NCBI RefSeq assembly: GCF_032362555.1
Contig: NC_083516.1
Coordinates: 2,443,001 to 2,507,000 of the forward strand
Direction of reading: 5' to 3'
Origin: Amyelois transitella
Taxonomy: Eukaryota > Arthropoda > Insecta > Lepidoptera > Pyralidae
DNA: 64,000 nt
Every line of letters begins with the position of its first letter. Position 1 is the stretch's first letter. Positions 1-64,000 of this stretch are shown in pieces. A model generated the notes under the pieces. It did not search any database and was not told where the DNA came from. It saw only the letters and a list, made by a program, of their open reading frames with translations. Position numbers and translations under genes: made by a program.

Positions 1-243
1 GTTTGTTTGTTTGAACGCGCTAATCTCAGGAACTACTGGTTTTAATTGAATAATTCTTTTTGTGTTGAATATACCATTTATCGAGGAAGGCTTTAGGCTG
101 TATAACATCACGCTGCAACTATTAGGAGCGAAGAAATAATGGAAAATGTGGAAATAAACGGGGAAAATTATTCATCCTTGAGGGCTTCAATGATGCCCAA
201 AATAACTATTCCACGCGGACGAAGTCGCGGGCACAGCTAGTAT
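1..243 (+). mobile_element. Helitron-like repeat, 3' end
   Basis: The 3' end reads GAAGTCGCGGGCACAGCTAG followed by T, an ending shared with other repeats in this window (for example 22300-22427). Lepidopteran non-autonomous Helitrons typically end in a GC-rich stretch plus CTAGT. The 5' end lies outside the window. The family assignment is recall-based; the shared ending is seen directly. Confidence 0.45.
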
Positions 244-337
244 ATCATAATTAAAATGGTCGGACGTTCTTGGGAATTCGATGAGAAATCGATAGGGATG
301 CCTGCCATTTTGCTTTATTGTGGAACTTGACCAGCTA

Positions 338-415
338 GGTCGGAAAGGTGGAGTGGGAAGACCTAGACGAACGTATCTTGATCAAATTAAGGACGTCCTG
401 GTAAAGGGTCAGGTC
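338..415 (+). mobile_element. LINE ORF2 fragment (C-terminal region)
   Basis: The stretch translates without a stop as a basic segment containing VGRPRRTYLDQIKDVL, typical of the region near the C-terminus of lepidopteran LINE reverse transcriptases. A related frameshifted copy lies at about 18540-18590, directly ahead of the LINE tail described there. It sits in the presumed last intron of the GST-like gene. Confidence 0.55.
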
Positions 416-450
416 AGGTCCTGTAATACTAGAATGTAAGTAGGATTCAG

Positions 451-620
451 TGAAGATGCTTATTCCAGGAATGGCCGGCTACGACCCCAAGAAGAAGTAC
501 TCCAACATAGCGACGTGGTATGAGAAGGTTCGCGATCATTTCAACCCCTATTACGACGAGGCGCATGTTATATTGAACAAAGTTGTGGCCAAACAGGCGA
601 AAACTGCTGCGAAATTGTAA
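451..620 (+). CDS. Glutathione S-transferase, last exon (partial gene)
   Basis: The last coding exon of a probable delta/epsilon-class cytosolic glutathione S-transferase, an enzyme that conjugates glutathione to electrophiles in detoxification. The open frame ends at TAA 618-620 and includes MAGYDPKKKYSNIATWYEKV, the pattern of the last helices of the insect GST C-terminal domain (a K-Y-x-N-I-x-x-W-Y motif), then a Lys/Ala-rich end AKQAKTAAKL. Two acceptors keep this frame: AG at 449-450 (exon from 451, phase 1) and the more pyrimidine-rich AG at 467-468 (exon from 469, phase 1). I prefer the first because it keeps KMLIPGMAGYD in the protein, but this is a judgement. Earlier exons must lie before base 1. 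The upstream intron is full of retroposon debris, so a decayed or retro-fragment copy cannot be excluded. Codon use is more GC-rich than its surroundings, as expected of a real exon. Confidence 0.6.
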
Positions 621-740
621 CATATGATTGTATTGTAAAATATGATTGTACATTTGATTGTAACATTCAGTTGTACATTAATGATTGTAAAGTTTGATTG
701 AAACATTTTATCGCACATTTATTTGTAAGAGTTATATTAC
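621..740. repeat. ATGATTGTA-type degenerate tandem repeat
   Basis: The motif TGATTGTA and variants recur about every 20-30 bases straight after the GST stop codon. This is probably low-complexity 3' UTR or flanking DNA. No canonical AATAAA was seen here. Confidence 0.5.
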
Positions 741-1235
741 ATTTCTCAATAATTACACACTCAATAATTAGTATCTACCATACAGTAATATAACATTTAA
801 TGTAAACTTTAGTGATGACTTATATTCTAGAATTCCAATTCCTGAAGGTTGACAGAAAGAGAATGCTTTTATACTATAAAGTCTTCCTGTTATTTTACCA
901 ATTGTATTTGTGAACGGATCGTGGTTATAGGACTGGTTCTCTCCTAGTAAAGGCTCAGGAGATAACTGTGTCATGTCACCTCGCTTCATTGGTTTATTGG
1001 AGGTTGTCCAAGGCTATCCTGAGCCGTGTTTATTAACTAGAAAATAACGATGAAAATACAGATTTTTTAGCTCGATGGTAATTTTTGTGAAAATTACGGT
1101 ATAAGTGTGGGAAGAATTTTGATTGTGATTGCAATTGTGGTTCCTTTCCAAGGAGGGTGCAATTGGGAAAGCGTTAGAGTTAAAATGGGAAAGCGGTTAT
1201 CTTTAAAGCCTTAAAGAATTAACATTTTGCTTTCC

Positions 1236-1425
1236 ATCCTACTAATATTATAAATGCGAAAGTTTGTGAGTATGTCAGTATGGATATTTGTTACTATTTC
1301 ACGCAAAAACTACTGAACCGATTACGATGAAATTTGGTATGTAGGTAGATGAAGACCCAGAATAACATATAGGCATTTATCCTTGAGTTCCCGCGGGATT
1401 GATAGGGTTGAACGGATGAAGTCGC
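1236..1425 (+). mobile_element. Helitron-like lepidopteran repeat
   Basis: Starts ACTAATATTATAAATGCGAA, then ACGCAAAAACTACTGAACCG and GATGAAATTTGGTATGTAGG, then a GATGAAGTCGCGG end. The same order of blocks recurs at 30545-30768 (inverted), 62518-62702 and 21337-21505. Confidence 0.55.
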
Positions 1426-1502
1426 GGCCTCTATTTTCAATATAAATGATGAGGTGGCACTTAAACTACACCTTCACAATTATTATTTATTTTTAACAAG
1501 CT

Positions 1503-1592
1503 TTTGCCTCCTACTTCGCCGTAAAAGTTCATTGAAAAAGCTGACCCCCTTAATTGCTCATTAGAGTGATGGAGGGAGAAAATTTTGTATAC
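1503..1592 (-). repeat. Dispersed repeat shared with 43931-44020
   Basis: The reverse complement matches 43931-44020 over about 85 bases. Shared blocks include GGGGGTCAGC and TTTACGGCGAA. Class unknown. Confidence 0.5.
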
Positions 1593-2335
1593 CAGTATTT
1601 ATTTATTTAAACTTTATGCACGTAAAATATACAACAGGTGGACTTAATGCCACAAAGCATTCTGTGCCAGTCGAACCTTTGGACCAAACTGAGATGGATG
1701 TACGGGTGGTGCAATTTAGTTGGACTAAGCTTAACTGATCTAAAAAACAGTATTCAAATCGGAATGCGTACGTGTCAATTTACGTGCCGGGCACTAGCTG
1801 TAAGAAAATAGTGACGTAAAAGCGTCGCCTACAAGGATATTATTTCATACAACGTAGTTTTTGCTTCCATTATTTCCAACACTTTACATTGGATTTCCTT
1901 AGACTTTTGTGCAAAGAACAAAAAAGGTATCTTAGTATTAAAGGAATTAAAGATAATTATAAAATTTTCTTACTGTATACGCATGCATTTTAAAAGTTCA
2001 TTTATTTACTGTTGTCTTTTAATAAATTTTTAAACGTGAATAGGTAACGGGTATAAGGAATAAGTTTATTTTTTTTACACATATCGCAATTTTTTACATG
2101 TTTTATTGTAGAAAAAAAATAAGTTTCTTATTTGTGAACTTTTTTATACATTGTGTGAACTATAAAGATAAATAAAATATTGGTGTTACTTATTAAACAT
2201 GTTTAATTATTTCTTCGAGACTTCCTATTTCGAAATAAGTGAAAAGATAAGGGCTCTGCCTAACCCTTCAGATAAGAGACGTATTTATATGTACCTATGT
2301 ATGTAGGTATGTTAATATTTGGTAAAAGCGTATCC

Positions 2336-2402
2336 CGTGCTCCTCTCCAGATTAGGGAGGATGCAACCGGGACTAAAGCCAGGAGGAAGAAGATGTAAGT
2401 AA
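2336..2402 (+). mobile_element. SER-SINE, 3' fragment
   Basis: Contains GATGCAACCGGGACTAAAGC and AGGAGGAAGAAGATG, the 3' end of the SER-SINE family (full-length examples at 4429-4722 and 42770-43015). Confidence 0.65.
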
Positions 2403-2892
2403 CTTATTTATCAACCTTGGAGCAATTCAATTGACTGAGTAAACTTTTTTTCCAAAGTACCTCTTCTAAACGTTTTTTTAGATGACGTACTTCATTAATA
2501 CTTTTTTTTTAAAAGAACTCTTTAATATTTTCTGTTTCTATACATACTTTATTTATTAATTTAAATATTTGTATTTAGTGATTTAAATGGTAATACATCT
2601 TTATTAGAAAGAGTTGATCATAGTAGTTTTATAAATAAAAATCCGCAATAATTTAAAAAATAACAGGACGTGTTGGAGTACAGTTTCCCTTTTAGAGAAT
2701 AAAAAAACATAGGAAAACTTAACCAACTTGATAATAGGCAAGTAATAGGAGTGAGGATTTTGCATATTAATTTATCCGTCTTAAGTTGTCCCCTACCACT
2801 TGTTACTTGAATGAACCAAAGTTTAAAGGAAATTATTGTTATTAGATCGACAATAATTTTAGGCATATTTATATATAATACAGTCATTCATT

Positions 2893-3186
2893 CATATAAT
2901 CATGCCTATATCCCTTGCGGGTTAAACAGAGCCAGCAGACTTGAAAGACTGACAGGCCACGTTCAGCTGTTCGGCTTAACGGTAGAATTAAGATTCAAAA
3001 AAGTGATAGGTTGCTAGCCCATCTCCTAAAGTAGTACTTGAATTCAGAGAAGATTTTCTTTCAAAAGGAAAGGTTTAGTTTTATGTCTTCCATAGTGTGA
3101 AACGAACTTTGCTGAAGAGTAGCTTATTATAAGTTTTAAGTACCTCTAGATTCCTCGTTTGATAACTTTTATTAAAGCGATTTGAC
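2893..3186 (-). mobile_element. SL1 variant with an alternative head
   Basis: Reading the minus strand, the last 130 bases are the normal SL1 3' half (CAGCTGAACGTGGC, hairpin, ATATAG). The first 165 bases, which include CTACTCTTCAGCAAAGTTC, are unlike the ordinary SL1 head. The identical arrangement recurs at 45176-45475. Confidence 0.65.
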
Positions 3187-3764
3187 TTAATGATAAATTT
3201 GATATTTAAATGGTGACAGGTTGCCCACCCCAATAAGATTATATATAATACAGGTACATATGTAGTTAGAGCATGTAACGTATCTTTATTTTATTTCAGA
3301 CGTTTCGAGTCATGTAACAATGATCCGTGGTCACCGAGCGACTGTTTAAGGATAATTACAGTCGTTCTTCCCCAAATCGGCATTAAAACTATTTAGCTTT
3401 ACGTAACTGAAATTTAATTTTAATTATAATGTAATACATGCTGCAATGCTTCCTCTGTACTTTAGAAACAAGTACGGTTATGAAGTTTTGTACTCATTAA
3501 AAATAAATTCAGTATAGGTAGCGTTAGGCCACATTTATAAAAATTAATTTCATAGGTCAGAAAAACGTATAGGTATTAAAAGCAATTCAAGCAGTATTTT
3601 CCTTAATAACTTCAACTCCACAACAACCCAAACTAAGAATTAGAAATAGTTAGTAGTAAATTATAAGTAAATTTAAATAAACTATTTTTACCATTACTTA
3701 TCTCATCATACTCGTAAAAATTCAAATAACACAGCACTGTGTAACTTAAATACATACATACATA

Positions 3765-4012
3765 CATATGGTCACGTCTATATCCCTTGCGGGGTAGACA
3801 GAGCCAACAGTCTTGAAAAGGCTGAATGGCCACGTTCAGCTATTTGGCTTAATGATAGAATTGAGATCCCATTTGGACCATTTGGACCCATCGCCTAAAA
3901 AAAGAATCCCAAGTTTGTAAGCCTATCCCTTAGTCGCCTTTTACGACATCCATGGGAAAGAGATGGAGTGGTCCTATTCTTTTGTCAATGGTGCCGGGAA
4001 CCATACGGCCTA
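3765..4012 (-). mobile_element. SL1 SINE-like element, full length
   Basis: On the plus strand it reads from TATG repeats through GTCTATATCCCTTGCGGGGT to GGTGCCGGGAACCATACGG, so sense is minus. Length about 245 bases, matching the other full copies. Confidence 0.75.
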
Positions 4013-4428
4013 ACTTAAATCAACAAAACAAAATACACACGTAAAATCGATACTTACAAACTCATCAATACCTGACAAAGAGTTACGGAAATTTAAAAAC
4101 TTTAAATCCCAAACCGGTTTGATCTGTTCGAGTAGGTTAGTTAGTTAGTAGGGGATTAGCTTAGACGCTAAATGAATATGCATAAACCTCAATCCGATGA
4201 CTTGGGGCACTAAGGAGCTTGTTAGATGTCCGAAGTTCACTTTTACATGCATTAAGATTGTTTATTTTTACAATACTTAGAAACTTTACTAACATGTCAC
4301 AGAAATAAGTAGGTACATATATACATATATTGATGCACCTACATAAAGGTAAATGCCTAGTAAATAATTGACATGAAAGAGACAATTCTAAAATAATATA
4401 AAGGCGAAAAAGTATTATTTATTTATAC

Positions 4429-4722
4429 GGCCATGTACCAATGACTATTTTCGAAGTTATGTACATTAGTTTGAATACTAACCGATGCTCTTACGGTGAG
4501 GGAAAACATCGTGAGGAAACCTACACATTCAGGCAACCGGATGTGTAACCATGATCGGCCAATACGGGTTAGGTTCTCTTGCAAAGGTTGCGGATGTCAG
4601 ATGGGAGTCGCTTCGTGTATAAACCTGACTCACCCAATCCAGGATTCATGGTCAAAGGCTCCTCTCCAAAGTTGTAAGGATGAAACCGGGACTAAAGCCA
4701 GGAGGAAGAAGACTTTATTTCA
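4429..4722 (+). mobile_element. SER-SINE, near full length
   Basis: Blocks in order: GTTATGTACATTAGTTTGAA, TTACGGTGAGGGAAAACATC, GTCGCTTCGTGTATAAACCT, CAACCGGG-like end and AGGAGGAAGAAGA. The same order is seen at 42770-43015, 47630-47868, 56845-57105 and inverted at 17836-18062. Confidence 0.7.
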
Positions 4723-4764
4723 ATTTCAATTAATTGAAGGCAAATACTTAGCTAATGCATGCCT

Positions 4765-4832
4765 ACTTAAAATCGCGCCTCTTGTCCGGAGGGGTAGGCA
4801 GTGACTACATTCTTCCTACTTGACATAATCCC
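4765..4832 (-). mobile_element. LINE 3' tail fragment
   Basis: The minus strand reads GTAGTCACTGCCTACCCCTC then CGG...AGAGGCG, the end of the LINE ORF and its 3' hairpin (see 36599-36712). Confidence 0.55.
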
Positions 4833-5280
4833 TGTATACCTAGCTATGAATATGGATGTTACACTACCAATGCATGATAAAAAGAACTGTTGTTATTTAT
4901 AATGATGGAGGTGAAGGGTGGATAAATAATAGTTTCCATTTTCCATTGCATCGTTGCGACGTAATTAGAATAAAAGAAGTCACAGTGATGTGGCGGCCAC
5001 GTGTGATTCTTGCATTGGTCTTCATTAAGTAATTAGGTCGGGGGGCGATTGAAAATTAACTTTGAAGAAAATGTCTTTTGTAACGACGTTGTATTTTACA
5101 CAAAACCTGCATACAATACCTAGGTAATAAAGCAAATTAACTTTATGGTAAATTCTTAAGAGTTATTTCACATTTTTTCAACGGCGCAGCAACGGCTCAT
5201 TTGAATATTTAATTCATATATATCTATATCTAAAAAAAAAGTAGATATTATAAATAAATGTTTTACATTTAATTACAAAC

Positions 5281-5378
5281 GGCCATACAGCTGAACGTGG
5301 CTTTTCAACCTTTTCAAGACTGTTGGCTCTGTCTACCCCACAAGGGATATAGATGTGACTATATGTACCTATGTAATT
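5281..5378 (+). mobile_element. SL1 3' fragment
   Basis: Reads CAGCTGAACGTGGC, then a diverged AAGACTGTTGGCTCTGTC, hairpin, ATAGATGTGACTATATGTA. The 5' half is missing, as expected for truncated retroposition. Confidence 0.7.
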
Positions 5379-5749
5379 AGACAAACCTATATTATGTTAT
5401 ATACTTTAATGGTTTTAGGTGCTAAAAGAGAATAAAATAGTTGTTATCTTATCTTTATTAAATCCTTATATATGTAGTGTGCCGTTCTTCTTAAATCTAC
5501 TCGTCTGGAACAGATTATATTTTCTTTTATGCAAAATATTTTATGTAAAATAAACAATAAATTTTAAAATTGAAATTCTCGGAACCTTTAGCGAACATTC
5601 GATAAAATAAATAACAAAAAACATTGGCCACCCCCCACAGGGTGTTTTGATAATATTTACGATAAATATAGTAAGTCATGAACATGTAGTTAGCTCCTTG
5701 TAAATGCAGGTGAGTGAGGTGGTAAGCTATACAGATTGCAATTTTCAGC

Positions 5750-6070
5750 GCGCGCATCGACGCCCCATTGGCGGGAAATCTGTGCGTTGGTTTCGCCCTC
5801 TCCGGGCATAAAATGCGGCCTCAGCATCTTTGGCGGCAATAGTGTGGCGCGAACTGCCATCGAGCAACACAGTCCAAACTAGAGCTGGATCCCCAAAAAG
5901 TTTTAGCCATTCGTTTTTCGAACGCGTTTTTTTCCACCGCAATGTGTTTCATTTAAATTAAAAGTGTTTTTTTTGTTCGCGTCGTAATTAATAGCGATTA
6001 AAATCCGTTATCGATATGGTTTTCAAAAAAATTAGTTTTATTTTTATGATAAATTTTTGTGGCGAATATA
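5750..6070 (+). promoter_or_regulatory. Promoter region of the 6071-9162 gene, with a DRE-like site
   Basis: A relatively GC-rich block (5745-5945) in an AT-rich region ends just before the start codon. The palindrome TATCGATA at 6009-6016 is the core of the DRE site bound by DREF in flies, common upstream of housekeeping genes. No clear TATA box at a suitable distance. Function inferred from position and motif only. Confidence 0.35.
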
Positions 6071-9000
6071 ATGAACGATAAAGATTCCAACTTCGAATAT
6101 GAATATTTAAGATGGTGCGTGGACAGTGACAGGAGAATAAGGACAGATTTGAAAAACCATAATTGGTTATTAATGAAGATAGCTACACGTAACGAGTTGG
6201 AAAATATGAGGGCCCGACAGACTATTCTGAGGCCAGGTCCCGAAAATATGAAAAGCCCGCCAAAAAGAAGAGCAAGTTTGCCAATATCCCTTCCAATTTC
6301 ACTGTAAGTTTGTTAATTATTTATATTTATTTGTGCTTAATTTATTTTTGCGAAGCAATTGTCTCATATTGTTTATTACAAAGTGATTTTTCTTTTAGTT
6401 TTCAATATAAAATTTGTTGCTTTTTCATTACTTCGCATGCGCGATTTTTAATATGAATTTGATTATGATAAAATTTTTAATATTTGGAGCTTTCGGGCCA
6501 AAATACGGCAAGCGTATATATCTAAAACTTATTTTACAAATAAGTAAAATAAAATCTCATCCAAAAAATATGTTTTCTTTGTCAAATATATTAAATATAT
6601 AAAAATAAAACAATTGCATGTCAGTTATCTGCTTATCTGCTTGTCTGCTAGTTAGCTTGTCTGCTTGTCAGCTTGTATGCTAGTCAGCTTGTCTGCTTGT
6701 CTGCTTGTCTGCTTGCCTGCTTGCCTGCTTGTCTGCTTGTCAGCTAGTCAGCTAGTCAGCTTGTCTGCTTGTCTGCTTGTCTGCTTGTCTGCTTGTCTGC
6801 TAGTCTGCTTGTTAGCTTGTCTCCTTGTCTGCTTGTCAGCTAGTCAGCTTGTCAGCTTGTCTGCTTGTCAGCTTGTCTGCTTGTCTGCTTGTCTGCTTGT
6901 CTGCTTTGCTGCTTTACTGCTTTTCTGCTTTTCTGCTTGTCTGCTTGTCTGCTTGTCTGCTTGTCTGCTTGTCTGCTTGTCTGCTTGTCTGCTTGTCTGC
7001 TTGTCTGCTTGTCTGCTTGTCTGCTTGTCTGCTTGTCTGCTTGTCTGCTTGTCTGCTTGTCTGCTTGTCTGCTTGTCTGCGTGTCTGCTTGTCTGCTTGT
7101 CTGCTTGTCTGCTTGTCTGCTTGTCTGCTTGCCTGCTTGCCTGCTTGCCTGCTTGCCTGCTTGCCTGCTTGCCTGCTTGCCTGCTTGTCTGCTTGTCTGG
7201 ATGTCTGCTTGTCTGCTTGTTGCTTGCTATTTGGGTCCGTTTGTATAATTTATTATATAAAAATTAGTGTATAATAATAATAATTGACTTACGCACTTGC
7301 AACAAAATATACATATTTGTCTTCATATTTCAGTTCACATTTACATTAAATACCTAATCTTAATTTGCAAAAGTGTTTTTGCCTTCGTTATTTTTATACT
7401 ACATATTTCTTATTGTGTTAAAATATTTCTCAATAACAATATGTCACACTATATAACTAGCTTGGTTACTTAATACGTATTTTCGTGATAAATTTTTAAC
7501 AAATGCTGTGCTTTTCTTTTCAGGTACCAAAAATATATAAATGTAGCGAATTCACAGAAAGAAAAAGATTTCATGAAGCAATCGACAAATAAATTATCAC
7601 ACTCTATTGTTGATAAAATATCACTGGCTAAAATCAAAATTTCGTCTAAAATTATAAAATCCACTCAAGAAAATAAAAAAGAAACCGTAAATCCTCTCGC
7701 TAAGAACATCAACGATAAAAAATCAAATGAAATAAGCTCTAAAGGAGAAATTAATCCAATGGAGTTCAAATTATCCCATTTAAATTCTGTACACGAAACC
7801 AAAAACAAAGATATATTGACAAGAAAAATAAATGCCGTTGAAACTTGTGATATAGCTACTCAAATAGATATATCAACACAAACTAATAGCGCTATTATCG
7901 ACAGAAGTGACCTAGAATTGTTAAATGCTTTAAAAAAATATGGTTATACAACAGACGATATAGAATCTTTTTATCAAAATTCAATCAAAAATAATAACAA
8001 TACTAGTGATTGCCAAAATTTAAATGAAATGGATGTAGATGAAAGTGAATATGAGACAAATGAAGATGAAATTAATGAAAAACTAACTGAAGAAGACACG
8101 AATAAAAGGAGTGAAGTAAAAGTAAATGATGGACAATGTGATACAAGGAAAGCAAACGGATTTACTTCTGACGATAAGAAAAACAAGAATGACTTGCCAA
8201 GCGTTATGAGTGGTACAATATTAGATAGACTACGAGCTTGTAGTGACTTAAACAAATTAATTTTAAGCACATTTTATGAGGGTATAAATCTTCATCAAAA
8301 TAAAGATTATGATAAAATACGGAGGAATAAAGAACTGTCTCAGCTCAGCCACTCTTTGGTTGACAAAATTTACCAAATGTTTATAGAATACATCGACAGT
8401 AAGACTAAAAATTTTAGTAAAGATCCTGAAATTATAGATCTTGTTAATGACTGTGAAGTTTTACCTAAAAAGAGAAAAATGGTGTCAGATTTCAGTGAAA
8501 AGGAAAAAAATCTTAGGATTAAAAATCTATACGTTATTTCAAAACAGCAAGAAGTGCAAACAATGAAAAAAGTCGTCCCACAAAATATGGCATTGAATCA
8601 AAATGCCGAACTACAGTGGAAACGGAATCCTATGGTGAGTGACAGCATACATAACGGATAACAGTGTCTATCAAATCAAAATTCTAATGAAAATCAAATT
8701 TATTTTTCACCTAAAATATTTTTTATAAGTAATAGATCGATCAATATTATCAAAAACATTTTTTTATTGCAGTTCCCGAATACCCATCCTGAAAGATCGG
8801 CATTCAGCTATAATCAAAAAGATCCAAGACTATCACGCTACTTCAACGCGACTCGGCAAGACCTGCACATGGATAATGTAGGGTATGATAGTTTAAATTA
8901 TCAAAGGGAGTCCCAAAACAGGGTTATTTATGGTCAATATGGGCAGCAGCATCAGAACCCACACCCACCGACATATTATGGACAGGGCAGACAGCAGAAC

Positions 9001-9162
9001 TTTTACTACAATGGTCAGATTGGACAAAATTCACAAGTTTTGCAAAACGCTTGTATGCACAGTAGTAATAGGCCATTTGAGCAAATGATGCAGCAACAAG
9101 ACTTGCAATACACTTCAAATGTTCGAAATTCATATCCGTACAATTTCCCGAAACGTCAATAA
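6071..9162 (+). CDS. Unrecognised three-exon gene, 577-residue protein
   Basis: Exons 6071-6303, 7524-8634 and 8773-9162; introns start GTAAGT and GTGAGT and end CAG; the split codon at the first junction is completed in frame. ATG 6071 is chosen because the codons just before it lack another ATG. I do not recognise the protein. Residues 1-77 are polar with EYLRWCVDSDRRIR and NHNWLLMKIATRNELENMRA and may fold as helices. Residues 78-448 are Lys/Ser/Asn-rich and probably disordered, with TQIDISTQTN at about 190-199 and an acidic run at about 246-271. A nine-residue motif occurs twice: LSHSIVDKI (102-110) and LSHSLVDKI (352-360). Residues 449-577 are Tyr/Gln/Asn-rich with DPRLSRYF near the start, a prion-like tail of the sort seen in RNA-binding proteins. 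A nuclear or RNA-related role is only a guess. A possible poly(A) signal AATAAA is at 9571-9576. Intron 1 contains the 8-bp satellite. Confidence 0.8.
6621..7227 (+). repeat. 8-bp satellite (CTGCTTGT)n in intron 1
   Basis: About 600 bases of CTGCTTGT and close variants (CAGCTTGT, CTGCTAGT, CTGCTTGC, CTGCTTTG). The centre (6930-7080) is nearly pure and the flanks are diverged. The last part, about 7127-7180, has shifted to CTGCTTGC. Because 8 and 3 share no factor and the unit makes no stop, all three plus frames stay open and give artificial Cys/Leu-rich ORFs; none is a gene. Confidence 0.95.
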
Positions 9163-9576
9163 AAGTTTCATTTTTTAATTGTTGACATGAAGATACCGTT
9201 AGTATAGTTGTAAATTTAATTAGTGAAAGCAGGATTGTGATAATTCGTAGTAATATATGGTGCTGGAAGTCAGTTGTCTGTCAGTGGGTGATAAACTTTT
9301 TTACTACTTCTCTGAATGATTAACATAATATTATTTCCAACAGCTTACATCTACAGCTACAATCTATTGCTTATTTCATATTTAGAGTTTGTTTTCATCC
9401 GTTAGTATGTTATGTAATCCTGATTGTTATTTCCATTCAATGTGCGAAATTTATCTTTGTACGGTAAGTACATACTTATTCTTGCTGCAAGCCAAATTTA
9501 AAGCGATATAATAAGACTATACACGAATTTATACATTATTATCTTTTTAAATTAGTATGTTTCAATTTAGAATAAA

Positions 9577-11333
9577 ATTTAAAAAAAAGAATTATCAGCT
9601 CGGAACTTTTGTTTTCGAAAAAAACAAAACCGGTGAAATGCGAATCGGGCCATGCGAATTGTAAGTATCCGTAGTTGCGAATGCCAACTTTGAGTACACA
9701 CTCAAATATCTGACAACGAGTCCATATACGACGGTAAGTAAAGAAAGAGTTATGTGAAGCGCCGCGCGCCGCGAACTTAAACACGTTTCTATTTAATTAT
9801 GTTAAACTTGATATAAGTTTAAGTTTTTTTTAATTAAGGCCGTTTTATTTATTAAAAAAATTTATTCTTTCATTATAAATATACATTCGACTTGCAGCTT
9901 TTCTTCACTTATAGTTTCTAAGTAAAACCGCGGACAGACAGATTCGGATTCCTAAAAACCAAATATTTAGGATTAAATCTTATGGCTTAATATTTTCTGT
10001 ATATTTCTCCAACACGCTCACCTCAATAATTGTATCAAGTTGATAAATATCTGTAGTACGTTTAAAACTAAACCAAAAGTATCAAAAGCAAAAAACGCTT
10101 AAAACATAACAAGTAAAGATGAGTTACCTAAAAAATAGATTTTTGAATAAAATGTTGTATTGCGTAACATTTTAATAGTGATAATTATACTCACGATTAT
10201 ACCCTTATGTGTTCTGTGAATTATGTTTGTAAGAAAGGAAGTGTAAAAAATGCTTTAATTATGTAGGATAAATAAAATAAAAAAATAGGTTGAATCATTA
10301 TCATAAATATAATAATATGATAATATAAGGCACTGTTAAATATATTTAACACCACATATCATTGTTATATAAAAATATAGGAAACGAAAAATATCCGCAG
10401 GGCAGCTTGTGGCGAGCTGTTGGTGAGTAACGACACCACGGACCCGAGTCTCCAGAGAGTAGACCAGGGCTCTCGTCCCCACCGTCATCAGAGGGGTTGA
10501 ACTCAAGAGGGACCTAGGACTCTCAGCTCTGGCTTGTCTTAGTTGACCGTCCAGAGAGGAGCCGTTAGACCTAGCTCCAGGGGTGAAGAAAGGTTGAACA
10601 TCGCGTACCGCAAACAACAAGATGCATTGCTTTAGTGACAACAATAACTTTTTATTCATAAAACATTTCAATATATTATCGAAAACCCGATTACTCCTTC
10701 CCATTATAACTAAGGAAGTGTAGAGTTCTTTCTTTTTTTATTTTAATTCATTAAAATTACATAAAAAAAAGAAAATTTTATTTGATACCAGTAAAAAAAT
10801 TGGATTTGTAATTTCATTTAATTGAATTCAACAGGGAATGTCACTCCCGCAGGTTGTGCGCGCTACGCACCTTGAACGCTTCTGAGTTGTCCTCAGTTTT
10901 CAGAGGATGGCAAGCCACCTGACACCAAAGATCTAAATCTACGAAAACGATTTATCACTGGTGTTGGAACCTTTCTTTTCTTTTAATTAATCTCTCTAAT
11001 AATAATAGTGACATTTGGTAACATGTATTGAAAGTAAATTTAATGAGAATATTTAGTATAAGTAATATGAATAGTAAATAAATATAATGAAAACGTTTAG
11101 TAACATGTATTGAAAATAAATTTAACATATCACAAAGTAGTTTATAATTCACAGCATAAATATATTTGTAAATAGTTAAAATACGATATCATATTTGCGG
11201 TCACATCCAACACGCAAAAAAATTAACGAAGAAAAACAGATATTGAGTTAAAAAATATCAATTAACCCCTATAAATTAAAATTCAGCTATTGACGCTTTA
11301 TAGAGATATACCTACATTATAATACTACGATAA
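9577..11333. other. Gene-poor stretch
   Basis: No convincing exon. It holds a directly repeated TAACATGTATTGAAA at about 11018 and 11101 and a moderately GC-rich block at 10400-10600 without an open frame I recognise. Confidence 0.5.
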
Positions 11334-11705
11334 AATTAATTATAAGTTAAAATTAATTAAATAACTAACAAAAAAAAATAACTAATAAAAAAAATACAAA
11401 ATATACAAAAACACAAAAACAAATGTAGAATCAAAGGATTATACTTTCAACACTATGAGAACATAATTTATAAGTTAATATTAATTATGCAAAAAAAAAA
11501 AATAACTAAAAAAAATATAAAATATTTAAAAATACAAAAACAAATATAGAATCATAGGATTACTTACACTTTAGACACTTTGATGAAATAAATTATAAGT
11601 TTATATTAATTATGCAAAAATAAAAAATAATTAATAAAAAAAAATACAAAATATACAAAAACACAAAAAAAATTGTAGAACCATAGGATTACACTTTATA
11701 ATTTT
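11334..11705 (+). repeat. AT-rich tandem repeat, unit about 120 bp, about 3 copies
   Basis: Three consecutive units (about 11334-11465, 11466-11587, 11588-11705) share AATTATAAGTT, long A-runs, TACAAAAACA, and TAGAATCATAGGATTA-like blocks. They differ by small indels and base changes. Confidence 0.7.
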
Positions 11706-13732
11706 AATCAAAAGAGTTGTAAATATTTAAATATTTTATAAAAAAGAAAATAAATAAAAGCACAAAAAAAAACAACCAATAACTGATACTAATAAATACA
11801 AAGTAAGTCTTTTGATCTTATTAATTAAAAAACAAAGAAAAAAATTTCAAAACCATAAAATAATAAAAAACATGTTTACGATAAGATAGATGTAAATGAT
11901 ATAAATTAAATAAGTAGGAGAAATAGTAAAGTAAAACTTCAAACTGCATCACATCCGTGATTTATCTTATACACGTATAGCTTTTAATATATAAGTCTTA
12001 ACGTGCTTTTCTAGAAAAAATATAATTTTATGTATAAAGACAGACTCTTATATAGCACGTTTCTTTAAAGGTGATTTTGAAATATATGTTCATGCATTGT
12101 AAATTTTGAAAATCTCTGACATAGAGACAATAATTATAATTTTGTTTGCGCCCTACGATACAACGCAGGTACAAAATTAAATATTATTATTATTTATAAA
12201 TACAAAAAGTACAAGACACTAGTATTATAAACGATCAATGAAGATTCGTCTTGTCCCCAAAATCGATGACAATGTTGTCCTAGAATAGGACTGCTTCATC
12301 TCTTTCTCTGGATGTCATAGAAGGCGACCAAAATAGCACTTACCTAAAGTGCATTATCAAAAGAGAGAGAAAATTTATTAAATGAATTCGCAATATCATA
12401 TTTTTTATGACTTTTTTCCAATTTGTATATAACAGGGATTATTTTAAGTCGCTTCATGTACCTTATATATTTATATTCCAGATGCAAAGAATTTATTAAT
12501 GTATCTTGTATATATCAACACAAAATACGTGGTGCTAAATTTAGTATTTTACGTTATTCTCTGAGTTTTCATTCATGCATATCAGTTATTAAAAATACAG
12601 TTTCATGAATTTACTTTTATCTATTATGTTTATTTTAAAATATTTAAGTTTTTTTTTTCTGTAATTTTTTTTTGTCGTGAAATTTTTGTATACGTCATTT
12701 GAAATTGTATAATAATTTTGTTCAGGTATTACCCCATTTATATATATTAAGAGCATTTTAGTGATTTTGGTGCTGTGACAGTAGTTATTATATAAAATTG
12801 GTAAATAAATGCTGCTCAAACTTACACAGAATAACAACATTTACTTAAGGAGTTTGCAAAAATTGTACCGAAAAGTACATGTTCATTATACTTTTCATGC
12901 ACGCCACTTTTCCTGCTTTATATATAGCATTCATAGCATGTGAAAATCCTATAGTCCAAATCATTATTCATTCAATAAAGTAGATTGTACAATATTAAAA
13001 ATACTGAAAAAAAAAGACCAAAAATAGTAGCCTGTACATATGTATTTGTTTACGTATTATATAAAAATAACGGTATACATAGTAACTATTTAAATCGTTT
13101 TCTTAACAATTATCTGATTATAGCTTAAAAATACATAAAAGAGTAGTTATTTATAAAAAAAAACAAAATGAAAAAAAAAACGTAGATTTAGAATTTAAAA
13201 TGTAGTACATAATTATAAGAAATGTAGGTACTTGAATTATTTGTAATCATACGTATTAAATTCAAATAACTTGCATATAATTACTTAGCATTCATAAAAA
13301 ATATAATAAAACACAAAAAAAAGTAATTTAAGTTTTAATTTGTAGTTGTAGAAACAATAAAAAAACTTTAAAAAAGAACAAAAAAATGTAATAGGAATAA
13401 GTTAAATGCTTTTTCAGTTTTTATAGTTGTAGATCACAATGTAAATACGTTATTGTAATGGTCCTATTTAGTCAATTACGAATTCAAAACTAAAGTCTTA
13501 TTCGTACATTAAATGGTTTTGACAATTAAGATTGATTTTGACGAAAAAAGAATAACGCTCTGCAATGAGTATATGTGCAAAGGCATAATAATGAATAATA
13601 TCTTAAATGACATGAAGGATTTTACATTAAATAATCTCGTTTTGATCTAAGTTGTGTCTTAGCACATTCTCTAGGGTGGTTTTAATGACTAGGTGCCTAA
13701 AAACACCGTTTTAGATCGTGACTACTTAAGTT
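11706..13732. other. AT-rich gene-free stretch
   Basis: Poly-A rich DNA with no supported exon. A decayed piece resembling the SL1 head (GAATAGGACTGCTTCATCTC) is at about 12283-12345. Confidence 0.5.
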
Positions 13733-13832
13733 GTGCCGTGTGGTCCCCGGCACTATAATAGAATAGGACCACTCCATCTCTTTCCCATGGATGTCGTAAA
13801 AGGCGACTAAGGGAATAGGCATATTCATCTAT
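13733..13832 (+). mobile_element. SL1 5' fragment
   Basis: Begins TGCCGTGTGGTCCCCGGCAC and continues through ACTCCATCTCTTTCCCATGG to GGCGACTAAGGGAATAGGC. The 3' half is missing. Confidence 0.65.
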
Positions 13833-13869
13833 TATAGCTTTTACAATTTCGCTATCGCTAAATGAGTTA

Positions 13870-14012
13870 GATTCCCTGTAAAGTTTGCGGAGGTCAGACT
13901 GGAGTCTCTTCGTGTAAAAACCTGACTTAACCAATCCAAGATCATAATCAGAAGGCGCTCTCCGGGCGCTGGGTGTAATTGGGATTTATACCAAGAAGGA
14001 AAAATATGGAAT
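13870..14012 (+). mobile_element. SER-SINE 3' half, diverged
   Basis: Contains TTTGCGGAGGTCAGACTGG, TCTTCGTGTAAAAACCTGAC and a changed 3' end. It follows the SL1 fragment directly. Confidence 0.55.
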
Positions 14013-15790
14013 TAGGCTGTTGGAAATAAATACGAATTGCATAAAATAATATTCCAATCCCTCGTTATGAGTAAACTGACTTTCGTTATTCATTTCGCAC
14101 CATCGGCGCACGCGCATATTTTACTGGTACTAATAGTGGAGTTTGTTTCATATCAAACGTCAATCGATCTCACTCGTTTGACACAATACATTACATACAT
14201 TATCTTCACATCCCACGTGCAATAACACCTATGCTTTGGAAACATAAACTTAAACTTTCTTTGGGGTTCTGCTGTATTTTGTTTGTGACTTTGATCAACG
14301 TGCGCCGAATACATAAGACATCCACAGGACAGCTGGTTCATCAAATTCTAATGTGCTTAAAATATCAATAATGTGATTCAATTTCCACCTGTCACATCTA
14401 AGGCATCATAAATATTATAAATTAACCATTACCACATTATGCTACGAATTGCTACAAACTGCTAGGTGCTGTTATTTTATTTTTTAAACTTCTATAATTT
14501 AATATAGTGTAAATGTAAAGCTATAATATGCCCGTAATAGGAATTCCGTCCGGGACACAGTATTAACAGCAGTAATGTTTGTTTTTTGTTCATATTGAAA
14601 ATTTATTGCTTCAAATATTAATTAATACTCAAAATGTATAATTAAGTATTATCTTAATTTAGTTTACTTGTATTAAAAATGCTGGGGAACGGCTTTTTGC
14701 CTCTTCCATCATTGCACTGGTTATCTGTTTGCTTTTAAATCTTAGTTTAACTTGTAGATGGCATGTAAGTTATATTTTCCATGCTCTCAATAGTTTGGCA
14801 AACAATATATGGCCGAGTTTTTACTATATTTTTAAATTATCATTTATTAACGAGTGCGATCCCAGCAAATCATGTAAATTCTTTAAATATTAAAATTGTC
14901 CTTTCTCCATTCTTTCTATTTTTAAATTTATATAAACATATATATTCATTAAAGTAGTATTATAGATATTAATTGTGCTCTTTTATTTTTTTTAACTGTG
15001 TTTTTATGTCAAAATAAGGTTTTATTCTGCCAGCAGAAGATTGTTTGGGTAGAATAATTTTAAGTTTATTTTAAAAGTTAAATGGCAGCATTTTCTTTAA
15101 ATTCATAATTGTTTTATGTTTAATTATTTTGTATTTTGTTTATTTGATTATAACTTGATTGTAAAAAAAAATAGAAAATGAAAAAAATAATTTAATTTTA
15201 ATTTCGTCTTTGTGTATGTAAACGAGTATACATTGAAAATGTATATTCACATCAACAGGATTCAGAGATGTGTGTACAGTCGGGTACTAATAAACCTGAA
15301 TATAATGGTACTTGGGTCAAATTTAAGAATGTTTCCTAACATAGACTACTCATCACCAATTTCACAAGTTTCAACTAAAAACTATCTATCAAGTGATTTG
15401 TTTAAAATTTTCTTGAATTTGGTCCAAGTTTACCATGCCAGCGAGAAATCAGGTTTCTTTGTTCTCAAGTGTACTAGATATGTGAAAAATTAGTTAGTGT
15501 GTAATTCTTTAAGTCAGTAAAATTAACCAACTATACATTGTCTAGCAGGACAGTTGGAACTCAAAAACAAAAAATAAACTGCGGTTTATTTTCTGTTTCA
15601 ACGGTAAATCATAAGATTCCAAACATAAAACCTTTCTTGTAAATTTTACTGGCTTGAAAATGAATAGTTTAATAACGCTAATGCCCGTGCGCAGGATATA
15701 AACGAATATTAAAAAAATATCATTTACATAATTGTAATGATTAGATTTTTATAATATAATATTTTTGTGTTTGTAACCAACGATATCCAG
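14013..15790. other. Gene-free stretch
   Basis: AT-rich DNA; I see no supported exon, RNA gene or named repeat. Confidence 0.4.
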
Positions 15791-15794
15791 AAAT

Positions 15795-16090
15795 AAATTG
15801 AGCCAATGGTGCAGTGGTTAGCACTCTCGTTAAGCGGTTAAACGGTCGGGCACGGGACGGGTGACCATAAACCAAATTTCCATCTCAAGTTTCCCGGTGC
15901 CTAGAAAGACTCGCCGTGAGTTCCAACTGGAATTTTCAGTTGTTTATCTATAATATATGTATTATAGGCTGACATGTCAACACCCTTAAAATTATATATA
16001 TATATGTATGTATGTATTATAAAATATAGTATCGTTGAGTATCTCATAACCCAAGCCTGTAAGCCTGTTTAATTTGTATATAATAAATTA
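15795..16090 (+). mobile_element. SINE with tRNA-like head (different family)
   Basis: An A-box-like stretch (TGGTGCAGTGGTTAGCACTC) is followed by a B-box-like GGGCACGGGACGGG. The 3' end, TATAAAATATAGTATCGTTGAG, is the T-SINE end seen at 43700-43720, so a different head is joined to a shared tail. Confidence 0.5.
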
Positions 16091-16484
16091 ATTATTATTA
16101 TAATATATATCTATCTATTTATAACAATCTATATATAATTATAATATTTTAGTATACGTTCATTTCAAATATTGAAATTATTTTTTATTTTATTGTTTTG
16201 GAAGTTATCAATTTCCTCTATCCTGCGTGTAGGTAAATAGTATATAGTAATAATATGTGTTAATCTTAAAATTGTTCTGAACGAGTGACAGAAGAAAAAC
16301 AATAGTGATAATGGCTTGGCCTTGAAAATTGTGTAAAATTTGTGCGCCAAATTTGCCTTAGGGAATGGGAATGATAACATCGGAGCGTGATTTTAAAGAG
16401 CTTATTAGTAGTTACGAGTATTTAATGTATCTAAGTAATTGTTAATTTTGGTTTGAGAGAAATTTAAAATCCGTCACATACATA

Positions 16485-16645
16485 CATAAGATCATGTCTA
16501 TATCCCTCGCGGGGTAGACAGAGCCAACAGTCTTGAAAAGACTGAAAGGCCTCTTCAGCTGTATGACTTAATGATGAAATTGAGATTCAAATAGTGACAG
16601 GTTGCTAGCCCATCGTCGACAAGAAGAATCTCAAGCTTATTAATC
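16485..16645 (-). mobile_element. SL1 partial element
   Basis: On plus: GTCTATATCCCTCGCGGGGT, AACAGTCTTGAAAAGACTGA, GGTTGCTAGCCCATCG. The sense 5' head is decayed. Confidence 0.7.
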
Positions 16646-16689
16646 ATTCCCTTAGTTACCTTTTAACCTACCTTTTTAGTCCTACACCA

Positions 16690-17830
16690 CCATATATTTT
16701 CTTGTCCCATTAGAACTAGACTTCCCACAATCCACAAACGCCTCTATTGTGTATTAAATCATTAATACTAGACAAAAAAAAACTTTATATATTCACATTG
16801 TATTAAGCACATTATATCTGTAAGATAATCAATTTATTTTTACCCGTAAGCGCTCGTTACATACAACCAGCTTTATGTATCACGACAACCTTGCAAAGGT
16901 TACGGAAAGACGTACGCAGGCAACTTACAACAGTCCGATAAAACCTTTGGGAGCCGCCTGAGTCTTACAGTAATCGCCATACGGGTGAAACGATGATGAA
17001 ATATCCATTATAAAACCAGAATTTCTCTCACATCAAAATTTACAAGATTAAGTTATAGATTAGCAGAGAAACTTGTCCCATTATTTAATTTCTTTTTGAT
17101 TAATTTTATGTTTTGATTTAGATAATTTTATATATTTACCACAAGAATAAATTAATGAAAAACATGGAATTTTACAGATTATATTTGCTTCAAAATTCAC
17201 GTAACATAATATTATTTAATTTTTATTTTGTTATCAGACTATTTAGGTATATATTATATATTTTTTTAGGATATGTATTATATATGTATCTATTTATATG
17301 TATTTACATATACATTATGTATATCAATTATTGTTTCAGTTTAACAACATACAAACTTATTTATTTAATATATTTATTATCATTGAATACTAAGTACGTA
17401 TAAAAATATTATTGCCAGTTTATCAGGGACAAGTTTTAACTTAAACATAATTTAATTAATTGGTGTTGTGATGTGTAACATTAACTTAATTATTTTAGTA
17501 CCAAAATAACAACACTTTTTAGTTTTAGAGATCAGTTACTTGTGAGTCTTGTGATACGTATCATTTGAAATAGTATAAAAAACATCATCAATATTATAAC
17601 CATTTAAGTGATCTGTTGTAACTAAAAAGTTGAAACATATCTTGTATGTCTAGGTCATCATGACATAGTGATTGGTACTTTTATTACTTAAATATAGGTA
17701 GATTTATTTTAATGTGTATGTTCGTGTCGTGCAATAAATGTTCGGTGTCGTGTCATTGCGTTTTATTTAGTTTTCACACCTATTAATACCTATTTGCAAA
17801 AAAAAAGATAATTTGTAGGTAAATAATAAT
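16690..17830. other. Gene-free stretch
   Basis: AT-rich DNA with no supported gene or recognised repeat. Confidence 0.4.
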
Positions 17831-17835
17831 TAATA

Positions 17836-18062
17836 TCTTCTTCCTCTTGGCGTTAGTCCCGGTAACATCTTCATTCTTCCGCTCTGAGAAAGAGATCTGG
17901 GTGCGACGTGATGCTGATTGGTCAGGTTTTTACATGAAGCGACTCTCATCTGACCTCTGCAATCATTTGCAGCGCATCCCTGCCCGTATTTGATTATGCA
18001 TTTACACTTCCAGTTGCCTGAATGTGCAGGCTTCCTCAAGGTTTTTAAACTAATGTACAGAA
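17836..18062 (-). mobile_element. SER-SINE, inverted
   Basis: The reverse complement shows the SER-SINE block order from GAATGTGCAG-type sequence to the GACTAACGCCAAGAGGAAGA end. Confidence 0.65.
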
Positions 18063-18394
18063 CTATAAAAATATTCATTGGTACCTGGGACATTGAAGAA
18101 GAGCACACTCAATAGAGCTACGTAAGGCCAGGGATAAAAAGGGTTGCCAGCAAGTTACTTATTGGTCGCCCAAATTAGCAGGAGTTCCGGTCAAGTCCCT
18201 CTGGGAATCCAAAATGATCCCACGTCGCCCTCAAAGTGGCCGAACCAGAGAAGTCCTAGTGAATATTTCGGTGCCAGGAGCCCCCTTCAATACAAATAAA
18301 TGTGGTAGAACGTATGCAGGTTACGGCAAAAGAGACATACTGATAGGTAGATACAATGATTATACTATATTGTTTGTTTATGTGGAGATACATA

Positions 18395-18465
18395 CATACA
18401 CACACATTATCACGTCTATATCCCTTACGGGGTCCCTAAAGGCCACGTTCACGTTTTTATGTGGA
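18395..18465 (-). mobile_element. SL1 3' fragment with internal deletion
   Basis: Retains the tail and hairpin (GTCTATATCCCTTACGGGGT), then jumps to GGCCACGTTCA, losing the central stem-loop. Confidence 0.55.
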
Positions 18466-18534
18466 GATGATGAATAAAATCACAATAAATGATGAATAAG
18501 TCAAATTGACTTGATAAATAACAAAAGAAAGTGT

Positions 18535-18722
18535 GACCGTTGAAAGAGGAAGAATGTCTAAGATCGTACCTTGATCAATTTGGTGACTTAAGTACTTACA
18601 TAAAAAGAGTCATGAATGTGAATGAAGCGAAAAAAGTATGTCGTCGTGATCGTGGCAATTGAAAAGATGTAAATAGTCTCTTCCCACCCTTCCGGGAATG
18701 AGGTATAATTTATGTACGCACT
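18535..18722 (+). mobile_element. LINE 3' end, decayed
   Basis: Contains GATCGTACCTTGATCAATTT (counterpart of the 338-415 fragment) and then ATGAATGTGAATGAAGCGAA to CCGGGAATGAGGT. The frame is broken. It shows that the two LINE fragments belong to one element. Confidence 0.6.
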
Positions 18723-18862
18723 TATTTAGTTTGTGCGGTAACGGTTAACGTTTGACTGCCGGCTGAAATGTGAGCGAGAGTTCAGTGGGTCGAAAGGAAA
18801 GCCATGGAATTTGTATACCGCAGAATGTACCTAACAAACCATGCTATAATACTTTATACATA

Positions 18863-19113
18863 GATACATATAATCACGTCTATATCCCTTGCGGGGTACA
18901 CAGAGCCAACTGTCTTGAAAAGACTGATAGGCCACGTTCAGCTATTTGGCTATAAGATAGAATTTAGATTCAAATAGTGACAGGTTGCTAGCCCATCGCC
19001 TAAGAGAAGAATCCCAAGTTTATTAGCCTACCCCTTAGTCGCCTTTTACGACATCCATGGGAAAGAGATGGAGTGGTCCTATTCTTTTTTCTATTGGTGC
19101 CGGGAACCACATG
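18863..19113 (-). mobile_element. SL1, full length
   Basis: All SL1 blocks are present from the TATATCCCTTGCGGGGT hairpin to GGTGCCGGGAACCACATGGC. Confidence 0.75.
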
Positions 19114-19184
19114 GCACCAATAGCTACCATATAAGCAGAATACATACTCCAACTCTTTTCCGTGGATGTAAAAGGGCAAAAGCG

Positions 19185-19420
19185 GCAGTGGTCGAGTGGT
19201 CAAGGTGCCCAGCTAAAATGCGCAAGTCATGCGTTTTGGGGCACATTATCAAATCCTACGACGGCCTTGACCAATTACTCGCTTTACTGAGTTATGTACA
19301 TTAGTTTCAGTGCTTGTGGTGAGGGAAAAATGTGTATAATTATATAAAATGAGTAAGGTTATCCTGTATACGAGTAGGTTGAGAGTTTGGGAGTAGCTTC
19401 GTGTTAAAACCTGATCATGA
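19185..19420 (+). mobile_element. SER-SINE with intact tRNA-Ser-like head
   Basis: GCAGTGGTCGAGTGGTCAAG resembles the A-box arm of a serine tRNA. Then come TGCGTTTTGGGGCACA and the usual GTTATGTACATTAGTTTCA block. The best copy for the family's origin; its 3' half is rearranged. Confidence 0.55.
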
Positions 19421-19429
19421 TGATGTCGT

Positions 19430-19612
19430 AAACGGCGACTAAGGAAAGGCTAACAAACTTGGGATTCTATTTGAAGGTGATGGGCCAGTTTGTCACTATT
19501 TGAATCTCAATTCCATCATTAAGCCTGAACATGGCCTTTGAGTCTTTTCGAGATTGTTGGCGCTGTTCACCCCGTAAGGTATTAGACATGACTATATGTA
19601 TGTATGTACTTA
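19430..19612 (+). mobile_element. SL1 partial element
   Basis: Reads GATGTCGTAAACGGCGACTA to TATTAGACATGACTATATGT. The 5' head is missing. Confidence 0.65.
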
Positions 19613-19814
19613 TTTCAATTAGCGACGATAGGCATCCCACACTCGACTCGGACTGTCTAAACTTACTAATTTGCTTTGTGATATTAATTGAAACTTCATT
19701 AGTATCAATTTATGTCACAGAATAAATAGGTTTGTAACTTTGTAAGTGGCACCATCTAAATTAAAGCTGTAAGTAATGGAAATCGTAATAATATAGTCGT
19801 ATTTTATTCAAATT

Positions 19815-19975
19815 CAGTGTCGTGTGGTTCCCGGCACCAAAAGAAAAAAGAATAGGACCTCTCCATCTCTTCCTCGCGGATTCCTCTTTGAGGCGAATTT
19901 GGGATTCCTCTTTTAGGCGATGGGCTAGCGACCAGTCCCTATTCGAATGTCACTTCTATCATTAAACCAAACATT
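19815..19975 (+). mobile_element. SL1 5' part, rearranged
   Basis: Starts TGTCGTGTGGTTCCCGGCAC. GGCGAATTTGGGATTCCTCT is duplicated in diverged form. It abuts an opposite-facing SL1 fragment at 19976-20075. Confidence 0.6.
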
Positions 19976-20075
19976 TGAACGTCACCTCTATACGCCTTGC
20001 GAGGTAGACAGAGTCAACAGGCAACAAAAGACTGAAAGGCCACGTTCAGCTGTTCGGCTTAATGATAGAATTACT
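19976..20075 (-). mobile_element. SL1 3' fragment
   Basis: Plus strand reads GTCACCTCTATACGCCTTGC then GCCACGTTCAGCTGTTCGGC; sense is minus. Confidence 0.6.
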
Positions 20076-20179
20076 CCTTGTACTTTTTGGTTTTCGTAAA
20101 AATTATATGCATGCATGTGTCCAACAATGTTGGATTGGAGAAGTAGATAGATTTATCTGCCTCTTCAAATTAACATTTA

Positions 20180-20380
20180 AGTTTAATTTGATATAAGTTA
20201 TTTAATTTTATTTATGTAATGTAGTGATTAATTTAATTTGATTGATTTACTTGTTACTTGATGGTGTATGTAATTTAATTTAATTTGATTTAATCTATGT
20301 ATTACTATTTATTATAATGTAATGTATGAAGATATGGACGCAAGTCTGAAATAAATGATTTATTATTATTATTATATAAC
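20180..20380. repeat. TTTAATTTGAT-type repeats and ATT microsatellite
   Basis: TTTAATTT(GATT) blocks repeat loosely, followed by GAAATAAATGATTTATTATT. This looks like the low-complexity 3' end of a LINE. Confidence 0.4.
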
Positions 20381-20854
20381 TATTTGAGCTTTAGAGAAAT
20401 TGTGATATTTTTCCTTCCTGTATTTGAATGTTAATTTATAATATAATGTCTTATGTTAAAACAAAGAACGTTAAAAAAAAATAAAGCAAAAGGGCTGTCA
20501 TCCAACTACGAAGTGAAAGACAGGAATTCTGATAAAAGGAATTAATCGCAGCTTCGTATAGCCTCAGGTATTCCAGCGAAACTTAATCCAGATCTTTGAC
20601 TTAGCTCACCTCTGGTAATCGAGTTTTAATCAGAAAAGCTTTTATAAGGATATTCAATTTCCTGAGTGCCGTTTCAAAAACAAAGAGAGAAATGCAGAGA
20701 TCCGCAATCCTATCCTATCATTTAAACAAACAATATTTGTATGTAGATATATGTACGATTTTGCTAGGTTGCGTTTTGAGAATACTCAGAATGTTAAATT
20801 CAATAAAGAAACAAGTCAATATTATTTCTTAAAGCCAGATCTATTATATACTAT

Positions 20855-20925
20855 TTGAATCTCAGCAACAGAACGTGGCCTTTCAGTCTATTCAGGACCG
20901 TTGGCTCTGTCTACCCCGTAAGTAA
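20855..20925 (+). mobile_element. SL1 3' fragment
   Basis: Reads TATTTGAATCTCAGC, GAACGTGGCCTTTCAGTCTA, TTGGCTCTGTCTACCCCGTA. Confidence 0.5.
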
Positions 20926-21336
20926 AGACTTTAAAATATGTACGCATTCCGAGTATCTTAAAAACATGAATGTTTTAATGAAATATACACCAAAAATACA
21001 ATTGTGTAAATATTGAACTGAAAAATACCATAGATTAGGATCAACCCTATTTAACCTCTGTCCAACGCGAATGCCACTAATCAAATTATAGACCTGCATA
21101 TCGTACAGACCCCTCAAAGCATTCCTGAAATTCAGCTCCGACGCGGGAGTTATTCGGCCGTGTCCAAGCCGTTTCAAGCCTGTTCGTACGTCAGGTTCAT
21201 CAAATGCACAAAAGCGCTGAATGCCAGCCTTTTTACGCCGTCACGGCAACAAAGCGAGGTGTGATTTTTACGCATTTGAGAAACTTTGAACTATGAACGG
21301 AAAGGTGCAAAACAGTTCTTTTTTTGCGAAAATAAT

Positions 21337-21505
21337 CTCCACTAATGCGACCACTACTCTGTCTGCTCTTTCCCGCCCAAACCACTGAACCGATTTTGAT
21401 AAAATTTGGTACAAGAATAGAGTTGACCCTTAGGAAGATAGGCCATAAAGGCCTCTTTTTACGTTTTACGAAGTATCCACGCAGGCGACGTTGCGGGCAA
21501 AAGTT
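21337..21505 (+). mobile_element. Helitron-like repeat
   Basis: Contains CACTGAACCGATTTTGATAA, AAATTTGGTACAAG and GTTGCGGGCAAAAG, diverged counterparts of the 1236-1425 blocks. Confidence 0.45.
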
Positions 21506-22299
21506 ATTAAATCATAAATATAACATAAAATGTTTAATATTGAAAATACTTGAGACTGTTAGCATGCATTGCATCGCCCATTGTATCAACATTATATGTA
21601 CATTGAAGTTTAATTCATGAAAATTCACCATGTATATAAGAAAATAAATGTTTATTGACTGACTGACTGACAAGTCGTGTCTCACTAAGTAGCGATATAA
21701 TTTGGAATAATGGCACCCCTATTGGATAGGAATATCTGGGTTACCATAAGAGATAATTTTCTGAAATTACCGCGGGAATAAAATATAACGGGATATTTAG
21801 TTTATTTATGTATATGTTTTTAAAGAATTGTATACACGTCTGTCACCCTTTTCACATTATCTCCTCGTCTCGGAGCCGATGGGAACGATTTCTTTATAAA
21901 AAAGCAGAACCTATGATGGGTATGGATACTATTGTTTTTTTTTTGTGTTTATTATTCCTATATGTTTCTTTGTATACATGATTTGGTAAATTATAAATAC
22001 CCGGGCGAAGTGTGGTGGCGTACTCTAGTCAATAATTCAAAATAAACATGCTTTTAACTCGATCAGTAGCAACTTCATCCCGTCACATCAGTGGCAGGAT
22101 TAACGGGGAATTAAATTTGACCCCCCACCGACATCAGTGGGTCATGACGTCATGGATTGACTTGACGTCATCCCTTTAGGCGCTGAACTAGGGTGTCTGG
22201 CTTGCAGTATTATCCAACTACGAAATAATTTATTCATAGATTTTTTTTTTAATATAAACAGGACAAATAACACTGATTTTCCTGAATGCAACAGGATCA

Positions 22300-22427
22300 G
22301 CTACAAATGTGGATTAAAGGAATTTTCTCTCAGGCAGGAATCTTTTACGATTCAAATTAACAGATTTGGATCACACATACGCTTTGATTTTAACGTGAGC
22401 AAAGTCGCGGGCAGACACTAGTATTCC
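22300..22427 (+). mobile_element. Helitron-like repeat, 3' end
   Basis: Ends GTCGCGGGCAGACACTAGT, the CTAGT-type end described for 1-243. Confidence 0.4.
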
Positions 22428-22439
22428 ATATATTAGTTT

Positions 22440-23375
22440 GTTCCCTCGCAGACAGTGATTGTAGCGTATTAGCGTAGCGCCCGGGCGCGAGCTGTCTACG
22501 TCGTAGACACAGTGCTACGATTTCGCAGTACGTCGTAGCATTTCGTAGCAGTTTGGTTCAGAAGTCAGTTGCAACTTGTGTCTTGTAGCATTTCGTAACA
22601 GTTTTTTTCAGAAGTTAGTTGCAATTTGTGGCTTTCCATTGTAAATGGCGATGAAGAAAGCACTTTTACTCTGGCAGTCACTCAGTAACTGAAGATATAT
22701 AATATTTCGTGAATTTCCGTTCGAGTTTCAACAGTAGCTCACCAATTTATTCTGACGAATATCCTTTTAGTCATGACGGACACCGCCGGCGGTGGCTCGA
22801 AATCTCATACGGCGATAATTGAATGATGCAATGCACTGGCGACGGTAACTCACGGTAACATGGAGTGATAAAATTACGCTGCGGCCGTCCATGTTCAGTT
22901 GACAGAAAAATCCTTTAATGGTTGTGACGTCATAACTCCGTGACCTCCCCTGGGCAGCTATTCACTGCCAGGGGACCCTTTAAGAACCCGGACCTTCGCC
23001 TTTGGTGTACTTCAGCGCTCACAAGTAACCCGCTGTTCTCAGGCGGCTAATCTCGTGTCTATAGCTAAACCCTCGCGCTCTTAAAAATTGTGAAACTAAT
23101 CTGTTGCGGGAGCGATGATTTTAGCTCGACCGTCACTAAAGGGAAGATCTTCCGCCAGGCTTATAGGTGTGATGCCTGGGGAACCGCTGCTCCGGCGATA
23201 TAGTGCCGGAGGTTGTATATGTATATGCTCCAATCCGTGAAATCTTTGCTTGCGCGATTTAGACTTTTCGCTGTTTTCGACTGATAGCGTCGTGTGATTT
23301 TATTTTTGTGACTTGTGGCGTATAGTTGTCACCATAAGTCCAATAAAGATTGTCGTCATACTATGAATTTTTAAA
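22440..23375. repeat. Unclassified GC-rich dispersed repeat with internal 50-bp tandem duplication
   Basis: Stands out from the AT-rich surroundings. It contains two 50-bp tandem units (22534-22583, 22584-22633) with GTAGCATTTCGTA. Parts recur inverted elsewhere: 23105-23190 matches 45035-45120, and 23215-23330 matches 24435-24545 and 44626-44715. AATAAAG at about 23342 could be a poly(A) signal. A solo LTR or a composite non-autonomous element are both possible; no clear ends seen. Confidence 0.45.
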
Positions 23376-23454
23376 TCTCTCATCATCCTTACCTGCGACG
23401 TTTTACCTAAACGTCACATTGTATGACCAGACGAACATGGCCTTTTTTCGTGGA

Positions 23455-23545
23455 ATACACGCGGATACATTTAATTAAGTCTTTGTCCCTTACGAGGCAG
23501 ACAGAGCCAATAATCTCGAAAAGACAGAAAGGCTGATTTTATAGG
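23455..23545 (-). mobile_element. SL1 3' fragment, decayed
   Basis: Contains GTCTTTGTCCCTTACGAGGC and GACAGAGCCAATAATCTCGA. Confidence 0.45.
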
Positions 23546-23844
23546 AATGCATTACAGTATCGTATGCGCAAAATCAGTCATTCAAATTTCCCATGTTATT
23601 CATTAGAATAGAACAACTCCATGTCTTTCCTATCGATGTCGTAAAACGCGACTAAGAAAGTTGGCACAGCCATCTAGTGCTTTCACGTGACTATTAGCTT
23701 TGTCTTCCTCGTAATGGATAACAACCTGTCACTATTTGAATCTCAATTCTATTCAGAAGCCATTCCGCCGAGCGGGGCCTTTCAGTCTTTGAGACGTTAT
23801 GTTTAGTTAGTTACATATACATTTCACTTATCCATTACATACAT

Positions 23845-24092
23845 ATAGGCACGCCTATATCCATTGCGGGATAGACAGAGCCAACAGCCTTGAAAAGACT
23901 GATAGGCCACGTTCAGCTATTTGGCCTAATGATAGAATTAAGACTCGAATAGTGACAGGTTGCTAGCCCATCGCCTAAAAAAAGTATCTCAAGTTTGTAA
24001 GCCCATCCCTTAGTCGCCTTTTACGACATCCATGGGAAAGAGATGGAGTGGTCCTATTCTTTATTGTATTGGTGCCGGGAACCACACGGCAC
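23845..24092 (-). mobile_element. SL1, full length
   Basis: Plus strand runs from CACGCCTATATCCATTGCGG to GGTGCCGGGAACCACACGGC; one of the best-preserved copies. Confidence 0.75.
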
Positions 24093-24434
24093 CAATAAAA
24101 ATAAATACAACAAATAAAACAAAAAACAATCCAACTCACGCACGCACGGTACTCTTAAACCTTTTCAATAGTTTACCATGCGTAAATTTGGTAGATTCTA
24201 TTTTACACGGGCATTTACAAATAAACATTAATAACTGATCTGATTTGCATTGCAGCAAATATTGTCGTGTCGGTCTGCACATTCCCTTTATGCCGGTTCC
24301 CGGTAGCCAAACAAAGAATCCCCGGCACCCGACAACCTATACAGTACGTCAAAGGGCTTAATTATATCACTAGCTAAAAATAATTAGTGTATAAATGTTA
24401 GCGATTTTCAATTTTAGAAAAAAATCTCGTTCTT

Positions 24435-24545
24435 TGTTATGTGGCGACATCTATACGCCGCAAGTCACAACAGTCACGCGACGCTATCAGCCAATGACAG
24501 CGAAGAGTCTAAATCGCGCGGAGCATTTAAACAACCTCTGACACA
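24435..24545. repeat. Dispersed repeat, member of the 22440-23375 family
   Basis: CGCCGCAAGTCACAACAG, CGCGACGCTATCAG and GTCTAAATCGCGC match, inverted, the 23215-23330 part of that element. Confidence 0.5.
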
Positions 24546-24577
24546 ACATTGTCGGAGCCCCGATTCCCCAGTGTAGT

Positions 24578-24830
24578 GCTGTGTGGTTCCCAGCACCAAT
24601 AGAAAAAAGAATAGGGGCATCCCGTCTCTTTCCAGAATTTATAATTGCGAATAAGGGATAAGCTTATAAACTCGGGATTTTTCTTATAGGCGATGGGCTA
24701 GCAACCTATCAGATATTTGAATCTCAATTCTATCATTAAGCGCAACAGTTGAACGTGGTCAGTCTTGTTCGTGCTGGCTCTGTCTACCCCACAAGAAATG
24801 TAGACGTGTTTATATGAATGAATGAATGCA
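24578..24830 (+). mobile_element. SL1, near full length
   Basis: Starts GTGCTGTGTGGTTCCCAGCA and ends with GTAGACGTGTTTATATGAAT. Confidence 0.7.
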
Positions 24831-25439
24831 TTATTTAAAAAAATAAAATTTATGTTTTGTAATATTTGAGATTTTATCAAAAAATTATTGAGTCAGTAAA
24901 TGAAAAATGACATATCTGTTCACAACTTCAATTTGCATCACTATTTTGACAGGATGTGCGAAGCAATATCATTGCATTCGTCAAAGGACTTTGAAATGAA
25001 CGGAATATATTGACTTTGTGTACTGTGTACTCTGTGCGAACAAAATGCACGTCGGATTTATTAAAACTATACATTTATGTAATACGAAACGGCTTTTATA
25101 TGAAACCTGTATGTATTCAGTTCAATGACAAGCTTCATATAAAAGGCAGATTATTTTCCAGAGTAATTAAATTTTCCATTTACATCGCTTTATTTATTGA
25201 ACTAGATTTAAGCCACCGGACCAGCGGGTAAAGCCGATAAACTATCAAATCAAATCATTGACAATAAAATAATAGAAGTTCTTTTATCTTCTCTTTACAT
25301 GCAAAATTTCAAGAAGATTGGTTATGTGGATGATGTGTTTCCGACAAAATGATTATTGCATCTACTGCGAAAAGGTTAAGAGAGAAAGAAAGAGTGTATA
25401 AGTATGTATGTAGTAAGTAAAGTAAAAGTAAAAAGTAAA

Positions 25440-25645
25440 AAGTAAAGTAAAGTAAAAAGAATTTATTCAAAGAACACCATAACAAACAAATGAAACAAGA
25501 ATATGTACAAAAACAAACATGTAGTATAGTGCTCCCGAAAGGGTACCCCCTCAGCATAATGCTGGCCGTAAACAATATGCTACACGGCCAGCGCTGATCT
25601 TCCGGGGGTGCCCGGGTAGGCATCACGGACATACGTACAATGAAA
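25440..25645 (-). mobile_element. LINE 3' tail
   Basis: The minus strand reads GGAAGATCAGCGCTGGCCGT, then GCATAATGCTGAGGGGGTAC-like sequence and an AATAAATTC-type A/T-rich end, the form of a lepidopteran LINE 3' UTR. Named from recall; only one copy in the window. Confidence 0.45.
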
Positions 25646-26931
25646 ACAAAACAAAAAACAAACAAAAAAAAAAAAGAAAAGAAATATATATAAGTATTAG
25701 TAGTAAGTATATAAGAGTAAGTAAAATAAAAAAAAAAACAACCTTAGTAGTACACCCATATAAGTATTTATTAAAAAACATTGAAATTAAACTTTGAAAT
25801 GAGTGAGTAGTAATAAATGAGTGACGCTTACGAAACAAAGTTAAATTCCTTTGTTCGCGTCGCATCAAATCTTGTCTTCCCAACAGGTGTAAAAGCTTAC
25901 AGACTACATAGAAACTCTACAGTTCATATTCGTAAATGGTTTGTAAATACGCGTAGTTCCGCGAAAGCTTTTAATATCCAGTGCCCGGGGCTAGGATGCA
26001 GCTGGCGGTTACCATGGCAACCCCGGGCTGCAATTCCCGGCATTCGAGCTAACAGTAGTGATGTACAAGGCTCAAGCCAAATTGGCAAGACTATGTGAGC
26101 CTCGTAGGCTTGTAGACCAGAGCCTGGCTGTGACGCGCTCTCTCTCAAGGCTTCAACAGAGTTCGTGAGTACTTAAAAAGCTTTATTGAGATCTCAAAAA
26201 GATGATTTAAACCCAGCTAGGTAAAAAAAAGTAAAAATGGGAAAAATTGGGAGCAGAAAAAGATTAGTGCGCTAAAATGATTCGAACTGTGAAAAAGCCT
26301 CGAGGTTAATTGTGCTTTCAAAAAAAAGGCTCGAGTCTTCAAAGAAACGACTTTCTTGTCGTCGAGCGTCATATAAACTGGCCAAACTTGTAACCGACAC
26401 TGAGCTCCAGACAAAAGGACTCGGATGCCTCGAGTCTTGTACGAGAAGGTACATCACTAGCTGGCTGGCCATGATTAAATTGCTGATTAGTCGGCCGTAT
26501 TCACCTGTCCTTTTTCACTCACAGCTGAACAATATTGAGCTAGGATTTACAAATATGTGATAGCAAACTTGTCCTTTTGCGTTTGTGTCGCGAAAGTATT
26601 TTTGCTTTCAGAGCTTTTGAAAATAGTTAAGGTATAGATAGATATGTCATGGGGCTCTGTTTGGCAATAAAGACAAGATAAATTAGTGTCTATTTTGAGG
26701 ACAAGCTTTTACTCTGAGTTACGCCCGCGCAAATTTATTGTCACCTACAAAAGAATGCATATTTTTTGCAAATCCGACGGGAACGGGTAAAATATGTCCT
26801 TCTCCAGATTCTTAATTATGTTTAAATTTTATACCGATAACCGGAGTTGGAAATATATTCGCCTCCGCTTTCTTAATCTTCTACCGGTTTTGTACCTAAT
26901 TAATTAACATCACCTAAAAAGTCCCAACTAA

Positions 26932-27166
26932 TATTATAAATGCAAAAGTAAGTTTTATCATTTCAACACGAGTTATCTATTGAACCAATCTTCTTGAAAT
27001 TGTACGTTCAGTCCTTCTCCAGATTCTTAATTATATTTAAGAGTCTGGAGAAGGAGATACAAGTCCTTTATATCCAAGTAAAAAAGTTTCCGTGAGATTT
27101 GCGTAAAACCTGTGTAAGTGGCGCTAAATTCGCGCGGATGAAGCTTAAAGCGGGTAAAAGCTGGTA
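26932..27166 (+). mobile_element. Helitron-like repeat, diverged
   Basis: Starts AACTAATATTATAAATGC and ends GCGGATGAAGCTTAAAGCGG. An inverted pair (CCAGATTCTTAATTAT / AAGAGTCTGGAGAAGG) lies inside. Confidence 0.4.
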
Positions 27167-27169
27167 TTA

Positions 27170-28960
27170 TTATTAATAAAAAAGCAATAAACAACAATAA
27201 ATCGCCTTTATATATTCCCTCCTAATGCAATGCAAACATGAATAACAAAGTTTAAATCTGTATCCGGAGAATTTGATCTAACAAGGACGCCTGAAGTCGA
27301 GTACACTTCCATCACTTTATAATTTGTGACGGTATGTACAGTGAATGACAAAAGTTAGTCGTCAACTTTAACTTTGCAACGGGATTTAAAACGTAACGCA
27401 GTTGTTGCATTAAAAATAAAATAAATGGATAACATTCTATGAGCAGGCAGTTTGCGCCTGCCGTAAATTTGATGAATAAAACTCAAAGAAAGTATTTTTC
27501 ATGTGAAAAACTGCAGTGTTTAAGCTATATTTCGCCTCGATGGTTACAAGTTACAATTTTCTACATTATAATGTATTTTACTGATACACCGTGCAAATCA
27601 ATTTAATGTCTAGCGTCATTACCAAGAAACTATTCGCTATGGAACCGCAAAATGAATGAGTACGTCGTGTGCAGTTGTCGAATTTGACAATAGACCATCC
27701 TAAACGTTAACTATCTTACTTCAAAATTGATATAGGTACTCATTTGTATACAGCGGATGAAACCACGTAAAAAAGAGCGGGTTGGGAGACTCCGCCAGTG
27801 CCAGAAGTAAAAACTTGAACATTAACGTTGTACATTTTTGATATTTTTTAATGGTTAGAAAAAAATATGTAAAAAGCTTATTTTAAACGATTGCAGATAG
27901 CAGAGATTAGAATACATCTTTCCACGCTGAATACTTATTTCCCTTCATCTACATTCATAACTAGCTTCATGCAAGGTTGTCAGTTTACTGTAGATACTCA
28001 TGATGTGACGCTACTGTACTGTAGGGAATCTAGAAGGTATGTTAATGAAAAACAGGTACTAATTGATCAGGAATACAATGACGTATGACGTCAAATCAAA
28101 GATTTTTTTGAAAATAGAATAACGTCACGGCGGCCGACTTTATTATCATGTTGTATTTTTATCAACTTTTGTCGCCGCCTGTACCTACACATCCGATGTC
28201 CTTTGACGGCTGTTTGCGAAGTTAAACAGAATCACGTACAAGGTACAACGGAAATATATTTCAAATTATATTTTCAGATGCGCTTTGAGTTGATGTGATG
28301 TGTATTATTTGTGCAAGGAAAATTTCTGTCTATTATGCAAATGTTTTGTATATTTACTGAAATCTAATTAACAAATTTTATCTAAAGACTATGTTTTTAT
28401 ATAGATATTTGTATGTTTGTTAAAATATAAAATTAAATTTACTTTAACTCAAATTTCGGAAAATTTTCTCTCAGCCCGCTATTTCAGGTGGGAGTAGCTT
28501 CGTGTGAAAAGCTGACTCCACTCCAGAATCATTGTCACAAGGCGTCGGGTTCCTCTCTAGGGAGAGCTTATCATAATAAGATGATTGTGACTAAAGTGAG
28601 AAGGTTCATACCGCACACTCTTTACATTGTAGGTTTCGGCAGTTTACCAATCCGTCCAAACGTATGACCAAATATTTATAAATATTTATTTTTCCCTTTT
28701 GTATACCTACGTGTATAAAAATGCAAATGTCCCATAATGTTATTTTCTGTCTGACCCGACGCCGATTTTTCAATTGTTTCGTGCAACGAAAATTTGCACA
28801 ATTTTTATGTTATTGTCTTCGGAATCGTTGATTGTTTAAATAAAAATATATATTTTCGCTTCAAAATTGGTAAAAAAACGTGACATGAAATTGTACCTTT
28901 CTTTTTAAAAGTAAAAAAAATATTTAAATTTAGTACATATCATAATGTTTTGTACATACA
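27170..28960. other. Gene-free stretch
   Basis: No supported exon. A decayed SER-SINE 3' part (GGGAGTAGCTTCGTGTGAAA) sits at about 28490-28600. Confidence 0.4.
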
Positions 28961-28964
28961 AACA

Positions 28965-29052
28965 TAAGACCCATCGGGGTAGACAGAGCCAAGTTCAGCT
29001 GTATGGCTTCATGATGGAATTAAGGACATGTTGCTAGCCCTTGGCCTACAAG
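28965..29052 (-). mobile_element. SL1 fragment
   Basis: CGGGGTAGACAGAGCCAAGT joins straight to CAGCTGTATGGCTTCATGAT, an internal deletion of the central stem-loop. Confidence 0.5.
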
Positions 29053-30020
29053 AGGAATATTGTATAATATTAAAAAAAAAAAATTGTTGGCGGTGAATAG
29101 TCGAATTAATTTATTTAATTGCCTGATATACAATTCTATGGTCAGTTCAAATAGTACGAGCTGTAACACGCCTTTTCATAATATTTTTGCGCCTCCTTTC
29201 ACAAATCGCACTCAAACGACAAACATTGAAAGGAATATTTAATAGAGAGAATTTATTGCTCGCTATTTGAGCTCTCAAAGGTTGCAATGAAAATCCGCCA
29301 TAAACGATGCAATTACACAGATATTATATATATGTTTGTTGTGTTGATTCAAGAGGAGATAAGGGTGGCTGCTGGGTGGGCTCAGGGCCACCACCATACC
29401 CCTCCTTTCTGTGTAATACAGCCCGTAAATAGACTGTTGATAAGGTATTGAATTGGCTAAGTAAACCTTTTTCTATACCTATTACTTTCATTGTTTTTTA
29501 AAAAAGGCTCTATACGTTTTCCAGTGATATAGGAAGATTTTAGTTTTATTAATAATTTGGCGTTTTCTTACGTTATTCATTTAAGAAATAAGAAGTAAAA
29601 CGAAATAAAAACAACATCTAAATTAATAGTTCGGAAGCTGATGAGTAGTTAATGACAATAAAACACAACGCAATGATCTGCTAAATAAAGATGACGTCGC
29701 ACTATGAAAACTATTCTTTTATGAATAATAGAGGTCATGTTTAAATACAGTTTTACTTTCTAAAAACTTAACTTAGCCAATTGATAAAAAATACCGTGTT
29801 TTATGCCTTTGTTTATTTATTTTGTTAAGTTATTTGTAAGCTCGTTAAGACATTTCTCAGAGCTGAGATTTGTAGGTGTATCTCTCATAATATTGTTTTG
29901 TTTTGATGAATTTACTGATACTGAGTAATCTGTTATTTTTTTTTAATTGGAGTACTCCAGTAAGAGCTTCTTCAAAGATTTTTAATGCCCCATTTTTTTA
30001 TTCCAAGAGTAATCGGTCAA

Positions 30021-30279
30021 ATAAATAAATATATACGGGACAAATTACACAGATTGAGTTAGCCTCGAAGTAAGTTCGAACCTTGTGTTACGAGATACTA
30101 ACGCAACGATACTATATTTTATAATAAATACTTATATATAGATAAACATACAAGATATATAGATAAAGACCCAGGCCAATCAGAGAAAGTTCGTTTCTCA
30201 TCATGCCTTGGCCGGGATTCGAACCCGGGACCTCCGGTGACACAGACGAGTGCACTACTGCTGCGCCACAGAGGTCTTT
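30021..30279 (-). mobile_element. T-SINE, full length
   Basis: The minus strand starts with a tRNA-like head (CCTCTGTGGCGCAGCAGTAG as A box; GGGTTCGAATCCCGG as B box) and ends with CTCAATCTGTGTAATTTGTC. It matches 31789-32046, 40196-40433 and 43557-43800. Confidence 0.8.
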
Positions 30280-30544
30280 CAAAGGGGTTAAAGGGGATAC
30301 TCCCGTGTAATAACCTGATTTTTCAAGCTTCCGTGCTGGTCTCGTGGTGAAGAAATAGTGTGTGTCAACTGCTTCATTTTCCGTGCAGAATGTTAAAGTC
30401 AATCAAAGAAAAGACAATTTAACTTGAGATTCTTCTTATGGGCTAGCAACCTTATAACAATTGAATTTGTTATTCAACACTTATTTGGAGTTTAAAATAC
30501 GGTTATCACATTTCTATAGCTCACAATTCAACACTTTATGAACA

Positions 30545-30768
30545 CACTAGAGGCCGCCCGCGACTTCGTCCGCATGGAAACCCTTTCAATCCCGCGGGAA
30601 CTCCTGGATAAAATGTAGCCTATATGTTTACGGATCTTCAGCTACCTACATACCAAATTTCGTATCATCGTAGTCTGTTCAGTAGTTTTTGCGTGAAAGA
30701 GTGACAAACATCCATACTGACATCCTGACATACTTTCGCGTTTATAATATTAGTAGGAAGAATTTAAA
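30545..30768 (-). mobile_element. Helitron-like repeat, inverted
   Basis: The reverse complement gives TATTATAAACGCGAAAGTAT, ACTACTGAACAGACTACGAT and GACGAAGTCGCGGGCGGCC, closely matching 1236-1425. Confidence 0.55.
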
Positions 30769-31204
30769 ACAAAACATCCAGGGTCCATGGTCAAAGGCTT
30801 ACCTACCCATCATTACAGATCATAAGACCTCAAGTTTCTCTGTAACAGCATGCAATGCAACGGCCATCGCCAATAGGATAATGATACAACACATGCATAG
30901 TGTTGGTGTGGTGTTGCATTTAACTTTCAACTCTATTTGCCACCTGCTGAGCCGGTTATTGTAGTTAAGATGACCGTTAATTGACATGGGGCAGGCCTTC
31001 TGTACTCTGTGGCAATCGCTAAATTCAATACCATAGTGTTCCAGCTCGATACATTATATAATAATTACAAGCGCATAACAATTAATTATACGTCAGGGTT
31101 GGTATTGCGCAATTGTGGTACAGATATAAAGTTTTATGGATTTTTTTCGTATTATTATTCAGTTGGAACTTTTTGAAGGCGTTAGCGTTAACTTTTGGGT
31201 AGTT

Positions 31205-31292
31205 CACTTTTGGGAATACATAAATACATCCATAAAATCACGCCTCTTTCCCGGAGGGGTAGGTAGAGACTACCTCTTTCCACTTGCCACGA
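31205..31292 (-). mobile_element. LINE 3' tail
   Basis: The minus strand reads GATCGTGGCAAGTGGAAAGA then CCTACCCCTCCGGGAAAGAG and GCGTGATTTTATGGATG. It abuts an SL1 copy on the other strand. Confidence 0.65.
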
Positions 31293-31295
31293 TCT

Positions 31296-31520
31296 TGCCG
31301 TGTGGTTCCCAGCACCAATAAAAAAAGGATAGGACCACACTAATAAACCAGAAGGTCAGGCTAATAAATTTGGGATTCTTCTTGTAGGTGACAGGCTAGC
31401 AGCCTGTCACTATTTGAAATTCAATCATTAAGACATTTACAGCTGTACGTGGCTTGTCAGTCTTTTCAAGTCTGTCGGCTCTTTATATCTTTGAAGGGAT
31501 ATACGTGACTTTGTATATGT
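31296..31520 (+). mobile_element. SL1, near full length
   Basis: Starts TGCCGTGTGGTTCCCAGCAC; ends GATATACGTGACTTTGTATA. Confidence 0.7.
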
Positions 31521-31788
31521 ATGCAAAATAACCTTAAGATAATGAGAAATGTGTCATCTTATCATGTGAGAAGAAATTATGTCTCTGAATCGATATAAGT
31601 TTTAGGGCACAATTTTCATTTAATACTTACGCCTTTATTTCTGTAGTTACCATATTTTGTGTTGGTGTGTATCAAAGGGTATGTTATTAATTGAACAATG
31701 GAATGGAGTTACGTTGCACGTAAATGGCGATGAGATTTTGTACATTGTTATAACAACATATTTAGGTAAAACCTATCCAGAGAATTCT

Positions 31789-32046
31789 CAATAAATATAT
31801 ACAGAACAAATGACAGATTGAGTTAGGCTTTATGTTCGAGAATTTTGTTACGAGAAGCTAACTCAATGATGCTTTATTTTATAATAAATACACACACATA
31901 TACATATATAAGATAGATAGACATCCAAGTAGACAGATAAGAGTAGAGAAGATAAGATAAATGTCCAAGGCCAATCAGAAGAAGACCGTCTCTCATCATG
32001 CTCTGGCCGGGATTCGAACCCGGGACTAACCGTGACAGAGGCAGTC
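31789..32046 (-). mobile_element. T-SINE, full length
   Basis: Minus strand: tRNA-like B box GGGTTCGAATCCCGG, then GCATGATGAGAGACG, then the CTCAATCTGTCATTTGTTC end. The A-box side is shortened. Confidence 0.7.
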
Positions 32047-33195
32047 AAACTCAAACACACTTAGGCTAAGAAGAACTTTGGCGAGATAGTTATCATGCTG
32101 TTTAGTTCTGTAATTTTCTATTTATGTTATATCGGGTATTGGCCGTTTTAACAAATAATTAGTTTTGTTATTAATAACTAAGGAGCCATATAGGACTTGT
32201 ATTCTTGGCTGTTAAACCATACTCACTTCGGTTTATAGATATTTATTGACTCATAAAGAATACAATAATTCACTTATAATGAGTCTAAAACTAATTTATA
32301 AATAATTCGTAAAAATATTGACGCAAATAAACAGTAGTTTTCGAAAAAGTTAAGTAATTTACAAAATTTTGGTGTAGATATAATTTTTAAGTCTTCCTTT
32401 AAACAAAGTCAAATATTTTATGTTTTTTGCTTCCTTTTTCTAACTGTTCTTGTAACTCAGTAATTTTCTGTGCAATAATTATATTATAAATAAACAAAAA
32501 CTTTTATGCACCATAAAGAATTTATTCATAAACAAATAAACAACTGAGAGAAAAAGATCTTAACACGTTGGCTATAAAGCCTAGATTTCGAATTTTCGCG
32601 TATCCCTATAATGCGGGAAGACCATAGACTTACGACAATACCGCAGAATTATTAATAGTTCTATCGAACTAATACAACTTCTTCCTCCTAGAAATAAATT
32701 CCACAGATTGTGAGGAAAATGAAAAGGGCTTCGCTTTAATAATGTTCTTGAAAGAAGTTCGAAAAGTTTCTTTAAGCTCCCAAGATCGAATGAAGACAAG
32801 GTTTGATATTAGGGTTCTGCGGATTATATTTTCCAGTTTATATTCATCTATTTTAGGTACGAAGTAAGGAAATATAAATTGAAAAAAACCTTCTAAAAAT
32901 ACATTATCATGCCGTATGTTGTCAAACGATTGCGAAGCACGGAATAGTACCTTAGTTACAAAACTTGTTCCAGTGAAGTGAGTGTGAAAAACTCTTTGAC
33001 GGAGGGCACAGTTCTGATGTTGTTTTTCTTTTAAATTTACTGAATCTCTTTAAGATTCCATTTATAATCTAATCATAAATAATAATTGAAAACATTACAT
33101 AATTACATTAGTCTTGCTTATTAAAAAAAACAATTTTCGGTAATTAGGCAAACACGAATTTACCACACTCGAGAACACATACATACGTCAAACAG

Positions 33196-33389
33196 GAAGC
33201 TATTGTATTGAAACCTCATGCTATCATGTCGAACAGTATTGATTGGGAAATGCATCTACAGCGTACCTTTGTGAAGGGGGGGTCTATTCTCCCAGATCGA
33301 CCTTACGACCCGCTGCTTCCTATAATGAGATGGTCTGCCTTTGATGCGGATCTTGCGACAATGCCGTCACATCACAATGCAATAGGTAA
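33196..33389 (+). CDS. Candidate isolated coding exon, unrecognised
   Basis: An open frame runs between an AG at 33194-33195 and a GTAAGA donor at about 33387, reading EAIVLKPHAIMSNSIDWEMH, then a Pro/Asp-containing stretch with LPDRPYDPLLPIMRWSAFD. Composition and codon balance look more like coding DNA than the surroundings. The frame stays open past the donor. I know no family match and no partner exon was found; it may be chance or a decayed gene or transposon piece. Confidence 0.22.
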
Positions 33390-33459
33390 GATAATGACCA
33401 ATTACATTACCCCAGTGTGCCGTTTGGTTCTCGGTACTTTAGTTGGATAATACATACAT

Positions 33460-33704
33460 AATAATCACGTCTATATCCCTTGTGGGGTAGACGTGGCCAA
33501 GTCTTGAAAAGACTGATGGGCCACGTTCAACTAATTGGTTTTAAGATAGAATTGAGATACAAATAGTGACAGGTTGCTAGCCCATCGCTTAAAAGAAGAA
33601 TCCCAAGTTTATAAGCCTAACTCTTTGTTGCCTTTTACGATATCTATGGGAAAGAGATGGAGTGGTCCTATTCTTTTTTCTATTGGTGCCGGGAACCACA
33701 CGGC
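33460..33704 (-). mobile_element. SL1, full length
   Basis: Plus strand runs from CACGTCTATATCCCTTGTGG to GGTGCCGGGAACCACACGGC. Confidence 0.75.
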
Positions 33705-33709
33705 AAATG

Positions 33710-36595
33710 AAAATCTAAATTTGTGAAATTAGAGTGAAACTAACGTAGTTTCGCCAATACTACTGTAAACTTTAAAGTTTGAATCCCGCCGCGGCCATTT
33801 ATCAATAACTTTTTTCCGAGTTGCATACTTACATTAGTTTCAATGCTGACTGATGATCTACCGGTGAGGGAAATGTCGAGGGAAAACGTTAGCATTCCCG
33901 TCACCATAATAATAGTGAAATCTATTTTTTCGTTTTCCGACCAGTTTTTCTTTAGGCCGATAAGAATATCAAATTATATATTTATGTTATATTTTGTTAT
34001 CTATCTACAATTTCTAACGTTTACGTCCTTTGATTTGCATCCTTCCATTTTATATAATTTCCGATCAAGCTCGTTTGTAGAAGAACGGGGAAACCTTGGA
34101 TCATAGAAAAAAGGAAGATATGGTCGTGTAGCCTTACTAGCCTATAGAAGCGTGTCTGTCTATTATTGCACTTCGCTGATCTGAACATAAGAGATTTATT
34201 TTGTTTTCCGTTAAGGCAAGTGGAGACGATAAGAATTTAAATTCAAATTTAGTTCTAGTTTAAAATTAAGTGTTAACTAGGCCATAGAGAATTTTGAAGA
34301 CTAATTAATAACTGTTAAAAGTATTTAAATGCTTGATAGCTTATTGGCGCAGTAATAATTTGTTAGAAATTTATTAATAAATAAAAGAAAAAAACTAAAT
34401 ATAATTTATTTAGGGCAATAAGATTTCACTTCGTCAGGAAGATAAAACCAAAAAGTTATGGGATTTGAAGGTAAAATTTTTGAAAATTGTTACTGTAGCT
34501 AAAAAAAATTTATATTCCTTAATTTAATTATCTCCTTTTTCTGTGACCTCGTTTGCGTCACATTAAATTTCCTCCTCCAATAACTACGTTGGTCGCGGCT
34601 GTGCAGTCACTTTGCGACTAAAATACATACTTACCAGTAAACTTTGCTATTTCGCAGCAAACAAACCGCTGTTTATAAGGAAATAGCATATTTGACGCGA
34701 TCTACGATGAAACTGTTTACAAGATATTCACCACTTCAAAGTCCCTTTCCTAATGTTGGAAAATATGTGCTCTTTTTGATACATTTTCTGCAAATGTAAA
34801 TATGTAAATCTTTCATTTTTGTCGTTACATATTCGGTATTACAATGATAACATGACTATATAAATTTACATATATAATTAAGAGAAAGACGTGCTCCCTC
34901 GGATGCTTCAATTACCACGGCCCCTGCAAGCTTTTTTCTTCATCCACATTCATTATACTTATTTTTATGCGAGCTCTTCGATTTAGGGTAGTCTTGAACT
35001 AACCAAACATCTGAACTTAGGAACCTTTCTCTTTAACTAGAACCATTTTATTAAGAAAAACTAAATTACACAAACAAACTAGCCAGTAATATTCTATTGC
35101 AATAAACCCACGATCGGCTCAAAAAAGTTGTTTATTTTAATGTATGCGTTTTTAATAGGGAACCCTATCCCAGAAAGGGGTGGGTGGTCAAATCAAAAGC
35201 CGAGAGCAATCAAGCAGACTTTTATTTGGATTTCATCCCAATACCACAAATACAGACTAAAAAACTACGGAACACATATCTGAACACACTTTATTTTAAA
35301 ATATAGAACTTTATTCGGATATTTTTCAATTTCAATATGTACACACGAAGAGTCGACGGGGCGAGCCAATCGAATCATTTCTTTTGATTTAACACAACAC
35401 TCGAACTTGCGAGGTTTTGCAGTGGGTTTTGCTTGTAAATATTTTTATTTTATGTCTGTCTCTAACAAAGCATTATAATTTACATTGTCAGGTTTGTCCA
35501 AACCTGGATTTTTCGCTCTACTAAAGATACAAGAAAAGATACAGAAAAATATTTGCAAAGATTTTTACAGTTTATCGCAAGCGGATGTCTCTGCCTATTC
35601 CTCAGGGAAAGATGCGTACTCATACTCGCGTACACTAGGTAACAAATTGTTTGAGGGGTTTTAAAACCAAAAGCTGATATTGAGATCAGGTTTGGCCAGT
35701 GATGATTGATGCAGTAGTAAAATACGAGTATCATTAAAAATATACATTTTCTTCTGACATCTACCCAATTAGTATCGAAAGCCCAGTCTATCAAATAAAG
35801 GGAAATTAAATACTTTGGCTCCTAGACTATCATGCGAGTATTGCCTCGCAATTATAACGTTATTATTCGTTATCGGTGAGGATTTTCGCCAATTATCCTC
35901 TTTTCCATTAAAAATACTATATTACTTTGGAAATCTCGCCTACATTTTGCGCCCACTTCATTCCTCTTCAGCAGTTAATTGGTATAATCCTGCAACATGG
36001 AGAATCATCCTTTTTTCGAATAATTCTTGAGTGTACATTGATTTGCAAATAATAACTATATTTATGGAGGTTATAGAATTAAAAATAAAACAATTTTGCA
36101 GTCTAAGTATAATAAATACCTATTCAAGTTTCAAATTATCTTTTGAGAAAGTTCCTATAAATACCTATGTCATCAATACGCAGTCATTAATTAAGTACAA
36201 TTACACAAAAGGGATATAGACGTGACCATATGTATGTATGTATTACACTCAATACGTTTCAACCTAAAGACTAAGACCTAAATTGCTCAAACAAATAAAA
36301 TTCCTACCGGAACTACAAATTAATATGGTTCCATCAATTCTGTCGACAGTCAATACTGGAGTGCATAGTTATATGTATTTTAGGCTACCGGGCACCGAAT
36401 GCCCTACGCCCTACGGTGGCAATATCGATTCTAGCTTATGTAATTAGTGTGGAGTTTTTGATCGAACTTAATTAGTCTGACGCTGCATGGGTGTATACTG
36501 TTGCGAACATTTGTAACTAAGTGCCCGGGGCAGAAAATGTTCTGAACCCTATTATATGTAAATTGACATAAAAGAATCAAAATGTATTTAAGAGA
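33710..36595. other. Gene-free stretch
   Basis: No supported exon. A SER-SINE piece (CCGGTGAGGGAAATG) is at about 33820-33900 and an isolated SL1 tail (GGGATATAGACGTGACCATA) at 36209-36242. Confidence 0.4.
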
Positions 36596-36598
36596 GTT

Positions 36599-36712
36599 AT
36601 GAATGTGGATGAAGCGAAGGAAGTATGCAGAGATCGTGGCAAGTGGAAAGATGTAGTCTCTGCTTACCCCTCCGGGAAAGAGGCGTGATTTTATGTATGT
36701 ATGTATTTCAGG
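36599..36712 (+). mobile_element. LINE 3' end with intact C-terminal reading frame
   Basis: A 5'-truncated LINE. The frame KRVMNVDEAKEVCRDRGKWK continues to AYPSGKEA and a stop. Straight after comes a hairpin (GCTT/CCT side, CCC-TCC-GGG core, AGGC) and a TATGTATGTATG tail. Other copies: 43079-43190, 48589-48658, 40798-40880, 18535-18722 and inverted at 31205-31292. Confidence 0.75.
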
Positions 36713-36884
36713 CATTTGATGGTTGACTTCAAATAAAATAATCTTTATTGTGTGTAACGGGTAATAAAGATTTCTCATAGCAGAGCACGGTCGATATTTA
36801 TTAGGTAGTATCTACCTAATAAATATCGATACATCGATACAATATTATCGTGCACTTCGTTAATCGATTGATAGAAAAAAATTT

Positions 36885-36965
36885 AAAGTTATCAGTCTTT
36901 TTAAGACCGTTGACCCTGTCTTCCCCGCAAGGGATATAGACGTGATTATATGGATGTATGTAAAA
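36885..36965 (+). mobile_element. SL1 3' fragment
   Basis: ATCAGTCTTTTTAAGACCGT, then the hairpin CCCGCAAGGG, then ATAGACGTGATTATATGGAT. Confidence 0.6.
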
Positions 36966-37824
36966 GGTATATCGTGACCTTCGATAGATAAGTTACTGTC
37001 AAAGAAATAAGCGAAATTATAGTTAGGTGATATAATATTTCGTTTGCGTCCACCCCTGCTTGTACTTTGTCGGATTTTCTGCTTTGAATTCATTTGTAAA
37101 CCTATGTATATACTTACAAGGTAATCGTGAAAGACGTATCTTTTTTAAACACAGTCAAACTTACTGAATCGTTCTCCCTTAACATATATTTTTTTAATTA
37201 TTTTATTTGTTATAGCTTTAAGTTTGTTTGTCACTAGTGTTTAAAGATTTAAAAATTATCTTTAGCTTTCTGGTTTGTTTGCTATTTGATGCAACTCAAA
37301 CCAGTTGGCTAGTGTTTTTTTTTGTTTTATGACACAAATGGTTTATTATAGACATATATATATTTTTTAATATTTATTTTATGTGTGTATATATATTATC
37401 ATTATTGTATTATTATATTATATTTTTGTGCTAAGATGTCCCAATTGAATTCTTTTCTATTGAAGAAAATATATTCGTTCATAAAGTATTCATAAAGTTA
37501 TAATAATATGAGGAAAGCAAAGAAAATCCTCAAAGATTACCACGAGTGGTAAAGTGCCAGTTAAAACTATCTTCAAGTTTTAATAAGCCTGTGGTAATCT
37601 CTCACAAGCTGCATATCTTTAGCTTTTAAGTGCATTCCTGATGGAATTCTCTGCCATTAGCCTTTAAAAGCTAAGAAAGCCACAGGAAAGTGATTTTTCA
37701 AGAATTTATGATAGTGCACTTGACCGATGCTAATCCATCTTGAATTGAATTTTTAATGCAACAGTTGTTTGCTTTGTCACCTTTTATCTTGAGCATAGCC
37801 TTTTACACACAAATATATACATAC

Positions 37825-38016
37825 ATACAATCACGTCTATATCCCTTGCGGGGTAGACAAAGACTAAAGTCTTGAAAAGACTGAAAGGCCACGTTGTTTG
37901 GCTTAATGATAGAATTGACATTCAAATAGTGACATGTAGTCGTCTTTCACGACATCCACGGGAAAGAAAGGGAGTGGTCCTATTCTTTTTTTATTGGTGC
38001 TGGGAACCACACGGTG
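37825..38016 (-). mobile_element. SL1 with internal deletion
   Basis: Plus strand GTCTATATCCCTTGCGGGGT to GGTGCTGGGAACCACACGGT; the part between the GTGACA and GTCGTCTTTCACG blocks is missing. Confidence 0.7.
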
Positions 38017-38189
38017 AAAAAAAGAGATCCTTTACATGCAAAAGTGGCTTCATAGGGAAATCTTATGTATAGTGTACACGTTTAAAAAAGTTAAGAATTT
38101 TTAAACTGATTTTTTTTTTTAAATAAGAACATGAAAATCGTAAATCGCGCTCGTCAGGTTTTTGCAGAATAAAGCATTATACCTTCCGA

Positions 38190-38345
38190 TAGGGCTCTAA
38201 CGATGTTTAGTCGGAGTCCCACACATCGTCTCAGCCGCCGTGCCCCAGACATAACACCTAGCCCGGCCGAAAATCTTCCTAACATCGCACCGTCATAACC
38301 TCTCCTAATATCTACACATAAAATTACACTCTTTCCCGAAGAGAG
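38190..38345. repeat. Possible diverged member of the 22440-23375 family
   Basis: ACACCTAGCCCGGCCGAAAA and ATCTTCCTA resemble 45040-45080. Weak. Confidence 0.25.
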
Positions 38346-38837
38346 ACACCAAACCCAATTACGACGGTCTCTATATCTAAAAACTTTTATATATAATTTA
38401 ATTGAATGAATATGAATACCTCTTTATAAATATGAAATAACGAAACAAATTGTGGATAATTTGATTACACAACAATTTCCAATGAAGAATTAATTCTACG
38501 TAAATTGCACTGAAATTTGTTTATTCACAGGAATCTGAATAATCATTTTATATTTCTGTGGTTAAAATGTAATATCATTGTTAAACAGAAAATGGGTAAC
38601 CATATTCGGTATTTTAAATTATATAACCATTTACTTGTATCGTTTGAGTACATAGTGTTCATATGTAATGATATAGGTATAGACATCAAATATGACTAGA
38701 TTTACCTGTAACTCGATTCAGGTAGTGTGTGTAAAATAATCCTTGTTCCGCGTATTGAGGGGGGGCTAATGGGGTGGTATAAAATATCGAGAGGACAGAA
38801 AAAAAAATCCATTCCTCTTAAAATTCGGGAAGAATTG

Positions 38838-38868
38838 CCTTTTAAAAGATATGCATCTTTTAAAAGGT
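38838..38868. repeat. Perfect palindrome, 13-bp arms
   Basis: CCTTTTAAAAGAT and its exact inverse are separated by four bases, and the outer ATTGCC / GGCAAT also pairs a few bases further out. No neighbouring gene explains it. Confidence 0.6.
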
Positions 38869-39293
38869 GATATGGCAATGGTGATACTATAAGATATTTT
38901 GCGAGGTAATTTTTTGTTATTTGTTCATCTATATATTCCCATTTCTCGATGGTGATACCAGCTGCTGCAGCTTAAAATAAGACTATAATCAATGTTGTAG
39001 TTTCCGATCTCTACTTGCACAATGAACGTTAACATAAATAACAGGTGTAGTAGTGTGTTTAAGCCGAAAATTCAAAAATAAATTAGTTAAAACCTGATAA
39101 CAATAAAATTTGAGAAAACAATTGCTTTTTAGGCATAAGCATGTTATTATTATTTTTATATCGGAGAAAATAAAATATCTTTCAATGTGATGATAAACTT
39201 TTAGGCTTATTTACATTATTCACTGACTAAATCATTAAATAATTAAAATATTTTAATAACATATCGTCAGTTCTATACTCTCGCTACTTCAGA

Positions 39294-39560
39294 GTGGGCT
39301 GTGTTGGGGGGTGTTTTCACAGACAAGCTGGCATTGATGTAAATGTAGTGATTGCATCAAGGTGCACACATCGAGCGCTCGCCCGGGCGGCGGAGCCCCG
39401 GCCAACTGTTGCAGCCCTGCGCCCTGCAGCCCAGCTCAGAGCCAAAAATAAACTCGATATTGAACTATCATTGCGAAGGATTTATATTCTCTTTGTTTAT
39501 GGTCGGGTATGTTGGAGTACTTGCGTAGTAATTATTGGCTGTTTTGCGCTGTGGTGAAGT
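39294..39560. other. GC-rich, CpG-rich island of unknown role
   Basis: Bases 39370-39440 are strikingly GC-rich (GCGCTCGCCCGGGCGGCGGA) in AT-rich DNA. Open frames exist on both strands but neither gives a recognised protein. It could be a transposon piece or an unannotated promoter. Confidence 0.3.
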
Positions 39561-40195
39561 TTGCCTCGGAGTTAGGTTTGTAGACAGCTAATTAATACCG
39601 CAGAAAGAAGAAAATAATTTTAATAGAGTAGGTATTTAGGTAGAAAATTGTTACCATGGTAGGCTTGCCGATTAGCGTTGAAATTAGGAATTTCAGGTTA
39701 TTGATAATGGTGCAGATAAAGAAAAAAAATTTTCGTAGAGTAAGTATTTAGGGAGTAGGTAGTTTTGTCTACATTGCACTGTGGTAAAATTGCCTCTGAG
39801 CTGTTGGGTCCTGGGTTCGATTTTCGGAAAAATTAGGAGCTATTTAAATATTTTTATTGCTGCAGACAAAGAAGATATCGTAAGCACGTCATAGTAGAAT
39901 TTAGTAAGCCATAATAATTATTAAGTAATTGTATGTCTGGCCCTGTTTTGTTGCCTCTGAGTTGGAAGGTCCTGGGTTCGATCCCGAGAATAATTAGCTT
40001 TGAGCTTTACCGTGATGGCGGAGACAAAGAAAGAAAATTTTGTAGACGGCTTTATATCCCTTCCGGGGAAGACAGCGCCAATATTCACAAGGATAGAGAC
40101 CAGAGTAACAAGAAAATATATACTTACAGCATGCAAAATTATTTTTTCCTGTTTAACATGAGATTATAATTTGCATATAAGTAGTTTTTTTACGG

Positions 40196-40433
40196 GTTAA
40201 TAACACAGATTGAGTTAGCCTCGAAGTAAGTTCGAGACTTGTGTTACGAGATACTAACTCAACGATGCCATATTTTTTATAATAAATACTTATATAGATA
40301 AACATCCAAGACCCAGACCAATCAGAAAAAGTTCTTTTCTCATCATGCTCTGGCCGGGATTCGAACCCGTGACCTCCGGTGTCGCAGACAAGCGTAAGTA
40401 TTACTGCTGCGCCACAGAGGCCGTCAAGTTTTA
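40196..40433 (-). mobile_element. T-SINE, full length
   Basis: Minus strand has the tRNA-like head (CCTCTGTGGCGCAGCAGTAA; GGGTTCGAATCCCGG) and the shared 3' end. Confidence 0.8.
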
Positions 40434-40797
40434 CTTATGAAAAGAATACAAATATACCTTTGCATAGAAACAGGAATATAAGAGTATAAACCGATTTGTA
40501 TGTATTAGAATGGTACCTAGAGATCGATAATATCATAAAGCTTAACTAGGCAAATAAGTATATTCCAAGAAATATTTTCGTTTTGTTTCATATTGCTAAT
40601 TACGGGGAATTTCAGTCAAGTACCAATTCAAGTATCGAATACGATGAAAAAACTAAGCGGCTTATACAAAATTGCCAATAAAAAAGAATTATGCAAATGT
40701 ATTTTGAACATTTGTTTGTTACAGAACAAAATATGTATATATTTTTTTATCATCTATTTATTTAGTACTTATCATATATTTGTCTTTATCGAAAGAA

Positions 40798-40880
40798 GTA
40801 TGAAGGGATCATGGCAAGCGGAAATATATAGTCACTTCCTAACCGTCTGTGAAAGAGTTCTGGTTTTATATAAGTTTATG
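40798..40880 (+). mobile_element. LINE 3' tail, diverged
   Basis: GAAGTATGAAGGGATCATGG, CAAGCGGAAATATATAGTCA and GTGAAAGAG are decayed counterparts of 36599-36712. Confidence 0.45.
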
Positions 40881-41099
40881 TCGATGACGGGTTAGACAAA
40901 GCCCCGGGCCGGGGTTTCGTAGCCATGCGTGGAAGCTTTCGAAAATCCTTTAGTAGTGAAAGCTTAGTTAACAAATGTATAGGTATACAACGAATATACT
41001 TAAACGGCGAAATTCGTTCATTAGTTTTGGTTGTGTTGATGAATGAGTTATAGATTTATATGATCACGTCTCTCAGACGAGTAGACAGAAACTACATAT

Positions 41100-42765
41100 C
41101 CAATTTCAATTGAGTTTTAAAAAGTTAAATAAAAGTTAAGTTTGAATTTGAATTTGTGAATTTGTAATTTGAATTTGATTTTTTAAATATTTTATGTGGG
41201 TTCTTTGGTGATAGATGTAAAATAAAACTGAATCTGTAAGCGATGTGTGCCAAAATGAATATAGGTAGGTAGATATACTAAGACAAACCTTATAAATAAA
41301 TATTTCAGAAAAGCATCATATGTCTCCTGTTATTAATTACTGACCAAAGGTTCCATTTGACGCAAAACAAATATTTTATTTAAACATACCTATTTGTTTT
41401 ATTACTACAGGCTACATTCCTCTTCCAATTTCATTTAATTAGTGTTCCTGCCGGAGTTCAGTTTATTTTGTAATAAATCTGATATTTCTGTTTATTCCAG
41501 TGCATTGGTTACTGTAGCCAGGAATTCAACCAACTCTAAAAAGGCAGGTTCTCAATTCGACAGTATTTTGTTTTAAAAGCGAAGCGTTTTATTTGTATAT
41601 AAAAAGAGTACCTAAGTTGCCGAAAATAAAAATTCTTTTTACATAAGTCATTGATTTTTTGTAAAAAGAAATTCAATTTGCTTTCAGTGGTTTTACCAAG
41701 CATGCGTAAATACCTAACGCTTTTTCCCGCAGGACTACCTAAGTCAGTGTTAATCTGTCCACTTGCCACGATTCCTGCACACTACTGTTGCTTCATCTAC
41801 ATTATAAATCTTTATATGAATTTATTCATATGATAAAAAAACCAAGTAGCATCGAAACACACAAACAAGTAACAGTGAATATACAACAATAACAATATGA
41901 TTAACAAAATCAAAATCATTACAAAAATTTGGTACTGTGTGTGCTTAAATATGCTTCACTATAATATATAAATAATATATGTATATAATAATGTTGAATG
42001 AATATTATATGAATGTAAAGAAGGATATATAAAATAAAAATATACTATTCCCCACGAACTTTAACCTGAAATTTTGAATTCCTCATAAAACGGATTGTGA
42101 TGGTGTAAGGACAAAAGTTCTTTTGACAGATTCTATAGACGTTGCATCAAAATGTCGCGGTTGAGAATGTACTATCGCTCCTGCTACAATTCCATACGAC
42201 TAGGAAATTACGTTTACACGTGGCACATTTCTTCATAATGTTTTCCTTTTGTTTTTGTTTTCATGTTATGAGTTGTCTCGGGTTTCATTAGCGTGGGAAT
42301 TTCGGGAAATCTTTTACTCGATGTACGTCGCCTACCTTCTCGTTTATACTAGTATATCGTATCTTTATTTATTTTTATGTGTATATTTATTTATTTAATT
42401 TAGCTCGATACATAATCAGCATGAAGAAATATGTGACTAGGACCGAATTCAACATCAGAATAGAATAGATAGGTATCACTTATTGACGTCACATCACTTA
42501 AATCTAATTATAACTACTAACGCTTCCAAAGCGCATGTGTAGAAGAAGCGGCCGAACATACTACACTGCAGCATTTTCACCGGACGTCAATTTACAAATG
42601 TAGATCCCTTAATTCTAAATCGTGGACGAATGCACATTGTCTACATCACTTAGAAAACAGAAGAAAACAGTCATTAACACAGGTGAAGAATAACTGAAAC
42701 CTGATAAGATGATATGCGTGCCAATGGTCTTAAAACTGAAGACGCCGGACAAAGTGCAAAGATAA
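41100..42765. other. Gene-free stretch
   Basis: No supported exon. Bases 42520-42625 (GAAGAAGCGGCCGAACATAC, CACTGCAGCATTTTCACCGG) look to me like a piece of a lepidopteran LINE, from recall only. Confidence 0.35.
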
Positions 42766-42769
42766 ACTT

Positions 42770-43015
42770 GCTAACCGATGCTTTTACGGTAAGAGAAAAC
42801 ATCATGAGGAAACTTGCACATTTGGCAATTGGAAGTGTAGATAAATATAATCCATGTGTTAGGTTCTCCTGCAAATAGTTGCCGAGATCAGAGAGCGATT
42901 CGCTTCGTGTAAAATCCTACCGCACCAAATCCGGGATTCATAGTCAAAGGCATACCCCGGGCTCCTTTCCAGAGTGGTGAGGATGCAACCGGGACTAAAT
43001 CCAAGAGGAACAAGA
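42770..43015 (+). mobile_element. SER-SINE
   Basis: Blocks CTTTTACGGTAAGAGAAAAC, TTCGCTTCGTGTAAAATCC, GATGCAACCGGGACTAAATC, AGAGGAACAAGAAG in family order. Confidence 0.7.
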
Positions 43016-43078
43016 AGGAACTAAATTTAAACGTTTTCAGCCTTCTAACAATAAAAGAAATTATTAAAATATGTATTT

Positions 43079-43190
43079 ATGAATGTGGATGAAGCGAAGG
43101 AAGTATGCAGAGATCGTGGCAAGTGGAAAGAGGTAGTCTTTGCCTACCCCTCCGGGAAAGAGGCGTGATTTTATGTATGTATGTTTATAC
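43079..43190 (+). mobile_element. LINE 3' end
   Basis: Nearly identical to 36599-36712 (ATGAATGTGGATGAAGCGAA to GCGTGATTTTATGTATGTAT), so a recent insertion. Confidence 0.75.
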
Positions 43191-43244
43191 AATAAAAGCA
43201 AAATATTTGCAGATTGGTTTTGAATGTTGTAATTAACTTGTAAC

Positions 43245-43476
43245 CTCTGTATGTGCTCTCGACATGTCCATTAGGTATCGTCGGCGGATCTACATTTCTG
43301 TATGTTCTCTTTGCCGCCAACCTGGATGCAACTGGCCATGACAGCTTGTTTGCCCGGGGCAAACGGTCTTCCATGGGATCATATTCGCTGAATTTCAGAC
43401 TATTACATTGCGTAATCTGCATTATTTGGTAATAAACAGAAACGCAACATAGTAGGTACATAGTTATTCCAAACAT
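43245..43476 (-). CDS. Candidate first exon of a secreted protein
   Basis: From ATG 43474-43476 the minus strand encodes a hydrophobic leader (MFGITMYLLCCVSVYYQIMQ), then a polar segment with SEYDPMEDRLPRANKLSWPV and a basic stretch SRLAAKRTYRNVDPPTIPNG. A possible donor (AG before GTTACA) ends the exon at 43245 in phase 1, the phase also used by most introns of the Kazal gene directly upstream on this strand. No downstream exon was found. It may be a separate gene, an alternative exon, or chance. The donor is weak. Confidence 0.35.
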
Positions 43477-43556
43477 AGGTACTCGTATAATACCTTAAAT
43501 TGTAATTGACAGATGTTTACAAAAAATCTATATGTTAGATCAATAATTCGATTTCG

Positions 43557-43800
43557 ACGGCCTCTGTGGCGCAGCGTTAGTACACTTGTCTGCGACATCG
43601 AAGGTCCCGGGTTCGAATCCCGGCCAGGGCATGATGAGAAAAAAACATTTTCTGATTGGCCTGGGTCTTGGATGTTTATCAATAAAAGTATTTATTATAA
43701 AATATAGTATCGTTGAGTTAGTATCTCGTAACACATGTCTCGAACTTACTTCGAGGCTAACTCAATCTGTGTAATTTGTCCCGTATATATTTATTAATAA
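43557..43800 (+). mobile_element. T-SINE, full length
   Basis: Head CCTCTGTGGCGCAGCGTTAG and GGTTCGAATCCCGGCCAG, body GGCCTGGGTCTTGGATGTTT, end CTCAATCTGTGTAATTTGTC. Best copy in the window; not a tRNA gene because the cloverleaf continues into a SINE body shared by three other copies. Confidence 0.8.
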
Positions 43801-43930
43801 TAAACCTAAAATGTTATATTTAGAATTTCTGTCTGTATGCTGTATGTTTATATGCGCATCCAGCGAAGATTAATGTTCCGATTTTAATGCGGTTCTCAGA
43901 TGTGTTAGGCTTGGTCCAATTTCAAAACTG

Positions 43931-44020
43931 AAATACAAAAATTTCTCCCCCACCCCTCTAAGGGGCAATACAGGGGGTCAGCCTTTTTTGTTAACTTTAC
44001 GGCGAAAGATGTCGCAGGAA
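43931..44020 (+). repeat. Dispersed repeat shared with 1503-1592
   Basis: See 1503-1592; the two copies are inverted relative to each other. Confidence 0.5.
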
Positions 44021-44328
44021 ACAGCTAGGAAGGCATATTTATTTGAAATAGGTAACTACTTCATTACAACTTAAATTTATAGTTCATCCACGGTGCTTTA
44101 TTAATTGCATTTAAGTAGATATTTTATAAATATTCTTTGGTATGTATGTATGGTGATGGTATGATGGGGTAGGTAGCAACCTGTTTCTCTTTGAAACTAG
44201 CTGAACTTAGCCTTTAGTCTTTTCAAAACTGTAACTTCTGCCCACCCTGTAAAATAAAGACGTGATAGATATATTCCTATGTATGTGCAGTACAAAGTAT
44301 ATTTAATCAATAAATTTTAAGTATAAGT

Positions 44329-47300
44329 CTATCCCATCAATCTAGGCTCCCTCGAGAGCATGTTGTTGAAGAACCTCATATTGTTAAACTTGTATCGGAA
44401 ACGGCCCTTCTTCTTCAGCCGCCCCATGTGCTGCAGGGTCCGGACCAGCGGCAGGAACCTGAACATGCCGTTCATCTCGTCTCCGAGGCAGAACATGAAC
44501 GAGGATTCGATGTAGGCTGCAACGATACAAAGAGAGAATCATCTTACTGGTACTGTGTTCTGGTAGAAGACAGGTAGGAACAAGACTCTAAAGCCAAATT
44601 AATGTGAATGATGGTGAGGCGATATCTCGACGCCACAAGTCACAGAAACAAAATCACGCGACGCTATCAGTAAAAAAGTGAAAAGTCTAAATCGCGCAAG
44701 CAAAGATTTTACGGTTTGGAGCATATGCACTCGATACAAACAAGTTGGAACTTATTGTTACTTTTGTTATTTGTTCTATTTATATTTTATTGTAAATTAT
44801 ATATATATTTTTTCTCTTTTTAGCTTAATACTATTGTTTATTGATGCCTTATAATTATTTAACTTACATATGTAATTATAGGTCTACTTTAGAAGAGCGG
44901 AATCTCCAAACACAAGTGCATTATGCATTTAAATGGAGGCTCCTGCCACTAATTTGTTACCCGCTTGTAAGTTACTTAATAAATATTTTTCATTTTTCAT
45001 TTTTTCATATACAATCTTAGACACAACAGGCCGCCAGGCGTCACACCTAGCCTGGAGACAGATCTTCCCTTTGGTGGTGGTCGAGCCGAATCATCGCTCC
45101 CGCTACAATTGATTTATAATGGAATTGTGCCGTTTAAGATAATAATCGAGGTTTCGCCATGATGAACACGAGAAATACATACATACATATAATCACGTCT
45201 ATATCCCTTGCGGGGTAAACAGAGCCAACAGTTTTAAAAAGACTGATATGCCACGTTCAGCTGTTCGGCTTAACGATAGAATTGAGATTCAAAAAAGTGA
45301 CTAGCTGCTAGCCTAAAGTAGGTAGTACTTGAAATCAGAGAAGATTTTCTTTCAAAAGGAATGGTTTAGTTTTATATCTTCCATGGTGTGAAATGAACTT
45401 TGCTGAAGAGTAGCTTATTATAAGTTTTAAGTACCTCTAGAATCCTCGTTTGATAACTTTTATTAAAGCGATTTATTTTTCAAAGTTGCTTGTTTGATAC
45501 GAGTAATTGGTTCAGTGCCAGCTATAGTACCTACTAAGGTCACAGTATCTTATTCAAATCGTCGTAGGGATAGAATATTTTAATTTGAGCCTCATCTACG
45601 CTTCAAAGACCAAGGTCTACATTCCTATTTTTTTTAAATAAGGTCTTCCGGTTCTTTTCTTTTACAATTATTTAAATCTGCCCGTAGTATCTGTGGACGT
45701 GCATCGAAACAAAGAGAGAGGATAAAGAATTATGCTTTCAAAAACTATGATCCGCTTTTGGACATTTCTCTCTCAATTTGAACTGATCTTTCGCTATTTT
45801 ACTTTAGTGTATCAAAATAAAATATTTATTAAGATAAAATAGTATAATAATCCCATGGAATTGAATCCCCAGAACGGCTAGTTTTTAATATTTTCTTTGA
45901 CGGCGCGACACTGAATTAGTGCCAGACATTTTTTGTGTGTTAAAGATTATTGCCCTGAAGCCTACCAGGTGCTCCGCTTCAAAGAGCCCTCTCCTTTGTC
46001 TGCTTTCGCAATATTTTCTTAGTTTCATCAAGCTGTTTCTTAATGAAATAGTTTCATTATAATTGATTCTTAAGATATTTCTAAGGTTAAAAATATACTT
46101 GGTCTTTTTATACCGTTAAATTCTTCATCACGTGGAAGTGTTATGTTTTCAATTTTTAAACCGCTTCAAAGCTTACGACGTGGTAAACATCACGATTACC
46201 TCTAAAGTACAGATTTATCTTTCTATTTAAACTTAAAAGCACGTCAAACGAAAATAATATTTTCCGCTCTCTTGAAAAATTGAGAAGAAATGAAATAAGT
46301 ACATATTTCTTGTACGTACCTACATTTTTATAAGATTATTATTTCCTGCATGCACTTTCCGCCTCGCTGGTCTATGGTGATTGGCGAGTGAGCGTTTGCA
46401 ATATTTTCCGAGTGCAATCAAACGATCAAAATTGCCTCTTATTTGCGAAACTTATCCTATAATCTTATTTTAAGTTTTCGCGTTGCATATAATACTATTT
46501 ATATATAAAACAGGTAATTAACGCGCGCGTAATGTACCTTTATTTATGTCGGACATTTAGAATTATGTTTGCAACCGATCAAGGTGGATATCTATAGAAA
46601 GGTCTATGTTCAGCAAATTGTGCATCTCACCATCTTGAAGTGAATCGTTTCTCCGAAAATGAGAGACGCTTTAAGTTAAGTAAAGACGTTAGGTAGAAAG
46701 CCAGAATTTTTTAAATATATATATATATATATTTAATATTTATTAAATATGTATATACATTTTTTTTTTATTTTTATAAATTTATATAACATTGGTGTCG
46801 TGATACCTAGTACCTAGGCCCATTATTTAGCATACCTGAGCTCTCAGCGGTGGAACTCTTGTCTTCCCAGAACATCTTGCACTGCGCGATGTCCATGAAG
46901 CAGTGGTTCTGGAACATGAGGCTGGGCTCCCTCGCAACGTTGCCCGGCATGCCGCACACGGGAGCGTACGTGTCTGGACATTTCTGGTCAAAATATATAT
47001 ATATATTTTTTTTTGTTAATTTGTTATGCCTTGTGCCGTGTGGTTCCCGGCACCAATACAAAAAAGAATAGGACCATTCCGTCTCTTTCTCATGGATGTC
47101 GTAAAAGGCGACTAAGGGATAGGCTTACAAACTTGGGATTATTTTTAGGCGGTGGGCTAGCAACCTATCACTATTTGAATCTCAATTCTATCATTAAGCT
47201 AAATAGCTGAACGTGGCCATTCAGTCTTTCCAAGACTGTTGGCTCTGTCTACCCCACAAGGGATATTTAGTTTTCTTTATTACCAAATAACTAAATAAAT

Positions 47301-50300
47301 AAATAACTATACCAAATAAGTACATAAGTAAGTAACTATTTAGTTATGTAGTTATTTGGTAAAAATAAACACTAATTAAAATTAAGTGGACTATTTCTTG
47401 AATTACTACTTCCAGAACAATGTTTATTAATTATTTTTATTTATTTTTTTTACCGTCGGGCACTTGTGATAACACGAAGATAAGGTGGGCTTGTGGAAAT
47501 GATCATCGCTTCTATTTTTGGGGATATGAATCCAAGGCTTAAAGACTTTTTGGGGTCCAAACTTGGATAAAACCATCCTCCGAGCGGGCTCATTCATATC
47601 GTTACCTGGCGATAAAATATAAACATAGGTACATACATATAAATGCCTTAGTTTGAATACTAACCGATGCTCTTACGGCGAGGGAAAAATCGTGAGGCAA
47701 CATTAAGGCAAATGGATGTGTAATCATGATCGATCCAATTTGAGTTAGTTCCCCTGCAAAGGTTGCGGAGGTCAGACGGGAGTCGCTTCATATAAAAACC
47801 TGATTCACGAAATCCAAGGTCAAAGGCATACTCCTCTCCAGAGTGGTGAGGATGCAACCGGGACTCTTACGGTGTAGACAGAGCCTAAAGTCTCTCAATG
47901 ACTGAAAAGCCACGTTCGGCTTAAAGGTAGAATTGAGATTCAAATAGTGCTAGGTTGAAAGCGCATCGCCTAAAAAAAGAATCATAAGTTTACTAGCCTA
48001 TCCCTTCATTGCCTTTACGACATCCATGGGATGAAATGGTTCTATTCTGAAAACCACGCGGCACTCTACAATTAAATCAAGAAACAAACCTGGTATTTCT
48101 CTGACAGGCAAATCCAAAACGTGTGTCGCCGCAAAAAAGTTATCTATCGTTTCATTTACATTCCCATTAAAATTAAGGAAACTTCCGTCTATTATAAATA
48201 GATGTTTTTGTACATTTTCACCGGTAGAATTCACTGGAACATCGATTTCATCGTCGAATTCAGTGATTTCAACATCATTGCAAAGATAATCGTCAGTTTG
48301 TTCGAAGTGTTCTTTATTTTGGCAGTTATATTTATTAAGTTGGCAATTGTTTTTGAATAATCTAATTCTGTAGCCTTTTATGTCTCGTTTTGAGGCGCAG
48401 GTGTAGTTAAGGTCTTGGGTTTCGGTACAGACGTAATGGGAACAATTTTGTTCGATGTCAGTCAGCTCGGCATGGTCTTGCGGCTGTTTGTGATTACCGG
48501 AAAATGCTTGGTCACAATACTCCATGTTGATTAAGCCGTATGCTGAAAGCAATATCTGAATGTATTAAAATTTAATATAGTATCGTTAAGTGGAAAGAGG
48601 TAGTCTCTGCCTACCCCTCCGGGAAAGAGGCGTGATTTTATGTATGTATGTATGTATCGTTGAGTTATTATTTCAATCTGTGTAATCTGTTCCGTATATA
48701 TTAATTTATTATTTATTAAAAGGTTACGACAAAGAAGAAGCGATATAATAATTTATTGATTTATTAATGCTGAACGTCGCCTTTCAGTCTTTTCAAGACT
48801 GTTCGGCTCTACCTACCCCGCAAGGGATATAGACGTGACTATATGTATATAAGTGTATTAAATGTCTATGTTTAAACTACTAAATTTATTATTTTTTACT
48901 CCACACAAAATTAAAGGGTGTCGATAGACTTTTGTCTGACTGCGCTTCTGTGGTCTTATTTTTATCAAAGCGAATTATTTATATGGATTTGTAAAAAAAA
49001 GCTGTATAAAAAAGCGGCAGAAGCCAAAAAAATTGCTGTCTCGTTTCAAGTCATAATAAAAAGCGAAACAGCGATTGTTTTTGGCGCGATAAAAACGGCG
49101 TTGCTATGGGGGATGCTAATACGAGTATTACTTATTTTCAAGAAGATATACACTCTAGGTTTAATATTGAGGGCGTATGGACGAATATTTACTGAATAAT
49201 AAAGTAATTTGAGTATTCAAGAGGACTCAATAGAAAGTACTACAAGTCGTAGCAGGTGCTACGAGTTTGCTACGAATTAAGAATTTATTATATAAAAAAT
49301 CGGAAATTACAAGTCAATAATTTTACTTTAATTAAATTTAAAATATTTTAGAATTTTTTTATATTATTAGTATTTAATACTTATTTTTTCCTCGTAAGAA
49401 GTACCTATTAACAAAGTTTTGATTGTTACATGTTAAAATGTTTTTGTTACTAACTTATAGATTCGTTCGTAGCATTTCGTAGCAGGTGCTACGAGATTTT
49501 TTAGTATAAAATTGTAACAAAATGTGCAATTAATTAATTTATTTAAAAAAATTACATTTATCGGTATAACCCATATTTCTTTTTTCTTTGAGGTGAGCAA
49601 CGCTTTATTGAAGATTAATATCCATCATAATTTTCTATCTAAACCTTAAGAGTATCTACATAACAGTTACTTAACGCCATCTATCGTGCAGTAGCCATAC
49701 TATGGAGATTTTATTCAGATTACTCTTAATAATATTTTTTTTTGTGTATTCTGCATCAAGACATTAAAATAATAAGTTATTTAGTGAGTTAAATTTCTTA
49801 AATATTTGACTTAACAGGTTTTAACGACAAAATTTTATTTTATTCATAAAGTAGTTGTGCAAAGTTCGTCTACTTGTAATTTAATCATTTTAAATGTTAA
49901 TTTGACTCAATACTAATTTATATGTATTTATTTTAGTACATCAGTAAAAAACGAAAAGTATTCTTGAGATTTTTGAAGTATCAAGTTGTCCAATTTTGAC
50001 AAAAATATGGATATATGAATCTAGGCCTATTTGGCAATGCACCGACGGCAAAATGCATTTTTGCCGTGCTTGAATGGTAATATTTATGGAGTTCTTTGAA
50101 AGTTTATAAATAATGCAAGTAGTAGGAAACATAACAAAGATCTACTAGGCTTTTGCCTGCGACTTTGTAGATGCGTTGCAGTGCGTTTTCAGTGAAAAAT
50201 ATAGAGCAAGATAGACAGAAATAGAAGAAAAAGATAGTTACTATTAACTATTTTCTACAAAATATATTTTTGGAAGTTGTACGTAGGTATGTACCTCCCT

Positions 50301-50870
50301 ATGTTATTAATAAAATAATATCTACAATTTTATTTTTTATCCGCGTTAATAAGACTAATAACTTTAACAAAGAGAAAAATAACTAGATTCTGATTCTAGG
50401 TTCTGAAAGCATTCATACTTATAGATAATCTTTCTGGTGGTTGTGTCTCAGTGGGTGTGAATACAACCATCCCGAAGAATCCGGCAAAGCCGGCTAAGGC
50501 TTACGGATTTTTGGTAATATTGAAAACAAAAAGATATATACAATAGAATAAAATGAATAAATCATCCATTAATTCGAGACTTGTATAAAGGAATATTAAC
50601 TCAACGAGATTAGGGTTAATCGATAACACAAGTATATTTTTTAAATAGGTACCTACCTTCTTTATCGGGGACGTTGCATCCAAAATGAAGTAAATCGCAT
50701 GAATTGTCAAATATCCTCAGACTATAACCCTCGCCTTCCTCTCTTACACCACAAACTCTCTTGGGTTCTCCTTCAAAGCAGTCCAAATCGGCACAAAACT
50801 CCTCTTTTTGGATATTTTTAATTTGACCGATAGTGGTACAAACAATAAGATATTGTGTTAAAGTTTTCAT
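44329..50870 (-). CDS. Secreted protein with three Kazal-like modules (five exons, 384 residues)
   Basis: Minus-strand exons: 50657-50870, 48090-48542, 47454-47605, 46836-46983, 44329-44516. All junctions are GT-AG and keep the frame (phases 1, 1, 0, 1). The start is the ATG at 50868-50870, followed by a weak leader (YLIVCTTIGQI). Three cysteine modules follow: C26, C31, C40, C58, C65; C105, C110, C120, C138, C145; and C271, C275, C283, C301, C308. Each ends C-x17-C-x6-C, the spacing of insect vasotab-type Kazal domains; the third also has the classic CPDTYAPVCG and FQNHCFMDIAQC. Kazal proteins usually inhibit serine proteases or act as secreted ligands; which applies here is not known. Between modules 2 and 3 lies a long linker with NxS/T sites (NCS, NYT, NST, NET). 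The tail (RLKKKGRFRYKFNNMRFFNN) is very basic. An ATTAAA near 44303 could be the poly(A) signal. Introns are full of SINEs. Confidence 0.85.
44626..45120. repeat. 22440-23375-family element split by a nested insertion
   Basis: 44626-44715 (CGCGACGCTATCAG, GTCTAAATCGCGC) and 45035-45120 (GTCACACCTAGCCTGG, ATCGCTCCCGCTACAA) match two parts of the 22440-23375 element inverted. The 300 bases between, ending in AATAAATATTTTTCATTTTT, look like an inserted retroposon tail. Lies in the last Kazal-gene intron. Confidence 0.5.
45176..45475 (-). mobile_element. SL1 variant with an alternative head, second copy
   Basis: Close match to 2893-3186 through both halves, including the non-SL1 head (GAAGAGTAGCTTATTATAAG). 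Confidence 0.7.
47034..47275 (+). mobile_element. SL1, full length
   Basis: TGCCGTGTGGTTCCCGGCAC to CCACAAGGGATAT. Lies about 50 bases upstream (on the minus strand) of Kazal exon 4. Confidence 0.75.
47630..47868 (+). mobile_element. SER-SINE
   Basis: TTACGGCGAGGGAAAAATCG through GTCGCTTCATATAAAAACCT to GATGCAACCGGGACT; abuts the next SL1 copy. Confidence 0.65.
47869..48065 (-). mobile_element. SL1, decayed
   Basis: GTGTAGACAGAGCCTAAAG to GAAAACCACGCGGCA on plus. It ends about 25 bases from the donor of Kazal exon 2, so read-through of that exon would run into it. Confidence 0.6.
48589..48720 (+). mobile_element. LINE tail followed by a T-SINE tail
   Basis: AAGTGGAAAGAGGTAGTCTC to GCGTGATTTTATGTATGTAT, then TATCGTTGAGTTA and CAATCTGTGTAATCTGTTCC: two retroposon ends joined, as in template jumping or nested insertion. 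Confidence 0.6.
48770..48855 (+). mobile_element. SL1 3' fragment
   Basis: TTTCAGTCTTTTCAAGACTG, CCCGCAAGGG hairpin, ATAGACGTGACTATATGTAT. Confidence 0.65.
49025..49115 (+). repeat. Dispersed repeat shared with 55185-55280
   Basis: GTCATAATAAAAAGCG and GGCGCGATAAAAACGGCGTT recur inverted in the third intron side of the Vms1 gene region at 55185-55280. Probably a MITE. Confidence 0.5.
49247..49494. mobile_element. MITE-like element with palindromic terminal inverted repeats
   Basis: The ends carry the palindrome TCGTAGCAGGTGCTACGA at 49247-49264 and 49477-49494. Beyond the palindrome the inner bases also pair (GCTACGAA at the left against TTCGTAGC at the right), giving about 34-bp inverted ends around an AT-rich core. 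No ORF. Lies in Kazal-gene intron 1. Confidence 0.55.
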
Positions 50871-52997
50871 ATTATTATTTTCTATTAAAGGCACAAAAAT
50901 ATCACTCCTAATTTAATTTATTTAACGAATTTAATGCATTAATTTATTTAATAAGCCATCACAAATCGCAATCTATCACTTAATTATGCATCAAAATAGG
51001 CATAGCTTATTATAACAATATACTAACATTGAGTAGGTAGGTATGTAATGTACTAGATCAGCAAGTTTATCCAAATATTTTATAAAAATATTTATTTTTA
51101 ACTTCATAAAAAGTAGGTAATTATTGAAAAATATTTCGACCTTATTTGCTTATGTAAGTGAGATAAGTAACATCTACGAATTACTAGAACCTTGAAATGG
51201 TTATGCAATTTTCCTGAACGACTCCTGTAATTGATCATTAAATAGGAAAAAAGCAATTTTCTTTTTACAAAATGCTCATGCTCATTTTATGAGTATTTAA
51301 TAAAACATTAAAACAAAGTTAATTGCCGTCAAACTGAATTGATTCGATAAGACGATATAAATAAAAAGTGGCCTTTCAATATTTTCGAGACTGTTGGCTA
51401 TGTCTACCCAGGAAGTGTTTAAAACGTGAATATGTGTATGACATATTATGTAGGAAGGTATGGACTATGTTAATTTTTTTTTGTAAGTAAATACCAACTG
51501 ACGAAGTTAACTTTTATTTTTTATCGTATTTTCTTGTTAGAGTTGCGATCTGGCATGGTGGCTGGAGGTCACACACCAAATGTTTCTCTACACTTGTCTT
51601 AATATCTATTTGACCAAGACGTTGGTCAGGGCTCTCAGTCCAGCGCAGAGAAGATGTTCCACGAAACGTAACATAACCCACCACCTACTCCACGATCACT
51701 CTAAAGCGAAGAGACAGCACCTACTGTACGCATCCCAAATTAGTGGCCGCCCTATACTCTTCGACACTTGAAAGAAAGAAAAATCTTTATTTAGCACAAG
51801 CGGTAACATAGCATTGTTCATAAACATAGAAATATTGCCATGATCCTTTTATATGAAATTTAATAAAGTTCCTATATTATTTTAAAAAACCTTTTGAAAC
51901 ATCAACCCACCTGGATTTCATTGGTAGGTACTTACATCCCACCTATACATTTAATTACTTGACTTCAAAAGAGGTTCTCAATCAGAACTACTCTTTGTTT
52001 AAAATAAATATAGTATTTTTTTTCGATTTATACTTTATTTTGTCACATAAAAAATACTTATTGTCTTTGAAACACGCATCTGAAAAAAATTTAAAAAAAT
52101 TCTTAAAATTGAACTATATTTCAGAATATTTTTTTCAAATTATAACTCTGTGCTCCGCAATCACTTCAGTATATACATGTACACGTCTTCTGCTGGTTTG
52201 GTTTTTGTTGCCCCTTGATTATCGATTCACCCCGTTTTACGACGTAAATTTCTTTGCCTATCTATGCTATTAAAAATAATAACGTCAATGTAATTTTATG
52301 TGACATTGACATAATGCCAATTTCTGACGTTGGCACTAATTTGGCATTTGTGGGATGACAATGACAGTGTACGTCACATTAGGTTGCGTCAGTGTAGCCA
52401 ACTTAGTGTTTTCAGCGCTAAATCAGGCGCCTTTCATCACTTGTTAGCACCCAATATCTGGAGCTTAGCGTTAATTTATGGTAATTTTTTGTAATGCTAT
52501 GCTATTGATAATATGATAATATTACACGAGCAGAAATAAAAAACAAAGGTCGTTAGAAAAGCAGTTTTTAGTCAAAATTAGGGACTAAAAAAGTTGCACA
52601 AATCTTTACGTACGATGAAGTTCTTTTATTGGACAAAATTGTCAATGTTATGTAAATATGTATTTCACATATTGAGCGCTAGTTTTTGGCCATTTGGCGC
52701 AATTTCAGGGTAAGTTATGTCTATCTAGATTCCAATTGAATTTTTAGAATCTAAATATACCTACCCTAAAAATGCACTGTGCCAAATTTCTGGTGAAAAG
52801 GCGCTTAAAAGATAATCAATTTGGCGCCTTTTCATCTGAGACAGTGGCAACAGTGGCTTTGGATGATCTCTCTGACTGAAACTGATTGCATTAGATAAAC
52901 ATTACAAAATTGCAGCTCTTTGGTGTTGTTTTATATAGTAAATATAAATATGAAATCTCATTACTTTGACAATTAAATTAAATAAAATATTAGAGAT
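50871..52997. promoter_or_regulatory. Divergent intergenic region between the Kazal and Vms1 genes
   Basis: About 2.1 kb separates the two start codons, so both promoters must lie here. Bases 52280-52870 are less AT-rich, with repeated TTGGCGC-type motifs (52694, 52820) and TGACGT motifs near 52326. A partial SL1 tail is at 51370-51430. No TATA box assigned. Confidence 0.4.
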
Positions 52998-55900
52998 ATG
53001 TCTTTCAAACCAGAAATAGTGAAACCTAAGACTGTAAAACTTTTCGAATTAGATAACTTCGAAAAGCTGCTAAAAGGACTGAACGTTGCCACATGCATGC
53101 TTACAGAGTCACACCAAGTTGGTAAGCCATAAGCCTTTATTCCCTGTCTGCTACAATAGTAAATTATATAAGAAATTATTCGTGCCTATTTAGAAATAAC
53201 CTCAATAAAAAACTTCGTTAAATCTTTGAATTTTCACAATTACAAATTATTTCCCTTCATGAAGGAAACTGGTAGTCTAGAGCTGTTGAAACCAGTTAGT
53301 GCAATTCAGCGAATACTGTTGTATGTCAATAAATGTATATTTATGTTCTTAACTTTCTGACTCATAAAATTGCACCACATTATTTTCTCCATGTGTGTGT
53401 TATATTTCATTAAGTATTAATAAATATTATATGTATTTCATTTATTTAACTAAGATGGTTGTAAAACTAAGCACTGTGCAGTGCCAAAAATGGCACTTTA
53501 CTTCTAATTTTTGACATAAATGTTGTAGTGTTTTATTTAATGACTAGGTTTCATCATAAAAAATGTGATAACAAAATTATAAAAGAAACAACAAAAGAAA
53601 AAATTGTTGTCTTTTCAACTTTATGGTCCCACTGCCAAATGCCTTTATAATCATAAACATTTTTCAGTTGATGAACAAAGTGTAATACGTCGTCTAAGTG
53701 CATTAACCCTGAATGGTCCATCGGATGGCAACTGTTGCTCGTGCTGTGGTGTTGGTCCATTTGACACGAGGGCCCAGCAGACAGCGCATTACAAACATCA
53801 TTGGCATAACCACAATCTTAAGCGGAAGCTGTTTGGGAAGGCTCCCTTGTCATTAGGACAGTTTAATTCTAGGCAAGGTATGGTCAACTTTATTTTATTA
53901 TATTTTAACCTTAGTACATATTAATTTTATAATTATGAAAGTGTGTCTGTTTGTCCAACACTTTCATGTCAAAACCACTAAACTGAACTTCATAAAATTT
54001 TGCATAGATATCAAGTGAAGTATTTAAAAAGACTTATTGGTAAAATATTTAAATTGACTTAGATGCATTTGGAGCCATGAGCTAAAAGCTAGTAATTATA
54101 TATAAGGGAAAGGTTAATCAATGAACTTTTGTTTTTTTTACTGAATGCATAATAACTTACTCAATTGTGTACAGTTACTTACTTAACATTTCAAACTTCT
54201 GTGTGATATAGCTATTGCCTTTAGTTATTATTCCAGTCTTGTCGTACAGAAAATAAAATACAGTCCTTTTTTTAAGTGACCCAGAAAATTATTCATAAAT
54301 ATTGTAATAATAACAGATAATCGTGTTTACAATATTTGTTAATCCAAATGTTACAGATGATTCCAGTGTCTCAGGGTCAGACTCCGAGTCGGAGGAGCCG
54401 AGCAGCAACCCAGCTAGCGATCTGTTTGCTGCGGCCACCAGGCATTGCAAGGCTTTCTTCACCAACAAGAAGGGACAGGTCTTCTGTATCTACAGGTGCA
54501 TACTGCATCATAGAAAGGTACCTTGGGAAATTGAATATTAAGTAATGTCATTGTCAGATTCGGCATAGTGCTGTATATGGGTAATATTCTTTACACTCCG
54601 TGAATAAAATGTGATTTGGATCAGATAAAGTCATCTAAATATACTTTTTTATCTGTCACCTGCAGGAGGAGTTGTCGACTGATGGCGACGGTAGCGCATG
54701 GGTAGAACGGTGTGAGCGTCTCATCATCCCCGGCTACCAACGCTGGGCTGTCGTCATGGTCTCCGGAGGACACTTCGCAGGAGCTATATTCTCTGGGGCT
54801 GTACCCGTAGTGCACAAGACCTTCCACTCTTATGTGACTAGAAGAGGCCAGGGGCAAGCTCAAGGGACGAGGGATAACCATGGAAGTGCACCAAGATCAG
54901 CCGGTGCAAGTTTGAGGAGATATAACCAGGCTCAGTTTTTGGAGGTCAGCTTTAATTCGGCTTTAGATATTCATATTTACATTTACAATATTAGAGATAC
55001 TGTTGCATTGAAGGGAAGTAAATAGTGAGAAACAGAACATGTTACATTTAGAAAACTGAATGCTGGTTTAGGCTCATTAACAGCGCCATGTAATAAAACT
55101 GGTATTGCTCTGTCCAACATCTGATTTGAGGTCAAATTACTATGACTAATGTCAGGAAGAAGAGGTATAATGATCAATAATGATCAGCCCCCATAACATA
55201 AACGCTTGCGACGCCGTTTTTATCGCGCGATACACTATCTCTGTCCCGTTTCACGTCATAATAAATCGTTACAGAGATAGTATTTCTGCAGTGGCTGTTT
55301 GACAAGATTTTAAGTAATGCTCCTGTAAGCTAGCTATTAATCGTATAACTATTTATTTCAGCATGTACAAGAAATAATGGCATCATGGACTGAAGACTTG
55401 GTTGGCTGTTCTTTGATTCTATACAGGGCAGTGGGCTCCACCAACCAAGCGGCCATCTTTGGGAAGAACTCACCATTAAACCGAGACGATTTGAGAGTCC
55501 GTCCGTTGCCATTCCCAACGAAGAAACCTACTTATAAGGAGGTCAGGAGAGTGCATGAGACTATAGCCAGTGTTGAAGTGTATGGTTAGTATATTTTTTA
55601 TTATATGTTGTTAAGTAATATCTGGTTTTTAAATGTCGAAATAAGTGCGCCATACAAAGTCTTACATGCAAATGTTCCGCCTTCATTGTCTCAAGATGTT
55701 AAACAATTCTTATGGGACTCCACTAATTATTCAGGTATCCATTTACCAGTTACTACCAGGTTCCTCTGGTGTTAAGCGGTTACCATATTCCATGGACCTC
55801 TTGTTCATCTACAAGAAACACCAATGTTTACGTATTGATTAATATTTTTTTATTATTTTCTTTTAGACACCATGGAATTGTTCCAAAAAGCGCTGATAGC

Positions 55901-58900
55901 TTCCACAGCTAAGAGTACCACGAAAACTGTTCCCTCAGACACCAGTATAGAGAAAAAGAAGAGTACGCCAAGTAAACCCATAGACAGGGCAAAATCCAGG
56001 TAATTTCTTATTATTAAAATATTAATACAATTAAAAATTTATTTTACATAGAGCAATACTAATTCGATTAGTTTTTAATTTTTTTATTATATTTTGATAT
56101 TAAGTAATTCTTTTTAATGATTAAAATTAATAGATAATATTTACAAAAATTATATGCACACTTGCATCAGCAACAGGCCTCGTCTAAATTGCGTGTTTTC
56201 TCAAACAGTGATTATGTTTCATGAAAAAAAGGTAACAAAAATATTCGTTCATTAATTTAAAAAATCTGGATGACAATTTCCGGAAAAATTAAACACACAT
56301 CATTTTTATATCTCTAGAGAGCGCACACCACGAGAATTACCCACCCAAATAATGTCGAGCGAAGACGAGGGTCCGTGTTACATTGACTCGGAAACACCAG
56401 TAGATTGGATCAAAACTCTTTCAGAACAAAGCAAGAAAGGCGTCATAACTAACTCGAGGAAAGATCTACTGAACGATTGCAATGTGCCGCGTCCGATAAG
56501 CTCTGAGAGTGAGAACGAAGTCGAAAAGAGAGAGGTGAAAAAGAAGAAGAAGAAAAAGCCGGAGAAGAGTGAAGAGAAGTTGGTTAAGAAGCCACAGCCA
56601 CAGAAAATTTCGACGAATATTAAAAAGGTATTTATTTTACAGTGTTAAATTTTAGGCCGAATTTTACAATAATTACAATTAAAAAAAACACAGGCAAGTG
56701 CGAGAAAATGTGAAATATACTAAATTCTCTTTATACTTAATAGAAATCAAAGAAGTAAATTGTAAGTAGGTATCTATAATTTTTCCTTTGTGTATTCGAG
56801 GTGATACAAAACATGCACAGGTACAAATCCCACCCTGGTTATTAAGTAAGAGCATTGGTTACTATACCAATGCTCTTACGGTGAGGGAAAACATCGTGAG
56901 GAAACCTGTATATTTAGAAACTAGATTCATAACCATGAATCCAATACGGGTTAAGTTTACCTGCAAAGGTTTCGTAAGTAAGATCGCTTCATGTAAAAAC
57001 CTGATTCACCAAGTCCAGGATACGAGGTCAAAGGCATACCCCGGGCTCCTTTTCAGAGTGATGAGGATGCAACCGGGTCTAAAGCCAGGAAGAAAAAGTT
57101 AGTGAACATGTAGTAGATGAGTTAATAATTGAGAATCTTCTACATAAACATACATACAGTCATACGCAGAGCCAAGAGTTTAGTGTAATATTTTGGCTCA
57201 GATGTGGAAACTAATATCCGGCGCCGAGTGTACATCGCTGGAGACCATTCTAGAAGAGTTCGAGGTCAACGAACTGGAAGCAGCGTGCAACACTCAGGAC
57301 CCGGCAGATGGCAACACTGCGCTGCACAAAGCGGCCATTGCAGCCAAACCTGAGATTGTCACGTGAGTTTTCAAAGAGACTTGAAATAGTTTGACCAGAT
57401 AAGTATAGCAGACCTCGCCATATTGCGGCCAAAAAAGTGAATTAAAATATTGAGCTGGCAATAATTAATCAAAAACCAGTAAGCATAACCCAACGCTAAT
57501 AAGAAGTCGGCTTTGTTAATGATTCTTATTAAAATCTTCAAAATGCCAACTTCCTATAGAAGATTCTAAAACAGGCTTGCATAAATTTGACAAAAGAGCA
57601 GTAATATCACTCAATACGACTATAAAATTCAAATATTTTCTGTCAGTGCCGAAGAAATCGTTAACAAACTGCACTGTAGCATTTTCTTCGTTGTTGAAGA
57701 AAATGCTGCATTGCAGTTTGTTACCGGTTCTTCTGCACTGACGCCTTGGAAGCGGTAGTAAACTTAGTTTTAAGTATTTGACGTCAACCAATGTTGTTAA
57801 ACCATACGTTTTGACAATTATTAAGCGATATGAAGTATCCTGTAATAATGAATAAAAAATTTTGAATTGAATTTGAATTCAATAAAGTCAAGTTCACAAT
57901 ATTTGCCGGTGCCGCCAGCCAACTGTTGACCGCCGGCGGCGACCCGTGCGTCCGGAACCACGTGCTGCAGACGCCGTACTCGGCCACCCCCCACGTGGAA
58001 ACCAGGGTGGCCTTCAGACTGTTCCAGGGGCGGTACCCGGACAAATATAACTATGCTAAGGTGAGATTTATTTCAAAATTGTAAATAGTTTCGTACACAA
58101 TTACAGTATTACCACTTCTATAAGTTACACCGATGTATGCGCATGCATTTTGTTTGCCGCGAAAATATTCGAGCGATTGAGCCTATCAGAGAACAAGTTA
58201 ACGCGAATTTGTATGTGATTTGATCAGCGCCACCTAGTAGTAACGCGATGGCACTAATGCAATTCTATAAAAATTCGTGATAACTTGCTCGACGCGTTTG
58301 ATCGAGTAAAACTCGCAAATATATTATCTGAAACTGAACTGTACTCTATAATATTGTGCTACTTTTGTGAGCGAGATAGCAGGAGATATTTTGTTATTAG
58401 GATTTTAACTTTAATGTAATTGTAATAAGGTCCTTATTGTATTGAGCTTTTTCGGCGATAGGTTTCGCTATTCGGCGCCGTCGAATATTGACCGGGCGAC
58501 TTATTAAGTTTTGATATCAACGAGACGTGCAGAGCACTGAGGAATTAACAACCTAGTTACTTCTGAAAGTCTGTCTGTTGTGTTGTATTTTGACTTTAAA
58601 ACTGTTCTCGGACCATTCTTTGACTTATAAAGACTTCGACAAAATAAGTTTTCACCCTTTCGTGTTCAGCCGATATATGACTAAAAATTATATCGTTGAT
58701 GGTAAAACTTTCAGTTATTTATGCGTTATTTATTACAGACAAAAATAATAAATATCAAGTTTTATGTAATGATCAGTTAACAATGTTAATTTTTATATGC
58801 AGTCACAAATCCCCGGGCCCATAACCCCGGAACTTCTAGAACAAGAGAAGGAGAGGAAAGCGCAGCAGAAGCGTGCGAAGAGACAACGCGACAAGGAGAA

Positions 58901-59528
58901 GCAGATAGAGAAGATTAAGACCAACAAGTTTCTACAGCTCACTGATGCTGAAAAAGTATGTTTTCTTTTTTCTTTTTTACGGCCATGAATTTATAAAAAT
59001 GACAGTCATAAAATCGACTATGTTTTCTACATCTGTGCTCATCATCATCTGAAGAGGAGAAGAGGAGTGTTCCGTGTGGCTCTCGCTACTTTACAATAGG
59101 ACGTAAAAGGCGACTAAGGGATAGGCTTATAAATTTGAAATTTTCATTTTAGGCGATTTAGTTAGCAATCCGTTAATATTTGAATCTCAATTCCATCATT
59201 AAGCCATACAGCTGAATGTGGCCTTTCAGTTTTTTCAAGGCTGTCTACCCCGCTAAGGATATACACGTGATGTATGTATCCAGTTCTTTCAATGTGCATG
59301 CTTTATGAAAGACAAAGAAGTTCCCCGTTGGCCAACAGTGTAAATGGTGATCAACTATGATTAAAATTAAATATTTCTTTTCAATAGGTGAAAACTAACA
59401 ACTTGAGATGTTTCCTCTGCGGCGCCGCTCTACCGAAGGTCCCGTTCGAGTATAACCTGTACAAATTCTGCAGCGTGACATGTCTGCAAAATCACAGGAA
59501 TCTACGGCCGTTGAAAATGAGCGCGTAA
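52998..59528 (+). CDS. ANKZF1: ANKZF1/Vms1 peptidyl-tRNA hydrolase, ribosome quality control (eleven exons, 678 residues)
   Basis: Exons: 52998-53121, 53668-53877, 54357-54517, 54666-54944, 55362-55584, 55867-55999, 56318-56627, 57202-57362, 57919-58060, 58803-58955, 59388-59528. Every intron is GT-AG and in frame. The family frees stalled nascent chains from tRNA on 60S subunits (with NEMF and Listerin) and can act at mitochondria with p97. Residues 63-96 hold the zinc finger (C65, C68, H82, H88). Residues 166-332 are the release-factor-like VLRF1 domain with SAGASLRRYNQ at 243-253; Q231 in GQAQGTRDN aligns with the catalytic glutamine of yeast Vms1. Residues 377-480 are charged with a poly-Lys run. 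Ankyrin repeats span about 518-560 (NTALHKAAIAAKPEIVTQLL, split by an intron). Residues 590-625 are a basic coiled coil where the p97-binding motif normally lies. A C-terminal treble-clef-like finger has C640, C643, C660, C664. Length is close to the human protein. Confidence 0.92.
55180..55300 (-). repeat. Dispersed repeat shared with 49025-49115
   Basis: GACGCCGTTTTTATCGCGCG and CACGTCATAATAAATCG match 49025-49115 inverted. In the intron between Vms1 exons 4 and 5. Confidence 0.45.
56845..57105 (+). mobile_element. SER-SINE in a Vms1 intron
   Basis: CTCTTACGGTGAGGGAAAAC to GATGCAACCGGGTCTAAAGC then AGGAAGAAAAAG. Between exons 7 and 8, same strand as the gene. Confidence 0.7.
57516..57895 (+). 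mobile_element. LINE (RTE-like) tail with a 100-base hairpin, next to a Vms1 acceptor
   Basis: Bases 57641-57743 form an imperfect inverted repeat with about 49-base arms around GTTGTT. The 3' end is AATAAAAAATTTTGAATTGA and TTTGAATTC, a typical RTE/BovB-type tail. The element ends only about 25-40 bases before Vms1 exon 9. Confidence 0.6.
58190..58290. repeat. Short inverted repeat, MITE-like
   Basis: CAAGTTAACGCGAATTT and AAATTCGTGATAACTTG are imperfect inverses about 60 bases apart, in Vms1 intron 9. Confidence 0.4.
59070..59285 (+). mobile_element. SL1, decayed
   Basis: CGTGTGGCTCTCGCT, ACGTAAAAGGCGACTAAGGG, GCTGAATGTGGCCTTTCAGT, GTGATGTATGTA. Last Vms1 intron. Confidence 0.6.
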
Positions 59529-60597
59529 TCTATGGTCATTCTATCGTGTTTATAAAGGCCAATAGAAGTATTTTTATTACATTTCAAGACCGTTTTCCCG
59601 TTTATAAGTAGACGTGAAATTTTTCGTTACCCTAAGCATTATTTGAAAGAGATAGATTGATTGTAACTGTAAAAGAATATTTTTCTTTTCATATTGATTT
59701 TTCTTTTATGAACTGGTGTTTCAGATTCAGGTGAGTAATATCGCCATGATGAGGGCTGTAGTCAGACTATAGTTTGTGTGATCTCGACGGAAATATATTA
59801 AAATTTAAAAGTATTTTTCCGTCTGGAACATTTGCTTGTATTTCAATGTTTTTTTTTCCCCTGAATGGTTACTATTTTAGTAAAGTTTTAACCATAATAA
59901 CTCCCTATTAAATTTAGTTGGATACTTGTAGGTGTGAAAGCCATAATTATTTTCAGTACTTACACCTGAGAATGTGTTTTTTTTTTAAGTTTGTATTCAA
60001 AATAATGTTTATGTTATATATCACTAATTTATACTATATCTGACATTATGTTGATGATTACTTTCTCTCATCTCTGCGTGTTCCCGGTTGCACCCTCCAC
60101 TGAAGTGTTTCGGGGCCCGGGGTAGTCTATGTTAATGATTTCTATTGTTCATTTTTTAATTCATCATGAATGTTTGTGATCGAGGATGTATTTATGTTTG
60201 TTTCCCTTTCACGCAAAATCTACTAGACGGAATTTGATAAATTTTGTTCACGATTAGAACATAACTTGGAATAACCTATCATAACATATGACAACAAAAT
60301 CTATCTATCAATAATTAGGAGTTTTTGTAATAAAGCGCTTCTTTCGCGCGCAAATCATACACTAGACACACTTGCCTTTAATAATCATATAGTGCTCTTA
60401 TCATAAGTACAAATATATATTAGAAGGAATATTTGCAAAATAACTTAATGTATGCAAAATAATAGGACATTACCATAGCTCATGTAAGAAGTTATCTTTA
60501 CGTTCTTGTTATATTTGCCTAAAATAGCTTCGTTTTGTTTTGAAAATAGACATAGAAGAAATATGATGATACAAAAGACGTAATGACCTATGCGAAA
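59529..60597 (+). other. Vms1 3' flank
   Basis: Probable 3' UTR and flanking DNA. Candidate poly(A) signals are ATTAAA near 59800 and AATAAA at 60329. An inverted SER-SINE 3' scrap (TTCCCGGTTGCACCCTCC) is at about 60070-60130 and a Helitron-like scrap at about 60205-60260. Confidence 0.4.
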
Positions 60598-60895
60598 TGA
60601 ATAGGCTATTTGACAAAGTTCTAAAAACTATCTTAGGGTATTTATTTGTTTTAAAGGAGCCCTACAAAAATACTTTTCTGCCTTTATTACAGCTATTTTA
60701 TTAAAAAATCGAAAAAGAAAATGAAATATTCAAATATGCCGCCAAAACGCGACTTTTAGCAATATGGCGGCCATGGCATGCAGTGACGTAAATTTCGTGT
60801 AAATATCATACAAAGTATGTTGGTGTTTCGAAAAGTTTTGATTTTCTCTTGTTTTATTTAACTTGTGCCACGTCATATGTGTGAAAATTATTGAA

Positions 60896-61024
60896 ATGAG
60901 TTCCTATAAATGTTGTGCAGTGCCTCAGTGCACTAATACAACAATCAAATCTCCTACGAAACTGTTTTTTTCTATGCCCATGGATTTGAATATTCGCAAG
61001 AAGTGGTTTCTGATCATGATCTAA
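60896..61024 (+). pseudogene. THAP-domain ORF, truncated
   Basis: 42 codons: an N-terminus with KCCAVPQCTN (the C-x4-C pair of the THAP zinc finger), KLFFSMPMD and RKKWF in the right order and spacing for the first half of a THAP DNA-binding domain. It then runs into LIMI and stop instead of the second C/H pair, so it cannot fold as a full domain. THAP domains are found at the N-terminus of P-element and Kolobok transposases. Confidence 0.6.
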
Positions 61025-61051
61025 GATCTGTGGTTACGAAAATATACTTAC

Positions 61052-61179
61052 ATTGATGTTTTCACATTCCTCAGTTCGGCAGCATAGAAATCTGGATTGT
61101 CTTTGAAGAAGGCGCCAACCATTATTGCGTCCACTTTTAGTAGGTTTCGACTGTCAGCTTTCGCGGAATTGGTTTCCAT
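61052..61179 (-). pseudogene. First exon of a YqaJ-like gene, orphaned
   Basis: From ATG 61177-61179 the minus strand encodes METNSAKADSRNLLK, then KVDAIMVGAFFKDNPDFYAA and ELRNVKTS, ending at a good GTAAGT donor (61051-61046). The V-D-x-x-M-V-x-x-F-F-x-x-N-P-D-F-x-x-x-E pattern is what I recall from the N-terminus of insect proteins with SWIM and YqaJ nuclease domains. No later exon exists before the element's THAP half begins, so it is cut off. The family call rests on memory of the motif. Confidence 0.45.
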
Positions 61180-61924
61180 TATTAAATACCTATGTTATCT
61201 GAGTAATCCTGAGCGATCAAACACTTATAAAATCTTAAAAAATAATAGCGAACACTAAGGAACGGTACGATCCACAGTCTGTTTATGGATAATTGACGTC
61301 ATAATAGAAATAGCCAATCACGTTCGTTTTTAGTCACGTGACAGCTGCATATAAAAACCTAAATTTCTGAGACGGATTTTGTTAAAATAATGCAATATTT
61401 TTATCTCGCGTTATTACAAATCGCTCCAAAAAAATAATATTAAGACTGATGACATAAAAGAAATGTATATTTTTAATACAGTCAAATAGCCTATTCAAAG
61501 GTGTAAATAGAATAGAGAAACATTATATTATATATAAAAAAGGCAAAACTTAAATATGTAATGCAAGTGCAGAAATAAAAAAGTTTAAAGGAAGGCAATA
61601 AAAATAAAAATATACCTGTTTCACCTAAAAATATATCGTTTATATGAATGTTGCTTAAGTTTGGGCTTATTTGGTCTGTGTATGTATACTTGAGACTGTT
61701 GTGAACATGAAATAAATTATATACAATTTTTAATAACTTCTTTAATTTTTTTAGATAAGTTTTGTAGTGAAATCAATATTAGCGTAAGAGGTCGAAAGCA
61801 AAGCATCCAATGAATGGTTGGTAAATTATAACAGGTTCAATTTCTACTCGGGCTGTACCATGTACCCATGAATATTTCAGTTAAGTATACATATTTACAG
61901 GGTGTCTAGTAGATACACACACAT

Positions 61925-62165
61925 ACACATAAAATCACGTCTATATCCGTTGCGGGGTAGACAGAGCCAACAGTCTTGAAAAGACTGAATGGCCAAGTTC
62001 AGCTATTGGCTTAATGATAGAATTGAGATTCAAATAGTGACAGGTTGCTAACCCATCGCCTAAAAAAGAATCCCAAGTTTGTAAGCCTATCCCTTAGTCG
62101 CCTTTTACGACATCCAAGGGAAAGAGATGGAGTGGTCCTATTCTTTTTGGTGCCGGGAACCACTG
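61925..62165 (-). mobile_element. SL1, full length
   Basis: Plus strand runs from CACGTCTATATCCGTTGCGG to TTGGTGCCGGGAACCAC. Confidence 0.75.
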
Positions 62166-62206
62166 ACACGTTGACACACAGAGCACATCGTCATCGTGAA
62201 CACAGC

Positions 62207-62292
62207 TGAACGTGGCAATTCAGTCTTTTCAAGACTGTTGGCTCTGTCTACTCCGCGAGGGATATAGACGTGACCATATGTATGTACCTATG
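62207..62292 (+). mobile_element. SL1 3' fragment facing the previous copy
   Basis: CAGCTGAACGTGGCAATTCA to ATAGACGTGACCATATGTAT. Together with 61925-62165 it makes an inverted pair. Confidence 0.65.
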
Positions 62293-62394
62293 TACGTAGA
62301 AGATACCTATAATATTTCTCTAACTACCTACCTACTTATTAATATTGTAGGCGACGTGTAACAACCTTTTACTATTTTAATCTTTATTTCATCA

Positions 62395-62492
62395 GTAGGT
62401 AGGTAAGCCATGCAGTTCAATGTGGCTTATTAGTCTTTTCAAGTCTGTTCGCTCTGTTTACCCCGCAGGGCATATATGAGGTAACGTGATTA
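62395..62492 (+). mobile_element. SL1 3' fragment, diverged
   Basis: GTTCAATGTGGCTTATTAGT, CTTTTCAAGTCTGTTCGCTC, CCCCGCAGGGCATAT. Confidence 0.55.
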
Positions 62493-62517
62493 TATGTTTG
62501 CAGTTCAGTATGCTACT

Positions 62518-62702
62518 ACCCTCTTAATAATTTAAATGCGAAAGTTTTTTAGGATGTGCGTTTGTTACACTTACAGGAAAAAACTGCTGAACGGATTTTG
62601 ATGAAATTTAGTACATGGGTAGATTTTTACCGCTGATATAATACAAACGGACACTTTTTATCCCGAAATTACCAAGTGAGCGTACTCTGGGGCGCAGCTA
62701 GT
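62518..62702 (+). mobile_element. Helitron-like repeat
   Basis: AATGCGAAAGTTTTTTAGG, AACTGCTGAACGGATTTTGA, GATGAAATTTAGTACATGGG, and the end GGCGCAGCTAGTATG. Confidence 0.55.
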
Positions 62703-62984
62703 ATGTTTATAAAAATAACCGTAATACATCTTAAGAACAACCTTCCTTTTAAAATAAAATTAAGGTAAATAGGTAAACGTTAATAAAATTTCAGCTAACG
62801 CCACTGTCAAAACAAAATAAAGTACATCAACCACAGCGCGGCGTAAACAATAATCATTATGACGCATTTTTGTAAAGTTGAGTACACACTGAGCCAACAA
62901 GCTTTCGTTGCTCTTTAAACGGTATGGCGAACACGAAAAATAAAATAAAAACATTTATACCAACTACCTATTTTTCTTTCTTAC

Positions 62985-63470
62985 ACCTGAGTCTAAGGCC
63001 TGTTTGGTGCGGGTTCCATTCCCGGTTAGGTCATGATGGATAATTTACATATACACGTACAGCGTTTACCTTTCTACAGATTTATTATTTATTTATATAT
63101 TTAACGTACATCAAGGAAAAAAATAAGAATAGAAAATTAAGAAGAGAAATTAAGTACAAGGGCACTACTTATTGCTAAAGAAATTAGGCCCACGACAGAA
63201 CAATGTAAATAAAGGCATTGGCTTGTGTACATAATTAATAAGAAATAAACTTACATAAAATTACTGATATTAATAAAATTATTATTACATAAAATAAAGA
63301 AAATATGTGTTTTGTATTTTTGTTTGTAAATAACATTTTACTTTTTTTTTGGAAATTTACACTGGATTGAAAACTTAAGTTTAACGTGGGCAGAGCTGGG
63401 ACTAACAGCTGATGTAGGTATAGATAAGTGTCGCTGAGTTAGCTTAATCTGTGTGACCGCAGGTATTTAA
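62985..63470 (+). repeat. Decayed SINE pieces
   Basis: A B-box-like GGTTCCATTCCCGG with GTCATGATGG at 63009-63040 resembles the T-SINE head; TGTCGCTGAGTTAGCTTAAT at 63430-63455 resembles its tail. The stretch between is AT-rich with no gene. Confidence 0.35.
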
Positions 63471-63744
63471 CTTTATTTCTCCAGTGTGTACCCGGTTTAA
63501 GAAAATCTTAACTTTGACGGGTGAAATGGTGAAATGATACAATTATCTAACCAAGCGGAATTTTGTATTCTTTCACATTTATTCCTAGAAGATAAATTTG
63601 AGTCGGTTTATTTGTTTGAAACGTTTTACGCATTCTTGCGTATGACTCAATTGAACAAGAAAAAATGTAAACAATACGATTATTACTCAGTACGGTATGT
63701 CTACCTAAGTGCATATATTTGCACTTACTAAGAGTATCGTCGTC

Positions 63745-63798
63745 TTTTGGCTCTGTCTTCCTCGTACGGTACGAAGACGTGATATTATGTATGTAAGT
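63745..63798 (+). mobile_element. SL1/LINE-type 3' tail
   Basis: GGCTCTGTCTTCCTCGTACG, then GAAGACGTGATATTATGTAT. Stem GTCTTC/GAAGAC with loop. Confidence 0.45.
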
Positions 63799-64000
63799 TA
63801 CGTTCAATGAGTTTAACATTAAATGATTACAGTACCTAATAGGAATCGAATTTAGAGCATCAGTTGTGAAATGAGTATTGTATCTTATATGAAAAAAGCT
63901 TGCACGTTCTAAAACGCACGGCTGTAATCTTACTCAATGTACATATCTTCGCCGTACATTAGTTTGATCGCTAAAACGTAAGGAAACGAATATATTTCGT

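Follow-up and report, generated by a model that had tools for sequence, protein, structure and literature searches.

Positions 60603-61492 of the window (the whole stretch of DNA analyzed here, 64,000 nt of the Amyelois transitella genome) almost certainly hold an ISL2EU transposon (PHIS/Harbinger-like superfamily) in a non-autonomous, MITE-like form, derived from a longer element by the loss of its middle part. The copy is short, contains no complete gene, carries the ends of a longer element and has many near-identical copies in the genome. We assign it to ISL2EU (PHIS superfamily) by published features and not by a tree; the short family to which it belongs is a new one within a known kind, provided that Repbase does not already list it.

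Two inverted arms of 17 nt, at 60598-60614 and 61481-61497, match each other perfectly across a spacer of 866 nt, and no further match to these arms with up to three mismatches was found within the 64-kb window. Comparison of copies places the borders of the element proper at 60603 and 61492 (890 bp, annotated on the plus strand). Its own inverted repeat is a perfect 12 bp, AGGCTATTTGAC, at 60603-60614 on the plus strand and at 61481-61492 on the minus strand. Of the 17 matching bases, the other five consist of the target AAT/ATT and of two letters that agree by chance: 60600-60602 is the target A with the left copy of the duplicated AT, and 61493-61495 the right copy with the target T, as judged from the copies and from empty AATT sites. 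The outermost TG/CA is peculiar to this insertion site, because other copies mostly have different letters there. The 17-bp ends described in the sequence-only reading are, therefore, exact as arms, but only 12 bp of them belong to the element.

We searched the genome of the same insect (327 Mb, 33 contigs) with the window element. The inverted ends are not a product of chance: all 40 scored matches, the window copy included, were near full length, with 97-100% identity, and the predicted co-occurrence of both ends at other loci was thus observed. These 40 came from 415 first-look candidates and are a lower bound on copy number, in which similar copies are favored since the best-scoring matches were taken. 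Thirty of the 40 were read. They measure 894-899 bp, target letters included, and diverge from the majority base by 1.18% on average (range 0.45-2.23), with a pairwise mean of 2.2%; the short family has probably spread recently.

A longer relative of the short copies was found through its YqaJ gene. A Pfam YqaJ family search of the genome gave 19 places, and one of them, L040, aligned with the right-hand arm of our element at 95% identity over 479 bp; another, L031, did so weakly (68% over 118 bp), and the other 17 gave no match. The stretch around L040, hereafter L050, contains both arms (left arm, query 1-413, 96.6% identical; right arm, query 420-898, 95.2%) and the same ends as the window element, and measures 4442 bp between the target letters, as counted from alignment coordinates. 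Its plus strand encodes a THAP domain (E 2.9e-10) followed by a 424-codon frame with DDE_Tnp_4 over the whole profile (E 2.3e-41); an HTH_Tnp_4 match is weak (E 0.0063; 16.5 bits, where the cut-off is 27). Its minus strand encodes YqaJ (E 1.2e-15), preceded by an exon 1 resembling the one in the window. The stop-free exon stretches are 65 (THAP), 424 (DDE), 409 (YqaJ) and 43 (exon 1) codons long. We infer from the donor and acceptor letters in L050 that THAP would be joined to DDE, and exon 1 to YqaJ, by splicing, giving two proteins. It had been proposed from the window alone that the copy is an internally deleted DNA transposon whose full form carries THAP and YqaJ genes in convergent arrangement, and L050 bears this out: it is a 4.4-kb copy in which both genes point inward, and it holds, between the same ends, about 3.56 kb that the window copy lacks. 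What did not hold is the THAP gene as a stand-alone DNA-binding protein; as in ISL2EU elements described before, THAP most likely forms the N-terminus of the DDE transposase, the splicing again being deduced from sequence. Since L050 differs from the window copy by 3-5%, it is a relative and not necessarily the parent.

The deletion junction of the window copy, with a few filler bases, lies at 61011-61016, between the two BLAST blocks against L050 (1-413 and 420-898), and the missing segment corresponds to L050 2093-5650, or about 3.56 kb. Single-letter changes aside, a search by junction word found the same junction in 29 of the 30 copies, the word being absent from L015. This common breakpoint points to one event, and it is most likely that a single deletion founded the short family. 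Other deletions seem to have occurred as well. A genome search with the internal 3.54 kb of L050 gave 43 matches from 40 scored of 65 candidates, among which the match is complete at L050 alone; 13 of the 43 share one inner end point (query 94), and six cover about 3322-3541. Nine of these loci were checked for ends with up to three mismatches. At five (L053, L054, L057, L059 and L060), both ends are present at a spacing of 1.06 to 2.1 kb, so that these look like other deletion products; no such end pair was found at L056 and L058, and no ends at L052 and L055.

Two pieces of genes remain in the window copy. On the plus strand, a THAP half-domain (MSSYKCCAVPQC...RKKWF) starts at 60896 and matches profile positions 1-34 of 87 in PF05485 (E 1.4e-4), with a score of 23 bits, just below the cut-off of 23.9; its sole match in PDB, up to E 10, was THAP11 (E 0.013). 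The frame can be aligned to L050, within the left arm, until about 61010, and 60896-61010 is annotated as the putative N-terminal half of the transposase-gene THAP domain; the open frame continues up to a stop ending at 61024. On the minus strand, an ORF at 61179-61048 opens with METNSAKADSRN and has a donor, AAT|GTAAGT, at 61051. By itself this ORF has no Pfam match; it resembles, however, the exon 1 adjoining the YqaJ gene in L050, which agrees with the earlier suggestion that the minus piece is the first exon of a YqaJ gene. We annotate the predicted coding exon 1 (METNSAKADSRN...NVKTS) at 61052-61179, with tblastn exon-1 matches at other YqaJ loci as additional evidence, and its splice donor GTAAGT, also present in L050, at 61046-61051, both on the minus strand.

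Target sites were read in the same 30 copies. AT flanks both ends in 29 of them, and AAT and ATT in 25; the exceptions to the longer pattern are L003, L010, L019, L020 and L030, with only L019 lacking AT. Two copies, L009 and L011, interrupt one and the same AATT within a common SINE-like repeat, the filled sites reading GATAG-AAT[element]ATT-GAGATTC in L009 (left side GATGG in L011) and the empty ones GATAG-AATT-GAGATTC. The joined flanks of L009 and L011 align gap-free across the site to many uninterrupted repeats, including those at 61927-62124 (plus strand) and 18861-19065 of the window; the joined-flank query carried AATT by construction, and the empty repeats of the genome also have AATT. 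For the other 28 copies, the joined flanks gave, under the same filter, a single alignment across the site, that of L022, which is weak (74% over 97 bases) and whose partner does not have AATT there. From the filled and empty SINE-like repeats, therefore, the insertion target is A|AT|T and AT becomes duplicated, the empty-site proof consisting of two insertions in one repeat family. The comparison of empty and filled sites, put forward earlier as a way to find the target duplication, thus gave AT within AATT.

The SINE-like repeat (GGGGTAGACAGAGCCAACAGTCTT...), which we take to be lepidopteran from its appearance, is frequent in the window: the L009 flanks matched 19 places of the window across the site, for instance, 18861-19065, 47085-47266 and 61927-62124. 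Elsewhere in the window, an exon of a VLRF1-type release factor gene, presumably Vms1/ANKZF1-like, lies at 54639-55022 on the plus strand (PF18826, E 1.6e-25). Frames at 53583-53924 and 56274-56648, neither with a Pfam match, perhaps belong to the same gene. A tandem repeat at 6656-7274 is open in all six frames (LVCLSACLLVC / KQTSRQAD) and is probably not a gene.

ISL2EU elements have been described from animal hosts, with an AT duplication in A|AT|T, a transposase combining DDE, HTH and THAP, a separate YqaJ exonuclease protein, a mean length of about 4.84 kb and terminal inverted repeats of 6-259 bp whose first two bases are usually GG (Han et al. 2015, PMC4482050). The present family resembles that description in its AT duplication within A|AT|T (29 of 30 copies with AT; two empty sites), in having THAP and DDE_Tnp_4 on the same strand of L050 (the splice that would join them being predicted), in a second gene with a YqaJ domain on the L050 minus strand, in the length of L050 (about 4.4 kb) and in a 12-bp repeat that falls within the published range (PMC4482050). 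It differs in that the window ends begin with AGG instead of the usual GG (PMC4482050), and in that the window copy is a non-autonomous deletion derivative. For the HTH part of the transposase, the L050 match gives weak support, below the profile cut-off. The authors of that transposase-based PHIS survey pointed out that it may miss MITEs (PMC4482050). A 2022 paper on fish describes the same pair of ISL2EU ORFs, one for a YqaJ exonuclease and one for a transposase that has HTH or THAP; to its authors' knowledge there was no reported proof of ISL2EU activity, and the paper itself reports expression (PMC9179366). ISL2EU and Lepidoptera are mentioned together in the literature, for example, in a paper on the pink bollworm (PMC4026531).

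PIF/Harbinger and Pangu share with this element a related DDE transposase superfamily (PHIS) and a two-gene plan. They duplicate, however, TWA or ANT instead of AT; the second gene of PIF/Harbinger is of the Myb/SANT type and not YqaJ, and the second ORF of Pangu is said to have no known motif in one passage of the survey and Myb/SANT in another (PMC4482050). A PIF/Harbinger identity was rejected on the AT duplication and the YqaJ second gene. In KolobokE, too, a DDD/E transposon is accompanied by a PD-D/ExK-type nuclease, but KolobokE duplicates TTAA and belongs to a separate lineage (PMC9587614).

The sequence-only reading went further than a deleted transposon and proposed a new class, defined by a THAP DNA-binding protein and a YqaJ nuclease, with no described element of that kind. 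In L050 the two genes are indeed turned toward each other, but its plus strand also holds a full DDE_Tnp_4 transposase domain, and the gene combination, together with the AT duplication, is that of the published ISL2EU description (PMC4482050). Since ISL2EU has been published with a THAP transposase and a YqaJ ORF, the claim of novelty fails and a new class, ruled out by these descriptions, is extremely improbable (PMC4482050, PMC9179366). In literature searches, no paper was found that joins Kolobok with YqaJ, or YqaJ with transposase and TTAA; nothing on YqaJ with Mutator and transposase looked relevant by title; and for any two of THAP, YqaJ and Lepidoptera, no such element appeared by title among the matches listed. 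An origin from a P element or from Kolobok can also be weighed. The transposases of both can carry THAP domains, and here a THAP half-domain adjoins an inverted end. P elements, however, have an 8-bp target duplication and the one found here is AT, while the transposase is of the DDE_Tnp_4 type. The target A|AT|T with AT duplicated is not the TTAA of Kolobok either (PMC9587614). On target site and transposase type, we rejected both origins and see virtually no chance for them.

It could also be argued that the THAP and YqaJ leftovers were kept by selection, for example, as a regulatory peptide or as a source of small RNAs that restrain the full element. Both frames are indeed full length or longer in 21 of the 30 copies, an altered start word being scored as a miss. 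However, variation in the pieces is no lower than in non-coding sequence (1.48% for THAP and 1.21% for YqaJ against 1.14% for the non-coding rest), and changes are not generally concentrated at third codon positions: at positions 1, 2 and 3, there are 9, 20 and 23 in the THAP piece and 20, 21 and 6 in the YqaJ piece. The family is also young; therefore, open frames are expected anyway. We consider selection very unlikely, and the retained pieces, whose rate of variation about equals that of the rest of the ISL2EU derivative, are best taken as neutral leftovers.

Other YqaJ-bearing elements exist in this genome. At 13 of the 19 YqaJ places, L040 included, the 1.5-kb flanks contain a relative of the L050 DDE exon, each time on the strand opposite to YqaJ; the flanks of L039 and L042 gave no DDE match. 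Exon-1 matches were obtained by tblastn at 12 of the 19 places, again with L040 included. Within these short flanks, a THAP exon was seen at one of the 19 (L049); the two additional stretches retrieved for L033 and L036 both contain it. The five copies L033-L037 share 98.3-99.9% identity along about 3.26 kb and have about 70% DNA identity to L043. Their YqaJ-side ends all read GGCCTATT, followed by unrelated flanks, and the THAP-side ends of this family start with AATAGGC (two ends read). L033-L037 form a second ISL2EU-type family, whose near-identity is a sign of recent movement.

The remaining four places, L044-L046 and L048, are only 26-28% similar in the matched YqaJ part and show no DDE relative; by sequence, we class them as a different kind from the ISL2EU-type loci. 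L044, L045 and L046 are located at G000:C12:1507735, C16:3263242 and C31:3956981, with L063-L066 grouped with them. In L044, a Mutator-like transposase domain (PF20700, 1.8e-81) and, after it, YqaJ (1.6e-11) share a single long frame. The three are about 98-99.7% alike in the longer aligned pieces, L045 carrying a deletion, and in the two copies with outer flanks fetched (L044 and L046) the ends read TTAA-GACTGCATCGAGCA... and ...TGCTCGGTGCAGTC-TTAA. KolobokE is described with a TTAA duplication, RR/YY ends and a downstream lambda-exonuclease-like nuclease (PMC9587614). Because the TTAA ends and the downstream nuclease fit that description, L044-L046 represent a probable KolobokE relative and, with it, a second, unrelated pairing of transposase and YqaJ. 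L048 is a distant YqaJ match in a 743-codon frame. A scan of viral contigs with the L050 DDE exon gave pattern matches in four stretches, none of which encodes a relative.

Most likely, a full ISL2EU element of about 4.4 kb lost about 3.56 kb of its middle once, and a few filler bases mark the gap; what survived is half of the THAP domain, YqaJ exon 1, the two ends and presumably the two promoters. The shortened molecule then spread, probably by cut-and-paste, to at least 40 places, with ISL2EU transposase presumably supplied in trans: the protein made elsewhere would recognize the 12-bp ends and nearby sequence, cut, and insert the molecule into A|AT|T, duplicating AT. This mechanism is suggested by the ISL2EU family, the target duplications and the copy number; THAP may bind the ends, and the YqaJ nuclease might have some role.

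By itself, the window element is ordinary; it belongs to a family of short, non-autonomous copies within a transposon group already described. The five 98.3-99.9% identical copies L033-L037 and the young swarm of short copies raise the possibility, a doubtful one at present, that ISL2EU is still moving in this insect, whose genome would then provide the first ISL2EU system of demonstrable activity. If ISL2EU is active here, the unexplained role of YqaJ would become testable, namely whether the nuclease is needed besides the transposase for the movement of a short element. The young short copies, together with the near-identical long ones, may thus be a modest practical lead to the role of the YqaJ nuclease.
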